Source: Deltaproteobacteria bacterium (GTDB taxonomy: Bacteria > Bdellovibrionota > Bdellovibrionia > Bdellovibrionales > JAMPXM01). From it: a DNA stretch of 64,000 nt. The translations under genes were made by a program, and so were the position numbers. A model generated the notes under the pieces. That model searched no databases. It was not told the DNA's origin and saw only the letters and a list, made by a program, of their open reading frames with translations. Of the stretch, positions 1 to 64,000 are shown piece after piece (position 1 is the first letter of the stretch; each line of letters opens with the position of its first letter). The stretch is taken from assembly GCA_017302795.1 (NCBI GenBank), contig JAFLCB010000008.1:124001-188000 (forward strand), written 5' to 3'.

Positions 1-291
1 GGACCGCGGGACACGAATTTCTTTTTGTGGATGAGTGGTGGAAAGGTTGACCGTTCGATCATTCAAATGGGTGAAGATCAGTTTGCTCTTGCGCCTTCGA
101 ATGTATCGGGAGTTCGCTTTGTGCGGCAGACCTCCGACGGATCCAGTAAAAAAGAAGATGCGGCTACACTTCGGACCTCCGTCCTCTTTGCATTGGATGT
201 TGCACTCCAGGTTCGGGACGGGAGCGACGCTGTTGCCGGCCTTGTGAAGCTTCTGACGGAGGCGGCAGACTCTCTTCAAACTGGTAGTTAA
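1..291 (+). CDS. C-terminal fragment of an unknown protein
   Basis: The frame is open from the first base and ends in TAA at 289-291, so this is the 3' end of a longer gene that starts outside the window. The visible 96 residues contain no signature I recognise; the last third looks helical and acidic. The next gene starts 3 bases after the stop, so the two are probably co-transcribed. No function is proposed. A possible internal ATG at 31 or 34 is unlikely to be the real start because the open frame runs off the window edge. Confidence 0.6.
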   Translation, partial: GPRDTNFFLWMSGGKVDRSIIQMGEDQFALAPSNVSGVRFVRQTSDGSSKKEDAATLRTSVLFALDVALQVRDGSDAVAGLVKLLTEAADSLQTGS

Positions 292-294
292 ACG

Positions 295-750
295 GTGAAT
301 CAGCATGTCTATCAATTTGTTTACCGAGCGCAGTTTTTTGACACGGATGCCATGGGTGTCGTTCATCACTCAAACTACATTCGCATCATGGAAATTGCCC
401 GAGGGGCCTGGTTAAGAGAGCTTGGCGCTATGCAGCTGCACATTCCGTATGGGCCGATGGTGCTTGGCGTAACAAACGTCAATGTGGACTTTCGACGATC
501 TGCAAAATTTGATGATGAACTCACCGTGCAGCTTCAGGGGCGTCTAAATGGTTCGCTTTTGGAAATTCGATACGCGATTTGGCTTGATCGAATTCGCGAT
601 TTCGCTTGTTTCGGTTCGACGGAGCTGGCGCTGTTGAGGGCCGACACGCTAGTTCCAACGCGATTTCCAATGGAATGGCGGACGCGATTGCGTGAATTGC
701 CATGGAATGAGGCATGGCCGAAGTGCTTGCGAGAAATCCCAAAGACGTAA
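295..750 (+). CDS. Acyl-CoA thioesterase, YbgC/4-hydroxybenzoyl-CoA thioesterase family
   Basis: A 151-residue single hotdog-fold protein. Residues about 14-30 carry the family active-site signature DTDAMGVVHHSNY, in which the first Asp is the expected catalytic residue of YbgC-type thioesterases. These enzymes hydrolyse short or medium acyl-CoA esters in the cytoplasm; the true substrate cannot be read from sequence. In many proteobacteria ybgC is next to tol-pal genes, but not here. The start is GTG at 295, three bases after the previous stop, giving the usual family length (about 130-150 residues). Confidence is high for the family and low for the substrate. Confidence 0.85.
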   Translation: MNQHVYQFVYRAQFFDTDAMGVVHHSNYIRIMEIARGAWLRELGAMQLHIPYGPMVLGVTNVNVDFRRSAKFDDELTVQLQGRLNGSLLEIRYAIWLDRIRDFACFGSTELALLRADTLVPTRFPMEWRTRLRELPWNEAWPKCLREIPKT

Positions 751-779
751 AACCAAATTCCGGTACCCAGGTGGACATG

Positions 780-807
780 TTAACGGGTATACCCGGATTC
801 TTATATT
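780..807 (+). promoter_or_regulatory. Candidate glpX promoter with embedded 12-bp palindrome
   Basis: A -35-like TTAACG (780-785) lies 16 bases before a -10-like TATATT (802-807). Between and overlapping them is the perfect palindrome CGGGTATACCCG (784-795), placed where a repressor would block polymerase. This is a match by eye to the sigma-70 consensus. The sigma factor and any binding protein are unknown. Confidence 0.35.
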
Positions 808-834
808 GTTAATGGCTATGGGGGCACATGAACT

Positions 835-1842
835 ATGGATCGTAACCTGGCACTCGAATTTGTCCGCATAACCGAAGCGGCCGCGCTTGCAAGTTCGCGC
901 TGGATGGGACGTGGTGATGAAAAGGCGGCTGATCAGGCGGCAGTGGACGCCATGCGCCGAGCCTTTAACAGTGTTCGAATCTCGGGGACGGTTGTGATTG
1001 GCGAGGGCGAACGGGACGAAGCGCCGATGCTCTACATCGGAGAGAAAGTGGGCTTTGAAGGGCCCGATGCACCTGCCGTTGATATCGCCTTAGATCCGCT
1101 TGAAGGGACTACGATATGTGCTCAAGGTGGCGTCGGCGCCACGTCCGTTATTGCAGTCGCCGAGCGCGGATGCTTTCTACATGCGCCCGATACTTACATG
1201 GATAAAATCGCCTGTGGCCCAGGCGCGCGCGGACAAATCGATATTGAAGCACCGCCGGAAGTGAATATTAAAAATGTTGCGAAAGCCTTGGGGAAAGACG
1301 TCTCTGACATGACAGTCGTGATTCTCCATCGGCCGCGACACGAAGCGCTGATCAATAGCGTTCGGAAAACAGGGGTCCGAATTCAATTGATTGGCGACGG
1401 CGATGTTTCGGCGGCTGTCGCGACGGGAAATCTTGCGTCGGGCATCGATCTTCTTTTGGGGGTCGGCGGCGCTCCGGAAGGAGTCATTTCCGCAGCGGCG
1501 CTGACTTGTATGGGCGGTGACTTTCAAGGGCGTTTAAAGTTTCGCAGTGATGATGAACGAAAGCGCGCCGATCGAATGGGAATGAAGAATCCCGAGATGG
1601 CTCTTCGGCTCACGGATCTCTGCCATGGACCAGTGATGTTTTGTGCCACTGGTATAACTACGGGCCCACTTTTGAAGGGAGTTAGTTTCCTTCCTGGACA
1701 CCGGGCCTCAACTCACTCAATTGTGATGCGATCGGCAACCGGCACAATTCGCACAATCGAGGCCGAGCACCAGCTAGAGAAAAAACCGGATGGCATGAAG
1801 CTCGAGGATATGAATCGGCACGTTCCCCGCGCTGGAGTATAG
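835..1842 (+). CDS. glpX: Class II fructose-1,6-bisphosphatase
   Basis: A 335-residue protein, almost exactly the length of E. coli GlpX. It hydrolyses fructose-1,6-bisphosphate to fructose-6-phosphate, the committed step of gluconeogenesis, in the cytoplasm with Mn2+. Diagnostic stretches are GEGERDEAPMLYIGE near residue 56, the metal-binding DPLEGTT near residue 87, and the glycine-rich GVGGAPEGV near residue 210, all typical of the GlpX fold. ATG at 835 is preceded by GGGGG at about 10 bases. The palindromic promoter candidate just upstream suggests its own regulation. A short zinc-ribbon gene follows after 3 bases. The organism appears able to make hexose from amino or fatty acids, which fits the beta-oxidation and malic enzyme genes in the same window. 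Confidence 0.96.
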   Translation: MDRNLALEFVRITEAAALASSRWMGRGDEKAADQAAVDAMRRAFNSVRISGTVVIGEGERDEAPMLYIGEKVGFEGPDAPAVDIALDPLEGTTICAQGGVGATSVIAVAERGCFLHAPDTYMDKIACGPGARGQIDIEAPPEVNIKNVAKALGKDVSDMTVVILHRPRHEALINSVRKTGVRIQLIGDGDVSAAVATGNLASGIDLLLGVGGAPEGVISAAALTCMGGDFQGRLKFRSDDERKRADRMGMKNPEMALRLTDLCHGPVMFCATGITTGPLLKGVSFLPGHRASTHSIVMRSATGTIRTIEAEHQLEKKPDGMKLEDMNRHVPRAGV

Positions 1843-1845
1843 AAT

Positions 1846-2139
1846 TTGGCGACACTCAATTGCTTTGAATGTGGAGCGGTCGTTGATTTTGGAGCTCTGC
1901 AGGTTCCGGGGCGCCGAGATGAGTGTGAGAAGTGTCGTGCGGACGTCCATGTTTGCCGAAACTGTCGACATTACGATCCGAAATCGTACAATGAATGTCG
2001 AGAACCGCAGGCTGACCGTATTCAAGAAAAAAGTCGCGCGAACTTCTGCGATTTCTTTCTGCCGGGAACTGCAAGTGGTGGAATTTCTGAACGAGAAAAA
2101 CAAAAGGCCGCGGCCGAAGCACTATTTAAGAAGAAGTGA
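1846..2139 (+). CDS. Small cysteine-rich (zinc-ribbon-like) protein
   Basis: A 97-residue protein starting with TTG three bases after glpX. Cysteines are paired as CFEC (6-9), CEKC (28-31) and CRNC (38-41), with further single Cys at about 52 and 68, a pattern expected for one or two structural zinc sites. The stretch CRNCRHYDP and the later NFCDFF recur in small conserved proteins of myxobacteria and related groups as far as I recall; no function is known to me. The C-terminus is a charged, Lys/Ala-rich helix. Tight spacing on both sides suggests co-expression with glpX and the following START-domain gene. Confidence 0.7.
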   Translation: MATLNCFECGAVVDFGALQVPGRRDECEKCRADVHVCRNCRHYDPKSYNECREPQADRIQEKSRANFCDFFLPGTASGGISEREKQKAAAEALFKKK

Positions 2140-2145
2140 GGAAGT

Positions 2146-2580
2146 ATGGCTGGAGCAAATCATGTCGAAGTATTTAACTGTTCGCCGCTCGAATTTTTCA
2201 AGTTGGCGTCGGACTACGAAAAATACCCGGAATTTTTGAGCGACGTGAAGGCATGCAAGATACTCAAGGCCGAGCCTGGTACCAAAACGGTTGAGTATAA
2301 AGTGTCAGTGATTAAGTCGGTTACTTACCAACTTAAAACCAGGGAAATCGAACCGTCTTTGGTGTCTTGGGAATTTACAAGTGGGGACGTTTTTAAGACC
2401 ATGAACGGAAGCTGGAAAATCGAAGAGGCAGCTGGCGGCAAATCAAAGTGCACGTATGCTGTCGAAGGCACATTTAAGATATTTGTTCCTGGACCTGTTG
2501 CGAACACGCTTCTAAATGTCAATTTGCCGGCAATGATGGCGGCCTATCACAAACGAATCAAAGCTGTTTACGGTAAGTAG
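2146..2580 (+). CDS. SRPBCC/START-like protein (Coq10/RatA-type cyclase-dehydrase family)
   Basis: A 144-residue single-domain protein. The opening HVEVFNCSPLEFFKLASDYEKYPEFL, the central aromatic strands and the C-terminal helix match the Coq10/polyketide cyclase branch of the SRPBCC superfamily, which binds hydrophobic ligands in a deep cavity. Database pipelines often label such proteins RatA toxin, but E. coli RatA is itself a Coq10 homologue and nothing here supports a toxin. Possible roles are quinone or lipid binding. It starts 6 bases after the zinc-ribbon gene (TGAGGAAGTATGG; the GAGGAA serves as ribosome site). Confidence 0.75.
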   Translation: MAGANHVEVFNCSPLEFFKLASDYEKYPEFLSDVKACKILKAEPGTKTVEYKVSVIKSVTYQLKTREIEPSLVSWEFTSGDVFKTMNGSWKIEEAAGGKSKCTYAVEGTFKIFVPGPVANTLLNVNLPAMMAAYHKRIKAVYGK

Positions 2581-2612
2581 AGCGGCAAGTAATAATCGAC
2601 TGGAGCGAGAAG

Positions 2613-2999
2613 ATGGATTCAAATGATCAAAGCCGTAAAATGGGTGACACGCTAAAGAAGATTTTGGCGACGGGTGTGTCGGCGGCTTTCATGACGGAAG
2701 AAAGCATTCGAAAAATTGTCAGCGATCTTCATCTTCCAAAGGAAACATTGAATCTTCTTTTGCAGGGCGCAGCGCGCTCCAAAGAAGAACTGATGAACCG
2801 AGTCAGCCGCGAGGTTATTTCAATCATTTCAAAAATCGATTTCGTCAAAGAGGCTTCGCGATTTGTCGAAGAGCACAAGTTTCGAATTGTGGCAGAAGTC
2901 GAAGTTATTCCGAAAACGCCGCCTGTTAAACCGGCAGACTCGACGGAACCCGACCTCGACCCCACATCGAAAGTCGAGATCAAGTTGCAAAAGACCTAA
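2613..2999 (+). CDS. Conserved hypothetical helical protein
   Basis: A 128-residue protein of unknown function. Residues 10-95 are predicted mainly helical, with the conserved-looking stretch TGVSAAFMTEESIR near the start and a repeated pattern of charged and aliphatic residues, reminiscent of phasin-like or scaffold proteins. Residues 100-128 are Pro/Asp/Lys-rich and probably disordered. There is no signal peptide and no transmembrane segment. GGAGCGAGAAG just before ATG at 2613 is an acceptable ribosome site. Confidence 0.6.
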   Translation: MDSNDQSRKMGDTLKKILATGVSAAFMTEESIRKIVSDLHLPKETLNLLLQGAARSKEELMNRVSREVISIISKIDFVKEASRFVEEHKFRIVAEVEVIPKTPPVKPADSTEPDLDPTSKVEIKLQKT

Positions 3000-3039
3000 G
3001 TCTTCTCAAGACGAGACGGAAAAATGCCGATTTTCATTC

Positions 3040-3396
3040 ATGGATTTCGGAGTTGTTTTTCCAATTCTAGTTACAGCTTGTTCGGGAGCGGCGCTTTTGA
3101 TTTGCGTCCGAGAGTTCGTTTTCGAATCCATGGAGCGATTTGATTCGCGCAAGCAGGCGTCCGTTGAAATGTTCGATAAGCTGCGCGACCGATGGCTAGA
3201 TGACACTGAGAATCGAGAAATCACCGTGTCTGACTCTGCCTTTCAAAAAGCTATTCACGAAATTATCCTGGCGAGAGCATCACACTTCCGCCTCGAAGGG
3301 CGCCAAGTAGAGAGTTCATCGACGTACTTAGTCTTTATGGGCGGCCTTGGCTTACTGTCGGCCATTGGTTTCGTCGCTGGTCTGATGGCATTTTAG
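3040..3396 (+). CDS. Small membrane protein with two hydrophobic segments
   Basis: A 118-residue protein with a hydrophobic helix at residues 3-24 and a second near the C-terminus (about 96-117, Gly/Ala/Leu-rich), separated by a charged soluble middle. This suggests two membrane passes with both ends on the same side. The reading frame extends further upstream into the preceding gene, but ATG at 3040 gives a protein that starts directly with the hydrophobic segment and does not overlap its neighbour. No strong ribosome site precedes it, so the start is moderately uncertain. Function unknown. Confidence 0.5.
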   Translation: MDFGVVFPILVTACSGAALLICVREFVFESMERFDSRKQASVEMFDKLRDRWLDDTENREITVSDSAFQKAIHEIILARASHFRLEGRQVESSSTYLVFMGGLGLLSAIGFVAGLMAF

Positions 3397-3411
3397 GTAC
3401 GGCGTTTTAGG

Positions 3412-4086
3412 TCAATTTCCGACGTAATTTTTATTTTTCATGATCTCGAGTGCTGATCGCGGCTCAAGAACCGTAGATTCGGCCATGTATCCTTCGAGAT
3501 ACCGAATCGGGTCTGCCCCTGGCTCTGTCGATTCGCGAAGTGATACTGCAGCTTGAAGCAGAAACTTCCACCAGGCTCCTTGACCGGGGTCGGCCAAGTC
3601 AGTGACGGAGAGTTCAAGGAGCGTCGTTTCTAAGAACGCTTTAAGATCTGCTCCCGACCATTTCGTATCAACCGCAAATACGAGTTGATCGACGATTTGC
3701 CGCTGCGCTTTGAGTTCCCAGCGCTCGAGATCAAGTTTGCTGATTTCCTCAAGCGGAGATTCAAGTTCGAGCGTAGCTATTTCTAACGACTCTGAGTTGC
3801 TGAGATCGCGTTTCAGGCTGAGTTTTGAAAGCTTATTGATGTGACCGTTTAGCGCGTTTTGTGATTTGCGATCATGCTCCAAGATCCTTTCGCGCCAGGC
3901 ACGGAGCTGATCCAGGGCCTTGTGTTTCGGGGACGCCGCTCCGGCCCGAACAGCGAGCGATTTTGGTTTTGAGTTTCCTGAAGAAGCTGTAGTAGCTCCG
4001 GCAACAGAAGTTGCTAAGATCCCGCTGAGTAACAGCAGGACAATAGAACACGCAAATTGAGGAGCGGTACGATTGGAAAACCACAT
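3412..4086 (-). CDS. Exported coiled-coil-prone protein of unknown function
   Basis: A 224-residue protein with a clear Sec signal peptide (basic start, then Cys-Ser-Ile-Val-Leu-rich core about residues 12-28, likely cut near SVAGA). The mature part is rich in Leu, Glu, Lys and Arg with heptad-like spacing between residues 50 and 130, suggesting a periplasmic helical bundle. It is transcribed divergently from tilS and faces the small membrane protein gene with only 15 bases between their stops. No family recognised. Confidence 0.6.
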   Translation of the reverse strand: MWFSNRTAPQFACSIVLLLLSGILATSVAGATTASSGNSKPKSLAVRAGAASPKHKALDQLRAWRERILEHDRKSQNALNGHINKLSKLSLKRDLSNSESLEIATLELESPLEEISKLDLERWELKAQRQIVDQLVFAVDTKWSGADLKAFLETTLLELSVTDLADPGQGAWWKFLLQAAVSLRESTEPGADPIRYLEGYMAESTVLEPRSALEIMKNKNYVGN

Positions 4087-4219
4087 ATTTCAGCGGTATG
4101 AAAGGCAAGTGCCGCGCCTAGCAGAAAGGTGTCTCGGGGGCGCATAATATGAAGCCCGGCCGCTAGTAGGTGATCATTTTTTTGACACCGGGCCCGTGAT
4201 CGGCCAAAAGTGATCTCCA

Positions 4220-5302
4220 ATGAAAGTTCAATACGATAAAACTAAACTCTCTGGTGTAGAGCTAGAAGTCTTCCGCCAATGGAAAAAGCTTTCGCCCAGT
4301 GTCTGGAATCCAACAAATCGAGCGCAAGTTCGGGTTTTGCTGTCGGTATCCGGCGGGGCGGACTCAATGGCACTTGCACGAGTCCTGATTAAATTGAAAT
4401 CACGTTTAAACTTAAAAATCGAAGCCGCGACTATTCACCACGGCATCCCGCACGACGCCGCTGGGTCCGGTAAAGTACAAGCTCGGTTTCGCGATCAAGC
4501 CGAGGCACTTGTGGTGCGTGAAATTGCGAAGCTCGACCCAGCTATTCCTGTTCACTGTTTGCGTGTCGCGGAAGGGGTTTCAGTCGCCCAATCAGAAGCT
4601 GCAATGCGCAGGGCACGTCGGGATTTGTTAACAAAGATTTCTGCTAATTTTGATTGGGTGGCTTTTGGACATCACGAAGATGATCTCTTGGAAACTAGAT
4701 TGATTCGCATGCTGCGAGGAACTGGGATACAGGGGCTACGTGCCATGAGCGCAGCTACAGTTGTTGATGGATTGCCGATTTGGAGGCCACTGCTGACAAT
4801 TACAGCACAGGAAATCCGCTCCTACTTGGCCGATGCCGGCTGGAAGCAGGGTAGGGAATGGCTAGAAGATCCAAGTAATCAGGAAAAGTTGATTTTAAGA
4901 AATCGAATCAGACACGAGCTCATTCCGATGATTGAGCGCATTCGCGTCGGGGGCGTGAAAAGTCTGAAACGGTCTTTAGAAAACTTAACTGCACACTTTC
5001 CCGCAGAACTACCTTCGGAAAGTTCAGTTATGGTCGACCAGTCGAACAGGAGCTTGGCGCGTGACGAGCTGATGAATCTCAGTCTTGCGGGACGACGTCA
5101 GATGCTAAGTCGCTGGTTGAAAGAGCAATTTGTTCGTGATTATAGCAAGGCGCAGATCGACGAGGTGTTGAAGCGTCTTGACACTCGTCAAAAACGACTC
5201 AAATTCGTACTATGTGGTCGAGTCTGGATTGTGGATACACAGATTCAGCTCGCCACGCCGTCCCAGCCCTTTTCCGAATCATCGTCGAGCCCAAAAGTCT
5301 GA
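4220..5302 (+). CDS. tilS: tRNA(Ile)-lysidine synthase
   Basis: A 360-residue protein of the PP-loop ATP pyrophosphatase family. The signature SGGADSM sits at about residues 44-50 (N-type ATP binding), followed by the TilS-typical HHGI and FGHHEDDLLETRLIRMLRGTG, where the His and Asp residues line the active site. TilS converts C34 of the CAU anticodon of minor tRNA-Ile to lysidine, making it read AUA and accept isoleucine; it is essential. It is shorter than E. coli TilS (432) but close to compact bacterial versions. It precedes ftsH, an arrangement also seen in Bacillus. TTGACA at 4182-4187 lies upstream, but no convincing -10 follows it. Confidence 0.92.
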   Translation: MKVQYDKTKLSGVELEVFRQWKKLSPSVWNPTNRAQVRVLLSVSGGADSMALARVLIKLKSRLNLKIEAATIHHGIPHDAAGSGKVQARFRDQAEALVVREIAKLDPAIPVHCLRVAEGVSVAQSEAAMRRARRDLLTKISANFDWVAFGHHEDDLLETRLIRMLRGTGIQGLRAMSAATVVDGLPIWRPLLTITAQEIRSYLADAGWKQGREWLEDPSNQEKLILRNRIRHELIPMIERIRVGGVKSLKRSLENLTAHFPAELPSESSVMVDQSNRSLARDELMNLSLAGRRQMLSRWLKEQFVRDYSKAQIDEVLKRLDTRQKRLKFVLCGRVWIVDTQIQLATPSQPFSESSSSPKV

Positions 5303-5390
5303 ACAGCAGGCCTAGTCCGTCGGTCCAAAAGGAAAGCTCTGATTGGACGTAGTACGGTGACATGTTACCCTGTTTACGGAGGTCTGTTGT

Positions 5391-7358
5391 ATGCGATCGG
5401 GTCAAAAAGCAATGGCGTTGTGGATCTTCCTTATCGTCATTTTTATTGTTTTGTTTCAAAACTACACGTCGCCGCGTGCGTCTTCGGTTTCAGGGTTTAA
5501 CTTTGCAAAACTCGAACAGGCGTTGAAGGACGGTAAAATTCTATCCGTTACCTTTTTGAAAAGTACCGGGCAGATTAAAGGCGAAATAAAACCGGAGTTC
5601 GAAAAGGAATTCAACGGCAAACAGTTTCAAATTCCTGGCAACACGGACGATTCCGGTTTTGCTTTGATGCAGAAGTACAATATCACGCCGAATTACGAGA
5701 GCGAAGACTCAGGGCTAATGCAATCGCTTCTGATAAATTGGTTACCGGTTTTATTTCTAGTCGGGATCGTCATGCTCTTCATGCGCCAAATTCAAGTAGG
5801 CGGTGGTAAAGCCATGAGCTTCGGAAAAAGTAAGCACAAGGTTCTGACGGAGAATAAACACAAGGTGACGTTTGCGGACGTTGCTGGCGTTGAAGAAGCA
5901 AAAGATGATCTCATCGAAATAGTTCAGTTCCTGAAAGATCCTAAAAAGTTCACAAAGCTCGGCGGGCGAATTCCAAAAGGCGTGCTTTTGGTCGGTCCTC
6001 CGGGCACAGGCAAAACTCTTCTTGCGCGCGCAGTTGCAGGAGAAGCAGGAGTTCCGTTTTTCACGATCTCCGGTTCGGACTTTGTCGAAATGTTTGTAGG
6101 TGTCGGAGCCTCGCGAGTTCGCGATCTCTTCGAGCAAGGAAAAAGAAATGCTCCTTGTTTGATATTCATTGATGAGATCGACGCCGTGGGACGTCATCGC
6201 GGTGCTGGAATGGGTGGCGGTCACGATGAACGCGAGCAAACTTTGAATCAAATGCTTGTCGAGATGGATGGCTTCGAGTCCAGTGAAGGCGTCATACTGA
6301 TTGCGGCGACGAACCGTCCAGACGTGCTGGATCCGGCGCTTTTGCGTCCAGGTCGATTTGATCGTCGCGTGGTTGTGAACAAACCGGACGTTGCTGGTCG
6401 TCGAAAAATTTTGGATGTCCATTCCCGCAAGACACCCGTCGCAAGTGATGTTGATCTTGATCGAGTCGCACGCGGTACGCCCGGATTCGCCGGGGCTGAT
6501 TTGGAAAATCTCGTCAACGAAGCAGCGCTGAATGCGGCGCGCACGGGAAAATCAAAATTGACGATGGAAGACTTCGAGTTCGCTCGAGACAAAGTCATGA
6601 TGGGTGCCGAACGGAAGTCGATGGTCATTTCGGAAGAAGAAAAGAAGAACACAGCTTTTCACGAGGCTGGTCATGCGCTTGTCAATAAGATGCAGCCGAA
6701 GACAGATCCGATTCACAAGGTGACGATCATTCCTCGCGGTATGGCATTGGGTTTGACGATGATGCTGCCGGAGAAAGATCGTTTAAGTTTTTCGAAGTCC
6801 CAAGCGGAAAGTGAGATCGCTGTTCTCTTTGGCGGCCGCGCTGCTGAAGAACTTGTCTTCACGGATTACACCACTGGTGCAGGCAACGATATCGAGCGTG
6901 CGACGGAAATTGCTCGCCGTATGGTATGTGAATGGGGCATGTCGAACCTTGGGCCACTGGCCTACGAGAAGCGCGAAGGTCCGGTCTTCTTAGGCATGCA
7001 GCAAGGTGGAAGTCGCGAATACTCCGAAGCAAAGGCCGAGGAGATCGATAAGGAAGTTTACCGAATCGCCAACACCGGTTACGAAAAAGCGAAGCAGATT
7101 CTTCGCGATAATCGCGATGCCCTTGACCGAATGGCGAAAGCGCTTCTCGAGCTTGAGACGATTGACGGTGCAGAAGTCGACCGTCTGATCAAGGGGAGCA
7201 CATGGGAAGATTTGAAACGTGACCGAAGTGATCGCGGGGCTGGTCTTCAGGCAGAACTTGATTTAGCAGCGAAAGAGCAAAAGGAAAAAGAGGACAAGGA
7301 AGAAGCTGAGGCGGCCGGAGCAACTCCGAACCCCTTCAGCAAGCCAGCACCAGCATAA
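5391..7358 (+). CDS. ftsH: ATP-dependent zinc metalloprotease FtsH
   Basis: A 655-residue membrane AAA+ protease. Two hydrophobic segments (about residues 6-24 and 106-125) bracket a small periplasmic domain. The AAA domain shows Walker A GPPGTGKT near residue 202, Walker B FIDEID near 262 and the second region of homology [18 protein letters not shown]; the M41 protease domain has HEAGH at about 424-428. The acidic Lys/Glu-rich tail ends in a Pro-rich end. FtsH degrades misfolded membrane proteins and regulators such as LpxC. ATG at 5391 has a good GGAGG site 8 bases upstream. A strong hairpin follows the stop. Confidence 0.97.
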
Positions 7359-7366
7359 CGATTGAA

Positions 7367-7391
7367 TGAGCCGCGCAAGAGACGCGGCTCA
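7367..7391 (+). terminator. Hairpin after ftsH
   Basis: A perfect 9-bp stem, TGAGCCGCG (7367-7375) with CGCGGCTCA (7383-7391) and a 7-base loop, starts 8 bases after the ftsH stop. No long T tract follows, so it may terminate weakly or stabilise the 3' end of the ftsH message. It abuts the two REP-like units. Confidence 0.6.
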
Positions 7392-7393
7392 AC

Positions 7394-7445
7394 TCTTTCG
7401 ATGCCGCTGCATCGAAAGCAGCGGCGCCCAGAGGGCGAAGCGACA
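7394..7445 (+). repeat. REP-like double-hairpin unit, copy 1
   Basis: A 52-base unit with two hairpins. The first is CTTTCGATGC, loop CGCT, GCATCGAAAG (perfect 10-bp stem). The second is CGCCC, loop AGA, GGGCG (5-bp stem). It ends in AGCGACA. It is repeated in full 62 bases downstream with one paired change in the second stem. It lies in the gap between ftsH and cdaA and is probably transcribed. Confidence 0.8.
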
Positions 7446-7455
7446 TCCTAAAAAG

Positions 7456-7507
7456 TCTTTCGATGCCCCTGCATCGAAAGCAGCGAAGGCCAGAGGCCGT
7501 AGCGACA
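7456..7507 (+). repeat. REP-like double-hairpin unit, copy 2
   Basis: Second copy of the 52-base unit, same orientation. The first stem is identical (CTTTCGATGC/GCATCGAAAG) with loop CCCT. The second is GGCC, AGA loop, GGCC: the third pair from the loop is G-C instead of C-G in copy 1, a compensatory change. It ends 21 bases before the chosen cdaA GTG start, so a folded RNA here would sit just upstream of that ribosome site. Confidence 0.8.
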
Positions 7508-7528
7508 CAAGCAGATGGGGCACGAGAA

Positions 7529-8323
7529 GTGGAAGCAATTTGGGACAACCTCCAGTTCATTTTTGGGCAGCTAAGAGCCGTCGATCTTCTCGATATGGCC
7601 TTAGTATGGGTGGTTGTGTATCGGGTGCTCGTCCTTATTCGCCACACTGGTACTGTTCAGATGCTTTCAGGCTTGGGTATTCTCGCGATTGCATACCTAG
7701 GAAGTATTTGGCTTGAGCTATTCACTTTCAATTGGATCCTCGAAAAGTTCTTTAACAATCTATTTTTGATTGTGGTGATTTTGTTCCAGGGAGAAATTCG
7801 CAGGGCCTTGGCTCACATCGGATCGAATCCATTTTTTACGGGCGCCTCCCACGTCGAAGAAACCCATATTGTCGAAGAAATTGCGAAAGGCGCGGTGGGC
7901 TTAGCGCAAAAGCATATGGGTGCCTTGATTGTTATCGAAAAGGAAATCAATCTCGAATACTTTATCGAAGTTGGCACCGAGGTAGATTCGAGCGTGAGTG
8001 CTGAAATTTTGCACTCGGTATTTTTGCCGACATCACCGCTTCACGATGGTGCGGTCATTATTCGAAACGGTCGGATCTTCGCTGCAGGTTGTTTTTTGCC
8101 ACTTTCTAAAAATCCGGCGCTCGATAAAAATTTGGGGACAAGGCATCGCGCTGCGATTGGTTTGACGGAAGAGACAGACGCGATCGTGATTGTAGTGAGT
8201 GAAGAGAACAATCGCGTAGGCGTTGTGGAAAGCGGCCAGCTAGTACATGATTTGGACCACTCGTCGCTTCGGCGTCGACTTTATGAGGCTTTGGGGTTGA
8301 GATTCCGACCTCAAACGACGTGA
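7529..8323 (+). CDS. cdaA: Diadenylate cyclase CdaA
   Basis: A 264-residue membrane diadenylate cyclase making cyclic di-AMP from two ATP. Three hydrophobic segments occupy about residues 15-95, followed by the DAC domain with the catalytic DGAVII near residue 173 and the ATP-binding GTRHRAA near 205. Both motifs are intact, so it should be active. The frame is open back to an ATG at 7463, but that codon lies inside the REP-like repeat; GTG at 7529, with GGGGCACGAG upstream, gives the normal family N-terminus. It sits directly before cdaR and glmM, the same order as in Firmicutes, where the three proteins form a complex that controls cyclase activity. Confidence 0.92.
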   Translation: MEAIWDNLQFIFGQLRAVDLLDMALVWVVVYRVLVLIRHTGTVQMLSGLGILAIAYLGSIWLELFTFNWILEKFFNNLFLIVVILFQGEIRRALAHIGSNPFFTGASHVEETHIVEEIAKGAVGLAQKHMGALIVIEKEINLEYFIEVGTEVDSSVSAEILHSVFLPTSPLHDGAVIIRNGRIFAAGCFLPLSKNPALDKNLGTRHRAAIGLTEETDAIVIVVSEENNRVGVVESGQLVHDLDHSSLRRRLYEALGLRFRPQTT

Positions 8324-8327
8324 CGAT

Positions 8328-8807
8328 ATGAACAAGCGCACCACGAACTGGAAAGATTTTATTTTTGAAAACGGGTCCTATAAACTCGTTTCTCTTTTCG
8401 TGACGCTCATTCTTTGGGTAACAATTCTTGGCCGCCGCGATTTCATGCTTACGAAAGATATGGATGTCGAGTTTTTGCTTCCGCCGAATGCGGTGATGCA
8501 GTCCGCTAGGGGCGAGAGAAAAATTTCTGTAAAAGTATCTGGGCCCAGAACTGCCTTAAAGAAATTTGCTCAAAGTCCCGGTTCAATCACTTTCGATTTA
8601 ACTAAGTCCGAAGTGGATCAAAAAAACACCAAAATCAAAGCTGTCATACAGGTTAAAAATATCGAAGTACCCTTTGGTGTAAAAGTTGTTTCTATTGACC
8701 CAGATGCAATCGAAGTTGTGTTAAGTCCGATTCCAACGGTGACGGTTCCGGAAGATGAAGAAGTTTTGAATTTGAAGGACCGGCCTGAAAAAGGAAAACA
8801 GAAATGA
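8328..8807 (+). CDS. cdaR: CdaR/YbbR-domain protein, likely CdaA regulator
   Basis: A 159-residue protein with one N-terminal transmembrane helix (about residues 18-36, rich in Leu, Val and Thr) followed by YbbR-type beta domains on the outer face. The sequence VKVSGPRTALKKF and the later VKVVSIDPDAIEVVL fit the YbbR fold. Firmicute CdaR has several such domains; this version has room for only one or two. It starts 4 bases after cdaA and overlaps glmM by 4 bases (ATGA), so it is translationally coupled to both. The expected role is modulation of CdaA activity at the membrane. Confidence 0.82.
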   Translation: MNKRTTNWKDFIFENGSYKLVSLFVTLILWVTILGRRDFMLTKDMDVEFLLPPNAVMQSARGERKISVKVSGPRTALKKFAQSPGSITFDLTKSEVDQKNTKIKAVIQVKNIEVPFGVKVVSIDPDAIEVVLSPIPTVTVPEDEEVLNLKDRPEKGKQK

Positions 8808-10213
8808 GCAAGAAAGCTGCTGAATCAATAGCGAAGTCGAAAGCTGAAACCGCGGCTCGCCGACTGTTTGGCACCGATGGAATTCGCGGAACCGCGAATC
8901 AGTTTCCGATGACCCCCGATCTCGTATTGAAGGTTGGGCAGGCAATGGGACACATTTTGACCCGAGAACCGGGTCGCAATGCTGCGGCCAAAGTAGTCAT
9001 AGGTAAAGACACTAGAATCTCTGGTTACATGGTCGAGCTTGCGTTGACCTCTGGGTTGAATTCGATGGGCGTACATGTGCAGCTTGTCGGTCCTCTTCCA
9101 ACGCCAGGAATAGGTTTTTTGACTCGGAATATGAGAGCGGATGCGGGCATCGTCATTTCTGCAAGCCACAATGCTTATATGGATAACGGCATAAAAATTT
9201 TCGGTCCCGATGGGTATAAGATACCCGATTCGATGGAACGAGAAATTGAAAGCCTCGTCTTCGATGCGGATCTGAATTCGATGCTAGCAAATTCGCAAGC
9301 AATTGGGCGCTCGAAGCGGATTGATGATGCTGATGGGAGGTATATTGTCTACGCGAAGAACGCCTTCCCATTGGAGTACACCTTGGACGGGCTCAGGATT
9401 GTGCTAGATTGCGCTAACGGCGCAAGTTATAAAGTCGCGCCGGCAATTTTTGGAGAACTTGGTGCCGAATGTATCGTTCTCGGCAATCAGCCAAATGGGT
9501 TCAATATCAATGATAAGGCCGGAGCTCTATATCCAGCTCGAGTAGCTGAAGCCGTTCAGCAGTATCGCGCTGACGTCGGAATAGCTTTCGATGGTGATGC
9601 CGACCGTGTTGTTATGGTTGATGATAAAGGTAATGTGGTTAACGGAGACCACATTTTAGCGGTGTGTGCGCTGCACTTAAAATCACAAGGTCGGTTGACC
9701 AAGAACACAGTTGTCGCGACACAGATGTCCAATTTTTCCCTCGACAAACTCATGCGAGAAAACGGGATTTCGGTCGTGCGGACAGATGTCGGCGATAAAC
9801 ACGTCGTCGAAGAGATGCGCAAGAACGGTTACGTGCTTGGCGGTGAGCAATCGGGACACATCATTTTTCTTGAGCACTCAACGACTGGCGATGGCGTAAT
9901 CGCCGCACTCAATGTTTTGGCGGTTATGAAGTCGACTGGCGACTCGTTATCTACGCTGAACGAAAAAATGGCGGATATGCCGCAGGTTTTAATTAATACG
10001 CGTGTTCGGCGCCGCGAGGATTTGAACCAGATTAAAGGTTACAAAGAATGCGTGGCGGAAATAGAAAAAAAGCTTCGTGGTGAAGGGCGAATTTTTGTTC
10101 GCTTTTCGGGAACTGAACCAGTGATTCGAGTATTAGTAGAAGGGCCGAACCGGCAGGAGATATCGAGATACGCCGAGGAGATCGCAGGTTTACTTGAGCG
10201 TGAATTGCAATAA
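8804..10213 (+). CDS. glmM: Phosphoglucosamine mutase
   Basis: A 469-residue alpha-D-phosphohexomutase that interconverts glucosamine-6-phosphate and glucosamine-1-phosphate for UDP-GlcNAc and hence peptidoglycan and LPS synthesis. LFGTDGIRGTAN is near residue 20, the phosphoserine loop SASHNAYMDNGIK near residue 120, the metal loop DGDADR near residue 263, the sugar loop GGEQSGH near residue 345, and the phosphate-binding RFSGTEPVIRVL near the end, all in the expected order. The N-terminus is about 18 residues longer than E. coli GlmM, with a Lys/Ala-rich start. It overlaps cdaR by 4 bases. Confidence 0.96.
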   Translation: MSKKAAESIAKSKAETAARRLFGTDGIRGTANQFPMTPDLVLKVGQAMGHILTREPGRNAAAKVVIGKDTRISGYMVELALTSGLNSMGVHVQLVGPLPTPGIGFLTRNMRADAGIVISASHNAYMDNGIKIFGPDGYKIPDSMEREIESLVFDADLNSMLANSQAIGRSKRIDDADGRYIVYAKNAFPLEYTLDGLRIVLDCANGASYKVAPAIFGELGAECIVLGNQPNGFNINDKAGALYPARVAEAVQQYRADVGIAFDGDADRVVMVDDKGNVVNGDHILAVCALHLKSQGRLTKNTVVATQMSNFSLDKLMRENGISVVRTDVGDKHVVEEMRKNGYVLGGEQSGHIIFLEHSTTGDGVIAALNVLAVMKSTGDSLSTLNEKMADMPQVLINTRVRRREDLNQIKGYKECVAEIEKKLRGEGRIFVRFSGTEPVIRVLVEGPNRQEISRYAEEIAGLLERELQ

Positions 10214-10215
10214 AT

Positions 10216-10239
10216 CTTCTGATGCAACTCCATCGAAAG
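10216..10239 (+). repeat. Degenerate relative of the REP-like first hairpin
   Basis: CTTCTGATG (10216-10224) pairs with CATCGAAAG (10231-10239) around loop CAACTC, with one mismatch and one G-T pair. The sequence resembles the first stem of the units at 7394 and 7456 (CTTTCGATGC/GCATCGAAAG). It lies directly after the glmM stop. It may be a decayed REP-like half unit or a weak 3'-end hairpin of glmM. Confidence 0.35.
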
Positions 10240-10247
10240 TTTCCCTT

Positions 10248-10682
10248 ATGACACTTGACGATCTAAAGCGCGTTTCATTGAGCTGGCTTGCGCCGGAGCT
10301 TTTGGAGCCCCAACCGAAGCTCGTTCTGTTAAATGGTCCTATGGGATCCGGGAAGACAACCTTTGTTGCTATGGTAGCGAAGCAGTTGGGTGCTGGCGAT
10401 GCCGCCTCACCGTCCTTTGCCCTTCATTCACGCTATGAAGGACATCGGGGTACGATCGATCATTTTGACCTAGATCGCCTCAAATCCCTAGATGAGCTTG
10501 AATCAATAGGATTTTGGGACTTGATCGATGAGGCTAAATCGGACCCAAGACGTTTTGTTATGATCGAATGGGCTACACGGCTAGGTGAATTTGGCTTGGA
10601 TGTGAATCAGATTTCCGGATTCCGAGTTTGGAAAATCGCGTTTCAGGGTCAGCCAAATTGGACGATCGCAATGGAAAGCTAG
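10248..10682 (+). CDS. tsaE: tRNA t6A37 biosynthesis ATPase TsaE
   Basis: A 144-residue P-loop ATPase. Walker A GPMGSGKT lies near residue 30, followed by the family's SPSFALHSRYEG, HFDLDRL and the C-terminal VMIEWATRLGE. TsaE binds the TsaB-TsaD complex and powers threonylcarbamoyl transfer to A37 of ANN-decoding tRNAs. ATG at 10248 is chosen. An upstream in-frame TTG at 10194 would add 18 residues and overlap glmM by 20 bases, and its AGG-type site makes it a possible alternative. Stop codons of this gene and the next, on the other strand, face each other with 3 bases between. Confidence 0.88.
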   Translation: MTLDDLKRVSLSWLAPELLEPQPKLVLLNGPMGSGKTTFVAMVAKQLGAGDAASPSFALHSRYEGHRGTIDHFDLDRLKSLDELESIGFWDLIDEAKSDPRRFVMIEWATRLGEFGLDVNQISGFRVWKIAFQGQPNWTIAMES

Positions 10683-10685
10683 TAG

Positions 10686-12908
10686 CTAACTTGCTTTGGA
10701 CATTGTTCCGCGAAGTGATTTGAAAACGCGCGATAGATCAAATGACAAGCGCTCCATAAGCCGCAAGCTTTGTCGATAATCGATTTTCGAGTTTGTAAAA
10801 CCTAGAAGCATTCCACCCATGCGTCCGTCGATCATAACTGGAATAACTGTGGCGTGCTTGGGCAGCATTCCGCGAAAGAACTCGTTGAAGAATTTTTGAT
10901 TCACTTCACTCGTAACGACATACCCGTGGTATGGCTTTGCCGTGCGGAACACAACTTTGAAAATGCTAGGCTCGATCAAGTCGATCGGAAGCGGCTTATC
11001 GCCGTGAACTGATAAAAAGAGATCGTTCCATTTCCATGGCAAAAGATCTCCGTCTTTGAAAAGTAGAATCATTGCTGTTTCAAAAATATTGCAAGCTTGC
11101 ATGATCGCTTGTGCGCCAGCTTCGTCGATGGAACGGCATTGGTCCAAATGAATTGGATCTAGTTTCCCGACTGCGATTGATTTATTCAAGTAAGCGGCCT
11201 GTGCTCCGCTGCCAGCTCGTTCCTGATGAATCGCCGGATTGATGATTCCAAACATGCTCGTCACAGGTGTTGGATCAAGCCTTCTATTTTTCGTTTGAGT
11301 ACCCGTGCTGGTGCCCTGATCAATGTCGTTCGCGCTATGAGCGTTATTTTGAATGCTGACTGCTTTTGTTGCGTCAAAGCCTGGTCCAGAAGCTGACCGC
11401 GGTTCAAACGCGTTGCCTGTAGTTTTTGGTGGTGCACTGCTGACAGGTTCAAACAACGGCTTTCTGATCCGAGCAGTTGTTGCCGGAGGAGCATCTTCAT
11501 TTGTTTTTGCCACAGGCTCCATAGAAAGCGAAGGCTGTGGGTTTATAACAGACTCTGGGTGTGGAATGACGACAGATGGATGAGTTTTGTCCAGGTCTTC
11601 GAGCCCTGGAATCGAACTATCATCTGCTGGAATCGCCGGTTTTTGACCAAATGTTTTATCGGAAAACGGTGAGGACTGCGAGACGGTTTCATTTTGCGAA
11701 GTTGGAAAACCGTCTTCATCTTTAGAAAAAGGGAGTCCCGGAATTTCTGCGTTGAGGTCCGGTTTAGCTGAAGCAGGCGCAGACATAACGAGCGCCGCCA
11801 GTGGATCGTCATCGGCGTTTTGGGCTTGCACTGGTTCAAGTGAAAGCACAGGTTGGCTCGCTGCTAATGTTTCGGCCGAAACGCTATCGATAGACTTTTT
11901 AGTATTTTCGGTAGGCTTAGCAACAACCTCATCTTTACCAGTTTCAAAGTTGTGAATGAGCGTACCTCCGTCTGGCGAAGGTTCATCGCTTGATACTTGC
12001 ACTGCTCCTACGGAAGCTGCTGCATGCGAATCTGGTTGTGGAAGTTCAAAGTTTACCTCACTGTCATCAGATACAGGCGGGGATTCTGGGGCGACCACGG
12101 GATCAACATTTAAACCATTAAGCCGCGAAAGTTCTGCGGGCGCAAATGACAATCCTTCCGGAATCACCAAACCAGCAGGTGCCGCATGTTTGTCGATCTC
12201 TGGAAGGGCGCGGTCTTCGACGACTGAATCGGTGCCGGCAGTTTTATTTAGTAAACCAAGCTCGCGGCTAAGAGCAGCGAATGGATCTCCATCGTCCTTC
12301 TGAACTGTCTGTCGCGGAATCTGTGGCGCTGGTTTTTGCGGAGCAGGTTGTTGCAAGGCGGATGATTCATTGTGCGTAACAACGTCCGCCGGTGCCGGAT
12401 TTGGAATCAAGTTGATTCTTGGATTCGAGACACTTGCATGATCCACGCGCTCGAAAAACTCTCGCAATGAAGTAGGGGTCGCCAAAACCAGTCGGTGCCG
12501 ACGTGAAAGTTCGATAGTCGATGTCGGGTTCGTGATTGCCACCAGAAGTACGTCATCCCATTCCGCAAGCGGCATACAAGTCGCTGACCATGGATGAAGT
12601 TCTTTCACTCGTTCCCAAAATTCTAAATCGGTTGGCGCTTCGAAAAATGCATTCCGGATAACGGGAATTTCAAATGCTTGGGATTGCCATTTCGTAAAGG
12701 CCTCTTCGGTAAAGTGGCCCTGCTGAACGCACCAAAGCACAAATTCGATGGATTGTTCAGCGGTTGCGGGGTTCATTTCCGACGCACGTATAGGCGAACT
12801 TTGAGAGAAATCCTCCCAAAAGGCTTCGATCAGACTGTCATCGATCTTGAAATGATCGCGCCACGTAGGGCTTAAAACCATGGTCACCTTGGTCTGTTTA
12901 TCGGCCAT
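10686..12908 (-). CDS. Large protein with MshEN-like N-terminus, long disordered linker and GAF-like C-terminus
   Basis: A 740-residue cytoplasmic protein with three parts. Residues 1-155 resemble the N-terminal domain of type II/IV secretion and pilus ATPases (MshEN/GspE-N), with a repeated pattern of alternating hydrophobic residues ending in a VLATPTSLREF segment. Residues about 165-555 are rich in Pro, Ser, Ala, Asp and Gln, low in aromatics, and probably disordered. Residues 580-735 look like a single alpha/beta sensory domain of GAF type. The ATPase motifs expected of GspE are absent. The likely role is an adaptor or regulator of an envelope machine or motility, but this is inference. 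Single gene, no obvious partner next to it. Confidence 0.6.
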   Translation of the reverse strand: MADKQTKVTMVLSPTWRDHFKIDDSLIEAFWEDFSQSSPIRASEMNPATAEQSIEFVLWCVQQGHFTEEAFTKWQSQAFEIPVIRNAFFEAPTDLEFWERVKELHPWSATCMPLAEWDDVLLVAITNPTSTIELSRRHRLVLATPTSLREFFERVDHASVSNPRINLIPNPAPADVVTHNESSALQQPAPQKPAPQIPRQTVQKDDGDPFAALSRELGLLNKTAGTDSVVEDRALPEIDKHAAPAGLVIPEGLSFAPAELSRLNGLNVDPVVAPESPPVSDDSEVNFELPQPDSHAAASVGAVQVSSDEPSPDGGTLIHNFETGKDEVVAKPTENTKKSIDSVSAETLAASQPVLSLEPVQAQNADDDPLAALVMSAPASAKPDLNAEIPGLPFSKDEDGFPTSQNETVSQSSPFSDKTFGQKPAIPADDSSIPGLEDLDKTHPSVVIPHPESVINPQPSLSMEPVAKTNEDAPPATTARIRKPLFEPVSSAPPKTTGNAFEPRSASGPGFDATKAVSIQNNAHSANDIDQGTSTGTQTKNRRLDPTPVTSMFGIINPAIHQERAGSGAQAAYLNKSIAVGKLDPIHLDQCRSIDEAGAQAIMQACNIFETAMILLFKDGDLLPWKWNDLFLSVHGDKPLPIDLIEPSIFKVVFRTAKPYHGYVVTSEVNQKFFNEFFRGMLPKHATVIPVMIDGRMGGMLLGFTNSKIDYRQSLRLMERLSFDLSRVFKSLRGTMSKAS

Positions 12909-13003
12909 CCGAGCGACTTGATTGAGAATTTGGCAAGGGAACTAGACGTAGTCCAGGTAGGGTTTGAGTAAGCCCCCCCTTGTGTGCTAGTTTCCGTCGA
13001 AAT

Positions 13004-14245
13004 ATGGACTACTTAACGCAAGGCTCCAAAAAGCAAATCTACCTGGATCACAATGCGACAACTCCACCAGACGCAGAGGTCTTGGCGCGCATTTCTGATT
13101 GGGCTCGCGATTGGGGTAACGCCAGTTCCATTCATCAAGCTGGTCGAGGTCCCAAAGCTCGACTTCGGGACGCACGTGCCGCCGTGGCATCTATGGTTGG
13201 TGCAACAAGCTTAGAAATCATATTCACTTCTTGCGGATCTGAGTCCAACAGCACGGCAATCCTCGGTTCACTACATGCGCTTCGTCGACGAGGGGATCTT
13301 CGTCGTCACATTCTATCAAGCCATCTCGAGCATCCTAGCATTCGTCGAAATCTTGAGAGTCTAAAGTCCGATGGATATGAGATTGAATACGTCCCGGTCG
13401 ACCGATCCGGCCTTCTCTCGGCTCAAGCCTTTTCATCGCGCATTCGTCCGGGCGAAACAGTTTTAATTTCTTGCATGTTAGTAAACAACGAGACCGGTGT
13501 GATTCAACCCGTAAAAGAGATCGCACAAGCGGCAAAACTTAGTGCGGTTCTCGTGCACGCTGATGCCGTACAGGCTTTGGGAAAAATGCCGGTCAATCTT
13601 GCTGACCTCGGTGTTGATTACGCCTCGTTTGCTGGCCATAAGTTTTATTCTCTTCGCGGTGCAGGCGTGCTCTTCGCGCGCAAAGGCGCCCCGCTTGAAC
13701 CGCTTATCCACGGTGGCGGTCAAGAGCGCAATCGGCGCGGAGGAACTGAAAACATTCTGGCGATTGCATCGTTGGGATACATGTGCGCCCGAGGGATAGA
13801 AGTTGCCGAGCGCAGCACGCAAATGGCCAAACTTCGCGATCATTTTGAATCTCGCGCACAATCAGAAATTCAAGCAGTCACTGTCACTGGAAAAGAGAGT
13901 CCCAGGGTTGGTTCGACTTCCAGTCTTCTAATTCCGGGAATAGATGGCGAAACACTTTTGATGAGCCTCGATATGGAAGGCATCGCTGTTTCAACTGGCG
14001 CGGCCTGTAGCTCTGGAAGTCCCGAACCATCTCCAGTTCTTTTGGCTATGGGCTTAACTCGGGAAGAAGCACAGTGCTCGCTGAGAGTCGGCGTTGGTTG
14101 GTCGACAACGATCGAGGAAATAGATTCTTTTGTGGAAATTTTGAAAAAAGTTGTCCGCCGCCTAAGAGGTCTGCGTGGTTGGGAAATGCCTTCACCACAC
14201 GCTGAGTTGACGATGCTGCCCGAGAATGAGGTATTGAATGCTTAG
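13004..14245 (+). CDS. Cysteine desulfurase (NifS/IscS family, class V aminotransferase)
   Basis: A 413-residue PLP enzyme that takes sulfur from L-cysteine as an enzyme persulfide. YLDHNATTPP opens the fold; the HADAVQALGK segment holds PLP-contacting residues, and the Schiff-base Lys is in SFAGHKFY near residue 211. RRGGTENI is present, and the persulfide Cys lies in TGAACSSGS near residue 334. ATG at 13004 is used because an in-frame GTG at 12980 adds residues unlike the family. It overlaps mnmA by 8 bases, so the desulfurase probably supplies sulfur to tRNA thiolation. No iscU or iscA lies in the window, so a housekeeping Fe-S role is not shown. Confidence 0.92.
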   Translation: MDYLTQGSKKQIYLDHNATTPPDAEVLARISDWARDWGNASSIHQAGRGPKARLRDARAAVASMVGATSLEIIFTSCGSESNSTAILGSLHALRRRGDLRRHILSSHLEHPSIRRNLESLKSDGYEIEYVPVDRSGLLSAQAFSSRIRPGETVLISCMLVNNETGVIQPVKEIAQAAKLSAVLVHADAVQALGKMPVNLADLGVDYASFAGHKFYSLRGAGVLFARKGAPLEPLIHGGGQERNRRGGTENILAIASLGYMCARGIEVAERSTQMAKLRDHFESRAQSEIQAVTVTGKESPRVGSTSSLLIPGIDGETLLMSLDMEGIAVSTGAACSSGSPEPSPVLLAMGLTREEAQCSLRVGVGWSTTIEEIDSFVEILKKVVRRLRGLRGWEMPSPHAELTMLPENEVLNA

Positions 14246-15389
14246 CGGAACGAATGTGGGTTTTATTGATCGCGCCGCAATTGGTCCAGATGGCAGACGC
14301 CGTCGGGTTTTGGTGGCGATGAGCGGGGGAGTAGATTCTTCGGTCGCGGCTGCGCTTTTGGTCGAGCAGGGTTACGATGTCGTCGGTGTAACGATGCAGG
14401 TTTGGGATTACACCAGCTGCGATATCGACGAGGGAAACGGAACTTGCTGTTCAAGTCTGGATGTCGATGACGCACGGGCCGTCGCAGATCGCTTGGATTT
14501 CCCATTTTACGTCGCCAACTGCGAGGCGAAATTTAAGGCCTCTGTCATTGATCCATTTGTTGAGGGGTACCTCAAAGGCCAGACCCCTCTTCCCTGTGTT
14601 AACTGCAATACGTTTTTAAAATTTGATCACTTGATCACTCGCATGAAAGAGCTCGACTGTGATTTTCTCGCAACCGGCCACTACGCAAAGATAGAACCAG
14701 GTGTGGATGGTCGGCCGACAATCGTAACTTCTGACGATAGCTGGAAAGATCAGACATATTTTCTGTTTACAATCGAGCCTGAAGTCATTCCTCGCCTGAT
14801 GTTTCCGATCGGACACTTGAACAAATCAGAAGTGCGAAAAATTGCAGAAGAGAAAAACCTACTTGTGGCGAGGAAAAAGGATTCTACAGGGATCTGCTTC
14901 GTGGGTAATCTCGGTTACTCCAATTTTATTGCCTCACAAGTGAGTCCTGATCGGCTTGTGGGTGGGAAAATCCGACTTCATCCAAGCGGCGAAATTTTAG
15001 CCGATCATCAGGGCATTCATCATTTTACCTATGGGCAGAGAAAAGGACTTGGTATTGCGACACGAAGTGAGCGCACGGAATCCGAGGCACCGCTTTTTGT
15101 TTTAAGAATTGATCCAGAGACGCGGGATGTCTGGGTTGGTGAAGAATCTTATTTGTTCTCGAATACAGTGAAGGTTCGAGATGCGAGATTTCTTGGTGCA
15201 TTCAAATCTGGTGAACGTCTGAAAGTAAAAATTCGTTACGCACACAAGGGTGCTTACGGCCGAGTTCATGAATGCACGGATGGCTCGCTTGAAGTCGAGT
15301 TTGAAGAAGCGGTGCGCGCGATTACTCCTGGTCAAGCGGCCGTCTTTTACCGAGAGTCTCAGCTGGTCGGCGGAGGCTGGATTCCATGA
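14238..15389 (+). CDS. mnmA: tRNA-specific 2-thiouridylase MnmA
   Basis: A 383-residue enzyme that adds sulfur to C2 of U34 in tRNA-Lys, -Glu and -Gln. The PP-loop SGGVDSS is near residue 30. The two catalytic Cys positions are in CVNCN near residue 120 and DSTGICF near residue 218, and both are present. An extra Cys-rich stretch, TSCDIDEGNGTCCS (about residues 55-68), occurs before DVDDARAVADRL and is longer than in E. coli; it could bind metal. The C-terminal beta domain carries HHFTYGQRKGLGI. ATG at 14238 overlaps the desulfurase stop, and the stop overlaps mtaB by 4 bases, so the three are translated as a coupled set. Confidence 0.95.
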   Translation: MLSGTNVGFIDRAAIGPDGRRRRVLVAMSGGVDSSVAAALLVEQGYDVVGVTMQVWDYTSCDIDEGNGTCCSSLDVDDARAVADRLDFPFYVANCEAKFKASVIDPFVEGYLKGQTPLPCVNCNTFLKFDHLITRMKELDCDFLATGHYAKIEPGVDGRPTIVTSDDSWKDQTYFLFTIEPEVIPRLMFPIGHLNKSEVRKIAEEKNLLVARKKDSTGICFVGNLGYSNFIASQVSPDRLVGGKIRLHPSGEILADHQGIHHFTYGQRKGLGIATRSERTESEAPLFVLRIDPETRDVWVGEESYLFSNTVKVRDARFLGAFKSGERLKVKIRYAHKGAYGRVHECTDGSLEVEFEEAVRAITPGQAAVFYRESQLVGGGWIP

Positions 15390-16744
15390 GTCAGCGTTTC
15401 GACTTTGTGATACACACCTGGGGTTGTAAGGTGAATACTTACGACACCGGCCTCCTTCAGTCCCGATTGGGATCTGTCACAACTGCGCCTGCAGCGGATG
15501 CACTTGCTTCGACACAAGCTCAAAAAGTTCATGTTCTCAACACCTGTGCGGTCACCGAAGAAGCCACCCGCGAAGCGGCCCGCAAAGTTCGACAGTTGAA
15601 AGCCCGAGAACCGGGGGCGTTAGTCGTCGTTACAGGATGTGGTGCGCAGGTTGACGGCAGTGTTTTTGATCAGCTCCCCGATGCTGACCTGGTGATTGCA
15701 AATTCTCACAAAGCCGAAATCGAATCTCTCGTCGAACACCATGTGGATGGTTTGCTTTCGGAACGAGTCTTTAGATCAAACATTTTCCGCAAAGACGAGC
15801 TTGAGGAAGGCGGCGGTCTAGAAGCAGATCACACCCGAGCCTTTTTAAAAGTTCAAGATGGCTGTAATAGTTTTTGCAGCTACTGTGTTATTCCGTTTGC
15901 TCGAGGAAAATCGAGAAGCATTCCTATAGAAAATCTTGTCCGTCGTACAAACGAGCTCCACGCACTTGGCGCAAGTGAAATAGTATTAACCGGTGTTCAT
16001 ATTGCGGATTACGAAGATGAAATAAACATCAATGATGGGATAAAGAGACTTGTGCTAGAAGATCTAGTCCAGGCGCTGCTTGAAAAAACAAGGATCCCAC
16101 GGATAAGAATTTCGAGTTTAGAGCCGACAGAACTTAGCGATCGCTTGCTGGACTTCTACGAAAATCCGCGAATGTGCCCTTCCTTTCATCTTTCAATTCA
16201 AAGTGCTTGTACGGCAACTCTTCATAGAATGCGACGCCGTTACACCGCCGCGGATGTCGAGAATGTTTTTTCTCGTATTCACGCAAAACTCCCGCACGCC
16301 TTTGTAGGCATGGATCTAATCGTTGGCTTCCCGGGGGAAACTGATTCGGAGTTTCAAGAGACCTATGAGCTATTACAGAAAAGTTCATGGACCAGAATTC
16401 ATGTATTTCCTTATAGCGAACGTCCGGGAACGAAGGCCTTGCAGTTGGAAGATAAAGTACCAGTCTCGGTCCGTCAGAGCCGCGCGGCTTTTGTTCGCCA
16501 ACTATCGAGTGCGAGGTACGCTGAAAGAGCAAGTCTGCAAATTGGCAAAATACTGGATGGATTGATTCTCAAAAAAATGAAATCGTCAGATGAGACCTTT
16601 CAAGCGATTACGCGGGATTATTGGCCGGTCCGAATCACTGGCAGCCTCTCGCCCGGCTTCGAAGTTTCGTTGAAGGTAACTGGATATAATCGCCCCGCGA
16701 ATGGAGCGTTGGATGGCTGGCTTGAGGGAGTTGTACTGAAATGA
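15386..16744 (+). CDS. mtaB: tRNA t6A37 methylthiotransferase MtaB (radical SAM)
   Basis: A 452-residue methylthiotransferase with the usual three parts. The N-terminal UPF0004 domain has Cys in WGCKVN, NTCAVT and TGCGAQ (ligands of the auxiliary 4Fe-4S cluster). The radical SAM domain has CxxxCxxC in GCNSFCSYCVIPFARG near residue 160, and the tail is TRAM-like. MtaB-type enzymes convert t6A37 to ms2t6A37. The WGCKVNTYDTG opening and the absence of RimO features favour MtaB over MiaB or RimO. It follows the thiouridylase by a 4-base overlap, which groups three sulfur-dependent tRNA-modification steps; TsaE, for the t6A substrate, is encoded nearby. Confidence 0.88.
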   Translation: MSQRFDFVIHTWGCKVNTYDTGLLQSRLGSVTTAPAADALASTQAQKVHVLNTCAVTEEATREAARKVRQLKAREPGALVVVTGCGAQVDGSVFDQLPDADLVIANSHKAEIESLVEHHVDGLLSERVFRSNIFRKDELEEGGGLEADHTRAFLKVQDGCNSFCSYCVIPFARGKSRSIPIENLVRRTNELHALGASEIVLTGVHIADYEDEININDGIKRLVLEDLVQALLEKTRIPRIRISSLEPTELSDRLLDFYENPRMCPSFHLSIQSACTATLHRMRRRYTAADVENVFSRIHAKLPHAFVGMDLIVGFPGETDSEFQETYELLQKSSWTRIHVFPYSERPGTKALQLEDKVPVSVRQSRAAFVRQLSSARYAERASLQIGKILDGLILKKMKSSDETFQAITRDYWPVRITGSLSPGFEVSLKVTGYNRPANGALDGWLEGVVLK

Positions 16745-17547
16745 GTGAAGAGAATAAACCTGCAGGGGAAAAACCCGTAATGATACTTGCTGAGATCTAT
16801 ACCTTTACCAATCCCAACTGGTTGGAAGTTGCGATGACGCATAAATCATATGCCAATGAGCGTGGTGCAACGGATCGGCGCACGGCTGAGCCCATAGCGG
16901 AGCCCGCAGAAATGGGTTTGGATGACAATGAGCGCTTGGAGTTTTTAGGAGATTCGGTGCTGAGTGCGTCGCTTTCGGCTCGTCTCATGCGTGAATTTCA
17001 AATGGAGTCCGAGGGCTCACTTTCTAAGCGTCGCGCAAGTTTGGTTAATGAGGAACGTCTAGCGGGAATTGCGCTTCGATTAGGACTTCAAGACATGCTG
17101 AAACTTGGAAAAGGGGAAGTGAAGACCGGGGGCTCGTCGAAACCACGCATACTGGCGTGTGGTCTCGAGGCGCTCATCGGTGCGATTTTCCTTGATTCAG
17201 GTTTTGCGGAAGCAGATCGCGTGATCTCGCATTTGTTCGAGGAAGAAATGAGAAGCCTGCACGCGACAGTTGTCGACTTTGAACGGGACTACAAAACCCG
17301 ATTTCAGGAATGGACTCATGGCAATCGTGGGACGACGCCGGTCTATTTACTGATTGATGAGTTTGGTCCGGCCCACAATCGTGGCTTTCGCGTTGCAGTG
17401 TTTTTGGGTGAAAAAGAAATCGCGCGCGGCGAGGGTAAAAGTAAAAAGGCTGCCGAGCAAGATGCGGCCCGATTGGCGCTCGAACAAGTCACGGCCTTGC
17501 CGGAAGTAGCAGAAACAACAGAATCGCAAACTGAAGGTGCTAATTGA
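16741..17547 (+). CDS. rnc: Ribonuclease III
   Basis: A 268-residue double-strand-specific endoribonuclease that processes rRNA precursors and some mRNAs. The catalytic signature NERLEFLGDSVL lies near residue 62, and the second acidic cluster around EALIGAIFLDSGF near residue 142. The dsRNA-binding domain covers about residues 180-255 and ends with KSKKAAEQDAARLALEQ. An insertion before the signature (about residues 40-55, Arg/Glu/Ala-rich) makes it longer than E. coli RNase III (226). It overlaps mtaB by 4 bases (ATGA) and era by 4 bases (TTGA). The order rnc-era is widely conserved. Confidence 0.95.
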   Translation: MSEENKPAGEKPVMILAEIYTFTNPNWLEVAMTHKSYANERGATDRRTAEPIAEPAEMGLDDNERLEFLGDSVLSASLSARLMREFQMESEGSLSKRRASLVNEERLAGIALRLGLQDMLKLGKGEVKTGGSSKPRILACGLEALIGAIFLDSGFAEADRVISHLFEEEMRSLHATVVDFERDYKTRFQEWTHGNRGTTPVYLLIDEFGPAHNRGFRVAVFLGEKEIARGEGKSKKAAEQDAARLALEQVTALPEVAETTESQTEGAN

Positions 17548-18464
17548 AACGAGAAAACTATCGCGCTGGCTTTGTAGCACTTTTGGGTGAGCCGAACGCT
17601 GGTAAAAGCACGCTTCTGAACACGATTCTCGGGGACAAAATCTCGATCGTTTCGGAAAAACCGCAAACTACGAGATCTCGGGTCCACGGAATCTGGTCGA
17701 GCCCCGAAGTGCAAATTATATTCGTCGACGCCCCTGGCACCATTGAAAGCACGTCAGGAATAAATGAATATCTCAAAGACGAAGTGTCGGATGTGATTGC
17801 TCGCACGGATGTCGTGCTCGTCGTACTCGCAGCAGATACTGTTGAAGCAACGGCGAGAAAACTTCTTGAAATGGCTAAAGCGTCAGGCAAGCCCTTTCAG
17901 GTCGTGATCACAAAAGGCGACCTGCTAACTGGCGAGCGTGCGCCTAAAGGTTTACCGGCGCTGCTTGAAATGGGAATTCCGTTCGTCGTTATTTCAGCGA
18001 TGAAAAGGGCCAAAGAGGCGTCTAAAGAAGTCTTGAATCTTCTTAAACCCCTTCTTCCCCCAGCGGAGGCCGCACTTTATGACGAAGAGCTTTTGACTAC
18101 CGAGACGATGCGAAGGATCTCGGCAGAGTTCGTGAGAGAGGCTTGTTTTCGCTACACGAGGCAGGAAGTTCCCTATGGTCTTGCGGTTCGAGTGACCAAA
18201 TATGTCGAGCCCGAAGAGAACGAAGATGGATCTGATGTGACGAAGATCTTCTGCGAAATTATTGTCGAGAAAACAGCGCACAAGGCGATCGTCATCGGGG
18301 CCAAAGCATCGAATTTAAAAAAAATTGGAACGGATGCGCGCAAAGCGATTGAGCGAATCCTCGGATCGAAAGTGTTTCTCGATCTTCATGTCGATGTCCG
18401 CGAAGGCTGGACGCGCAACAAACGTATTCTGAAGGAGCTGGGTTATGTCGTCGTCAAAGAGTGA
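17544..18464 (+). CDS. era: GTPase Era
   Basis: A 306-residue Ras-like GTPase with C-terminal KH domain that binds the 3' end of 16S rRNA and aids 30S assembly. G1 GEPNAGKST is near residue 15, G3 DAPGT near residue 66, and G4 appears as TKGD rather than NKxD near residue 126. The KH region GAKASNLKKIGTDARKAIERILGSKVFLDL runs near 252-282 and ends with WTRNKRILKELGY. The Lys-Gly-Asp form of G4 deviates from Asn-Lys-x-Asp. Translation starts at TTG 17544 overlapping the rnc stop. It overlaps der by 20 bases. Confidence 0.95.
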   Translation: MKRENYRAGFVALLGEPNAGKSTLLNTILGDKISIVSEKPQTTRSRVHGIWSSPEVQIIFVDAPGTIESTSGINEYLKDEVSDVIARTDVVLVVLAADTVEATARKLLEMAKASGKPFQVVITKGDLLTGERAPKGLPALLEMGIPFVVISAMKRAKEASKEVLNLLKPLLPPAEAALYDEELLTTETMRRISAEFVREACFRYTRQEVPYGLAVRVTKYVEPEENEDGSDVTKIFCEIIVEKTAHKAIVIGAKASNLKKIGTDARKAIERILGSKVFLDLHVDVREGWTRNKRILKELGYVVVKE

Positions 18465-19818
18465 GTCGCTCTTTCAATCGTATCGTCCTACGTCGCGCGT
18501 CGCGATCATCGGTCGGCCAAATGTCGGTAAATCGACTTTGTTTAATTATCTGACGGAGTCACGCAAGGCGGTGGTAAAAAACCAGCCGGGCGTGACTCGA
18601 GATATCCAAATTGAACCAGCAGAGATTTGGGGCGTGAAATTTGACGTTATCGACACAGGTGGCTTGACCGAAGCGACGGATCTGTTTTCGCAATTGATCC
18701 GCGAACAGGTTGTCGAGTTTCTGGCCAGTGTCGACCACTTGATTGTTGTCATGGATGGACGGGCCGGTTTGCTGCCTGAAGATCGAGACATCGTTAGGAT
18801 CGCAATTGAAACGGGGAAACCATTTCTTTTGGTCGTCAATAAGATAGATCGAAGTCATGATTTGGAACTTGCGAAAGCTGAGTTCTATGAGTTTGGTGTC
18901 AACGTCGTCGCGACTAGTTTTGAAATGCGACTTGGAATGGATGAAGTCCTAGAGTGGATTGTCAGCCAAGTTAAGCGCACTGAAAACACCGTCCGCGAAG
19001 GTTTGCGACTGGCAATGGTCGGGAAGCCGAACGTTGGGAAAAGCTCGATTTGCAACAGCTTGCTAGGAGAAAATCGACTTTTGGTGTCTCCAGTGGCCGG
19101 AACGACGGTCGATTCTGTCGACACAGAGCTTGTTTACAACGGTCGAAAATTTATATTGGTCGACACTGCAGGGCTGCGTCGAAGTTCGAAGCGGGAAGAA
19201 GATGTCGAAATCATTTCAGCTTTTAAATCGCACGATGCAATTCATCGATCTGATCTCGTCCTATTGGTGATCGACGGTCTTATCGGTCCGACCGATCAAG
19301 ATGCTAAAATCTTAGAAAGCAGTCTTGATTCCCACAAAGCCGTGATCGTCGTTGCAAATAAATCGGATATCGCAGAACGAGAGCGCCCCCAATACCGAAA
19401 GTGGTTTCAAGCTCGTATCGAAGAAGAGTTCCATTTCTTCAAAGATGTGCCAGTCGTGTACACTTCGGCTAAAACGGGCCGCGGTTTGGAAGATTTGTTC
19501 GAAGCGATAAGTGATATGGAAGAAAAGCTCGCGATTAAAATTCCAACCAGCGAGCTGAATGAGTTTTTCACCAGTGTTATTCGGCAAGCGCCAGCCCCCG
19601 TATGGGGGACAACGAACGTAAAATTCTATTATCTCACGCAGACTCATCAGCGTCCGCCTGCTTTCATCGCATTTGCAAACCATCCTGACGGTGTCGACAA
19701 CTCCTATAGAAGATTTCTTTCGAAACGCATTCAAGAACAGTGGGGTCTACAGGGCGTACCAATTCGCATATTCTGCATGGGTTCTGGCAGAAATCGTCCA
19801 GGTCACGGAGAAAATTGA
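18445..19818 (+). CDS. der: Ribosome biogenesis GTPase Der (EngA)
   Basis: A 457-residue protein with two tandem GTPase domains, the hallmark of Der: GRPNVGKST near residue 23 and GKPNVGKSS near residue 193, with DTGG and DTAGL G3 loops and NKID/NKSD G4 loops, followed by a KH-like domain. It acts in 50S subunit maturation. It overlaps era by 20 bases, and its stop overlaps the transporter start by one base (TGATG). Era and Der in one translationally coupled block with RNase III suggests co-ordinated production of rRNA maturation factors. Confidence 0.95.
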   Translation: MSSSKSESLFQSYRPTSRVAIIGRPNVGKSTLFNYLTESRKAVVKNQPGVTRDIQIEPAEIWGVKFDVIDTGGLTEATDLFSQLIREQVVEFLASVDHLIVVMDGRAGLLPEDRDIVRIAIETGKPFLLVVNKIDRSHDLELAKAEFYEFGVNVVATSFEMRLGMDEVLEWIVSQVKRTENTVREGLRLAMVGKPNVGKSSICNSLLGENRLLVSPVAGTTVDSVDTELVYNGRKFILVDTAGLRRSSKREEDVEIISAFKSHDAIHRSDLVLLVIDGLIGPTDQDAKILESSLDSHKAVIVVANKSDIAERERPQYRKWFQARIEEEFHFFKDVPVVYTSAKTGRGLEDLFEAISDMEEKLAIKIPTSELNEFFTSVIRQAPAPVWGTTNVKFYYLTQTHQRPPAFIAFANHPDGVDNSYRRFLSKRIQEQWGLQGVPIRIFCMGSGRNRPGHGEN

Positions 19819-21206
19819 TGGCCGGGCGCAGAGATACACTTTGGGGAACCAGATTTGGTTTTTATCTGGCAGCGGTGGGTTCGGCACTAGGCCTTGGAAA
19901 TCTGTGGCGTTTTCCATTTGTGACTGTTGAAAATGGCGGCGGCGCATTCGTTCTGCTATACGTAGGTTTCGTGTTGGTCATCGGACTTCCGATTTTGATA
20001 GGTGAGTTGATGCTAGGGAAAATCACCCGCCGTGGTTCGGTTGCAGCATTTCGTCGCCTCGAAAGTGATGATGATGTTGGCGAGGGCCCACGCGGCACCT
20101 ACTGGGCAGGTGGACTCGCGGCGGCTAGCTGTCTTTTGGTAGTTTCCTATTACGCGGTCGTCAGCGGCTGGGTTTTACATTTCCTCATGCAATTCACGTT
20201 TGGCGGCATACTTTCGTCTGGCGAAAACCTTGATGCGAGTCTGCGATTTTTGAAAGAAAATGGCGCGTTGCAACTGGCATTGGCGAGTGTCCACATTCTT
20301 CTTTCGCTGGTGATCGTTGTGAAGGGCGTCCAAGAGGGAATCGAAAAATGGGTTGGAAATATCATGCCCGTCTTCGTCGTGCTACTGGGAATTCTCGTGG
20401 TCAAATCTTTGGCAACGGGGCAGGCGGCCGAGGCTTTGCGTTTTCAATTTTATCCCGATTTCACGAAGCTCACTTGGTACTCGCCGCTTCACGCACTGGG
20501 GCACGCTTTTTTTTCACTGTCGATCGGAATGGGTACTATGATTGCCTTTGGCTCCTATCTCAAGCCAGAGGCGCATATTCCAAGTGCTGGGTTTCGAGTC
20601 GCGGTTCTTGACACCGTGATTTCACTTTTCGCGGGGTTGTTAATTTTCCCAACGATTATCGGAATGAGTCTCGGAGGAACTGGACCGGAAATGCTTTTCC
20701 GCGCGCTACCGCGTCTGTTACAAGGCATTGAATCTGGCTGGTTCTTTGGTGTGGCATTTTTTGTGTGCCTCTACCTAGGGGCTCTGGGTGCGTCCATCGG
20801 TCTTTTGGAGGCACTCGTTGCCAACGTCACCGAAGTTTTGAAAGTGTCGCGGGAAAAAGCAGGATGGGTCGTAGGTTTAGCGACGGTGATCTGCGCAGTT
20901 ATTCCGGCACTTTCATCTAGTGCCTTAAAGAATGTCACCATCAATGGTCACGCACTGTTTTCGATTTGGGACTCAGTGGTGGTAAATGGAATATTGCCGA
21001 TCGGGGTCCTTGCATTTTGTTTGGCGCTCTCCAAGAAGTTGAAGGCGAAGCCAGCAATTGGCGAGTTCATCAACGATGACTCGCTTGTGACACAAACGCT
21101 CTATTCTCATTGGCGGTTCGCAATCCGCGTTTTCACACCTTGGGTGATCACGCTTTGTCTTATGATCGCGTTAGCAGCGACGGTGATCGAGTATTTTACT
21201 TCTTAG
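19818..21206 (+). CDS. Sodium-dependent transporter, SNF/NSS family
   Basis: A 462-residue membrane protein with about 11-12 hydrophobic helices. The N-terminus GFYLAAVGSALGLGNLWRFPFVTVENGGGAF is the diagnostic first helix of neurotransmitter:sodium symporters, holding the Na+ and substrate contacts of LeuT. Bacterial members import amino acids, but the substrate cannot be predicted here. ATG at 19818 overlaps the der stop and has GGAG 9 bases upstream. An in-frame ATG at 19740 would lie inside der and add a hydrophilic extension, so it is rejected. The 3' end overlaps the convergent gene by 11 bases. Confidence 0.9.
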   Translation: MAGRRDTLWGTRFGFYLAAVGSALGLGNLWRFPFVTVENGGGAFVLLYVGFVLVIGLPILIGELMLGKITRRGSVAAFRRLESDDDVGEGPRGTYWAGGLAAASCLLVVSYYAVVSGWVLHFLMQFTFGGILSSGENLDASLRFLKENGALQLALASVHILLSLVIVVKGVQEGIEKWVGNIMPVFVVLLGILVVKSLATGQAAEALRFQFYPDFTKLTWYSPLHALGHAFFSLSIGMGTMIAFGSYLKPEAHIPSAGFRVAVLDTVISLFAGLLIFPTIIGMSLGGTGPEMLFRALPRLLQGIESGWFFGVAFFVCLYLGALGASIGLLEALVANVTEVLKVSREKAGWVVGLATVICAVIPALSSSALKNVTINGHALFSIWDSVVVNGILPIGVLAFCLALSKKLKAKPAIGEFINDDSLVTQTLYSHWRFAIRVFTPWVITLCLMIALAATVIEYFTS

Positions 21207-24200
21207 CTGGTTCCGGTTGATTGCCGGGCGGATTCTTTGGCGCTGGTGTAGCGTTTGTTGAAGCCGGCTCTTTAATAGCTGGAGGAGCGACCTGTCGTAT
21301 CGGAGATTGAGGCTGTTGTCGGGCAGGCACTCGTGTTTTCGCGGCATTCATCGCGGTCCAAATACTGGCTACCGACGCTCCGCTCGAAAGTGCTTGGCTG
21401 GCGGCTTGATATCGTTCGGCTACCCACGCATCACGGGGTTCCATTTCCAGAGCTTTCGCAAAATAGCTTTGAGTAGCGATGAGGCTCCCATAATCGCCAG
21501 CAAGCGCTTTTAAAAAGCTGGCGTGACCTGCGATTCGGAAGGCCATGACGTGTGAGCGTGAATATTTTAAGCACTCAAGCGAAAGTGATTCTGCTGTTCT
21601 CAGAGTGCTCTGATCCGCCGTTGGCAATCCCGGCGCGAGGAAGTACAAAGCCTCAGCTTTTTTGATGAGAGCCTCAGCAAGCGTGGCTTGAAACTCAGGC
21701 GAGGGAAGGGTTGCCACCGCTCGCCGTGCATTCTGGATTGCTTGGTCGAACTGTTTTGCAGAAGCCAGTCCAGCCGCAAAGTTGTTATAGAGCCAAGGGT
21801 TTCGCGGAGACTCGTATATGGCCTTGTTATAGATTGCAGAATAGTCAGCAATGTTTTTTTGAGAAAGTCGAAGCTTAGCTAAACTTTCAAACGCCGTGAT
21901 GCGACTCACTTTGGATGATGGAAGCGTCGTTGCCTTGATTAGAAATTCTTCGGCTTTCGCTGGGTTTTTCAACTTAAGGAAGACTTCTGCAGCGAACGCG
22001 GCGTCGCTTCCTTGGTTTTTCTCGATCCCCATCGCGTTGGTGATCGCGACCAGCGCCTCATTGGGTCGATCTGCGGCTAAGAGCATTTGTGCGTGGACTC
22101 TCTGGTATCGAGCGGTTTTCGTGAGCTCGGCACTTATGGTAGCAAAAAGTTTTGCCGCTTCACTTAGATGCATCGGTAAATAGCGACCTTCGGCCGCTGC
22201 TCCCAATTTAATTAGGGAATCAACATATTCGAGCTTGATCTGCGGAGAGTTCAAACCTCGCCGAATCATGTCTCGCATTGCAAGAAAGATCTTTGTTTGC
22301 ACGATTTGGTTCAATTGCGGTGAATTGACATCATTCAATATCTTTACGTCTTGGAGATTAAACAGGGTGATTGGTTTCTTCAGCGAGGCAGATTGGTCTG
22401 GAGTCAAAGACAGCGCTGGCTCTTCAAACGCGGGACGTGGTCCAATTGCGATTCGAGCTCGCGATAGACACCGCGAATAAGAAAGAAGCTCGTCCCCAAA
22501 TACTTTTGTGTTCATCGTGCTTGCAGGAATTCGGTCTTGCTTGAAGCGAATATTGTCGACGACCGTGAATCCGATTGGAGTAAGGCGAGTTTCTCGTATG
22601 AGGGAGGCAAAGGAAGTCAAAGAAAGACAAGAGGTATTGGTCTCGTCGGCGGTAGCAACTCCGCGGAATGTAGTTTCAACGTCGATCGCCATGGTTTTCG
22701 ACAATATGACATCGCTTGCTCGGTCTTTGCTTGATAGAAGAGGAATACCGGCCAGGCCCGATACATCTAAATCAAGTTCTCGATGTGCTCCCCGCGTCGC
22801 CACATGACTTGGGCTGACATAGGTGAAACTTAAATCGAAAAGTCGTCCGCGCCGATCTTTTGAGTTCACTTGAATGATAGGCGCCGTCGTTCCGGATTTA
22901 GAAGCGATGCCAAAGAGAGATCGTAGATAAGGTTCTACCTGGGCCACACCTTTCACCAGATAGACTTGCTTCAGCTCGGCCGCAAGCGGCCCGTCGACAG
23001 TCACACGGCCAGTGACCGCAATGCTCGCGTCTGGTCTTATGTCAATCGCCTGAGAAATTCGTATTTGCGAGGCGAGAGGGGCTTCAAGAGGAAGGCGTTC
23101 AAAGTTGGCCCCCGCGCGGGCGAGTGTCAGCGTCCAGCTTCCGGCCACATCGCTTAAGAATCCTTCGGCAAAAGAAATCGTAGTCGATGGATCGAAAAAA
23201 CGGCTTCTTCCTTGTTCACTGATGCGAATGATTGCGTGATTGAAAATATCCATGGACGGTGTGGTCGGCATTTCATCTATAAAAAGTCGCTCGGAAGGGT
23301 TTTGGCGCCATACAAGAGCCACGTCCGATGGGATTCCAATGGAGCGAAAGATCGCGTTAGCCACGTGGGCAAAATCTTTCGAATCTGCGCGTTTAAGGCG
23401 GACGACGTCAGAAAGTTTTTGGGGCGAAAGACCACCATCAGCTTTGGACCACTCGCCCGTATACTTCAATACCTGGTGGAGGTTTTCAATAACGTAGTTA
23501 ATGCGGTCGTCTGGCGTGGGAAGCGCCCTGGCAGTGTCGGCAATTCGTTGCAATTCAGGGGGCAGAGGATCGTTCAGTGGCGGTTGAAATTTCGGTTGTA
23601 GCACGTCGAGAACGCCGACCCATGAATTTTGATTTGAAACCTGAACGCGAACGGCTGTGGCTGAAGAAATCGCCCCGCCCTGTTCACCCTCGATTTTTTT
23701 ATAAACCGGAGTTTTTAAATCGACTTTGTAAACTAACATTCCGTCAGGGGTGCGTCCTTGCGAGAAACCAAGAACCGACCGAGCACCTTTTGATACGTCA
23801 AAGTAAAGTGGTTCTTTGGATTCAAAGGTGAGTGCGCCGGCAAGAATGGGGTAGTCTGATCCCCACAAAAAGATTTTGGAGAATAGGCCAGGGATCCGAG
23901 AAGTTGTCGTCGTGATCTCGTAGTTGATTCGTACCACTGTGCCCGTCTTTAGATCGCCAAATCGAATAGTATAATTACGGTTCGGGTTAAACGGGTGCAG
24001 ACTTTTAACATCGGATTGATCTTGAGATTCCAAAACGATGCTCGTTTGTGGAATCGCCTTTAGGAGTGGTCCTTCGAAATATTCAGCCGACTGAATTTTC
24101 AGTTCTTCAAGTTCGTCTTGGATTGGGAACTTATAGCGGTTGATCAAAGATCTCCCTTGATCGTTATTCACTTTCATTTCAAGCAAGCCCTTGAGCTTCC

Positions 24201-24423
24201 ATGTTGCTCCCATTGCGATAGGAAAGACCTGGATGACAGCATCGTGACGTCGAATCTGCAGGGGGGCATCTTCCGCTTTCATCCATCTTGCTGATGCAAC
24301 GGAGGGAAGTTGAAAAACAAAAAGAGCAATGAGGATCGCAAGCGTCAACTGCAGGACAATGCAATTGCAGTTTCGCTCGTCTGATTTTTTTCTCAGAAAT
24401 CGATCCGAAATACTTGTTTTCAC
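21196..24423 (-). CDS. Exported DUF3857/transglutaminase-like protein with TPR-type C-terminus
   Basis: A 1075-residue protein. Residues 1-46 form a signal peptide with a long positively charged start and a Leu/Ile/Phe core. A beta-rich DUF3857-like domain spans about residues 60-280, then a transglutaminase-like fold (about 300-410), then helical repeats of TPR type (about 690-1000), and a Pro/Ala/Gln-rich tail. In the transglutaminase part the usual catalytic Cys in the DCKD motif is Ser (ADSKDFAHVANAIFRSIGI, Ser348), while His in FNHAII is kept, so it is probably not a standard thiol enzyme. Likely periplasmic or surface-exposed, with a binding role. The gene overlaps the convergent transporter. 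Confidence 0.75.
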   Translation of the reverse strand: MKTSISDRFLRKKSDERNCNCIVLQLTLAILIALFVFQLPSVASARWMKAEDAPLQIRRHDAVIQVFPIAMGATWKLKGLLEMKVNNDQGRSLINRYKFPIQDELEELKIQSAEYFEGPLLKAIPQTSIVLESQDQSDVKSLHPFNPNRNYTIRFGDLKTGTVVRINYEITTTTSRIPGLFSKIFLWGSDYPILAGALTFESKEPLYFDVSKGARSVLGFSQGRTPDGMLVYKVDLKTPVYKKIEGEQGGAISSATAVRVQVSNQNSWVGVLDVLQPKFQPPLNDPLPPELQRIADTARALPTPDDRINYVIENLHQVLKYTGEWSKADGGLSPQKLSDVVRLKRADSKDFAHVANAIFRSIGIPSDVALVWRQNPSERLFIDEMPTTPSMDIFNHAIIRISEQGRSRFFDPSTTISFAEGFLSDVAGSWTLTLARAGANFERLPLEAPLASQIRISQAIDIRPDASIAVTGRVTVDGPLAAELKQVYLVKGVAQVEPYLRSLFGIASKSGTTAPIIQVNSKDRRGRLFDLSFTYVSPSHVATRGAHRELDLDVSGLAGIPLLSSKDRASDVILSKTMAIDVETTFRGVATADETNTSCLSLTSFASLIRETRLTPIGFTVVDNIRFKQDRIPASTMNTKVFGDELLSYSRCLSRARIAIGPRPAFEEPALSLTPDQSASLKKPITLFNLQDVKILNDVNSPQLNQIVQTKIFLAMRDMIRRGLNSPQIKLEYVDSLIKLGAAAEGRYLPMHLSEAAKLFATISAELTKTARYQRVHAQMLLAADRPNEALVAITNAMGIEKNQGSDAAFAAEVFLKLKNPAKAEEFLIKATTLPSSKVSRITAFESLAKLRLSQKNIADYSAIYNKAIYESPRNPWLYNNFAAGLASAKQFDQAIQNARRAVATLPSPEFQATLAEALIKKAEALYFLAPGLPTADQSTLRTAESLSLECLKYSRSHVMAFRIAGHASFLKALAGDYGSLIATQSYFAKALEMEPRDAWVAERYQAASQALSSGASVASIWTAMNAAKTRVPARQQPQSPIRQVAPPAIKEPASTNATPAPKNPPGNQPEPAKK

Positions 24424-24506
24424 TCTTGTTCTGTATCGGTCTGAATTGCAAAATCACTTAGAAAAAGTGGTTGCTATGGTTCAGATTGAAACGTTCAAAG
24501 CTCAAA

Positions 24507-24524
24507 CCTCGACTATCGTCGAGG
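24507..24524 (-). terminator. Hairpin after the outer-membrane protein gene
   Basis: A perfect 7-bp stem CCTCGAC/GTCGAGG with loop TATC lies 6-23 bases after the stop of the minus-strand gene ending at 24530; on that strand it is followed by TTTGAGC. The short T run makes it a moderate intrinsic terminator separating this gene from the large exported protein gene downstream. Confidence 0.55.
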
Positions 24525-24529
24525 CGCAA

Positions 24530-25339
24530 TTAGAAGTTAACGCCTAGAACTGCCATCACAGTGAATGAATCGCCGGCGGGTGTAATCCCAGTGGATTGGT
24601 CATTCTCGTCAAGTATGATCTTGTTTTCATCGGTGAACATTGCATATTGGAAAAGACCTTGAAGGCCAAAGAAAAGTTTATTTCGCATCATGGGTATTTC
24701 AATTCCCGCGCCGGCGTTGAACGCAAAAGCTGCATCTTTCGCGAAGTTATCGTTTCCTGACACTGTGATCGTTCGATAAATCTGTGAAAAGCCTCCGACG
24801 ATGTACGGATTCAGCTCGGCCAACCCGCGCGTCACGTTTTGGGTGTTAAAATAATATTTCAAATTGGCGCCGAGATCGCTGGCGTTGACGTTGCCGCGAA
24901 TCGGCGAAAAGCCGTTTCCTGCGACACTCAGCAAATGGTCGCTGACCGTAAAGCCAAACTGAAGCGCAAAACGGAGATCGAAAAAATAGCAGATGAAAAG
25001 TCCGAAGCTGATGTTGCTCGAGTAAACTTGACCCAAGGTCTGTGTCCACCCGCGCAAGCCACCGACAAACCCAACTGTAAGAAGGCGCCCGTTTCGAAAA
25101 AAGTTGAGGTCTTCCTCCTCCTCAACCGACTCTTCAAATTCTGAATAGTCAGCGAACGGGTCATACGAATCGTCTACTTGAGCGAGCAAGACGCCGGACT
25201 CGAGGCGTAAACGGTCTGTCGAATTTTCTTCGGCGTTCACATTCGGCGAGGCAAGGGTCACAAGTGCCAGAAGTGCCAATGAAACGATCACCCAAGCACG
25301 TTTGAATTGCAGACCTCGCTGGAATTTACCATTCGACAC
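24530..25339 (-). CDS. Outer-membrane beta-barrel protein (OmpA/OprF-like barrel class)
   Basis: A 269-residue protein with a signal peptide (about residues 1-36, core WVIVSLALLALVTLASP, cut near NVNAEEN). A short acidic linker (EFEESVEEEEDL) is followed by eight or so alternating amphipathic strands with aromatic belts and Gly (for example GFVGGLRGWTQTLGQVYSS, AFNAGAGIEIPMM), ending in a Phe (VLGVNF), the typical C-terminal residue for outer-membrane insertion. Function unknown; the family includes adventurous-gliding and porin-like barrels. On the minus strand AAGGAG lies about 12 bases before ATG. Divergent from purM. Confidence 0.75.
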   Translation of the reverse strand: MSNGKFQRGLQFKRAWVIVSLALLALVTLASPNVNAEENSTDRLRLESGVLLAQVDDSYDPFADYSEFEESVEEEEDLNFFRNGRLLTVGFVGGLRGWTQTLGQVYSSNISFGLFICYFFDLRFALQFGFTVSDHLLSVAGNGFSPIRGNVNASDLGANLKYYFNTQNVTRGLAELNPYIVGGFSQIYRTITVSGNDNFAKDAAFAFNAGAGIEIPMMRNKLFFGLQGLFQYAMFTDENKIILDENDQSTGITPAGDSFTVMAVLGVNF

Positions 25340-25613
25340 AGGGACTCCTTCGCCAGGAACTCCTAGCGCATAGCGTCAAAACAGAGCCTTCTCATATAGG
25401 GTAAAGGGCACAAGCCGCCATAGCAAGTTGGACGAAGAGTCTCGTCATAAAACTCGCCCGTCATGGCTTCGACGGACCTCGATTTGTCGAGAAGTTAGAC
25501 AGTGAACTTAATCGTGGAGGCTAGAGGGTTTTCTATATGTCACAACGTGATGAACGGCTTCCAGGTTGCTTCTTTGGCGTTGCCTTGGTCATATGGGTCC
25601 GCGAGGTTCACGC
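25340..25613. other. Divergent intergenic region before the purine operon
   Basis: 274 bases between the outer-membrane protein gene and purM. It holds a short hairpin, CTCGA-TTTG-TCGAG (25478-25491), flanked by CGAC and GTCG. I see no guanine riboswitch or other known aptamer and no near-consensus promoter, although both strands must have one here. Regulation of the purine operon is therefore not explained by visible elements. Confidence 0.4.
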
Positions 25614-26651
25614 ATGTCAAAAATTTCTTATCGCGACTCGGGCGTCGATGTCGAAGCAGGCGATCAGCTTGTCGACTGGCTAATTGATTCTGAATCTAAC
25701 AGCAAAGTAGATGGCGTGGGTGCCGAGCATCGCCCGTCGCCTAGAAAAGATCAGATTGTTTCTGGCATAGGCGGGTTTGCAGCAGTTTTCCGAGCCCAAT
25801 TTAGTCATTTGAAAAAGCCGTGCTTGGTCGCCGCGACTGATGGAATCGGCACTAAAATACTATTGGCAAGTCACACTGGTCGGTACAAAGAAGTGGCGCA
25901 AGATCTCGTCGCAATGTGTGTAAATGATCTTGCGTGCTCGGGCGCCGAGCCACTTTTCTTTTTAGATTACTATGCGACAAGCAAACTAGAACCAAAAGCT
26001 GCAAAAGAATTTTTAGAAGGTGTTCGCAATGCCTGCCACGAAGTTAACTGCGCCTTGATCGGCGGCGAGACCGCCGAGATGCCTGGGGTGTACAAACCGG
26101 GGGACTTTGATGCGGCGGGCTTTGCTGTCGGGGTAGTTGATGAAGAAGAAATGTTAGGACCATCGCGGGTTCATGTGGGCGACCAGGTGATTGGGGTTTC
26201 TAGTTCTGGGTTTCACTCAAATGGCTTCTCACTTCTTCGTCGTGTTTTCGAGAAAGATTTGGATGAATGGGCTGATCGACTTCTCATTCCGACGGCTCTT
26301 TATGTGAATCTGATCTTGAAATTGAAAAGTCTTGGACTAATAAAAGCCGTGGCCCATATCACTGGTGGCGGAATGGAAAACTTGCCGCGGGTTCTGCCAA
26401 AAGGAACCGAGGTAAAACTAATCGACTGGGCTTGGCCGGAAGCATTTATTGAAGTTCAAGAGCGCGCACAGCTAACAAGAGATGAAATGCTTAAGACCTT
26501 AAACTGCGGTGTCGGGTTAGCCATGGTATGTTCGGCTCAAGACGTAGCCAAAGTAGAAGCAATCGTTAAAGAGTTTGATCACACCTCGTATCAGTTGGGA
26601 CGTGTTGATCAGTCTTCCAACAGCGCAGACCCTGCGCAAGTGGTGTACTGA
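25614..26651 (+). CDS. purM: Phosphoribosylformylglycinamidine cyclo-ligase (AIR synthetase)
   Basis: A 345-residue enzyme, exactly the E. coli length, converting FGAM and ATP to 5-aminoimidazole ribonucleotide. The N-terminal YRDSGVDVEAGDQLVDW, the loop VAATDGIGTK, the ALIGGETAEMPGVY stretch and the HITGGGMENLPRVLP segment all match PurM. ATG at 25614 with GCGAGG upstream gives the family N-terminus; an in-frame codon at 25566 would add 16 unrelated residues. It is the first gene of an unbroken purine block and overlaps purN by one base (TGATG). Confidence 0.96.
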   Translation: MSKISYRDSGVDVEAGDQLVDWLIDSESNSKVDGVGAEHRPSPRKDQIVSGIGGFAAVFRAQFSHLKKPCLVAATDGIGTKILLASHTGRYKEVAQDLVAMCVNDLACSGAEPLFFLDYYATSKLEPKAAKEFLEGVRNACHEVNCALIGGETAEMPGVYKPGDFDAAGFAVGVVDEEEMLGPSRVHVGDQVIGVSSSGFHSNGFSLLRRVFEKDLDEWADRLLIPTALYVNLILKLKSLGLIKAVAHITGGGMENLPRVLPKGTEVKLIDWAWPEAFIEVQERAQLTRDEMLKTLNCGVGLAMVCSAQDVAKVEAIVKEFDHTSYQLGRVDQSSNSADPAQVVY

Positions 26652-27241
26652 TGAATATGATCGGCGGCTTGAAACCTTGCCGCTGGTGCGTGTTCATTTC
26701 TGGCCGCGGTTCTAACTTTGCCGCGGCTCTAGAGGGCGTTCTCGAATCAAGTTCGCATCGCATAGAGCTTTTGGTCGCGACCTCTGATGATGCGCCGGCA
26801 AATGCAAAAGCAAGAAGAGCAGGCGTTCCGGTGTTGGTTCTACCGAAAGTAGACTGGGACGCGTTGGACCGGCTTTTAACCAAAAGGAAAATCGATGCGA
26901 TTTTCCTTTTGGGTTTTATGAAAATCGTCCCCAAGAAGTTCATCGATTTATGGCCAAATAAAATCGTTAATCTCCACCCAAGTTTGTTGCCCGCGTATCC
27001 AGGTCTGAACAGTATCGAACGCGCTTATGCCGCCGGTGATGCAGTGGGCGCGACTATTCATCTTGTTGTGCCAGAAGTAGATGCCGGAGCGGTGCTTAAA
27101 CAGCGTCGATCGGTAGAGGCGGGTGCATCGTTAGACATTGCTGAAGTCAATTTTCGTGTTCACTTGGATGAGCAACGGCTTGTCAAAGAACTAGTGCAGC
27201 GGCCAAAAGCCATTTGGCAAGGTGCGAGGGAGAACCTCTGA
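26651..27241 (+). CDS. purN: Phosphoribosylglycinamide formyltransferase (folate-dependent)
   Basis: A 196-residue enzyme that formylates GAR using 10-formyl-THF. FISGRGSNFAAALEG at the start binds the substrate phosphate. NLHPSLLPAYPGLNSIERAY contains the catalytic His and the binding loop, and VGATIHLVVPEVDAG carries the catalytic Asp. Slightly shorter than E. coli PurN (212). Start overlaps the purM stop, and its own stop overlaps the next gene's ATG (TGATG), so translation is coupled through. Confidence 0.95.
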   Translation: MNMIGGLKPCRWCVFISGRGSNFAAALEGVLESSSHRIELLVATSDDAPANAKARRAGVPVLVLPKVDWDALDRLLTKRKIDAIFLLGFMKIVPKKFIDLWPNKIVNLHPSLLPAYPGLNSIERAYAAGDAVGATIHLVVPEVDAGAVLKQRRSVEAGASLDIAEVNFRVHLDEQRLVKELVQRPKAIWQGARENL

Positions 27242-28596
27242 TGAACGACATCATCGATCAGCACGCTTCGCTCCAAGTTGCGGATGTGGTCTTGGTTTCG
27301 ACAGACACCCGAGCTTTTGGCTTTGCTAAGAAAATGGCGGAACGGGGTTGGAAGACTGTCGTCATCGAGCTCAGTGGTGGCCAGTTGAACAAAGATCTTG
27401 AGTGGCCTGATCGACTGGGTCCGTTTTTGGCGTGGAACTCACTCAACCCGGCACAAGAGAATACGGATGATGAATTTGCAGCCGTATGGCTACCAAGTGG
27501 ACCAATTCAGTTTGCGGGTCTGCACATGGAACACAGCCAAAGGCATTTAAGACTTAGATACCAAGCCGGAGAAGGCCTTTCCAATAATTGGCCAGAGGCT
27601 CTCAGAAAAAGTCTATTTTCTTCGCGGTTAAAACGGCGAGAAGTTTTTCTCGATTCCCGCTCGAATACCGACCCAGGCTTGCCGTGGACTCAGTCCGTCT
27701 CAAAGACGGTGCAAGCGGAGCAGGTAGCCTTTGGACGGAGAGAAGAGGCGTTGAAGGCCGGTGTCAGGATTCTTGATGCAGATCAAGTCACAGGTGTGCG
27801 ACTGAGTTCCGGGCACATCGACCGAATTGATTTTCGATCCCGTGCAGGTGAGATTCTTCAAGAACGAACGAGGTCTGTTGTCTGGATGTTGTCGCTCGAT
27901 GAATCTCAGCGTGCGGATTTTGCGGCTGCGGAAGTCCCGCTAGAAAGCATGTTTCGAACTCCGCAAATAACAGAACCCTTAATGGGCTGGTGGCGCAATC
28001 GGTTCGCTATCAAGGGTCTGACGAATTCTCGATCCAAAGCACTCGCCCGACTGCCTTACACACCGCCAGTGATTATTGCGGTTGGTTCAATTGAGCGTCC
28101 ATGGACTCACGATAATCTTTTGGTTCTTGATCAGGTTGAGAAAACGACGGAAAAAAATTCGGAGATGAGCGTTTTTGATGTATGGATGAGAATTCCTTAT
28201 TGGGCCCGCGCGGATCATGTTTACCGAGATGAACAGCGAGTTTTTGCAAATCAGCTTTTAAGTGATCGCTTTCCTGGGACTGAAACATTGTGGGTGACTC
28301 CTTCGCCACTTGGATTAACTGCGCCGGCCGTGCGACTTCCGCATATTCTCTATTCGCACGATACCGGGTCACCTGGAGCTAAGCTGCAAAACATTTGTTT
28401 TGCCGGGCCAGAGTCTTGGCAGGGAGTTGGTCTTCTTGGTCTCGAGGAAAAAGAAGACGTATGGCTATCTTTGCTCGAACAAATGCGAATTCAGTGGGAT
28501 CCGGCTGCGCGAGTGAAGGCCAGCCGTTTAGAACAGTTTAAGTTTGCAATTCGAAACATCGGAAGTTCCCGATCGGATGGAGAAGCTTCGCCATGA
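27241..28596 (+). CDS. Unknown protein embedded in the purine operon, possible flavoprotein-like fold
   Basis: A 451-residue protein with no family I can name. Residues 14-42 (DVVLVSTDTRAFGFAKKMAERGW, then a strand ending in VVIELSGG) look like the first beta-alpha-beta of a Rossmann-type dinucleotide domain but lack a clear GxGxxG. Near the end, NICFAGPESWQGVGLLGLEE resembles the closing segment of FAD-dependent amine oxidases and desaturases. The middle is basic with several WMLSLDE-type strands. No signal peptide or membrane segment. It starts in the purN stop (TGATG) and overlaps purB by 4 bases (ATGA), so it is made together with the pathway. Function unknown. Confidence 0.65.
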   Translation: MNDIIDQHASLQVADVVLVSTDTRAFGFAKKMAERGWKTVVIELSGGQLNKDLEWPDRLGPFLAWNSLNPAQENTDDEFAAVWLPSGPIQFAGLHMEHSQRHLRLRYQAGEGLSNNWPEALRKSLFSSRLKRREVFLDSRSNTDPGLPWTQSVSKTVQAEQVAFGRREEALKAGVRILDADQVTGVRLSSGHIDRIDFRSRAGEILQERTRSVVWMLSLDESQRADFAAAEVPLESMFRTPQITEPLMGWWRNRFAIKGLTNSRSKALARLPYTPPVIIAVGSIERPWTHDNLLVLDQVEKTTEKNSEMSVFDVWMRIPYWARADHVYRDEQRVFANQLLSDRFPGTETLWVTPSPLGLTAPAVRLPHILYSHDTGSPGAKLQNICFAGPESWQGVGLLGLEEKEDVWLSLLEQMRIQWDPAARVKASRLEQFKFAIRNIGSSRSDGEASP

Positions 28597-29894
28597 TTTC
28601 CCGGTATACCCGCCCCGATATGGCCAATGTGTTTAAACCCGAGCGACGTTTTGACTGGATGTTGAAAGTTGAAATCGCTGTGGCCGAAGCTCAAGCAGCT
28701 AGAGGATTGATTCCGCATTCTGCAGCGAAGTCGATTCGCGACAAAGCGAAGTTCGATGTCGCAAGAATTGAAGAAATTGAAAAGACCACGAAGCACGATG
28801 TGATTGCCTTTGTTTCTTGCGTTGCCGAAAACGTTGGTCCGGATGGCCGTTGGATACACTTTGGCCTCACGTCGAGCGATGTGCTCGATACCGCTCTTAG
28901 CCTCCAAGCCATGGAGGCTATTGATGTCCTTCACTCGGCTTTAAAAAAGTTGATTGCAGCTCTTCAGCGTCGAGCCCAGTCGGAGGCTGAAACTCTTTGT
29001 GCTGGTCGGACGCATGGAATGCACGCGGAACCGACTACTTTTGGAATGAAGCTTGCGGGTTTTTGGGCCGAGTTTCGAAGGCACGAAGAACGCCTTACGC
29101 TTGCGTATGATCGCGTCGCAATCGGAAAACTTTCTGGCGCTGTAGGCACCTATTCGACTCAGACTTATGAAGTCGAATTTGAAGTTTGCCAAAAGCTTGG
29201 GCTGAAGCCCGAGACGATTGCGACGCAAGTGATTCCCCGAGATCGCCTCGCGGAAGTGTTTTCTGCATTGGCACTACTCGGTGGCGGTATTGAACGTCTT
29301 GCAGTTGAAATGAGACACCTTCAAAGAACCGAGTTATCTGAAGCGATCGAGGCTTTTACAGCTGGACAGAAAGGCTCGAGTGCGATGCCTCACAAAAAAA
29401 ATCCGATCACAGCGGAGAACTTAACAGGTGTAGCGCGACTTTTGAGATCATACGCTCAGGCGTCCTTTGAAAATATGGCGCTTTGGCATGAACGAGACAT
29501 AAGTCACTCATCTGTTGAACGCGTGATCGTTCCCGATGCTTTCATTTTGGCGCATTATGGCTGCGAGCGCATGACGGACTTGGTGAATGGTCTTGAAACT
29601 CAGGCTGAAAAAATGATTGAAAACATGAATCGTTCCGGAGGAATGTTGTTTAGTTCCCATTTGCTATTGGCATTGGTTGAGACGGGCATGTCGAGGGAAG
29701 ATGCGTATTCTCAGGTGCAGCGCTTGAGCCACGGATTGAAACCTGGTGATCAGCTTCGCGACGCAGCTCTTTCGGATGCCGTAGTTGGAAAGTTAGTATC
29801 AAAAGAAATAATCGACGACGTGTTCTCTGGACGCCGCCATCGCGAAGCTGTGCGGGGCGCCCTGGAGCGTGCAGGACTGTGGAGCGTGAAATGA
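28593..29894 (+). CDS. purB: Adenylosuccinate lyase
   Basis: A 433-residue member of the fumarase/aspartase superfamily. It acts twice in purine synthesis: SAICAR to AICAR and adenylosuccinate to AMP. The superfamily signature GSSAMPHKKNPITAEN near residue 263 holds the catalytic serine loop; HFGLTSSDVLDTA (about 88-101) and GRTHGMHAEPTTFG (about 136-149) are the other two conserved regions. The length fits the shorter PurB group (B. subtilis type, about 430) rather than E. coli (456). Overlaps the upstream unknown gene by 4 bases and purC by 4 bases. Confidence 0.96.
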   Translation: MISRYTRPDMANVFKPERRFDWMLKVEIAVAEAQAARGLIPHSAAKSIRDKAKFDVARIEEIEKTTKHDVIAFVSCVAENVGPDGRWIHFGLTSSDVLDTALSLQAMEAIDVLHSALKKLIAALQRRAQSEAETLCAGRTHGMHAEPTTFGMKLAGFWAEFRRHEERLTLAYDRVAIGKLSGAVGTYSTQTYEVEFEVCQKLGLKPETIATQVIPRDRLAEVFSALALLGGGIERLAVEMRHLQRTELSEAIEAFTAGQKGSSAMPHKKNPITAENLTGVARLLRSYAQASFENMALWHERDISHSSVERVIVPDAFILAHYGCERMTDLVNGLETQAEKMIENMNRSGGMLFSSHLLLALVETGMSREDAYSQVQRLSHGLKPGDQLRDAALSDAVVGKLVSKEIIDDVFSGRRHREAVRGALERAGLWSVK

Positions 29895-30628
29895 CATCAA
29901 AATATCAACGTGGTGAAATGTTTTATGAGGGGAAAGCCAAACTCCTTTATCGAGTCGTTGGGCATCCCGAACTCATTTGGCAAGAGTTCAAGGATTCGCT
30001 GACCGCTTTTAATGCGCAAAAAAAAGGTAGCTTCGAAGAAAAGGGAGCATTGAATCGCGAGATCAGTTCGCTTCTTTTTCAGGAGCTAGAAAAAGGTGGA
30101 ATTCGCACTCACCGTGTTCAAGACATATCATCGATCGCGGAAGTAACTAAAAATCTGAATATGGTGAAGCTCGAATTGGTGGTCAGAAACGTATTGGCTG
30201 GTTCTACGGCGAAGAAGTTTGGGCTAGGCGAGGGCACGCCGATGAAAAAGCCAATGGTTGAGTTCTATTATAAAGACGATGCGCTGGCGGATCCTTTTGT
30301 CAGTGACGATCAAGCCTTGTTTCTAGAGACCGCTAAATCTCAAGGCGAGTTGGATGAACTTAAGTCCTTTGCGCTGAAAGTTAATTCTATTCTGCAGCCG
30401 GTGATGGATAAGGCAGGACTCACTTTGATCGATTTTAAGATAGAAGCCGGTCGTGACGCCACTGGAGTTCTTCACTTGGCTGACGAGATTTCCCCGGACT
30501 GCTGCCGACTTTGGGATAAGAAGACTGGTGAAAAAATGGACAAAGACCGCTTTCGACGTGATCTTGGCGGAGTCGCAGAGGCGTACCGTGAGGTTTGTGA
30601 TCGTTTAAAAACTGCTTTGAAAAATTAA
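29891..30628 (+). CDS. purC: SAICAR synthase
   Basis: A 245-residue ATP-dependent ligase joining CAIR and aspartate. FYEGKAKLLYRV near the start is the ATP loop. The block VELVVRNVLAGSTAKKFGL is represented as LELVVRNVLAGSTAKKF, and LIDFKIEAGRDATG with the catalytic acidic residues lies near residue 185. ATG at 29891 overlaps the purB stop (ATGA) and has GGAG at about 9 bases; the in-frame GTG 12 bases earlier is less likely. purE and purK, which make its substrate, are not in this window. Confidence 0.95.
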   Translation: MTSKYQRGEMFYEGKAKLLYRVVGHPELIWQEFKDSLTAFNAQKKGSFEEKGALNREISSLLFQELEKGGIRTHRVQDISSIAEVTKNLNMVKLELVVRNVLAGSTAKKFGLGEGTPMKKPMVEFYYKDDALADPFVSDDQALFLETAKSQGELDELKSFALKVNSILQPVMDKAGLTLIDFKIEAGRDATGVLHLADEISPDCCRLWDKKTGEKMDKDRFRRDLGGVAEAYREVCDRLKTALKN

Positions 30629-30645
30629 CGAGAGGGAATCTATCA

Positions 30646-30903
30646 ATGGGCCAAGCAAGGGAATTTAGTTTCGGCATAACTGTTATGCCACGCTCCGAAG
30701 TGTTGGACACACAAGGGCGAGCGGTTGAAGCAACGTTGAAGCGTGAAGGCGAGCCTGTGACGTCTTGCCGAGTAGGGCGCTTTATTGAATTGAAAGTCAG
30801 TGCGCTTACAATAACCGAAGCAGAGGCCATTGCTAAAAAGGTTTCCTCGGGCCTATTGGCAAATACGCTTATTGAAACTTTCGAAATGAAGCTTTTGAAC
30901 TGA
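30646..30903 (+). CDS. purS: Phosphoribosylformylglycinamidine synthase subunit PurS
   Basis: An 85-residue small subunit of the three-part FGAM synthase. The motifs VLDTQGRAVEATLKREG and VGRFIELKV, and the closing LLANTLIETFEM, fit PurS, which bridges PurL and PurQ for ammonia channelling. A GAGAGGGA site precedes ATG. Its presence together with a short PurL and separate PurQ shows the Bacillus-type complex rather than the single long PurL of E. coli. Confidence 0.93.
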   Translation: MGQAREFSFGITVMPRSEVLDTQGRAVEATLKREGEPVTSCRVGRFIELKVSALTITEAEAIAKKVSSGLLANTLIETFEMKLLN

Positions 30904-30929
30904 ACTATTGAAGTTCGTGGGAGACGCTC

Positions 30930-31589
30930 GTGGCTAAACCGCGCGTAGGTGTTGTTCGATTTCCTGGTACCAATTGTGATCGCGACGTCTTTGAAGCTAT
31001 TGGCCAAAGCGGAGCTGAACCCGTTTGGCTTTGGCATGCAGATTTGTTTGACGCTAGAAATTTCGCGGCACTGGTCTTACCTGGTGGTTTTTCTTACGGT
31101 GACTATCTGCGCAGTGGCGCGTTGGCGGCGCGCGCAGTTGCCATGCAGTCGGTTCGCGAAGCTGCCAAGCACGGAGTCCCTATTCTAGGGATCTGCAATG
31201 GCTTTCAAATTCTTTGCGAATCAGGACTACTTCCCGGTGCCCTCACCCGAAATCGTGGGCTTCGATTTATCGATAGCTGGGTGGGGTTAAAGAAGACGGG
31301 CGGAAAAACTCCATTCGGAAGTTCAATGGCACGTGGCGATACGCTTCGAATTCCGATCGCTCATGCTGATGGTCGTTTCGTTGCCGATGAAGCAACCGTT
31401 GCGAGTCTTCAGGATCGCGATCAAGTGTGGTTAAAATATTCTGAAAATCCGAATGGTTCTATTGCAGATATCGCGGGAATTACCAACGCCGAAGGTAATG
31501 TCGCAGGGCTAATGCCCCATCCTGAGCGAGCCTACCACGATTGGATGGGCGGTTCGGATGGCCGAAAACTTTTAGAGATATGGAAATAA
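30930..31589 (+). CDS. purQ: Phosphoribosylformylglycinamidine synthase subunit PurQ (glutaminase)
   Basis: A 219-residue class I glutamine amidotransferase that supplies ammonia to PurL. FPGTNCDRD near the start, PGGFSYGDYLRSGALAA, the nucleophile in ILGICNGFQIL (Cys near residue 88) and the catalytic HPERAY with His near residue 196 are all intact. The start is GTG at 30930 with GGGAG 6 bases upstream. It lies between purS and purL with short gaps, matching the expected equimolar complex. Confidence 0.95.
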   Translation: MAKPRVGVVRFPGTNCDRDVFEAIGQSGAEPVWLWHADLFDARNFAALVLPGGFSYGDYLRSGALAARAVAMQSVREAAKHGVPILGICNGFQILCESGLLPGALTRNRGLRFIDSWVGLKKTGGKTPFGSSMARGDTLRIPIAHADGRFVADEATVASLQDRDQVWLKYSENPNGSIADIAGITNAEGNVAGLMPHPERAYHDWMGGSDGRKLLEIWK

Positions 31590-31592
31590 TCG

Positions 31593-33872
31593 ATGGGCCA
31601 AGACGCGCGCACAAATGACGACCTGGAAACAAAACTTAAACACTATCGACTTAATCGCGATGAGCATCGAAGAATGGCGGGCCTCCTTGGGCGCGAGCCT
31701 GCTGGCGTCGAGTGGGCGCTGTTTTCGGCGATGTGGAGTGAGCATTGTTCGTATAAGAGTTCACGCGTCCACCTGAAAGGAATTTTTAATAATTCGCCAC
31801 GAGTTCTGCAAAGTTTTGGTGAAAATGCAGGAGTCGTCGATCTAGGCGAAGGCGAACGAGTGGCGTTCAAAATTGAAAGCCACAATCACCCGAGTTTTAT
31901 CGAACCGTACCAAGGTGCAGCGACCGGTGTCGGCGGCATTTTGCGGGACATTTTCACGATGGGTGCGCGGCCGATTGCAATTGCCGACTATCTTTGTTTT
32001 GGCAGACCCCAGGCTGAACGAATGGAAAAAATTGTTGATGGCGTCGTAAGGGGTATTGGCGGCTATGGTAACCCGGTCGGTGTTCCCACAATTACGGGAC
32101 AAACAGAATTCGATTCTAGCTATGATAAAAACGTTCTCGTGAACGCCATGGCTGTTGGCCTGTTTCGCCCAGGTGAAAAAGTATTTCTGTCGAAAGCAAA
32201 AGGCGTTGGCAATCTTGTTGTTTATGCGGGTGCGAAAACGGGGCGTGACGGAGTTCACGGTGCAAGCATGGCATCGGAAAGTTTTGGGCAGGATTCGGAA
32301 AAGAAACGACCGACAATTCAAATCGGTGATCCCTTCTTTGAAAAGTTACTCATCGAAGCGTGTCTTGAGGTGATGGAACAAGATTTGGTTGTAGCAATCC
32401 AAGACATGGGTGCTGCCGGGCTTACGAGTTCTTCTTTCGAAATGGCTTCAAAGGGTGGCGTAGGATTTAATCTTCATCTTGATCGGGTTCCACTTCGTGA
32501 TTCTTCGCTGACTCCCGAAGACATATTATTGAGCGAAAGCCAGGAGCGAATGCTTTTGGTCGTAGAACCGAACAAACTTGGAAAAGTCGAAGCTCTTTTC
32601 CGGCGGTGGGGCCTTGACGCAGTCGCAATTGGCGACGTCACAGCCGATAAGCGAATGAAGCTTTATTGGAAAGGTGATCTGCTGACGGATATCGATCCAG
32701 AACTTTTGACAGAGCATGCGCCGATGTACGAACGGCCTTATGAAGCGTGGTCGCCCAAAAACCGCGTTGCCGAGGTAAGCGAAGTTTCGGTTAAAAAGGA
32801 TCAAGATCAATCGGTGAAAGATCTCATATTGGCTGCCCTCTCTTCGCCCCAGGGGACCTCGAGAGAGTTTATCTATCGGCAATATGACGGACATGTTGGA
32901 GCGTCCACAGCGGCCGATTGCCATGAGTCAGTGGGAGTAGTTCGATTAAAAGATTCCGGTCGAGGCCTCGGCGTCGTTCTTGGGTGCCGACCGCAGATGA
33001 TGCGACTCGATGCTAACGAGGGGGGCGCGGACGCAGTGGCGTACCCTGCGTTAGAACTTGCTGCAAAGGGATTCGAAGCCCTGGCAGTGACCGACTGTTT
33101 GAACTTCGGCAACCCCGAGCGCGTTCCGGTGATGAGTTCATTCGTCGCAAGTCTGAAAGGTATGAATGACGTCTGTCGAGCGCTGGAGACTCCGATCATC
33201 AGTGGAAACGTCAGTTTCTACAATGAAACAGAAGGCCGAAATATCACGCCAACTCCATCAACCGGCGTAGTTGGTTTAAGACCGTCCGTTAACCGCCTGC
33301 CGAAAAGTCATTTTCAGGCTGTCGGTGAATCTGTTTATATTTTGCGATGGCCACTGTTCACTTCAACTGGTGTGTTGGGTGAAAATGCAGCTGAAGTGAA
33401 GGCGATTGGATCACTCACTTCGCCCGAGGCGCTTTCGCAGTTGAAAACCGCTTGCTATACTCTGCGACAATTGACCCAAGGATCAGACGGTCTAGTTTCG
33501 GCGTCGCGTATCGTGGGAAAGTTTGGCCTCGCCTACGCTTTGGCGAAAATGACATTGCAAAATAATATCGGAATTCAAGTTTCGGAAGAGTCCTTGCAGT
33601 TCTTGCGCTGGAATCAAAACGATCGACGACCGCTTTCGAGTCTACTTTTCTGTGAAAATAATTACGAAGTTGTTTTGGTTTCAAAAGAGGCCCCAACAGC
33701 TTTTGCCGCTCGAGTTAAGAGCCTGGGTTGCCCGGTTGTGATGACGCTTGGGACGACGGGTGGCGACCAATTGCAGTTGGGAAAAGAATTGAGTCTTTCG
33801 CTGAAGATACTAAAAGACACTTATGAAAACGGCTGGGTGAAGGCGTTTAAGTCTTTGCCGGCCAAAGGATAA
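31593..33872 (+). CDS. purL: Phosphoribosylformylglycinamidine synthase subunit PurL
   Basis: A 759-residue short-form PurL, the ATP-dependent amidotransferase subunit converting FGAR to FGAM. The [10 protein letters not shown] block (near residue 49), [25 protein letters not shown] (about 91-115), [17 protein letters not shown] and the second-half [12 protein letters not shown] with CLNFGNPE are all diagnostic. Two AIRS-like halves are visible. It starts 3 bases after the purQ stop and ends 1 base before purF. Confidence 0.96.
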
Positions 33873-33873
33873 A

Positions 33874-35322
33874 ATGAACAATCGGTCTGAGAGTAATCAG
33901 AAAACTTGGAAGGATGAGTGTGGTGTCGTTGGAATTTGGAACCACCAACATGCCAGTCGCATTGCCTATCTTTCGCTTTATGCTATTCAGCATCGTGGTC
34001 AGGAATCAGCAGGGATTGTTACTCTCGACGTGGGCACACAGCATGTTCACAAGGGCTTAGGCTTGGTTTCGGACGTCTTTGACGATTCAACTTTAGATAG
34101 TCTTACGGGACGTGCGGCGATTGGCCACGTTCGATACTCAACAACGGGTTTTAATCAAATGGCGAACGCGCAGCCTCTGCAGTCAAACCTTTTGAATGGA
34201 CCCGTCGCCGTTGCTCACAACGGAAACATAGTGAACGCTAGTCCAGTCAAAGAAAGACTCAAATCTGAGGGCTCGATTTTTCAAGGGACCAACGATACGG
34301 AAGTTATTTTACATTTGATCGCAAAGTATCCGTCCTCCGATTTGATTGAATGTTTGAAGTCGGGACTTTCCGAACTTGAAGGGGCATTCAGTCTTACGGT
34401 GCTTTCGCATAAGTCGCTGATTGCAGCCCGGGACCCGCACGGTTTCCGGCCGTTGGTTCTTGGCAAACTCACAGATCCAAGCGGACAACACGGGTTCGTG
34501 GTTGCCAGTGAAACTTGCGCGCTTGATTTAGTAGGAGCAAAGTACGTTCGAGAAATCGAGCCGGGTGAAATCTGGTGGGTCGATGAAGCTGGTGAGCATT
34601 CGGTTCGGTTTGCGGCCTCGAAAGCAAAACATTCTTGTGTCTTTGAACACGTTTATTTTGCGAGGCCGGATTCCATTGTGTTTGGCGAAAGTGTTTACGA
34701 AGTAAGAAAACGCGCTGGCCATTTGTTAGCCGAGCAAGACCGAGCAGAAGGGAAAATTAATTTCGATGTCGTGATTCCGGTTCCCGATAGCGGTGTTCCG
34801 GCGGCGCTTGGTTACAGCGTATCCAGCGGTCGTCCATTCGAGCTCGGCATCATTCGTAACCACTATATAGGCCGAACTTTCATTCAGCCTCACCAGGCAA
34901 TTCGCGACTTTGGCGTCAAGATTAAACTCAATCCGCAATCGGCTGTGTTAAATGGTAAGCGTGTTGTGGTCTTGGATGACTCTCTTGTACGAGGAACGAC
35001 GTCGAAGAAAATTATTTCCCTGATCCGCGCTGCCGGTGCAAAAGAAGTCCATTTAAGAATCGCAGCACCTCCGACAGTCAGTCCTTGTTATTATGGCGTC
35101 GATACCCCAGAAAAATCTCAGTTAATTGCTTCGAAGCAGACTGTCGAAGAGATTTGCTCCTTCGTAGGGGCTGATTCATTGCGATATCTAAGTCTTGAAG
35201 GCTTGATGTCAGCGGTGCGCGGGGACAAAGGTGGATACTGCGCGGCCTGTTTTGATGGGAAATATCCGACCCCACTTTTCGGACTCGATACCATCCCGAA
35301 AGGAAATGTTCGTGGCCTTTAA
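33874..35322 (+). CDS. purF: Amidophosphoribosyltransferase
   Basis: A 482-residue enzyme for the first committed step, PRPP plus glutamine to phosphoribosylamine. A short propeptide is followed by the nucleophile in DECGVVGIW (Cys13), suggesting that an 12-residue leader is removed as in the Bacillus-type enzyme. The glutaminase half carries LYAIQHRGQESAGI and the PRPP loop VLDDSLVRGTTS is near residue 365. Cys residues after residue 230 (HSCVFEHVYFARPDS) and near 400-450 (SPCYYGVDTP, YCAACFDGKYP) match the 4Fe-4S ligand pattern of B. subtilis PurF. It is the last purine gene; the stop overlaps the next gene by 17 bases. Confidence 0.96.
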   Translation: MNNRSESNQKTWKDECGVVGIWNHQHASRIAYLSLYAIQHRGQESAGIVTLDVGTQHVHKGLGLVSDVFDDSTLDSLTGRAAIGHVRYSTTGFNQMANAQPLQSNLLNGPVAVAHNGNIVNASPVKERLKSEGSIFQGTNDTEVILHLIAKYPSSDLIECLKSGLSELEGAFSLTVLSHKSLIAARDPHGFRPLVLGKLTDPSGQHGFVVASETCALDLVGAKYVREIEPGEIWWVDEAGEHSVRFAASKAKHSCVFEHVYFARPDSIVFGESVYEVRKRAGHLLAEQDRAEGKINFDVVIPVPDSGVPAALGYSVSSGRPFELGIIRNHYIGRTFIQPHQAIRDFGVKIKLNPQSAVLNGKRVVVLDDSLVRGTTSKKIISLIRAAGAKEVHLRIAAPPTVSPCYYGVDTPEKSQLIASKQTVEEICSFVGADSLRYLSLEGLMSAVRGDKGGYCAACFDGKYPTPLFGLDTIPKGNVRGL

Positions 35323-36331
35323 AGTTTGGCAGGCATTGAAAAGGGGCGACATCGTTGATGTTGTTGCTCCGGGGTTTCGATCGACAGATGCAGAAGTTCA
35401 AGCCGGCGTTCAGTTTCTAGAAGGATGGGGACTTCGACCAAGATTACCCCGCGATCTCTTCGGCGAAGATGTGCTGTCATCGAATACAGATATTAAGCGT
35501 TTGAAGCATCTTGAAGCCGCGTTTTCATCAAAGTCCTCGAAAGCAATCTGGTGTTTGCGAGGTGGCTATGGATCGATTCGCCTTATCCCGGGACTCATGA
35601 AAATAAAGAAACCGCTCATGGTTAAACCCCTTCTTGGAATTAGCGACGTCACCACGCTTCAGCTGTTTCTCGAAATGAAGTGGAAGTGGCCTTCTCTGCA
35701 AGCCCCTCTTTTAGATCGGTTGGGAAGAGTGATCGATCCAAGCGTGGCGCAGGGGCGACCGATGCCGATTCAGTCACAGATTGATGAGCTAAAACAAATC
35801 GTCTTTGGCGAAACATTTGAAGTTCGTCACCAAGGTCTTACGCAGCTTGGAAAAGCGAATCAGATAAAACTTCTTTCAAAACGGACGCAATCTGGCCTTA
35901 TAGAAGGACCTGTCACGGGTGGAAACTTGTTAACGTTTGCCAGCGCAAACGGCACATCTGTGCATCCGACGACAGAAGGAAAGATTTTGTATTTCGAAGA
36001 TGTTGGCGAACGTGGCTATCGCGTGGATCGTTGGTTGGTTCAGCTGGTGCAAACCGGGATCATTTCAAAGAAAACCAAAGCTGTTATTTTCGGCGAATTT
36101 ATTGAAGGTGACGAGAAGAGTGGTCGGTCTTTGGTGCCCGATGTTTTAGGTCGATTTTCTGAAACCGCAGCGTTTGACATGGGAGTTCCCGTGTTCACTG
36201 GCATTCAATGTGGTCATGGCGTTAATCAGAGAGTCGTTCCTCTAGGCACATTCGCTCGGCTGAATCTTCGCGAAGGCGAGCTTGTTGTTGCAACCGGTGC
36301 CGCTCACAAGCCGAAAGGTAAGATGAAGTGA
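35306..36331 (+). CDS. ldcA: LD-carboxypeptidase (peptidase S66)
   Basis: A 341-residue serine peptidase of the S66 family. It removes the terminal D-Ala from murein tetrapeptides, giving tripeptide for recycling. The nucleophile Ser sits in CLRGGYGSIRLIPGL near residue 92, with the Glu/His pair expected in FEDVGERGYRVDR and IQCGHGVNQR. No signal peptide, so a cytoplasmic recycling enzyme like E. coli LdcA. ATG at 35306 has AAGGAA just upstream and overlaps the purF 3' end; an in-frame codon at 35231 would lie deep in purF. Co-transcription with purine genes is unexpected. Confidence 0.88.
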   Translation: MFVAFKVWQALKRGDIVDVVAPGFRSTDAEVQAGVQFLEGWGLRPRLPRDLFGEDVLSSNTDIKRLKHLEAAFSSKSSKAIWCLRGGYGSIRLIPGLMKIKKPLMVKPLLGISDVTTLQLFLEMKWKWPSLQAPLLDRLGRVIDPSVAQGRPMPIQSQIDELKQIVFGETFEVRHQGLTQLGKANQIKLLSKRTQSGLIEGPVTGGNLLTFASANGTSVHPTTEGKILYFEDVGERGYRVDRWLVQLVQTGIISKKTKAVIFGEFIEGDEKSGRSLVPDVLGRFSETAAFDMGVPVFTGIQCGHGVNQRVVPLGTFARLNLREGELVVATGAAHKPKGKMK

Positions 36332-37461
36332 GCAGTGAAAGTCAGTTTCTATCGAAGTTGGATGCCTGGCGATCACAAGACGGTGGCACCTGGTCTGAGG
36401 CGACGCCCAGCTTTCAAATTCAAGTGTTTGAAAAGGGAAAGCTTCAGATAGATCTCGCATTTGGTGATCGTTACAGATTTTACGATTGGGCTTCGCTAAC
36501 GAAGATGGTTTTTTCGACGACCTCGGCCATGATGGCGATCGAAGACGGTGAGTTGAAGCTATCGGATACACTTGCCGATTGGATCCCTGAACTCGGCCCT
36601 GCGCCGATATTTCAAACGTTAAGAGTTAAACATCTTCTCACTCACTCCGCCGGTATGACCTGGTGGAAACCGTTTTTCAAAATGTTAGATCGTGCACGAC
36701 TCGCAGATCACGAATCCGCTTGGTCGAAGCTATTTAGCGAGGTCGTGAAGGACGCAAAAAAATCCGCGAGCAGTGGCAATTTAGAAATGGCTAGTCAGGG
36801 CCGCGCCATTTATTCAGATCTCGATTTTTTTCTATTGGGTGAAGTCTTACGGCGAGCCACGCTTGCTGGATTTCCGCGACGCTGGTCGACCATTGCCGAG
36901 CGCCTAGAGCTTTTCGAGACTTGCTTTCACGTTGAGCGCAAGTCGCAGATCGTTCTTCCCTATGGTGCGAGACTTGGGAGCCTGCTAAAGAAACAGACTG
37001 CTCCGACGGAGATTGATTTGCGTCGCGGGAAAAAACCATTGCAAGGGTATGTGCACGATGAAAATACGAGCGCCCTTCATGGAGTCGCGCCGCATGCGGG
37101 TCTCTTTGGACCGATTCACGATTTGTCGCTGTATGGTCTTGAGCTTCGAAAACTTGCCTTAGGAAAAAAATCGAAGCTTCCACGATCGGGTATCAGTTTT
37201 CTAAGGCGGTCGATGAAGCGAGAAAAAGGCGATTGGGCAACTGGGTTTATGATGCCGACGAAGGGTTCCGCCAGTTGCGGATCGCGATTTGATCTGTCTA
37301 GCATTGGCCACACGGGGTTCACCGGTACATCGATGTGGTTTGATCCAAAGAATGATCGTTTGATTTCCATTCTTTCAAACCGCATTTGTCCCAGCAGAAA
37401 GAACACGAGATTTTTAGAGCTCCGACCAGCACTTCACACAATGGCCGTAGATTCACTGTAA
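36328..37461 (+). CDS. Serine hydrolase of the beta-lactamase/class C family (S12-like)
   Basis: A 377-residue protein with the penicillin-recognising fold: SxxK in ASLTKMVFS near residue 53, YSD in the tyrosine motif position (YSDLDFFLLGEVL near residue 154) and HTGFTGT near residue 330 in the place of KTG. Such proteins include esterases, D-aminopeptidases and DD-carboxypeptidases as well as AmpC, and nothing here shows that it degrades antibiotics. No signal peptide, so probably cytoplasmic. GTG start at 36328 overlaps the ldcA stop by 4 bases. Its neighbour's role suggests peptidoglycan peptide recycling. Confidence 0.8.
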   Translation: MSSESQFLSKLDAWRSQDGGTWSEATPSFQIQVFEKGKLQIDLAFGDRYRFYDWASLTKMVFSTTSAMMAIEDGELKLSDTLADWIPELGPAPIFQTLRVKHLLTHSAGMTWWKPFFKMLDRARLADHESAWSKLFSEVVKDAKKSASSGNLEMASQGRAIYSDLDFFLLGEVLRRATLAGFPRRWSTIAERLELFETCFHVERKSQIVLPYGARLGSLLKKQTAPTEIDLRRGKKPLQGYVHDENTSALHGVAPHAGLFGPIHDLSLYGLELRKLALGKKSKLPRSGISFLRRSMKREKGDWATGFMMPTKGSASCGSRFDLSSIGHTGFTGTSMWFDPKNDRLISILSNRICPSRKNTRFLELRPALHTMAVDSL

Positions 37462-37470
37462 CCCAAAGGT

Positions 37471-37518
37471 ACCTCCTACATTTTGGTAGCGCAGCTGCGC
37501 TACCAAAATGTAGGAGGT
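37471..37518. repeat. 48-bp perfect palindrome between convergent genes (possible bidirectional terminator)
   Basis: Each 24-base arm reads ACCTCCTACATTTTGGTAGC then GCAG, and its exact reverse complement follows with no loop (centre GCAG/CTGC at 37494/37495). With one T-T mismatch it extends to 37467-37522. It starts 9 bases after the TAA of the hydrolase gene and touches the stop of mpl. It could terminate both transcripts by hairpin formation, but there is no trailing T tract, and such a long perfect palindrome is unusual. Confidence 0.85.
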
Positions 37519-37521
37519 TCC

Positions 37522-39033
37522 TCAAAAGGCATTCAGAAGCTTTTGATAGATTCCGTCGAAGCCGCCGTTGGACATAACGAGAATGACGTCGCCGCGCTTA
37601 GCACGCGACTTTAAGTCGCTCACAATCGCATCGGCATTTCCCAAAACCTTCGCATCGACACCTTTGCTCTGGATCGTGGACAGTAAAAGTTCCATCGAAA
37701 AACGGTCGCCCTCGGGGAGTCCGGCAAGATTAAATGGTGGGGGTAAAATTAAGCTTTGTGTCTTTGCGTCTATAAAGGCGTCAGCGTATTCCGTCTGAAA
37801 TACATTTCTGCGCGATGTTGCAGACCTCGCTTCAAAAACGGAAAAGACGTGGGCCTTTGGGTACTGAGATTGAACGGTCTTGATGGTTTCTCGAACTGCT
37901 GTGGGATGATGGGCGAAATCCTCGATGATCGTAACACCACCGGGTGAGCCGAGAACTTCCTGCCGGCGTTTGACTCCAGCAAAGTCTTTTAACAGTGGAG
38001 CCGTCTTTTCTGCGGGGTATCCGAGATGCTCCCAAAGGGCAATCGAGGCGATCGCATTTTTAACGTTGTACGAACCAATCATCGGAATATCGATTTTGAT
38101 TGCGGGTCCATTGGGACGATTGAGTGTGAACCGAGTTCCCAGTCTCGTTGCAGCTTCTTGGGTTCCCGTAATTTCAACGGGCACTGCCTCGATATCGCTT
38201 GCGCGATAGGCGCCGCTATTTAGTCCAAAAGTAACTATCGCAATGTCTTTGTTCTCGAGTACCGATTTTCGCCGTTTTAATAGGTCGCGAATGGTTTCCT
38301 CGTCTTCGCAGGCTACTAAGACGCCGCCTTTGGGGATCAAATCTAACAGCATCAGAAAAGCCTGCTTAACATGCTCGAGGTCGCGATAAATGTCGGCGTG
38401 ATCGAACTCAACAGAATTTAGAATCACACTTCGCGGTCGGTAATGAACGAACTTTGGTACTTTATCAAAGAAGGCCGTGTCGTATTCGTCTCCTTCAATT
38501 ACGAACCAGTTTCCTTCGGCGTTTCTATAGCTCTGGCCGAAATTTTTTGGAATGCCGCCAATCATAAATCCAGGTTTTAAGTTTAGTTCGTCGGCGATGA
38601 ACGAATTGAGTGCGGTTGTCGTTGTTTTTCCATGTGTACCGGCAACAACAATGCAGTGTCGGTCTTCAATGACCAATGCTCCCATTGCTTGAGGTAAGCT
38701 TGTAAACGGAATTTTGCTTTCAAGTAAAGCTTGAGCCTCGTCATATTTTTTTGAGATGACATTGCCGACGATCACCAAGTCAGGATTGGAATTCAAATTT
38801 TCTCGCTTGTACCCATTCATGATATAGATGCCGAGACCTTCTAGTTGTGTCGACATTGGCGGATACACGTTTTGGTCTGATCCTGTTACTTTGTATCCTC
38901 GCGAGTGAAGGAGGCCTGCGAGCGACGCCATCGCTGTGCCGCAAATTCCCATGAAATGAACATGGGCCCCGGGTTTAAGTTCGATATTTTTGACTGGCTG
39001 TCGATCGGCTGTCTTGGCGTCTGAATTTATCAT
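37522..39033 (-). CDS. mpl: UDP-N-acetylmuramate:L-alanyl-gamma-D-glutamyl-meso-diaminopimelate ligase
   Basis: A 503-residue Mur ligase. The N-terminal HFMGICGTAMASLAGLLHSRGY is the Rossmann domain of MurC/Mpl type; the ATP loop VVAGTHGKTTTTALNSFI is near residue 115. The stretch EGDEYDTAFFDKVPKFVHYRP is characteristic of Mpl rather than MurC. Mpl joins recycled tripeptide to UDP-MurNAc, bypassing MurC, MurD and MurE. It faces ldcA and the beta-lactamase-like gene, and its substrate is what LdcA produces. N-terminus is about 20 residues longer than E. coli Mpl. Start at ATG 39033. Confidence 0.93.
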   Translation of the reverse strand: MINSDAKTADRQPVKNIELKPGAHVHFMGICGTAMASLAGLLHSRGYKVTGSDQNVYPPMSTQLEGLGIYIMNGYKRENLNSNPDLVIVGNVISKKYDEAQALLESKIPFTSLPQAMGALVIEDRHCIVVAGTHGKTTTTALNSFIADELNLKPGFMIGGIPKNFGQSYRNAEGNWFVIEGDEYDTAFFDKVPKFVHYRPRSVILNSVEFDHADIYRDLEHVKQAFLMLLDLIPKGGVLVACEDEETIRDLLKRRKSVLENKDIAIVTFGLNSGAYRASDIEAVPVEITGTQEAATRLGTRFTLNRPNGPAIKIDIPMIGSYNVKNAIASIALWEHLGYPAEKTAPLLKDFAGVKRRQEVLGSPGGVTIIEDFAHHPTAVRETIKTVQSQYPKAHVFSVFEARSATSRRNVFQTEYADAFIDAKTQSLILPPPFNLAGLPEGDRFSMELLLSTIQSKGVDAKVLGNADAIVSDLKSRAKRGDVILVMSNGGFDGIYQKLLNAF

Positions 39034-39323
39034 TGTGTTTAAGGATTTTACATCTTGGCAGATTCTTCAAGTTCGTTTTTGTCCGGACTCGGTGACATTT
39101 GGGGGTCGCAATAGAGAAAATTCGTAATGTCGAAGAATCTGACACTTTGGACTTCCCTTTGTGGTCTTCGGTCGTGATCAAAGGTAGGCCCATTGGGGAC
39201 CGATCTGGCATTGCGGAGTTTGGGGCGCGAGAGAGTCGGCTTTTTGCAGCCTGGACACCTGAAACTGGACATTTGAAACCGGACATCAGCTAGATAAGGT
39301 CATGAGAGGATCAGAGAAGTATT
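39034..39323. other. Intergenic region with three near-identical 14-base tandem units
   Basis: 290 bases between mpl (minus) and the exported ATP-grasp gene (plus). It contains CTGGACACCTGAAA (39251-39264), CTGGACATTTGAAA (39265-39278) and a more diverged CCGGACATCAGCTA (39279-39292), end to end, 32-73 bases before the downstream start. This may be an operator with direct repeats. Short open frames here on both strands lack ribosome sites and are not supported. Confidence 0.4.
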
Positions 39324-41333
39324 ATGGCGGTAATAAGCCGATCCATTATTGTGATTTCTATTGGCTTCGCCTGTCTGGTGGGCCGGGTTCCTGCCTTTGC
39401 GAGGAGCCCCGAAGTTAATGAGGCCGAGGCCGCCTCTCAATCGGCGTTGCCGCGCTCACGTGTTGCGACAAAAAAGCCAACCGAATCATCCGCTGCGATA
39501 TCGGTTGGTCCTCGGGGGCACTATGATGAAGTTTTTCGGACAGCCCGCGACCAAAATGGGAAAAAAATTGGAATCGTCAGGCCGGAGTATCAAGATGTGG
39601 TGGACGTCGCAAGTCAGTTATCGGAATCAAAAGTTCGGAAAACAGAACAGGCCACTCAAGCGGACTTTCGCGGTGACAACGTTTTGAGCCTTGTTCCGCG
39701 CGTGGTGTTGGATACCGACTACGACGGAATCTTAAAGCCAGGAATAGATCAACGTGGTCGAGCACTGCGTGCCTTTCTTCAGGATTTTCATGCAAACGAA
39801 GGTAAGCCTACAATTGCGGAGGCCGGAATTATTCCGCAGGAAAGGCTCGACAGCATTGTTGCTCGAAACGTGGAGCGTTGGGCTGTCGGTCGGGTGGACC
39901 CAAATGCCATTTCTGTCATGTACGGCCCCGACATCATTCGTGATCCCAACGGCGTGTTTAGAGTTGTCGAAGACAACACGGGGTTCCTTGGCGGTTTCGG
40001 AGATTTGAAGCTTGCGTTAGATTCGTTGTACAGAAATGTCCCATATCCTGAACTGCACGAACGAGACCCGATGGACTTTTATCGCACTCTGCTTGAGCGC
40101 TACAGAGAACGAGCAAGTCCGGCGGGTGGAGAAATCGTCATGTTGATGATTCCCCCATATGCAGACAATGAAGACCCAAGGCTTGGCAGAATTCTTAAGT
40201 CTTTAGGTATTGAGGTTATAACACCGTTTACGAAATCAAAGCTCGAGTTTGATGATCATAACAAAGCATGGCTAATTCCTGCAGGCAGTTCAAAGCGCAA
40301 ACAAGTTGGTTTCATTTTGCTTAATGGGGAACATTGGTGGCTGGACATGCGCCACGAGGAACTCAATAAAGTTGCGATTTACGAGTATTCGAAACTTGTT
40401 CTTGAGGAACTTGAAAACATCCGCCAAACGCTTGAGAGAGAGGAGTTATCGGCGAAAGACAGATTAAAATCCAAGACAGCAAGTAAGTCTCGCCGAAACG
40501 TCGAACGCGATCTCGAGGGATTGCGCCGTATTCAAAGGGAGTATGGCCTTGGGGATATGACAAGAAAACAAGCTGGTCGGTTGTTAAATAGGTTTATGCG
40601 CGTGCTTGGGGATCGCGATAAATTGACCGGACTACCGAATACAGAAAAATTGAAAGTGGCATTGGCTGAACTCAATCAATTGCAGGAGTTAAAAGAGTGG
40701 GAGTATCGCTCTTATCATGGCCTGGCAGAGGCTGTGCTCACAGGTCGGGTCGCTTCAAACTATACGCCCGGTACCAACTTTGTGAACGACAAAGAATTCT
40801 ATATCTACGTTGAGGACATCGTTCGCTACTACTTGAAAGAAGAGCCGATACTTCGAAACATTGAAACCATCGACCCTCGAGTCATGCGAGCTGGCCTACC
40901 GGCCGAGTTTGACCGCGAGCTCGCCAAATCAATTCGGAATAATCAGGCCGATTGGGTTATTAAGGTGGTCGACGGTCGAGGTGGAAAGGGAATTTGGGTA
41001 GGGGCAAAAGTTTCTGGGGAAGAGTTTCGTCGTGGCTTGAAAGCTGTGCAGGGCGAGCCTGGGCGCTACAAGTATCAGCGGTACACTGCTTTGTCAGCGA
41101 TTTCAAAATCGATTGTTGATATTCGAATACACTCAGATCTTCCTCCATCGGGTTCTCTTTTTGTCAGTGACACTGCGTGGGGCCGTGGACTTCCAGTTGA
41201 GGGAGATGGCAAAGTAAATCTGAGTGCGCAAGGTCGAGAAACGACAGTTGTTGTACGCTCTGCTCAGAAGTTCTGCGAATCTCTTTTTGTTCCGTCGGTG
41301 CTTCCTTCATCGATGGTCTACCGACGAAAATAA
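39324..41333 (+). CDS. Exported circularly permuted ATP-grasp protein
   Basis: A 669-residue protein with a signal peptide at residues 1-27 (core SIIVISIGFACLVG, cut near AFARS). The rest matches circularly permuted ATP-grasp proteins: MYGPDIIRDPNGVFRVVEDN near residue 201, then NGEHWWLDM, GRVASNYTPGTNFVNDKEFY near residue 474, YYLKEEPIL, and the Lys/Gly loop VIKVVDGRGGKGIWVG near residue 544. A charged helical insertion lies at about residues 355-460. These families ligate amino acids or peptides using ATP, so a predicted export signal is odd: ATP is absent from the periplasm. GAGAAG precedes ATG. Function unknown. Confidence 0.8.
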   Translation: MAVISRSIIVISIGFACLVGRVPAFARSPEVNEAEAASQSALPRSRVATKKPTESSAAISVGPRGHYDEVFRTARDQNGKKIGIVRPEYQDVVDVASQLSESKVRKTEQATQADFRGDNVLSLVPRVVLDTDYDGILKPGIDQRGRALRAFLQDFHANEGKPTIAEAGIIPQERLDSIVARNVERWAVGRVDPNAISVMYGPDIIRDPNGVFRVVEDNTGFLGGFGDLKLALDSLYRNVPYPELHERDPMDFYRTLLERYRERASPAGGEIVMLMIPPYADNEDPRLGRILKSLGIEVITPFTKSKLEFDDHNKAWLIPAGSSKRKQVGFILLNGEHWWLDMRHEELNKVAIYEYSKLVLEELENIRQTLEREELSAKDRLKSKTASKSRRNVERDLEGLRRIQREYGLGDMTRKQAGRLLNRFMRVLGDRDKLTGLPNTEKLKVALAELNQLQELKEWEYRSYHGLAEAVLTGRVASNYTPGTNFVNDKEFYIYVEDIVRYYLKEEPILRNIETIDPRVMRAGLPAEFDRELAKSIRNNQADWVIKVVDGRGGKGIWVGAKVSGEEFRRGLKAVQGEPGRYKYQRYTALSAISKSIVDIRIHSDLPPSGSLFVSDTAWGRGLPVEGDGKVNLSAQGRETTVVVRSAQKFCESLFVPSVLPSSMVYRRK

Positions 41334-41362
41334 ATAGGCGTTCCATTTCGGATTTAACAAAT

Positions 41363-41376
41363 CACGTCTTGACGTG
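41363..41376 (+). terminator. Weak hairpin before the prolyl oligopeptidase gene
   Basis: CACGTC-TT-GACGTG, with an outer GGATT/AATCC pairing around it, lies 30-43 bases after the ATP-grasp stop and 27 bases before the next start. A short TTT follows. It may end the upstream transcript or act as a leader structure of the downstream gene. Confidence 0.35.
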
Positions 41377-41403
41377 TTTCCGAATCCTGGAAAGTCTTGA
41401 GCA

Positions 41404-43599
41404 ATGAAGAAATTCTTAGCATTTGCGCTGTTCCTTTTGTTTCTGAATTCTGGCTGTCAGCTTTTGGGTAAGTCGGACGACGGCCCAAGCCTGCATGCTT
41501 CAAAAGAGAACCCATCTAAAAATGATGGAGCCATTGAATTTTCAGAACTCGAAGCCGTCGATGGCAAGCGCGCACTTCAGTGGGTCACGGAACGAAATAA
41601 GGAATCTGCGGCCGTTCTAGAAAATGGCCCGCTCTTCGGAACTTTGAAGCAAGAGATCATTGAAATTCTTGATGCGAAAGATCGGATTCCATCCATCAGC
41701 ATTCGCTCGCGAGGCGCAGAAATCGTAGTTGAAAATTTTTGGCAAGACGCCAAAAACAAAAAAGGAATTTTTCGAACCCAATCTCTCGAAGACTATCGCG
41801 CGAGCCGAGATACTTGGGAGACATTGATCGATATTGATACGCTAGCGGCGGAAGAAAAGGAAAATTGGGTTTTCAAGGGGTTGATCTGTGCCCCGATCAA
41901 TCGCGATCTATGTCTGTTGCTACTTTCCCGCGGCGGTGGCGATGCAGTCGTCGCTCGTGAGTATGACCTGACACGAAAAGAGTTCGTCAAAGACGGATTT
42001 TCTTTGCCGGAAGCCAAGGTCCGGCTTGGCTGGAAAACAGATGACAGTCTTTGGGTCGGGGCGCCGCACGGGGCAGAAACGATTTCGAAGTCGGGCTATC
42101 CGGTAACGGTACGAATTTGGACGCGCGGCCAAAGCTTGTCTGAGGCACCGATCGTTTATCGCGGAAAATCCGAAGACGTCGCTGTAGCGGCGGGAACCTA
42201 TCGTGAATGGACTTCATCTGGTGAAAGAACTTTGAATGTCATCACACGAGCCGTTTCATTTTTCCAAAATGAGTATTTCGTGCAAGATGCTCGCGGCGAA
42301 TGGAAAATGCTGCCACTCCCATTGGACACAGAAATAGAGGGCTTAGCGCAGGGCCGCTTGGTCCTTACGTTTAAAAAGTCGACCGAAGTGTTTGGGCGAA
42401 AGGTGATCAGCGGTGCGGTTTACGGCGTCAATGCAAGTCGTCTGCAGAATGGAGAAGGCGTAAAACTGGAAACCATCTTTGAGCCGACAGCCAGGCAGGC
42501 GTTCGGGCGGGTTGCCGTAACCAAAGGAAAGGTATTGATCTCCTACCTCGATCAAGTCCAAGGGCGCCTTGCAGAAGTTGAACTGATAAGTCCTCGGAAA
42601 TCTAGAGATCGCGTTGCGAAGTGGGTGATGAATCCGGTTCGCTTGCCAGGACTAAAAGGGACCGTGTCGATCGGAAGCACAAGGCACGATGAGGAACTTT
42701 TCACTTTGTTCTACTCGGATTTTCTGACGCCTTCTCAAATGTTTCTCGCGGGCGAAGGGGCAAAGTTGGAGAAGCTTCGTACTACCCCGGCTAGGTTTGA
42801 GGCAAAGGGGATGAAAGTGGAAACCCGCACAGCGATCAGTCGTGACGGGACACGAGTCCCATATTTTCTCGTTTTGCCTAAGGCCGTCGATCGTAAGTCA
42901 GGAAAAACTCCGACTTTAATTTATGCTTATGGCGGATTTGAAATTCCGTCTCTGCCGTCATATCTCGGTCCGCTCGGAAAAGTGTGGCTCGAAAAAGGCG
43001 GGGCCTACGTGCTAGCTAATATTCGGGGCGGAGGTGAGTTCGGCCCGAGTTGGCATCAAGCGGCGTTACGCGAGAAACGACAGAACGCGTTCGATGACTT
43101 GTTTGCGGTCGCTGAGGATGTGGCCCGTTTAGGATTTACCTCCAGCGCTCAAATCGGATTTCGGGGCGGTTCGAACGGAGGATTGCTGGCTGGAGTTGCT
43201 TTGACTCAGCGGCCGGATCTATTCGGTGCGATCGTGAGTCAGGTTCCACTATTAGATATGCTTCGGTTTCATAAACTTCTAGCGGGGGCGTCTTGGGTTG
43301 AGGAGTACGGGAATCCTGATCTTCCCGGTGAAAGATCCGCGTTGGAAAAGTACTCTCCATTTCACAACTTGCGGGCCACCACAAAATATCCAGAAGCGTT
43401 CTTTACGACGTCGACAAGGGACGATCGAGTACATCCTGGTCACGCTCGGCGAATGGTCGCGAAGCTCAAACAACTCGGTCATCCTGTGTTGTATTATGAA
43501 AATATCGAGGGCGGTCATGCCGGCGCAGCGACAAACGAGAGCCGAGCTGCTCTTATGGCACGTGAGTACAGCTATCTGTGGATGAAGCTTAAAAAATAG
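41404..43599 (+). CDS. Prolyl oligopeptidase family lipoprotein (S9A)
   Basis: A 731-residue protein. The first 19 residues are a lipoprotein signal with lipobox LNSGC (Cys at 18), so it is anchored in the cell envelope. A beta-propeller-like region (about 80-450) precedes an alpha/beta-hydrolase domain with catalytic Ser in GGSNGG near residue 589, Asp in TRDDRVHPGH near 673 and His in EGGHAG near 705. The stretch PTLIYAYGGFEIPSLPSY is typical of S9A enzymes, which cut short peptides after Pro. The surface anchor suggests extracellular peptide breakdown, useful to a predator. GGAAAG precedes ATG at 41404. Confidence 0.9.
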   Translation: MKKFLAFALFLLFLNSGCQLLGKSDDGPSLHASKENPSKNDGAIEFSELEAVDGKRALQWVTERNKESAAVLENGPLFGTLKQEIIEILDAKDRIPSISIRSRGAEIVVENFWQDAKNKKGIFRTQSLEDYRASRDTWETLIDIDTLAAEEKENWVFKGLICAPINRDLCLLLLSRGGGDAVVAREYDLTRKEFVKDGFSLPEAKVRLGWKTDDSLWVGAPHGAETISKSGYPVTVRIWTRGQSLSEAPIVYRGKSEDVAVAAGTYREWTSSGERTLNVITRAVSFFQNEYFVQDARGEWKMLPLPLDTEIEGLAQGRLVLTFKKSTEVFGRKVISGAVYGVNASRLQNGEGVKLETIFEPTARQAFGRVAVTKGKVLISYLDQVQGRLAEVELISPRKSRDRVAKWVMNPVRLPGLKGTVSIGSTRHDEELFTLFYSDFLTPSQMFLAGEGAKLEKLRTTPARFEAKGMKVETRTAISRDGTRVPYFLVLPKAVDRKSGKTPTLIYAYGGFEIPSLPSYLGPLGKVWLEKGGAYVLANIRGGGEFGPSWHQAALREKRQNAFDDLFAVAEDVARLGFTSSAQIGFRGGSNGGLLAGVALTQRPDLFGAIVSQVPLLDMLRFHKLLAGASWVEEYGNPDLPGERSALEKYSPFHNLRATTKYPEAFFTTSTRDDRVHPGHARRMVAKLKQLGHPVLYYENIEGGHAGAATNESRAALMAREYSYLWMKLKK

Positions 43600-43689
43600 G
43601 CATCGCCGCACCTGGTCGATGTCGTAGCCTAGTACTCGTTTCCGAGAGCTTAGCTTGATTCGGAAGGCTGCTATGTTACTTGAAAATCT

Positions 43690-46368
43690 ATGCTTAGAAC
43701 GCAGCCTGAAACGCAAAAAATCGCGTCGCCCAAACTGACGCCGCTCATGCAGCAATACTGGGATGTGAAAGCTGCGCACCCTGATAAGATCATTCTTTTC
43801 AGAATGGGTGATTTCTTCGAAATGTTTCACCGCGATGCTGAAATTGCCGCACCGGTTTTGGGAATTGCGCTGACTTCCAGAAACAAGAAGTCACAAGACG
43901 AAACTCCGATGTGTGGAGTTCCCCATCATTCGGTCAGTGGTTCTATCAACAAACTTTTATTAGCTGGTTTCAAAGTTGCAATCTGTGATCAGTTGGAAGA
44001 TCCAAAAAATGCCAAGGGTATTGTTAAGCGCGGTGTCACACGAACTCTTTCACCCGGAATGGTTTTCGACTCCGAGACTTTGGATGCGCGCACTGCGAAC
44101 TACCTCGCTAGTTGGGATACAGATCAGAACTTGGCTTTTTTAGATGTTTCGACCGGTGAAGCTTTTTTCTTTCGAGCTGTGTCAGCTCAGCGTCGATGGG
44201 AGTTTTTGGAAAGTCTCGGGGCTGTGGAATGGGTATTGGCCTCGCCGAGTTCGGAAGATGCCGAACAAGCGCGCCGTTTTGGAAAGTCGCTCACTCATCA
44301 TCCATCTCTTGATGTTGTTTCTGCCGACGGAGAGATTTTAATAAATTCGGCGGAAAACTCCGCGCCCGTTTGTGTTCGTCGACTGATTTCTTATGCTGTC
44401 AGCCAATTGTCGAACGGCGAGGGACCGCTGAAAGGAGCTGCCCGTCAATGGCTTGCCACTTTACCTCCCTTTGAAGAGCGCGGCCTTGAAAGTCGAATGG
44501 TGTTAATGAATTCGACTATTCGACATCTAGAAATCTTCGGCACCTATCGTGGCGAGCGTGAGGGATCTTTAATTCATGCCATAGACCGGACCAAAACCAG
44601 TGGCGGCGCGCGCCTTTTAAAGTCGTGGTTGCAAATGCCGTTGGTTCTGCCGGCCGAAGTTGAAGCCCGCCTTGACCGAGTCGAATCTTGGCTAGGTGCC
44701 GATAGAGAAAATCGAGAATTGCGCATCCGCTTAGCTCGGGTGGGAGATCTTCCTCGGCGTTTACAAAAAATCGGGCAACCTTCTCGGGGCCCACGGGATT
44801 TGGTTTCGCTTGCGCAGTCACTATTGGCTGGAATTGAGGCCTGGAGGGACGCTCGAAAATCAGATTCGACGCTCGATTCAAAATTTCCTTCGATCGACGC
44901 ACGAATGGAAAAAGTGGCGCTCGAAATTTCACGCGTCTTGGTCGATGAGCCGCCAAATTACGTGCGACAAGGCGGAGCAATTCGTCTTGGGGCTCGCGCT
45001 GACTTGGACGAACTTATTCATCTGTCGACGGATGCTGGGCGACTTGTACTCGAGCTTGAGGGTCGAGAACGGGAATTAACGGGAATTCCCTCGCTAAAAG
45101 TGAGGTACAACAACGTCTTTGGCTATTCCATTGAAATCACGAACACCCATCGCGATCGTGTGCCGCTGGATCGCTACGATCGAAAACAGACACTGGCCAA
45201 CGCTGAACGATACACCACCAAGGAGCTATCGGAACTGGAAGCCAAGGTACTTTCCGCTGACGACCGCCGGTTGAAATTGGAAGAGGAAGAGTTTTCCCGC
45301 CTAGTTCAGTTTGTTCTTCGCGAGTCGCATGATCTCTTGAAGTTTGCGTTCGCGTTGGCCGAACTTGATGTGGTTTCGTCGCTCGCATGGCTCGCGATGG
45401 ATCAACGTTACATAAGGCCTAAGTTTCGCGGCTGCAATGGGTCGAATGGTCACCAACCGGTCGCTTTATTCATCGAGGGCTCACGTCACCCAGTGATTGA
45501 GCAAACCTTGAAAATGCCATTCGTCGCAAACGACGTGAGGATGGAAAACGGCCAGTGCCTTTTGTTAACAGGACCTAATATGGCGGGAAAGTCGACGCTG
45601 ATGCGGCAAGTGGCAATCACCGTCATCCTCGCTCAAATGGGGTCGTTCGTTCCTGCTGCTTCTGCTGAACTTTCGATTTTTGATCGAGTTTCGACGCGCA
45701 TTGGTGCCAGTGACTTTCTTTCTGAGGGACTTTCAACTTTTATGGTTGAAATGAAGGAAACGGCTGAGCTTTTAGAGACCGCTGGCGACCGAACTCTCGT
45801 CATTTTGGATGAAATTGGCCGAGGGACCGCAACTTTCGATGGCCTTAGTATCGCTCAGGCGATTTTAGAATACCTTCTGACCGAGCGAAACACGCTCACA
45901 CTTTTTGCAACTCACTTTCACGAGCTCGCGCAGTTGGAAGCGCGCTTTCCAAAAATACTTACGGCCCATATGGCGATTGCAGAAAAGAAAGGTGAGATCA
46001 CGTTTTTGCACCGGCTTGAAGCGGGCACAGCGGGGCAGTCATACGGAATTCATGTCGCAAGGCTTGCAGGACTTCCGCCACAAGTGACGTCGAGGGCTGC
46101 GAAAATCCTCTCTGAGATCGAGGGAACACTCTCTGCGACCAAGGACGATTTGAACCAAGTTTCCTCTGGCGACGGCGAAAGAGATCCATCTCCGCAGCTG
46201 CCTTTTAGTTTTTCTATGTCCGTCGAACCGCCGAAGCCTTCCGTTGATCCGAAAGTTCGACAAGTTTTAACGGAGATTAAAAGTTTTGATGTTGATCGCT
46301 CGACTCCGCTTGAAGCCTTGGGCAAGATCTCCAAATGGGCACTGGAAATCCCGAAAGACCTTCATTGA
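43690..46368 (+). CDS. mutS: DNA mismatch repair protein MutS
   Basis: An 892-residue mismatch-binding ATPase. The mismatch-contacting motif GDFFEMF is near residue 39, with the conserved Phe and Glu. MutS connector, lever and clamp regions follow; the ATPase has Walker A GPNMAGKST near residue 628, with STFMVEM, LDEIGRGTATFDG and the TLFATHFHEL signature. The C-terminal part is slightly extended. It detects base mismatches and recruits MutL, which is not in the window. It overlaps the glnD gene at its 3' end by 34 bases. Confidence 0.97.
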   Translation: MLRTQPETQKIASPKLTPLMQQYWDVKAAHPDKIILFRMGDFFEMFHRDAEIAAPVLGIALTSRNKKSQDETPMCGVPHHSVSGSINKLLLAGFKVAICDQLEDPKNAKGIVKRGVTRTLSPGMVFDSETLDARTANYLASWDTDQNLAFLDVSTGEAFFFRAVSAQRRWEFLESLGAVEWVLASPSSEDAEQARRFGKSLTHHPSLDVVSADGEILINSAENSAPVCVRRLISYAVSQLSNGEGPLKGAARQWLATLPPFEERGLESRMVLMNSTIRHLEIFGTYRGEREGSLIHAIDRTKTSGGARLLKSWLQMPLVLPAEVEARLDRVESWLGADRENRELRIRLARVGDLPRRLQKIGQPSRGPRDLVSLAQSLLAGIEAWRDARKSDSTLDSKFPSIDARMEKVALEISRVLVDEPPNYVRQGGAIRLGARADLDELIHLSTDAGRLVLELEGRERELTGIPSLKVRYNNVFGYSIEITNTHRDRVPLDRYDRKQTLANAERYTTKELSELEAKVLSADDRRLKLEEEEFSRLVQFVLRESHDLLKFAFALAELDVVSSLAWLAMDQRYIRPKFRGCNGSNGHQPVALFIEGSRHPVIEQTLKMPFVANDVRMENGQCLLLTGPNMAGKSTLMRQVAITVILAQMGSFVPAASAELSIFDRVSTRIGASDFLSEGLSTFMVEMKETAELLETAGDRTLVILDEIGRGTATFDGLSIAQAILEYLLTERNTLTLFATHFHELAQLEARFPKILTAHMAIAEKKGEITFLHRLEAGTAGQSYGIHVARLAGLPPQVTSRAAKILSEIEGTLSATKDDLNQVSSGDGERDPSPQLPFSFSMSVEPPKPSVDPKVRQVLTEIKSFDVDRSTPLEALGKISKWALEIPKDLH

Positions 46369-48806
46369 GCTCTCCTGTCCGTCGCCGCGGACGAACTCGA
46401 TTTCTGTTAAGCGAAGAAGTCTTAACTGAACTTGCGGATCGTTATCTTCCCGCGCCAAGTGTGGTTCCTGATGGAGACGAAGAGAAATCTTCGACGCTTT
46501 TGTATGAGCCATTCGCAAGGGCGATGGAAGATGAAATTTTAAAGCGTCTAACGCCGACCAAGGAGCTTCAGCTAGCTTGGGTCGAATCGCTTCCCGTGGC
46601 GCTAGGAAGTTGGGCAAGAAGAGAACTGACACCCAAATCCGATCTCGATATCTTGTTTGCAGGTTCCGAGGCCGCGGCAGGGCTCATCACACAGGCCGCG
46701 ATGGAAGCAGGAATCGGGATCCGAAGCAGAGTCCCCGAAGATCAAAGTGATTGGTCTGTCGGTGTTGAAATGTTCGATGTTCTGGCGCTGTTGACTGCGA
46801 GACCACTGGTGGAAGCTGCGGGGCCGCTTTTAAATGAGCAGGTAAAAAAGACCGAAGCGGGTCTTCGCTCAAAGCGTTTAAGGATTTTGACGGCACTTCG
46901 GCGCGAGCGCGACGACAGACAAGAACGTTCTAACTCGGTTGCGGGATTTTTAGAGCCGAATTTGAAGTATGGCCCCGGAGGACTACGGGATCTTCAGCAG
47001 GCCTTACAGCTTCGTTCGATTTTTCCATTGCGGTTTGAGGATCGAGAACGAGCCCATGCCGCTGAAGTCTATGAGTATTATCGGAGACTGTTTTTAATTT
47101 GCCGTGCGAAGTCTCAACTAGCGATGGGCGGCGGCGATCTCTTGAGTGCGCACGAACAACCGGGCCTAGCGGCCTGGATGGGTTTCCCATCGGCGAAAGA
47201 GTTCATGCGAGAAATTCAAAAGGGCCTTGCCCGGGTCTCTTTTTATGCGGACGTCGATTTTGCATTTGTGCGCGCGACGGAAGCGGACCTAAAAAAGTTA
47301 AATCGCTCTGACCTAGATTTTAGTTTGTTGGCCTCATGGCTTGAAAAAGACCCCTCTATTTTAATGCAGGCCAAAGCAAGAGATCTTGGATTCAAACTCT
47401 ATCGTCAGGCAATGCGCGGTACAGCCTCCGAAAAAAAATCGGCTCAAGCAGCGCTTGGCCGCATCCTTTTTAAATCTGTCGACCCACGAGAAGATGACCG
47501 ACTTGCCATCGCGCTATTTCGCTCGCGCTGGATTGATCTCGCCGTCACCGATTTCAAAAAGATTGTCGGCTATGTTCAGCACGATCAATACCACCGCTAC
47601 ACCGTGGACACGCATCTTTTGCAGGCGATTCGAGAAATGAAACGTGTGGCAGCTCGGCCGACAGTCCTCGGGCGATTGAAGGAGCTAGTCCGCGCCATGA
47701 CTGCGGATGATTGGAAGATTCTTGGTTGGAGCGCGCTTTACCACGATGTGGGAAAGGGAAGTGGTAAAGAGCATTCGGATAGATCCGTTGTTATTGCCAA
47801 ACAGGACTTTGAGAAGTGGGACGTGCCAGAAAACCTGAGGCCCGAGATCATCTGGTTGATCGAAAGCCACCTCGAGTTATCAGTTGCAGCATTTCGTGGT
47901 AACCCCGCCTCGCCGGCGACGTGGCGGTTGCTTCATGCAAAAGGCGTTAAGGGAGACCGTCTGTCCCGGTTGGCCATCTTTACCGCGGTCGATATTTTGG
48001 CCACCAATCGAGAGGCCTACACGCCGTGGAAGGAGCGCCTTCTTTTTGATCTCGTGCGGAACCTTGAAAAGCCAGAGGCGGTACAGCTCGCTAAACTTGA
48101 AACTCGGCTAAGGGCAACGTCGCGCAAAACGGACTGGCTATCGGTTTTGGATCGCCTGGATCCATTTGTGGTATCTGGCATTCCGACTACGATCTTAGCG
48201 GGCGATCTAGAATTTGTGCGAGTTCGAACCGCAGAGGCTGGTGAGTCGATTGATCTTAAGCTCTGTCGAGTCGCCCGCGACAACCGTCTATGGATACGAT
48301 TCCATGTTAGCCGCGATCAAGCAGGTCTCTTTGTGAAGTTCGCCCGCACCTTACAAGCGGCGGGATTGTCGGTTCGGCACGCAAGCATTTTGTCCGATGT
48401 AGATGTCGGGGTTTATGATTGGTTCGAAGTAAAGCCTCCACGCCTATTGAGTGTTCGTGCGCTTGAGGCGAAACTTGTTGCCTTGGCGAAATCGGTTTCG
48501 GTTCGAACAAACGACTTTGTGGCTCCTGAAAATCAGATCTTTCAAAGTGTGGATGCTTTGTCGCAAAGTGAATCCGAGTGGGTGATTAGCTTCCAAGGAC
48601 GCGATCTTCGAGGGGCCTTGATGCAGGCTGCGGAATCACTTTCTCACGTCGGTCTTTCTATTCAATGGGCTAAGGTCCATACGTGGGGACGACAAATTGA
48701 TGATGTTTTCGGCGTGACACCGCACCCAAATCTTAAGATTGATACAGTTTTGCATAGACTGAAGTCGCGATTAGGCCTCTCGCAAGACGCGACTTTAGAG
48801 AGCTGA
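46335..48806 (+). CDS. glnD: [Protein-PII] uridylyltransferase/uridylyl-removing enzyme GlnD
   Basis: An 823-residue bifunctional enzyme with the GlnD domain order. The nucleotidyltransferase GSWARRELTPKSDLDILFAG is near residue 91 with its Asp pair, followed by a PII-uridylyltransferase linker and an HD hydrolase with HDVGKGSGKEHSD near residue 470. Two ACT-type segments lie after residue 680. It uridylylates PII when glutamine is low and removes the group when high. A PII gene is not in the window. It is shorter than E. coli GlnD (890). ATG at 46335 overlaps mutS by 34 bases; TTG at 46365, in the mutS stop, is an alternative start. Confidence 0.9.
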   Translation: MGTGNPERPSLSSPVRRRGRTRFLLSEEVLTELADRYLPAPSVVPDGDEEKSSTLLYEPFARAMEDEILKRLTPTKELQLAWVESLPVALGSWARRELTPKSDLDILFAGSEAAAGLITQAAMEAGIGIRSRVPEDQSDWSVGVEMFDVLALLTARPLVEAAGPLLNEQVKKTEAGLRSKRLRILTALRRERDDRQERSNSVAGFLEPNLKYGPGGLRDLQQALQLRSIFPLRFEDRERAHAAEVYEYYRRLFLICRAKSQLAMGGGDLLSAHEQPGLAAWMGFPSAKEFMREIQKGLARVSFYADVDFAFVRATEADLKKLNRSDLDFSLLASWLEKDPSILMQAKARDLGFKLYRQAMRGTASEKKSAQAALGRILFKSVDPREDDRLAIALFRSRWIDLAVTDFKKIVGYVQHDQYHRYTVDTHLLQAIREMKRVAARPTVLGRLKELVRAMTADDWKILGWSALYHDVGKGSGKEHSDRSVVIAKQDFEKWDVPENLRPEIIWLIESHLELSVAAFRGNPASPATWRLLHAKGVKGDRLSRLAIFTAVDILATNREAYTPWKERLLFDLVRNLEKPEAVQLAKLETRLRATSRKTDWLSVLDRLDPFVVSGIPTTILAGDLEFVRVRTAEAGESIDLKLCRVARDNRLWIRFHVSRDQAGLFVKFARTLQAAGLSVRHASILSDVDVGVYDWFEVKPPRLLSVRALEAKLVALAKSVSVRTNDFVAPENQIFQSVDALSQSESEWVISFQGRDLRGALMQAAESLSHVGLSIQWAKVHTWGRQIDDVFGVTPHPNLKIDTVLHRLKSRLGLSQDATLES

Positions 48807-49231
48807 GTCCGGTTCATTTCGTTTTTGTGAAATAGAGTTATTTCAATAATTTGCTGGCCTTTGAGGCGGTTAAACAAGCTCTTAGTTTAGTTAGTTAGCC
48901 AGATTCCCACGTAAAGCCGGACACATGACGAGTCTAGAATTCGATAAAGGTCTTAAATGGGGGCTTGGCAAACGCCGTAAGCTGCTGTCAGACTTTGATA
49001 CAGGTTGGTGATTATTTGTAAGTCACTAACCGAATGGCGAGCTGATCCGGTCTTATGGATAGAGATGCTGATCGACTCGACTGTTCTAGAGGGATGTTTG
49101 AAAAAGTAGAGTTCAGTTTAGAGTTCAGTTTTTAGAGAGAGTTAGTTTTAGAAGCGTTAGATGTAAGTACAGGACGACGAAAGAAGGCCTGGTTTACAGA
49201 GAAATAAAAACACAAAGCGGAGGGAGCAAGG
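48807..49231. other. 425-bp non-coding region upstream of the LuxR-type gene
   Basis: No supported gene. Near its start three complementary segments, ATTTC, GAAATA and TATTTC (48818-48854), can form two mutually exclusive short hairpins; the second is TGAAATA-GAGT-TATTTCA. A perfect 12-base tandem duplication, AGAGTTCAGTTT, lies at 49108-49119 and 49120-49131. A TTGATA (48995-49000) has no good -10 partner. The region is A/T- and purine-rich toward the gene and could be a long 5' untranslated leader or hold a small RNA. Confidence 0.4.
49108..49131 (+). repeat. 12-base perfect tandem duplication in the leader
   Basis: AGAGTTCAGTTT occurs twice end to end and is followed by a looser TTAGAGAGAGTTAGTTTTAG. 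It lies 101-124 bases before the start of the LuxR-type gene. It may be a binding site array or a simple slippage product. Confidence 0.6.
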
Positions 49232-49648
49232 ATGCTCAGAGATGTGTTGATTCAAAAGGGCCTTTCGAACCGTGAAGCTGAAGTAGCTGAATTGGTTTCT
49301 AAAGGATTGTCGAACAAAGAAGTAGCTAATCAGCTCTTCGTCACTGAAAAAACAGTGAAATTTCACCTCACAAACATCTATAAAAAGATGAGCGTGAAGT
49401 CGCGTGCTCAGCTGATCGTTTGGTGCTTACCGCACCTCGGTTTCGTGGACAACGAACCAGCTCAGCCGACGCGAAACGAAATTCCAGCTGGCGCTTCGGC
49501 GATCAACACGATGCCTGTTGGTAACACAACAGTGTCAGGTCTCACGGCAGGTTCAGCTACGGCTGCTCCAATGCGCACCGAAATTCCAAGCGGTGGCACT
49601 GGTGTTGGTAGCGGCGGCAACGGCGACGTTGGCGCATTCGGTATCTGA
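49232..49648 (+). CDS. Small LuxR/GerE-type DNA-binding protein without receiver domain
   Basis: A 138-residue protein. Residues 8-70 form a GerE helix-turn-helix (LSNREAEVAELVSKGLSNKE, VTEKTVKFHLTNIYKK, SRAQLIVW), the DNA-binding part of LuxR, NarL and related regulators. No receiver or ligand domain is present. Residues 78-138 are Gly/Ala/Thr/Pro-rich with a repeated motif (PTRNEIPAG and PMRTEIPSG). It may work as a free-standing regulator or with a partner. Strong GGAGGGAG site 8 bases before ATG after a 425-base leader, and a hairpin terminator follows. Probably strongly expressed and independently regulated. Confidence 0.85.
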   Translation: MLRDVLIQKGLSNREAEVAELVSKGLSNKEVANQLFVTEKTVKFHLTNIYKKMSVKSRAQLIVWCLPHLGFVDNEPAQPTRNEIPAGASAINTMPVGNTTVSGLTAGSATAAPMRTEIPSGGTGVGSGGNGDVGAFGI

Positions 49649-49665
49649 TTCCTCTGCTGGTTACG

Positions 49666-49687
49666 CGAGGGAGCGGAGTCTCCCTCG
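49666..49687 (+). terminator. Terminator after the LuxR-type gene
   Basis: Perfect 8-bp stem CGAGGGAG/CTCCCTCG with loop CGGAGT, followed by TTT, 17 bases after the stop codon. A good intrinsic terminator in form, making the LuxR-type gene a single-gene transcript. Confidence 0.75.
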
Positions 49688-49876
49688 TTTCCGCTGAGTC
49701 GTAAAAGTTTTTGTTTCCAAAGTAAGGGCTAGGTCGCGCTAGAAGAGACAGCGATCTGGCCTTTGCTGTTTTGAGACGCTTGTTTAGTAGCCAATGTATC
49801 GGATTGATGCAGGCAAATACCGCGAAGCCAGCACTTTGGGTGTGCGTCCGCTTGCAGTGCTAGAATTAAAGTCTGC

Positions 49877-50968
49877 ATGAGACGAATCGCAAAACGCCCT
49901 ACAGCCGCTTCAGAAAGTCACACGATCGATTTTCTGATCATTTCTTTTGGCGTTCATATGCTGCTGGCGTCCCTATTGTCGTCGTCTCTTTTCCGCGACG
50001 TCAGCGGCAAGTTCGGTGTCGAAAGCCTGGCCGTGTCGCCAATTCATTTACCTGATGCCGGCGACGGCGAGTTGCTCGTCGTCGATTACATTCCAGCACC
50101 GTCTGCGAAACAGTGGCGGGAAGCCTATGATGATTACCCAAATAAACCTCTGGCAGATGCGGATTTTTCGGGTGTCGGAAATCCAGCAAAGACTTCGGCT
50201 GAAATCGATCCAAGCGGAAAGTTCGTCCCATGTCGGGAGTTCCGCTGTGTCGCCAGCAATAGCCGAGGTTCCCAGGGACGTATGCACTGGATTCATATAT
50301 CGAACGTCAGCAGAATTGAAAGAACTCAAAAAGATGGTCCAATCGCATATATCGTGCCGATTGTTGTGACGGAAACATCGGAGCCGATGAATATCTATGT
50401 GTCCTCTGATGCTGACGTGACGCCGATCTTAGTGGGCGCACCGGGAGTTCGAATTGAGCGGGCTATTTTAGAAAATCGGAACCATGTCGGGATGACGATC
50501 GAGGGTCGCGTTAATTCGCGGCCCGACAAAAGCGGCAAACTCACGAGATATTTTTTAACTAAAAACATTAAGAGCTCAAGTCCCATCGATCATTTTTGGA
50601 TCGCACCTGAAGACGTCGACCCAGTGCTTAGAGAACAAATGTTCAAGGCAAACAAGTTTATCAGTAGGAGTCGATTACGGAGGCCAGATGAGTTGACAGG
50701 TGTACCGCCCGCGCCATCGGGCGGACCTGATCAGATTGTAGATATCAGTCAGATCGTCGGAAAGTCTTCGTGCAAAGAGAGAAATGTCTATGTTGGCGGG
50801 GATCAGAGCTTTGAATATGATGTTACGTCCAATTCATCGGCTGGCGGTGGTTCTGTGCAGTTAGTCGCTGACTACCCGGACGAAAAAAACTATGAATTGG
50901 CTAGTGACCCTTGTGACCCTCGGCCACATTCGAAGGACGGGACTCGGCAGTCCGCCAAAAATGGATAA
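49877..50968 (+). CDS. Unknown protein with N-terminal membrane segment
   Basis: A 363-residue protein. A basic start is followed by a hydrophobic helix (about residues 19-40: FLIISFGVHMLLASLLSSS), probably a membrane anchor, and then a long outside part rich in Asp, Ser, Pro and Gly. Two patches of beta-like sequence (about 130-160 and 190-235) occur, but no enzyme signature is recognised. Cys pairs at about 109-115 (PCREFRC) and 299-344 may form disulfides, consistent with an envelope location. TAGAAT at 49860-49865 is only 12 bases before ATG, so a leaderless or very short-leader transcript is possible. Confidence 0.55.
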   Translation: MRRIAKRPTAASESHTIDFLIISFGVHMLLASLLSSSLFRDVSGKFGVESLAVSPIHLPDAGDGELLVVDYIPAPSAKQWREAYDDYPNKPLADADFSGVGNPAKTSAEIDPSGKFVPCREFRCVASNSRGSQGRMHWIHISNVSRIERTQKDGPIAYIVPIVVTETSEPMNIYVSSDADVTPILVGAPGVRIERAILENRNHVGMTIEGRVNSRPDKSGKLTRYFLTKNIKSSSPIDHFWIAPEDVDPVLREQMFKANKFISRSRLRRPDELTGVPPAPSGGPDQIVDISQIVGKSSCKERNVYVGGDQSFEYDVTSNSSAGGGSVQLVADYPDEKNYELASDPCDPRPHSKDGTRQSAKNG

Positions 50969-50999
50969 GCCGCATATCTTCATCATTTATCTTTACCAT

Positions 51000-51293
51000 C
51001 TATCTCTGCCAGAAATAATACGCAGCTCCACAAAGCGCGAGTCCAACGCCCCAATCTGCCAGAGGTCCGCGTGTGACATACGGATAAAACATCAAAGCAA
51101 ATGCAATCGCGACTAGCTTGAAATTTCCAAATTTTCGGCCGCGACCCAAAAGCCACATGCCGATAATTCCGAATAGCAGGCCTGAAAGTATGCCGGACCA
51201 AGTAAAATCCAGCATTCCACTTAAGTCTCCGGACTGCGCTCGTTCCAATTCCGCCAAGCTGTCTTCTAATTGTTTTTGAGCCTTTTCGTTCAT
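51000..51293 (-). CDS. Small membrane protein of unknown function
   Basis: A 97-residue protein. A charged helical N-terminus (about residues 1-25) is followed by three hydrophobic helices (about 30-50, 57-72 and 78-95), with Gly/Trp-rich turns. No family recognised. It is transcribed away from the acyl-CoA thioesterase gene and toward the preceding unknown gene. The start, ATG at 51293, is supported by length and charge pattern rather than by a strong ribosome site. Confidence 0.55.
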   Translation of the reverse strand: MNEKAQKQLEDSLAELERAQSGDLSGMLDFTWSGILSGLLFGIIGMWLLGRGRKFGNFKLVAIAFALMFYPYVTRGPLADWGVGLALCGAAYYFWQR

Positions 51294-51402
51294 ATTTATT
51301 TTTTAGCCTGCGCCTGGTAACACTTTTGAACAAGCCGAAACTGTGTGAAGCTTCAATACGAATTTGCTTAAAAATAAAAGTTAGGCGTTCTAGCCTTATT
51401 AA

Positions 51403-51897
51403 ATGAAGAAGACCGCGAAATCAGCAGATCAGCCCAGCCGAAAAATCCTGGATTCACAAACGACTATGACAGAAATGGTTATGCCCCAACATACAAACGC
51501 GCTCGGTAGCGTGTTTGGGGGGGTGATCATGTCCTGGATCGATATCTGCGGTGCAATCACTGCACAAAGGCACGCAAGACTTCCGGTTGTTACAGCATCC
51601 ATCGATTATCTTCAGTTCGTAGAGCCAGTCTTTATCGGCTGGACGGTAAATTTAAAGGCGAGCGTTAATTATGTTGGCAAAACGTCGATGGAAGTCGGTG
51701 TCCGCGTTGATGCAGAAAATCCGCGAACGGGCGAGACTTTCCATACCGCTAGTGCTTATTTGTCATTTGTTGCGCTCGATGCGAATAAGGTTCCGACAGC
51801 GATCGCGCCGCTCGAAATAAAAACCAAAGATGAAAAGCGTCGACATGAAGATGCCGTAAAGAGACGAGCGGCTCGCCTCAAGCTTCGCGGGCGCTAA
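51403..51897 (+). CDS. Acyl-CoA thioesterase, YciA/BFIT hotdog family
   Basis: A 164-residue hotdog protein. MVMPQHTNALGSVFGGVIMSWIDICGAI (residues about 27-54) is the signature of the acyl-CoA hydrolase group containing YciA and BFIT, with the catalytic Asp in WID. A second conserved part, VTASIDYLQFVEPVFIGW, follows. Hydrolyses acyl-CoA to free acid and CoA. The C-terminus is Lys/Arg-rich. Its TAA overlaps the stop of the convergent gene by 3 bases, so there is no room for a terminator outside coding sequence. A different clade from the thioesterase at 295. Confidence 0.88.
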   Translation: MKKTAKSADQPSRKILDSQTTMTEMVMPQHTNALGSVFGGVIMSWIDICGAITAQRHARLPVVTASIDYLQFVEPVFIGWTVNLKASVNYVGKTSMEVGVRVDAENPRTGETFHTASAYLSFVALDANKVPTAIAPLEIKTKDEKRRHEDAVKRRAARLKLRGR

Positions 51898-52421
51898 CGT
51901 TTTGATTCCAGGGAAAGATCGCTGACGAGTTTGCTAAAGGACTTCTTATGTTCTGGCTTGAGCATTTCTCTGCAGCGGCGAAGTGTCGTTTTCTGCGCGA
52001 AAGTGAAATCGAGCGGATACTGACAAGACCAATATTTTCCGGGTTGAGCGTACTTGGTGTCGGCCGTGAAATCACTGAGCTGCTTAGTCAGCTTTTCCGC
52101 TTTGGATCCGTCGATACTCGATGCTGTGTGACCGGTGCGGCCTTCCTGGGTCAAAACGCCGGTCGTTGCTTTGCGTGATCCCATTGTGGCGAAGAAAACT
52201 CGTTGGTGTGTTTGGCCAAAGGTAAGGCGAAAAATCATCGTCATTGAGGAATTGGGATCGGTGGGCGTCGTTTCTTTGATATCCCAGGCCTCGGTATCAA
52301 CTCTTGGTCTTGCTGATGAACCAAAGGAATCCCGCGAGGGCGCGACTAGTAAGAAAATCGCCCCAAGAACCGCGACGACGGTTTGGCAAATATTCCCATT
52401 TTGCGCCATAAGCCGGTTCAT
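51894..52421 (-). CDS. Exported protein of unknown function
   Basis: A 175-residue protein. An N-terminal hydrophobic segment (about residues 12-30, TVVAVLGAIFLLVAPS) looks like a signal peptide with a cut near SFGSS. The mature part has two Cys (in SCQY and RRCRE) that could pair. ATG at 52421 overlaps the stop of the HExxH gene (ATGA), so translation is coupled; the open frame continues upstream to 52496 but that would add an atypical basic extension. No family recognised. Its 3' end overlaps the convergent thioesterase gene. Confidence 0.55.
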   Translation of the reverse strand: MNRLMAQNGNICQTVVAVLGAIFLLVAPSRDSFGSSARPRVDTEAWDIKETTPTDPNSSMTMIFRLTFGQTHQRVFFATMGSRKATTGVLTQEGRTGHTASSIDGSKAEKLTKQLSDFTADTKYAQPGKYWSCQYPLDFTFAQKTTLRRCREMLKPEHKKSFSKLVSDLSLESKR

Positions 52422-53779
52422 TTCGCGGTTCCCCGTTCTGATCTTTTTCTTGGAGCTGTTGCAGTGAGGCCTGCTGGATCCTCGGGAAGTGTGCAAACAG
52501 GTTTGCTGAGATTTGCGCAGCTGAGGAGATTTTGGAAGTGGGGCGGTGCCAGGTATGAGAGAAGGCGAGTGTCGTCAGATGGGTAGAGATGGCGATTCGA
52601 CACATTTCTCGATTCAAGGCGTCCCATACAATAGGTTTGGGCAAGGTCATAGACAGCGAGGCGAAGATCGTCTCGTTTTTTATTTTCGGTTTTGTGCCAC
52701 AGCGCGAGCGCTTGGGCGCTGAAGGTGTCCGCATAATGTTCTTCGGCTTTTCGATAGCAGCTTTGGGGGTTGCTCGCCTTAAACTGATTCACGATGTTTC
52801 GTTCCTGCTCGGTTAAGCCTTTAGGGAGAGAGTCTCGGTAGAGTGAAAACTGCGCGACGTAGATATCATAGTCTTTCGCAAAGCGCCGAGTCGCACAGTT
52901 ATCAAATTCACTATTTCCGCGAACAGATTCAAGACTTGAATTGGGCACTCGCTCGACTGCTCCGCAGCGAAGCATCGTTTCGGTGTTGGTCGCGTTCACA
53001 TCAAGACCAAGTTTAATTTCGCTGATCGACCTCGCAAGTGATGGATCGCTCGCGTCGTCACCTGTACTTCCTCCTCCAGCTTCGCCATCCTCGACGGTAA
53101 GATCAGCGCCAGCGGCCTTCATGCAGCTAAAGGCTTCACTGGTCAGTTCTTTATGGCGCAGAAGCGGCTTCTTCATATTGCACGTGGAAACAGCGTGACC
53201 GATTTCGTGCAGAACGGTCGCCATGATGACGTTGGAATGTGTTTTTACCAGACTGTTGCAAAGTCCGATCGTGTGTTCCATCGGTGAATAGCCCGCTTGC
53301 GGTAAACCTGGGTCTGTGGCTTCAAAACAGTGGGAACTATAGGGTCCGGCAATGCTGAACTGGATTTGTTTTATTCGGTCAACGATGGTGCGTGTTTCGA
53401 TCGACCAAGCCGAAGGGTCACGTCCCCCCGAAACATAGGCGATCGCATATTTTCGTGCGGTGTCTGCTATCGCAAGGGCCCGGGATTGATCAGCCTCGCT
53501 TGAGGAGCTTGCGAACTTCTCGAGTTCTTGATGGTGCTCTCTTTTGCCCCAAAGAAAATAATTGAACTTTACTCCATCCGCTTCCGATTTTGATTTCCTC
53601 AAATCGAGCGGTGAGTCAGAGTGATCGATACATTGCAACGGTAGTTCTTGAGGTGAGCAAAGCGGGAGTTTGTTGCTTTCCGGTGATTCGGTCAGAGCTT
53701 CGGTCAGAGCTTCGGTGGAGATGAGAAACATCATGCCAAACACAATGGACGTCGAAGTGATTAGCAACCTTCGATTCAT
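52418..53779 (-). CDS. Exported HExxH metallopeptidase-like protein
   Basis: A 453-residue protein. A signal peptide covers about residues 1-25 (RRLLITSTSIVFGMMFLIS core). The zinc-protease motif HEIGHA lies at about residues 191-196 in IMATVLHEIGHAVSTC; several Cys (PLCSP, QCIDH, SHCFEA, GLCN, STCN, FSCMK) suggest disulfides outside the cytoplasm. A later EEHYADTFSAQAL near residue 376 could supply the third zinc ligand. The substrate is unknown. ATG at 53779 overlaps the hflX stop by 4 bases and its own stop overlaps the next ATG, so hflX, this gene and the next form one coupled unit. A 12-base tandem duplication at the signal cleavage region encodes TEALTEAL. Confidence 0.7.
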   Translation of the reverse strand: MNRRLLITSTSIVFGMMFLISTEALTEALTESPESNKLPLCSPQELPLQCIDHSDSPLDLRKSKSEADGVKFNYFLWGKREHHQELEKFASSSSEADQSRALAIADTARKYAIAYVSGGRDPSAWSIETRTIVDRIKQIQFSIAGPYSSHCFEATDPGLPQAGYSPMEHTIGLCNSLVKTHSNVIMATVLHEIGHAVSTCNMKKPLLRHKELTSEAFSCMKAAGADLTVEDGEAGGGSTGDDASDPSLARSISEIKLGLDVNATNTETMLRCGAVERVPNSSLESVRGNSEFDNCATRRFAKDYDIYVAQFSLYRDSLPKGLTEQERNIVNQFKASNPQSCYRKAEEHYADTFSAQALALWHKTENKKRDDLRLAVYDLAQTYCMGRLESRNVSNRHLYPSDDTRLLSYLAPPHFQNLLSCANLSKPVCTLPEDPAGLTATAPRKRSERGTAK

Positions 53780-55116
53780 GGCGCGGTCGCATCCGCTTCG
53801 ACGAGAAACTCTTTCCACTTTGTCAGCTGAACCGGCGTCAGGGAGACTCGTAGGAACGTTCCGGCCGTGCCGGGTTCGCGTCGGACGATTTTCGTTTCAC
53901 GGCCGAGATCGAAAATACGATGTTCAGATTCGCGCGGGATAAAAAAGTCGAATTCATGGCTTAAGGCTTCGATTTGTTCCACCATCAGCCGTTTCAGTCG
54001 CTCCATCCCTTCACCTGTAAGCGCACTGACAAAAACCCGCGGGAATGCTTTTACATGAAACTGTTTATCAAAGCTTGCTTGATCGACTTTGTTAAAGACG
54101 TGAATGACCGGTTTATCGCTCCAGCCAAAGTCCTCAATCAGCTTCTGCACGATCTCCACTTGAGTCGTCATTTGCGGCGAGGAGAGGTCGACCACATGAA
54201 TTAAAATATCCGCATCGGCGGATTCTTCGAGCGTCGCCTTAAAAGCTTCGATGAGATGTGTTGGCAGCTTGCGAATGAATCCAACCGTATCAGTCACAAC
54301 CGCCGGTGGGGCGTCAGGCAAAAAAACTTTGCGCGTCGTCGGATCGAGCGTGGCAAAGAGAAGGTCTTTCGCTAAGACATTCGATTGTGTGAGGCAATTG
54401 ATGAGTGTCGATTTACCCGAGTTCGTGTAGCCAATCAGAGCAAAGCTTGGGATTCGATTTCGCCTTCGCGATGCCCGGTGCTGTGCGCGATGGGAACTTA
54501 CGTTTTCGAGTTGTTTTTTGATTTGCTTTACGCGTTCGCGAATGCGGCGTCGGTCCATTTCAAGTGCTGTTTCACCTGGGCCTCGAGTTCCTATTCCGCC
54601 GCCTTGGCGAGAAAGCGATCCCATCCATGCATCAACCATGCGCGGAAGCTGATCCAGCATTTGCGCAAGCTCAACCTGAAGTTTACCTTCATAGGTTTGC
54701 GCGCGCTGAGCGAAGATGTCTAAAATGACTTGGCTTCGATCGACCACGCGAACTTTCCATTCAGACTCTAAGTTTCGAATTTGAACTCCCGAGAGATGCC
54801 GGTCGACCGCAACAACGGAAGCTTCGGAGTCCCGAACGAGCTCGCCGATTTCTTGAACCTTGCCAGTGCCGATCAGAGTTGCGGAATTAAATTGTGGTAA
54901 TACTTGAGTTACCGATCCGACCACTTCGCCGCCAGCGGAGGTCGCGAGCTCTTCGAGTTCGATGAGGCTTTCTTTTAACTCGATGAAGTTTTCAGTTTTA
55001 AGTCCGATGCCGACGCAGACAATGCGTTCTTTCGGTTTGAGAAGTGTCTTGCCGGATTCCCATCTTTGGGAAAGTGGCGCATTTGAGACTCTTTTGTCGT
55101 TGTCACGTTTTCCGAT
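53776..55116 (-). CDS. hflX: GTPase HflX, apparently starting at a non-canonical ATC codon
   Basis: A 446-residue ribosome-associated GTPase if translated from ATC at 55116. The N-terminal HflX domain (ERIVCVGIGLKTENF, SAGGEVVGSVTQ, ATLIGTGKVQEI), the G domain with GYTNSGKST near residue 235, DTVGF near 280 and NKVD near 349, and the glycine-rich linker GGIGTRGPGETALE are all typical. It splits stalled ribosomes, especially in heat stress. The first standard codon in this frame is GTG at 54924, which would delete about 64 conserved residues. Upstream the frame is open to stops at 55129-55134 with no ATG, GTG, TTG or CTG; GAGGGGG at 55124-55130 is spaced 7 bases from ATC. A frameshift is the alternative. 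Confidence 0.85.
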   Translation of the reverse strand: MGKRDNDKRVSNAPLSQRWESGKTLLKPKERIVCVGIGLKTENFIELKESLIELEELATSAGGEVVGSVTQVLPQFNSATLIGTGKVQEIGELVRDSEASVVAVDRHLSGVQIRNLESEWKVRVVDRSQVILDIFAQRAQTYEGKLQVELAQMLDQLPRMVDAWMGSLSRQGGGIGTRGPGETALEMDRRRIRERVKQIKKQLENVSSHRAQHRASRRRNRIPSFALIGYTNSGKSTLINCLTQSNVLAKDLLFATLDPTTRKVFLPDAPPAVVTDTVGFIRKLPTHLIEAFKATLEESADADILIHVVDLSSPQMTTQVEIVQKLIEDFGWSDKPVIHVFNKVDQASFDKQFHVKAFPRVFVSALTGEGMERLKRLMVEQIEALSHEFDFFIPRESEHRIFDLGRETKIVRREPGTAGTFLRVSLTPVQLTKWKEFLVEADATAP

Positions 55117-55227
55117 GGCAAGACCCCCTCATTAGATTGTGAAGGGCATTTTCGCCAGATTCAAGACTTTCGATGGTCCGGCGAAAAAACTATAGAAAAC
55201 GGACGTTTAATGAGTGATAGCCGGTCG

Positions 55228-56007
55228 TTATGGGCAGACCTCAACGAAATCAAAGCGCTTTATAAGCTCTAGGCCCGCTTTAGGCGACGCCTTTACATAA
55301 ACGCTGAAGTACGACCGAAATTCATCCTCGTTAGATTCCGGCACAATGAAGTAGCGCGCTTCCCCATTTTTGAATTCTGCCGCCATCCATTTTGGACCAC
55401 CGGACTTGTTAACAAGTTCGAGCAAGAGAGAATCGGTCAGCTTGGTTTCGGTTTCCGTGTCGACCAATTCAAAACCGTCCGGAATCTCGAACCCCTTCGT
55501 GTTCCAGTAGGAGGTCGATTTCGCAGTTGGAGTTTTTGCGCTCAGGGTGTCATCCTGCGCCTCGCGGGAGGACGCCGAAAGCCAGGTCTCGGTGAGTACA
55601 CAATCATCAGCTCCGGGTTTATTCGCCGTCTTCAACTTCGCAGGGGAGAAAGATTTTACTTCAGAAAGGCTTTTCCCGTCTTTGTATTGCCCGTTCGTTT
55701 CCACTGACTCTTGGCGGACGATCCACATTTTTACAGCCGATCTACTTTTGAACTCGTTAGAAGCTGCCGGGAACTGAGCGACAGGAACGCGGAAAAAAGT
55801 GGCGCCGTTTAAAACAATCATGTGACCAAGTGCCGAAGCTGATTTCCCGGCGTTTGCCGACCCAGCTTTTCGGGCCAAATTTCCGGCCGGGTTTTGGGCC
55901 CGGTTTATGGCTTTAGCATTATCGGCTCCTGCAGCGTTACTGAAGGAGAAACCAATTAAAGCGACACTCCAAAAACAGGCCGCGATCAAAAACACCCGAA
56001 GCGACAT
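55228..56007 (-). CDS. Exported protein of unknown function downstream of malic enzyme
   Basis: A 259-residue protein with a signal peptide (residues 1-27, core FLIAACFWSVALIGFSF, cut near NAAGA). The mature N-terminus is Ala/Asn/Gly/Lys-rich and probably flexible. The rest shows beta-rich segments with a Cys in DDCVLTE and a Cys near the C-terminus (VEVCP) that could pair. No family recognised. ATG at 56007 shares one base with the malic enzyme stop (TAATG), so the two are translated together. Confidence 0.6.
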   Translation of the reverse strand: MSLRVFLIAACFWSVALIGFSFSNAAGADNAKAINRAQNPAGNLARKAGSANAGKSASALGHMIVLNGATFFRVPVAQFPAASNEFKSRSAVKMWIVRQESVETNGQYKDGKSLSEVKSFSPAKLKTANKPGADDCVLTETWLSASSREAQDDTLSAKTPTAKSTSYWNTKGFEIPDGFELVDTETETKLTDSLLLELVNKSGGPKWMAAEFKNGEARYFIVPESNEDEFRSYFSVYVKASPKAGLELIKRFDFVEVCP

Positions 56008-58379
56008 TACAGGTGTCTTTCGCCCGGGCCTGGGAAAGTTGAGCTATTCTCCATGAAGGCTTGAGCTTCAAGGGCCGTAAGTGCGACGGTGTTAACGATA
56101 TCATCAACCGTGCACGTGCGCTGAAGCACGTTGGCAGGCTTCCTAATTCCCATCAGAAAAGGACCAATCACTTCGCCGCCGCCAAGCTGCTGAACGAGCT
56201 TGTAACTTATGTTTCCGGCGTCGAGATTTGGGAACACCAAAATATTCGCGCCATTTTTTACTTCGCAAAACGGGAAAATCCGTTCAACGATGTCGGGGTT
56301 AACCGCAGTGTCAGCTTGCATTTCGCCGTCGACAATTAAATGTGGATACCGTTTTTTGACGATCTCAGCCGCTTGGCGCATCTTTGACGGGTTATCGCCG
56401 CGAGATTTAAAGTTTGTGTATGAGAGCATCGCGATTCTTGGTTGAATGCGGAAATATTCTGCGACTCGGGCCGCATGAATCGCAATCGTCGCCACTTGTT
56501 CGGCCGTCGGGTTGATGTTGACCGCTGTATCGGCAAAGAACAGCATTTTGTTTTTAAAGATAACAAGGTTCAAACCGCTAGCAGTCTTACGAGCTCCGGC
56601 GCCAATGATTTCAAAGATCGGTTTCACGCAATCAGAATAGTTTTGTGTGGCGCCAGTGATCATCGCGTTCGCGTCGCCCATGTGAACCATCATCGATGCA
56701 AAATAGTCAGGATCAGCCATCAGTCGTTCGGCCTCGCGGCCCATAACGCCTTTGCGATTTCGCATTTCGTAAAGCTTATCGATATACTCACGGTACTTTG
56801 GATGCTGTGACGGGTGCACGATGGGCAATGTCTTAAGGTCATCAAAACCAAGCATCTCCATGCGTTCTAAAACTTGATCTTTGTGTCCTAGCAATACCGG
56901 CTGGATCAATTCCTCGTGGGCAATGGTTTGAAGTGCTTTCAGAATTTTTGTTGACGTACCCTCTGGGAAAACAATTGTTGGCAGCGGCTTTCCCGACGCC
57001 TTCGCTTGATTCTTCACGCGGTGAATGACCGAGCGAACAAAGCCGGTGCGCGCACCTTGAAGGGCTTCAAGTCGATCGCGATAGGCCTGGAAGTCGGTGA
57101 TCGGGTGTTTGGCTACGCCCGATTCCATCGCCGCTTTTGCAACCGCCGGAGTCACCCAAAGAAGAACTCGAGGATCAAAGGGTTTCGGGATTAAATACTC
57201 GGGACCAAAACTGAAGCTCTGGCCACCGTAGGCGGCCGAAACTTTTTCTGGCACTTCTTCTTTCGCAAGTTTCGCTAGGGCGTGAACAGCCGCCAGCTTC
57301 ATTTCTTCGTTGATCTGTGTTGCGCGAACGTCAAGTGCACCGCGGAAAATCGACGGGAAGCCCAGGACGTTGTTAACTTGGTTGGGGTAGTCCGATCGAC
57401 CAGTCGCAATGATGCAATCAGGTCGAATGGCCTTTGCAGTTGGTGGATCGATTTCTGGATCTGGGTTCGCCATAGCAAAAACAATGGGCCGATCCGCCAT
57501 CACTTTTAGCATTTCCTCGGTCATCGCTCCGGCAACTGAAAGGCCAACGAACACGTCGGCACCTTTCAGCGCATCCAGCAAAGTTCTCGCCGATGATTCG
57601 ACGGCGAATTGCTCTTTGTACTTGTTCATGCCCTCTTTGCGGCCCTTGTAAACGACCCCCTTCGAATCGCACATCAAAATGTTTTGCGGCCTCACGCCAA
57701 GGGCCATGAAAATTCGTCCGCAAGAGATAGACGCGGCACCAGCGCCATTCATGACGAGCTTGATTTCGCTCATCTTGCGGCCAGTAACTTCACAAGCGTT
57801 CAGAAGTGCTGCGCCCGAGATAATCGCAGTCCCGTGCTGATCGTCATGGAAAACAGGAATCTTCATTTCGCGTTTTAGACGTTCTTCGATTTCAAAACAC
57901 TCAGGGGCTTTGATGTCCTCTAAGTTGATTCCACCGAAAGTAGGTTCGAGGGCTTTGACAGCTGCACAAAATTCGTCGACGGATTTCGTGTCGAGTTCAA
58001 GGTCGAACACGTTGATGTTCGCAAACGTTTTAAAGAGGACCCCTTTACCTTCCATAACAGGCTTTCCCGCCAGAGGCCCAATATCGCCAAGACCGAGAAC
58101 CGCTGTTCCATTGGTAATTACGGCAACGAGATTTCCCTTGGTCGTGTACTCGTAAACTTTTTCCGGATCTTTTGCGATTTCCTTACACGGCGCTGCGACG
58201 CCCGGAGAGTAGGCCAATGAAAGAGCGCGATCAGTAGAAACGGGTTTACTTGAAATGACCTCGACTTTCCCTGGGGTCGGCCTTTGGTGATAGTCGAGTG
58301 CATCGCGCTCGAGCTGATTTTTTTCGCTCTGGCTAGGGGATTTCGCGGCTGGCTTTTGTTGCGGCTTATCTGATGTCAT
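56007..58379 (-). CDS. maeB: NADP-dependent malic enzyme, MaeB type, with C-terminal phosphotransacetylase-like domain
   Basis: A 790-residue cytoplasmic enzyme that decarboxylates malate to pyruvate. A low-complexity 30-residue start precedes the malic enzyme domain: SLAYSPGVAAPC, VFHDDQHGTAIISGAALLN and the NADP-binding NGAGAASISCGR. The phosphotransacetylase-like domain (from about residue 470, VIHRVKNQAKA, then IVFPEG and VHMGDANAMITGATQNYSD) usually binds acetyl-CoA for allosteric control and is not catalytic. It is slightly longer than E. coli MaeB (759). Together with the adjacent fatty-acid oxidation operon it suggests acetyl-CoA-linked control of pyruvate and NADPH supply. Confidence 0.95.
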   Translation of the reverse strand: MTSDKPQQKPAAKSPSQSEKNQLERDALDYHQRPTPGKVEVISSKPVSTDRALSLAYSPGVAAPCKEIAKDPEKVYEYTTKGNLVAVITNGTAVLGLGDIGPLAGKPVMEGKGVLFKTFANINVFDLELDTKSVDEFCAAVKALEPTFGGINLEDIKAPECFEIEERLKREMKIPVFHDDQHGTAIISGAALLNACEVTGRKMSEIKLVMNGAGAASISCGRIFMALGVRPQNILMCDSKGVVYKGRKEGMNKYKEQFAVESSARTLLDALKGADVFVGLSVAGAMTEEMLKVMADRPIVFAMANPDPEIDPPTAKAIRPDCIIATGRSDYPNQVNNVLGFPSIFRGALDVRATQINEEMKLAAVHALAKLAKEEVPEKVSAAYGGQSFSFGPEYLIPKPFDPRVLLWVTPAVAKAAMESGVAKHPITDFQAYRDRLEALQGARTGFVRSVIHRVKNQAKASGKPLPTIVFPEGTSTKILKALQTIAHEELIQPVLLGHKDQVLERMEMLGFDDLKTLPIVHPSQHPKYREYIDKLYEMRNRKGVMGREAERLMADPDYFASMMVHMGDANAMITGATQNYSDCVKPIFEIIGAGARKTASGLNLVIFKNKMLFFADTAVNINPTAEQVATIAIHAARVAEYFRIQPRIAMLSYTNFKSRGDNPSKMRQAAEIVKKRYPHLIVDGEMQADTAVNPDIVERIFPFCEVKNGANILVFPNLDAGNISYKLVQQLGGGEVIGPFLMGIRKPANVLQRTCTVDDIVNTVALTALEAQAFMENSSTFPGPGERHL

Positions 58380-58567
58380 GGATTAAGCTGTCTTTCGCTA
58401 GTTGCTGTTAATCGCTATTTGAAATGCGGCCCTGCGTTGTGCAGGATGTGAATGAACCTGAGCCTAAGAAGCGTCTCTTCTCAAGTCAAATCGAGGCGCA
58501 AGCTGACAAATCAATCTGTTGGTTGTCCGAATTATCAAAACAATTGGTGCCACGTGAGATGTTTTCT

Positions 58568-58596
58568 TTGACAATAATTCTGAAGGAATTTCGAAT
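58568..58596 (+). promoter_or_regulatory. Candidate promoter of the beta-oxidation operon
   Basis: A consensus -35 TTGACA (58568-58573) is followed after 17 bases by TCGAAT (58591-58596), a 4/6 match to TATAAT, 42 bases before the thiolase start. The 258-base divergent region also holds a small hairpin CCTGC-GTTGT-GCAGG near 58432. No FadR- or PsrA-type box was recognised. Confidence 0.5.
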
Positions 58597-58637
58597 GTTT
58601 ATGCTTCCAACGTCGGAAAAGCTCGAAGGAGTCAATT

Positions 58638-60008
58638 ATGTCAAATAAATCAGTTCAACCAAAAGGCCCGCGCGATGTCGTTATCGTGGATGGATTGAGA
58701 ACTCCATTTGCAAAAGCCGATACTAAATTAAAAACCGTGCACCCGGCAGAACTGGGACGAATTGCCCTGCGTGAACTTTTCGCGCGAACCAACTTTGATC
58801 CGAACTTAGTTGATGAAGTCATCATCGGCAATACGGGAAGCCCGTCGGATGCGGTCAACATTGGCCGTGTCGTGGCACTCGGAGCAGGCGTGCCGCAGCG
58901 GGTTTCCGCACACACAGTGCACCGAAATTGTGCGTCGGCGATGGAGAGTATCGCAACTGGGTTTGATAAAATTAAAGCTGGAATGGCGGAAGTGGTAGTG
59001 TCGGGCGGAACCGAGAGCATGTCACAAATGCCTTTGATCTACTCGAACGAAGTGACCAAGGCGATTGCAGGTTTGGGTGCTGCGCGCTCGCCGGTTCAGC
59101 AATTGGGCGCTCTCGCTGGTCTTGTGGGTGCGGATGTGAAGTCGATCATGGGACTGTTGACAACAAGTCCGATGGCGCGGGCACCTTATAAGCCGAGAAT
59201 AGCAATCGTTGAAGGCCTGACGGATCCATTTGTCGGAAAAAATATGGGAGAAACTGCCGAGCTTCTCGCCAAAGAATGGAATCTGTCGCGTGAAGACCAG
59301 GACAAATTTGCTCTTCAGTCGCATCAAAGAGCCGTTGCAGCTATGAAGAATGGTGTGATGGCAGAAGAGATTACTCCCGTATACTTGCCTCCAAACTTTA
59401 AAGAAGTGGTTGAGCAAGATATTGGGCCGCGCGATGGCCAGTCGATGGAAGCTTTGGGGAAATTGAAGCCGATTTTTGATCGAAAAAACGGCACAGTAAC
59501 TGCCGGCAATGCTTGTCCAATCACGGACGGCGCAGCGATGGTCCTTATAATGAGTCGCGAGAAGGCAGAGAAGCTGGGATTAAAGCCGATCGCTCGTGTC
59601 TTGTCCTATGCTTTTGCCGGCTTGGAGCCTGAGCGCATGGGACTCGGTCCTGTGTACGCTACGCCAATCGCGCTTCGCCGCGCGGGCCTAGAATTTTCGG
59701 ATCTCGACTGTATTGAACTAAATGAGGCCTTTGCCGCACAAGTGTTGGCATGTACGGCGGCGATGGAAAGCGACAAATTCGCGAAAGAGAAACTAGATCT
59801 GCCAAAAGCTGTCGGAAAAGTTGATTTCACAAAGCTCAACGTCAATGGCGGGGCGATTGCGCTGGGGCACCCGGTCGGCGCTACAGGAACGCGACTTGTA
59901 TTGACGCTGATGAAGCAGCTCAAACGAAGTGGCAAGGAGTTCGGTTTGGCGACGTTGTGCATTGGTGGCGGTCAGGGCGGAGCAATGATTCTTCAGAGCG
60001 AAGCCTAA
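58638..60008 (+). CDS. Acetyl-CoA C-acyltransferase (3-ketoacyl-CoA thiolase), FadI-like
   Basis: A 456-residue thiolase that releases acetyl-CoA from 3-ketoacyl-CoA in beta-oxidation. The nucleophile is Cys98 in TVHRNCASAMESIATG; the second active-site Cys and His are in CIGGGQGGAMI and GGAIALGHPVGATGTR near the C-terminus. NEAFAAQVLACTAAM is present. The length and long internal loop region (about 150-200) fit the FadI-type trifunctional partner more than FadA. GAAGGAG precedes ATG at 58638. It is the first gene of the pair with the multifunctional enzyme. Confidence 0.93.
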   Translation: MSNKSVQPKGPRDVVIVDGLRTPFAKADTKLKTVHPAELGRIALRELFARTNFDPNLVDEVIIGNTGSPSDAVNIGRVVALGAGVPQRVSAHTVHRNCASAMESIATGFDKIKAGMAEVVVSGGTESMSQMPLIYSNEVTKAIAGLGAARSPVQQLGALAGLVGADVKSIMGLLTTSPMARAPYKPRIAIVEGLTDPFVGKNMGETAELLAKEWNLSREDQDKFALQSHQRAVAAMKNGVMAEEITPVYLPPNFKEVVEQDIGPRDGQSMEALGKLKPIFDRKNGTVTAGNACPITDGAAMVLIMSREKAEKLGLKPIARVLSYAFAGLEPERMGLGPVYATPIALRRAGLEFSDLDCIELNEAFAAQVLACTAAMESDKFAKEKLDLPKAVGKVDFTKLNVNGGAIALGHPVGATGTRLVLTLMKQLKRSGKEFGLATLCIGGGQGGAMILQSEA

Positions 60009-60051
60009 AAATACGATTGCCGAAAAATACTAAATCAGAGGCGAACTTAAA

Positions 60052-62244
60052 ATGGAAATTTCACGCGAGAAAGATTCTAAGCGACAAGGAACTGACAGCA
60101 TGAGCATTCAAGAGTCTATTCGTATAGTACCTAAAGATGATGTGGCCCTTATTGAATTTGATTTAGTCGGCGAAAAGGCTAATAAATTTTCGACACCGGT
60201 CATGGTTCGTTTCAAAGAAGTTTTGGAAGAGGTCGGACGAGGGCCTTACGCAGCCGCAGTTATTGTTTCTAGGAAACCGTCTATTTTTATAGCTGGCGCG
60301 GATATCGATGAAATTCGAGCGATGAAGAAAGTCGATGACTTCAAATCTGCAATTACCAAAGCTCACGATATTTTCGGACTTATTGAACAGATGAAAATCC
60401 CGGTGATAGCGGCTGTTAACGGCGCATGCATGGGCGGCGGTTGTGAAATGATACTTGCCTGCGATTACCGTTTCGCGAGCGACGATCCGTCCACTAAAAT
60501 CGGTCTACCGGAAGTGAAGCTAGGAATTATTCCAGGTTTCGGCGGCTGCGTTAGACTTCCGCGAGTCATCGGTTATCAAGCGGCGCTCGATATCATCGTC
60601 AAAGGTGGCGCGGTCGATTCTCGCAAAGCAGAAAAGCTGGGACTTGTCGACCAAGTCATGCACCCGTCGCTTCTAGAAAAACGCGCGATTGAATTCGCTA
60701 GACAAATTGCAAATAAAGGAAAGCGTCGCAAACAGTACCAACCGAAAGGTGCGGTGATGGCTGCGATGGAACTCCTGCCGGCCAGATTGTTTGTATTTGG
60801 CCAGTGGAAGAAGGGGACGCTCAAAGAAACCTCTGGGCATTACCCAGCACCCGTCAAAGCTATCGAAGTGGTTGAAAAGACCTATGGGATGTCGGACCAA
60901 ACGGCGGCACTAAAAATCGAAATGGACGGCTTTTGCGAAGTGGCCGTCACTGACGTTTCAAAAAATCTAATCAATGTGTTCTTTTTGATGGAGTCCGTGA
61001 AAAAGAAGACGGGTGTTTCTGGCGACGTGAAAGCGCGCCCAGTGAAGTCACTTGGAGTGCTTGGCGCGGGCACCATGGGTGGAGGCATCGCTTACGTCGC
61101 TGCTGACAAGGGAATCGACGTCCGCATGAAGGATATCAATTATCCAGCGGTCGCCCTTGGTCTTCGCCATGCCCGTGATCTTTGGGATAAACTTGTAAAG
61201 CGCAAAAAAATCGATCGGTACGAATTCAATCGGAAGATGGCGAAGGTCACCGGTGGCTTGGATTTCGCTGGCTTCAAGCAACTCGACGTTGTGGTTGAAG
61301 CCATCGTTGAAGACATGGGGATCAAAAAGAAAGTCATCGCTGAAACAGCTGCCAACTGCCGGCCAGATTGTATTATTGCGACGAACACGTCGTCCTTGTC
61401 CGTCACAGAAATGGCGAAAGGGCACCCGCATCCAGAAAATTTTGTCGGGATGCACTTTTTCAACCCAGTCCACAAAATGCCTTTGGTGGAAGTCATCCGC
61501 GGGGAAAAATCCAGCGATGAAGCAGTAGCCACGATCTTTGAACTCTCGAAAAAAATGGGCAAACTTCCGGTGGTCGTAAAAGACGGTCCTGGATTTTTGG
61601 TGAACCGAATTCTAGTACCGTACTTGATCGAAGCGGCGTGGCTTCTTCAAGACGGGATGTCGGTCGAAACAGTGGATCGCCGATACAAACATGAATTCGG
61701 TATGCCGATGGGGCCGTTTGCTTTGATGGACGAAATCGGAATTGATGTTTGCATCAAAGTTTCTAAAATCTTTCACGAATCGCTTGGCGAAAGGATTATG
61801 ATTCCGCCGGTGATGAAGAAGCTTTCAGAAAACAAAGAGCGCCTCGGGAAAAAGAGCGGAAAAGGATTTTATGTTTACGACGAGAAAGGGAAGTCGTTAG
61901 GAGTAGACGCGACAGTTTATTCCGAGCTCGGGCTTCAGGCGCCAAGCGATAAGCTCTCGGCCGAGGAAACCGTTCGTCGCGGAATCTTCCCTATGATCAA
62001 CGAAGCGGCCCTTGCGCTGATTGAAGAGCATGTGGTCGAAACGGCTGATGAAGTCGATCTCGGTATGATCACTGGGACGGGCTTTCCGCCATTCCGCGGA
62101 GGACTGCTTCGATATGCAGACTCGGTTGGTGCGAAGATCATTTGCGACGAGCTTGAGGTTCTAGCTGGAAAATACGGCGAGCGCTTCAAGCCATGTACAC
62201 CACTTAAGAACATGGCGAAGACCGACCGTAAGTTTTATTCTTAA
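60052..62244 (+). CDS. Multifunctional fatty-acid oxidation protein (enoyl-CoA hydratase/3-hydroxyacyl-CoA dehydrogenase), FadJ/FadB-like
   Basis: A 730-residue fusion. The N-terminal crotonase domain has the oxyanion loop NGACMGGGCEMILACDYRF near residue 123 and GLPEVKLGIIPGFGG near 146. The NAD-binding dehydrogenase starts with GVLGAGTMGGGIAYVAADKG near residue 336; EAIVEDMGIKKKV and the catalytic HFFNPVHKMPLVEV follow, then two C-terminal helical dehydrogenase domains. It catalyses hydration and NAD-dependent oxidation in beta-oxidation. ATG at 60052 is used; in-frame ATG at 60100 with AAGGAA upstream is a plausible alternative. It pairs with the upstream thiolase to form the trifunctional complex. 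Confidence 0.93.
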   Translation: MEISREKDSKRQGTDSMSIQESIRIVPKDDVALIEFDLVGEKANKFSTPVMVRFKEVLEEVGRGPYAAAVIVSRKPSIFIAGADIDEIRAMKKVDDFKSAITKAHDIFGLIEQMKIPVIAAVNGACMGGGCEMILACDYRFASDDPSTKIGLPEVKLGIIPGFGGCVRLPRVIGYQAALDIIVKGGAVDSRKAEKLGLVDQVMHPSLLEKRAIEFARQIANKGKRRKQYQPKGAVMAAMELLPARLFVFGQWKKGTLKETSGHYPAPVKAIEVVEKTYGMSDQTAALKIEMDGFCEVAVTDVSKNLINVFFLMESVKKKTGVSGDVKARPVKSLGVLGAGTMGGGIAYVAADKGIDVRMKDINYPAVALGLRHARDLWDKLVKRKKIDRYEFNRKMAKVTGGLDFAGFKQLDVVVEAIVEDMGIKKKVIAETAANCRPDCIIATNTSSLSVTEMAKGHPHPENFVGMHFFNPVHKMPLVEVIRGEKSSDEAVATIFELSKKMGKLPVVVKDGPGFLVNRILVPYLIEAAWLLQDGMSVETVDRRYKHEFGMPMGPFALMDEIGIDVCIKVSKIFHESLGERIMIPPVMKKLSENKERLGKKSGKGFYVYDEKGKSLGVDATVYSELGLQAPSDKLSAEETVRRGIFPMINEAALALIEEHVVETADEVDLGMITGTGFPPFRGGLLRYADSVGAKIICDELEVLAGKYGERFKPCTPLKNMAKTDRKFYS

Positions 62245-62252
62245 TGCTGCAG

Positions 62253-62281
62253 AAAGGCCCTCGCTAGCTATGGGGGTCTTT
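62253..62281 (+). terminator. Terminator after the beta-oxidation operon
   Basis: AAAGGCCCTC (62253-62262) pairs with GGGGGTCTTT (62272-62281) over 10 positions with two G-T pairs and a 9-base loop, and is followed by AGCTTTT. It begins 8 bases after the stop of the multifunctional enzyme gene. Confidence 0.65.
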
Positions 62282-62485
62282 AGCTTTTGATTCGTCGGAT
62301 CTGGTGTCTAGGGTTTGAACAGCTGTCATCTGTGCTTGTCACACTTGAACCGGGCTGTCTCTTTTGATTCTGATCTATGAATAAATGAAGCTTGGCCTCA
62401 ATGCCCCTCAATGCCGATGGCCCGAGCCTTGCCCTACCTGTATATGCGTCTCCAAATGGAGTCGCGTGAAAGCAGGAGGTCCACA

Positions 62486-63205
62486 ATGAAGACGTGCATA
62501 ACGACACAAGCGGCGCCTAAGCACAAGGCGGCCTCGCCTAACAGGCCAATGTCGTCCATCAAGAATGTCGTCGCTTTATTGCTGGCAACGCTCAGTCTAG
62601 CCGCCTGTAGTAAGGAAGAAGGCTCTACGCCAATCATGGGTCGCAACGGTCAAGCGATCAACATCGCTGCCGCTGCAGGAATCTCATTAAATGGTTGGGT
62701 CATTGTCGATGCTTCTCAACAAGATTTGTTTCAAGATGCCGTCACTGGGTTTGTAGAAGCAGCCATGCCGGCCGAGTACTTGGGCTATGTTTCCGGACGC
62801 GCCACTGGCGGTACCGGATTTTTCGTCGGCGGAAAAGTAGAACTTCAGACCGGAATTCTCAGTGCAACGGCTAGCAATCCGCAAACAAACGTGCGCTTAG
62901 ATTCGAAGCTTTTGGTCGGGATCTATGATGAGTTTACGGGACGTCCCGATGCCAGCGGAAAAGTAGTCGAGCCGATTTCGCGCTACCTCACGCAGTCGTC
63001 TGGCTACGTTCAAGGGAACCGCGCTATTTTGAAGTTTACAGATTCTTTAGGTTCGATCGAAATCGATGGCACATTCGATTCGAACACTTTCGAGGGAACA
63101 GTTACTTACGACAACCTCCGTCGCCACGACGGCCAAGGCGAAGGCGCTGCTGGAAATATAGGATGGATTCAAGTTCCTACCTGTCAGTTCTTCCGCTGTC
63201 GATAA
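62486..63205 (+). CDS. Lipoprotein of unknown function
   Basis: A 239-residue protein. A polar stretch of about 25 residues precedes a hydrophobic core VVALLLATLSL and the lipobox LAAC (Cys near residue 41), so it is a lipoprotein with an unusually long N-region. The mature part is Gly/Ser/Thr-rich with repeating beta-strand patterns (GYVSGRATGGTGFFVGGKVELQ) and ends in CQFFRCR. ATG at 62486 has AGGAGG 7 bases upstream, the best ribosome site nearby, so it is preferred over ATG at 62549, which would shorten the leader to the usual length, and over 62411. No family recognised. Confidence 0.65.
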   Translation: MKTCITTQAAPKHKAASPNRPMSSIKNVVALLLATLSLAACSKEEGSTPIMGRNGQAINIAAAAGISLNGWVIVDASQQDLFQDAVTGFVEAAMPAEYLGYVSGRATGGTGFFVGGKVELQTGILSATASNPQTNVRLDSKLLVGIYDEFTGRPDASGKVVEPISRYLTQSSGYVQGNRAILKFTDSLGSIEIDGTFDSNTFEGTVTYDNLRRHDGQGEGAAGNIGWIQVPTCQFFRCR

Positions 63206-63240
63206 TCTGATTGGAAAGTCTAACGCATAGTACCCACATT

Positions 63241-63255
63241 GCTCCGTCGCGGAGC
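63241..63255 (+). terminator. Short hairpin after the lipoprotein gene
   Basis: Perfect 6-bp stem GCTCCG/CGGAGC with loop TCG, 36 bases after the lipoprotein stop, followed by GAAAATTT. No proper T run, so termination is uncertain. Confidence 0.4.
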
Positions 63256-63314
63256 GAAAATTTCGATGTGAAAAGTTTGATTTCGCTGCTGGATGCACCA
63301 CACAATGGCGGCGT

Positions 63315-64000
63315 ATGCCGCAATCTTCACTCCCTCTGCAACGTTCCCCATTTTCCTTTTCGCGCTCGACTTTGGATTGCGTTGTCGGTGGACGTTCGGC
63401 GCTCGATCTTTCGCGCCTTGAAATTTTCACGAAATCAGAAGCAAGAGAGTTCGTTCAAACGTACGGTTACGATCTCGATAACCCGGCCGAGCGAGACGAG
63501 CTCTGGGCCACGCATCGACGCGCATTAGCGATGATCCGCGAACAGCTTTTGGATGAGGGCGAGGAAGTCCCCGCTGAGATCTCTGACCCCACGATGCTGG
63601 ATGATTTGTCGGATCTTTTGCTGTTGGCCAGTAGTCGCGAACCTGGCGCTGCTCATTTGCAAAAGTGGGCTTGTGCACTGTTAAAGGTAATGCACGTGTA
63701 CGTGCACCTGCGAAACGATTTGTTTTCCGCATTTCGAGACGAAATTCAGCGCCAAATTCTAAAGCCTCTTGAGGCGGCCATTTCGATCGAGGATGGACGG
63801 ACTTTTATAAACGCGTCCGAGCGGTTTGAGCTCGGTCGTTTTGAAGTGAAGCCATTTAAAACAACGGCATCGTCGGTGATCAAACTTCTTGCGCGTCCCG
63901 AGAGAGTGGCGTTGACGCTACTTGATAAGCTAGGCGTCCGATTTGTGACGAAGAACGTTTTTGATTCTTTTCGAATTGTCAGGTTTCTAGTTGAATCTCA
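63315..64000 (+). CDS. Conserved hypothetical protein, TIGR04552-like (incomplete at the window edge)
   Basis: The frame is open from 63243 through the end of the window. From ATG at 63315 it gives 228 visible residues. LDCVVGGRSALDLSRLEIFTKSEAREFVQTYGYDL near the start and the later ALLKVMHVYVHLRNDLF and GVRFVTKNVFDSFRIVRFL resemble, as far as I recall, a family of unknown function in myxobacteria and bdellovibrios. In-frame TTG at 63372, right before the conserved start, is an alternative. Residues 1-19 from ATG are Ser/Pro-rich. The 3' end is outside the window. Confidence 0.6.
   Translation, partial: MPQSSLPLQRSPFSFSRSTLDCVVGGRSALDLSRLEIFTKSEAREFVQTYGYDLDNPAERDELWATHRRALAMIREQLLDEGEEVPAEISDPTMLDDLSDLLLLASSREPGAAHLQKWACALLKVMHVYVHLRNDLFSAFRDEIQRQILKPLEAAISIEDGRTFINASERFELGRFEVKPFKTTASSVIKLLARPERVALTLLDKLGVRFVTKNVFDSFRIVRFLVES

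Follow-up and report, generated by a model that had tools for sequence, protein, structure and literature searches.

A genus-restricted, REP-like family of two-hairpin repeats in uncultured Bdellovibrionota, with a tandem array between ftsH and cdaA

Results and discussion

Two hairpin units in the spacer between ftsH and cdaA

The window, a stretch of 64,000 nt of contig JAFLCB010000008.1 from an uncultured member of the Bdellovibrionota (the source genome), carries ftsH and the c-di-AMP synthase gene cdaA, and the spacer between them holds two repeat units in direct orientation with a period of 62 nt (Table 1). A preliminary description of this DNA had reported tandem 52-base units, of which the tandem arrangement and the shared direction proved real, but the core unit is 51 nt long. 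With the flanking bases included (7391–7445 and 7453–7507), the copies are 87% identical over 55 nt and lie 62 nt apart. Both units have the same layout, consisting of a first hairpin with a 10-bp stem (S1, CTTTCGATGC/GCATCGAAAG), the dinucleotide CA, a second hairpin (S2) and a GACA tag. The S1 stem is identical in the two units, as had been described, and the second stem with an AGA loop is likewise present in both, although this stem in fact has nine positions. The compensatory change reported earlier is also there: the inner stem of S2, GCCC-AGA-GGGC in the first unit, is GGCC-AGA-GGCC in the second, a single C-G to G-C swap that leaves the pairing intact.

Table 1. Features of the ftsH–cdaA region (positions within the window)
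Feature	Position	Strand	Description
ftsH	5391..7358	+	AAA and peptidase M41 domains
Hairpin after ftsH	7368..7391	+	GAGCCGCG-CAAGAGA-CGCGGCTC
Unit 1	7395..7445	+	S1-CA-S2-GACA tag; model R2, 70.9 bits
S1 hairpin, unit 1	7395..7418	+	10 bp, 4-nt loop CGCT
S2 hairpin, unit 1	7421..7441	+	GCGGCGCCC-AGA-GGGCGAAGC
Inter-unit spacer	7446..7456	+	TCCTAAAAAGT
Unit 2	7457..7507	+	S1-CA-S2-GACA tag; model R2, 76.6 bits
S1 hairpin, unit 2	7457..7480	+	10 bp, loop CCCT
S2 hairpin, unit 2	7483..7503	+	GC-GAA-GGCC-AGA-GGCC-GTA-GC, GNA/GNA type
Right junction	7508..7514	-	CTGCTTG then TGTC on the minus strand; fits the family flank motif CT-NNNNN-YGTC
cdaA	7529..8323	+	DAC and CdaA_N domains; start GTG 7529 by homology

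When the array was folded as single-stranded DNA, exactly these four hairpins formed, with an energy of -32.8 kcal/mol compared to -18.7 ± 2.8 kcal/mol for shuffled sequences (z = -5.1; none of 200 shuffles was equally stable). Folded as RNA, the S1 arms of unit 1 and unit 2 preferred to pair with each other. The S1 end of the array faces ftsH, and the minus strand of S1 scores as terminator-like. The separate hairpin directly behind ftsH is probably the old terminator of that gene, since G002 and G003 have a terminator-like hairpin at the same place; alternatively, it could be a decayed S2 relic.

As previously noted, 21 bases separate the end of unit 2 from the cdaA start. The longest cdaA reading frame opens further upstream, at an ATG (7463) within S1 of unit 2, so that automatic annotation may add 22 residues to the protein that homology places at the GTG. 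A record titled Streptomyces griseus (CALQIT020000098.1, locus L199) encodes a Bdellovibrio-like CdaA with 66% identity and has probably been mislabelled.

A dispersed repeat family restricted to one genus

The exact S1 pattern occurred 16 times in the source genome, and BLAST added diverged copies. A covariance model search of this genome and its relatives, the check proposed at the outset, was carried out with a model (R1) built from 14 distinct units of the source genome, and gave about 36–40 credible copies in the 4.2 Mb of that genome as well as 6, 53, 5 and 22 matches in four other species of the genus. Outside the genus, R1 found one weak match in one other member of the family and none in 54 further genomes. 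A second model, built from 47 distinct units (alignment A4) and scanned against 144 genomes of the class, was positive in the five of the genus only. The two-hairpin units are a dispersed, genus-restricted repeat family, of which the window holds one two-unit array, and the relatives that carry it are uncultured Bdellovibrionota.

The unit, of about 51 nt, follows the formula AT-[S1]-CA-[S2]-GNCR, and copies stand singly or in direct arrays of two to four units with locus-specific spacers and a period of about 60 nt. One variant has an extra hairpin between S1 and S2 (GAGGGTGAGAGCTTCGAAGGAGCGAGGCTCACCC), a composite form seen at loci L005, L020, L021, L026, L027, L030, L031 and L039. Another has a longer S2 (CTTGGCGGGGCCCTCC...GGAGGGTCGCCAAG); the long form GGCGGG-CCCTCC..GGAGGGT-GCC is common to the source genome (G000) and G002. 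At the end of contig G004:C18 and the start of G004:C19 (L152 and L154), both contigs break inside the same type of array, which probably broke the assembly there, and the two contigs may be neighbours.

REPs are generally defined as short palindromes with many, mostly extragenic copies per genome or genus, and the repeat falls within this definition. The earlier suggestion of a REP-like family with conserved structure is borne out by the dispersed copies, the hairpins, their compensatory changes and the distribution throughout the genus. Searches of Rfam, at the gathering threshold and at E ≤ 1, returned no family for the repeat, only a chance match to RyhB with E = 1, and BLAST against phages and plasmids gave no matches. 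A pattern match on a viral contig (L265) was discarded as a chance occurrence in a phage-like coding region, which the covariance model did not confirm. The literature searched contained no description of the repeat and no paper on Bdellovibrio REPs. The family is real, REP-like and previously undescribed in the literature searched or in Rfam.

Both hairpins are kept by two-sided changes

Across the 47 units, 96.9% of the stem cells were paired, compared to 82% after shuffling and 34–47% when the arms were slid against each other. Changes on both sides were found in 105 cells and changes on one side in 7, two-sided changes affected 11 of the 16 stem pairs, and none of 500 shuffles reached an equally high covariation. 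Matched changes in the two arms preserve both hairpins. Covariation alone is no proof of selection, since arm-to-arm correction of a palindrome could also produce it.

Of the nine positions of the S2 stem, the outer two are pairs, mostly GC/GC or GT/AC, the next three form the middle and the last four are the inner pairs; the loop has 3 nt and usually reads GGA or AGA. In 94 hits, the middle consisted of GNA facing GNA in 70, of a near-GNA form in 6, of three Watson-Crick pairs in 15 and of other combinations in 3; most of the Watson-Crick middles lack a GNA arm. Sheared G-A pairs flanking a free middle base stack well in both DNA and RNA. Such stacking would be confined here to the plus strand, because the minus strand reads TNC facing TNC. 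The interchange of GNA/GNA with Watson-Crick middles suggests that the feature of S2 that counts is an unbroken helix on the plus strand. Moreover, G-T (G-U) intermediates were almost absent from the covariation of the 47 units, which favours DNA over RNA as the folding molecule, although correction between the arms of a palindrome could leave the same shortage.

These data also bear on the idea of a passive tandem palindrome, spread by slippage or recombination and corrected from arm to arm by template switching, with neither selection nor a dedicated enzyme. The near-absence of one-sided changes is what such correction would leave behind, and units are indeed homogenised within a locus, the spacer included. 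However, correction should perfect the palindrome, yet in about 75 of the 94 hits GNA still faces GNA and varies only at its central base, and the Watson-Crick forms of S2 mostly lack the GNA arm expected of a correction product. As the unit moreover occurs at dozens of unrelated loci with a common outer motif, we consider a purely passive origin rather improbable.

Genomic context and insertion sites across species

Apart from true orthologues, repeat-derived frames, Y1 paralogues and a few distant paralogues, no recurrent gene family flanked the repeat, and copies in either orientation neighbour dozens of unrelated genes. A replication-strand bias was not apparent, as judged from mixed orientations on single contigs, where both occur in the same regions.

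At the ftsH–cdaA spacer, the element is absent in G001, G002, G003, G004 and G012, four of them congeners, and two other sites of the source genome look empty in a congener (L064 compared with L131, and L023 with L258). Other junctions are common to species, for example the front of a fliQ-like gene (L154/L167), a tRNA-Leu site (L008/L244), L068/L131, L073/L253 and L027/L164, and at such shared junctions the stems have often diverged yet still pair. At one of the junctions, the copy in the source genome (L008:516) is opposite in orientation to those of two congeners (L163 and L244), so some of the shared sites may be separate insertions. This mixture of empty and shared sites suggests that the family is mobile and that its copies can also persist.

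It had also been proposed that the array may be a cis-regulatory RNA of cdaA. As a riboswitch or attenuator, its leader hairpins would sense a signal and control c-di-AMP synthesis. The position 21 bases upstream of the gene and the strong folding would suit such a role, but a leader element would hardly be expected to be missing from the same spacer in five related genomes while recurring beside dozens of unrelated genes in either direction. Taken with the lack of an Rfam match and the scarcity of G-U intermediates, this makes a cdaA switch highly improbable; the repeat behaves like a small mobile DNA element instead. The array most likely entered the ftsH–cdaA spacer in the lineage of the source species and left the cdaA ribosome site intact, and its influence on cdaA expression, if any, would be incidental. 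As a caution, hairpins that precede a gene of interest may simply be repeats passing through.

Ends of the unit and the motif outside them

Neighbouring genes were called as open reading frames, and frames of at least 100 codons were used in the stop-codon test. A stop codon lay at -3 to 7 nt of the S2 end in 25 of 63 arrays, and within 10 nt of the S1 end in 4 of 63; many copies follow directly behind CTAA or CTAG stop codons. The plus-strand tag at the S2 end was GACA in 48 and GACG in 13 of 67 units, corresponding to TGTC and CGTC (YGTC) on the minus strand. Outside this tag, CT was found at -7 or -6 in 43 of 61 flanks, and anywhere from -7 to -5 in 44 of them, compared to 12.4 ± 3.1 after shuffling. 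The strand carrying the CT is the opposite of the one on which GNA/GNA would stack.

The S1 end was directly preceded by AT in 48 of 53 arrays, and in 23 of the 53 an upstream S2 relic matched the S2 of its own locus at 10 or more of 13 positions. On average, left relics agreed with their own S2 at 9.45 of 13 positions, compared to 8.23 ± 0.13 when loci were permuted, and the arrays may thus be read as S2-(S1-S2)n. In many arrays the inner spacers repeat the few bases that lie just beyond the tag, as tandem duplication would leave them, but the array in the window does not.

The stop codons invite the view that the hairpins, however they spread, act at transcript 3' ends by protecting or terminating mRNA, as has been proposed for some REPs. 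This would agree with the several sites that are common to species and have divergent but paired stems, and in the window with the terminator-like minus strand of S1. In the sense of the gene, however, the S2 middle would be UNC facing UNC, which is expected to form a destabilising loop, while GNA/GNA falls on the antisense strand. A U-run is not consistently present, many arrays lie away from gene 3' ends, and it is the S1 end that the window array turns towards ftsH. A function at 3' ends is therefore regarded as unlikely.

Comparison with known repeat families

The repeat resembles the GTAG REPs and REPINs that are associated with RAYT/TnpA-REP proteins in being a short extragenic hairpin element with tens of copies and tandem clusters, and further in its compensated stem subfamilies, its sites behind genes and the CT outside the hairpin, here a putative cleavage site (PMC3733652, PMC8266576). 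It differs in consisting of two different hairpins in direct order, whereas GTAG REPs and REPINs mostly form inverted pairs, and in lacking a GTAG 5' of the hairpin, GNAG being found only inside the 3' foot of S2 on the plus strand. It also has few G-T pairs and a GNA/GNA middle in S2, and a RAYT gene flanked by repeats was not found.

With the CGTC REPs (CGTC-1 to -4, e.g. dRS3 of Neisseria), the repeat shares a TGTC/CGTC tag, here on the minus strand, directly 5' of a nine-position hairpin; in those families the change from CGTC to TGTC is known and a dedicated transposase is not (PMC3733652). However, the first two stem pairs are GC/GC or GT/AC in the repeat and AT in CGTC REPs, the loop is 3 nt long compared to 4–5, and the TG tail leads into a second hairpin, S1. 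The head-to-tail arrays seen here are negligible in the CGTC families, which mostly form head-head dimers.

The ends of IS200/IS605 elements and their non-autonomous derivatives are likewise single-strand hairpins with a short conserved motif outside them. If the repeat were a miniature form descended from a classical IS200/IS605 element, so that S1 and S2 were remnants of the left and right end hairpins, this would agree with two dissimilar hairpins in fixed order and a conserved dinucleotide outside one end. Yet the surroundings of the Y1 genes examined yielded no full-length parent bearing such ends: in a search for S2-like hairpins, none occurred beside these Y1 genes in 13 genomes, several of them incomplete. 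A second boundary is not defined either, as S2 relics blur the S1 side. Such a descent seems to us decidedly unlikely.

Candidate enzyme and mode of spread

TnpA-REP enzymes cleave at CT, either 5' or 3' of the REP hairpin (PMC8266576), so that a Y1 transposase is the obvious candidate. Three Y1 genes are present in the source genome, and one of the proteins (G000:C3:323298) is RAYT-like, with 56.5 bits on the REP-transposase model, below the cut-off of 80. The search for a RAYT-type transposase called for by the preliminary description thus yielded a gene, but its linkage to the repeats found no support in the family search, the hairpin scan, the model scan or the tree. The single Y1 gene near a copy, at a distance of about 285 nt on G002:C45, is a marginal case in a congener. 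In 53 scanned Y1-bearing loci, GNA-type S2 hairpins appeared only where the locus had been fetched for holding repeats. Y1 genes are common throughout the family whether the repeat is present or absent, and the Y1 tree held no clade both exclusive to the genus and universal in it. It is from the CT motif and a general resemblance that we infer a link between Y1 enzymes and the repeat.

The explanation that we favour, with modest confidence, is that the repeat is a REP-like, non-autonomous mobile element. Its hairpins would form in single-stranded DNA, where an enzyme acting in trans would recognise them; the likeliest candidate is a Y1 (HUH) single-strand transposase of the RAYT/TnpA-REP type. 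Cleavage would take place on the minus strand, at the CT located 6–7 nt 5' of the YGTC tag, in agreement with the frequent position of copies right behind CTAA/CTAG stop codons. The tandem arrays and left S2 relics might then have arisen by repeated insertion at the same place, or by tandem duplication with partial loss. Besides the lack of Y1 linkage, several observations speak against this explanation: no GTAG stands 5' of the hairpin, the CT is on the strand opposite to that of the presumed GNA/GNA stacking, and the mixed orientations show no replication-strand bias. Possible, though on balance doubtful, is a more distinct origin, in which the repeat would represent a separate class of 51-nt hairpin pairs with two unlike single-stranded DNA hairpins and a sheared GNA/GNA middle that Watson-Crick pairs can replace; an enzyme outside the known REP-transposase kind would insert it at CT, directly behind stop codons.

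REP-type repeats are common small repeats of bacterial genomes, and for most REP families we know of no established mechanism of spread. In the present family the covariation is clean, GNA/GNA and Watson-Crick pairs replace each other naturally at one place of a stem, a motif recurs outside the unit, and some sites are shared between species while others are empty. Together, these features make the strand that is read, the enzyme responsible and its site of cutting directly testable for the proposed mobile element.

Two further observations concern the Y1 genes themselves. In G001, two Y1 subfamilies have expanded to 5–6 closely similar copies each (L105, L115, L124, L221 and L222; and L223, L224, L226, L231, L238 and L239), unlike typical RAYTs, which are single-copy. 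In the source genome, a run of GGGATCGGGGATCCGG-like short repeats lies upstream of a Y1 gene on G000:C6 (L041, at about 730–840).
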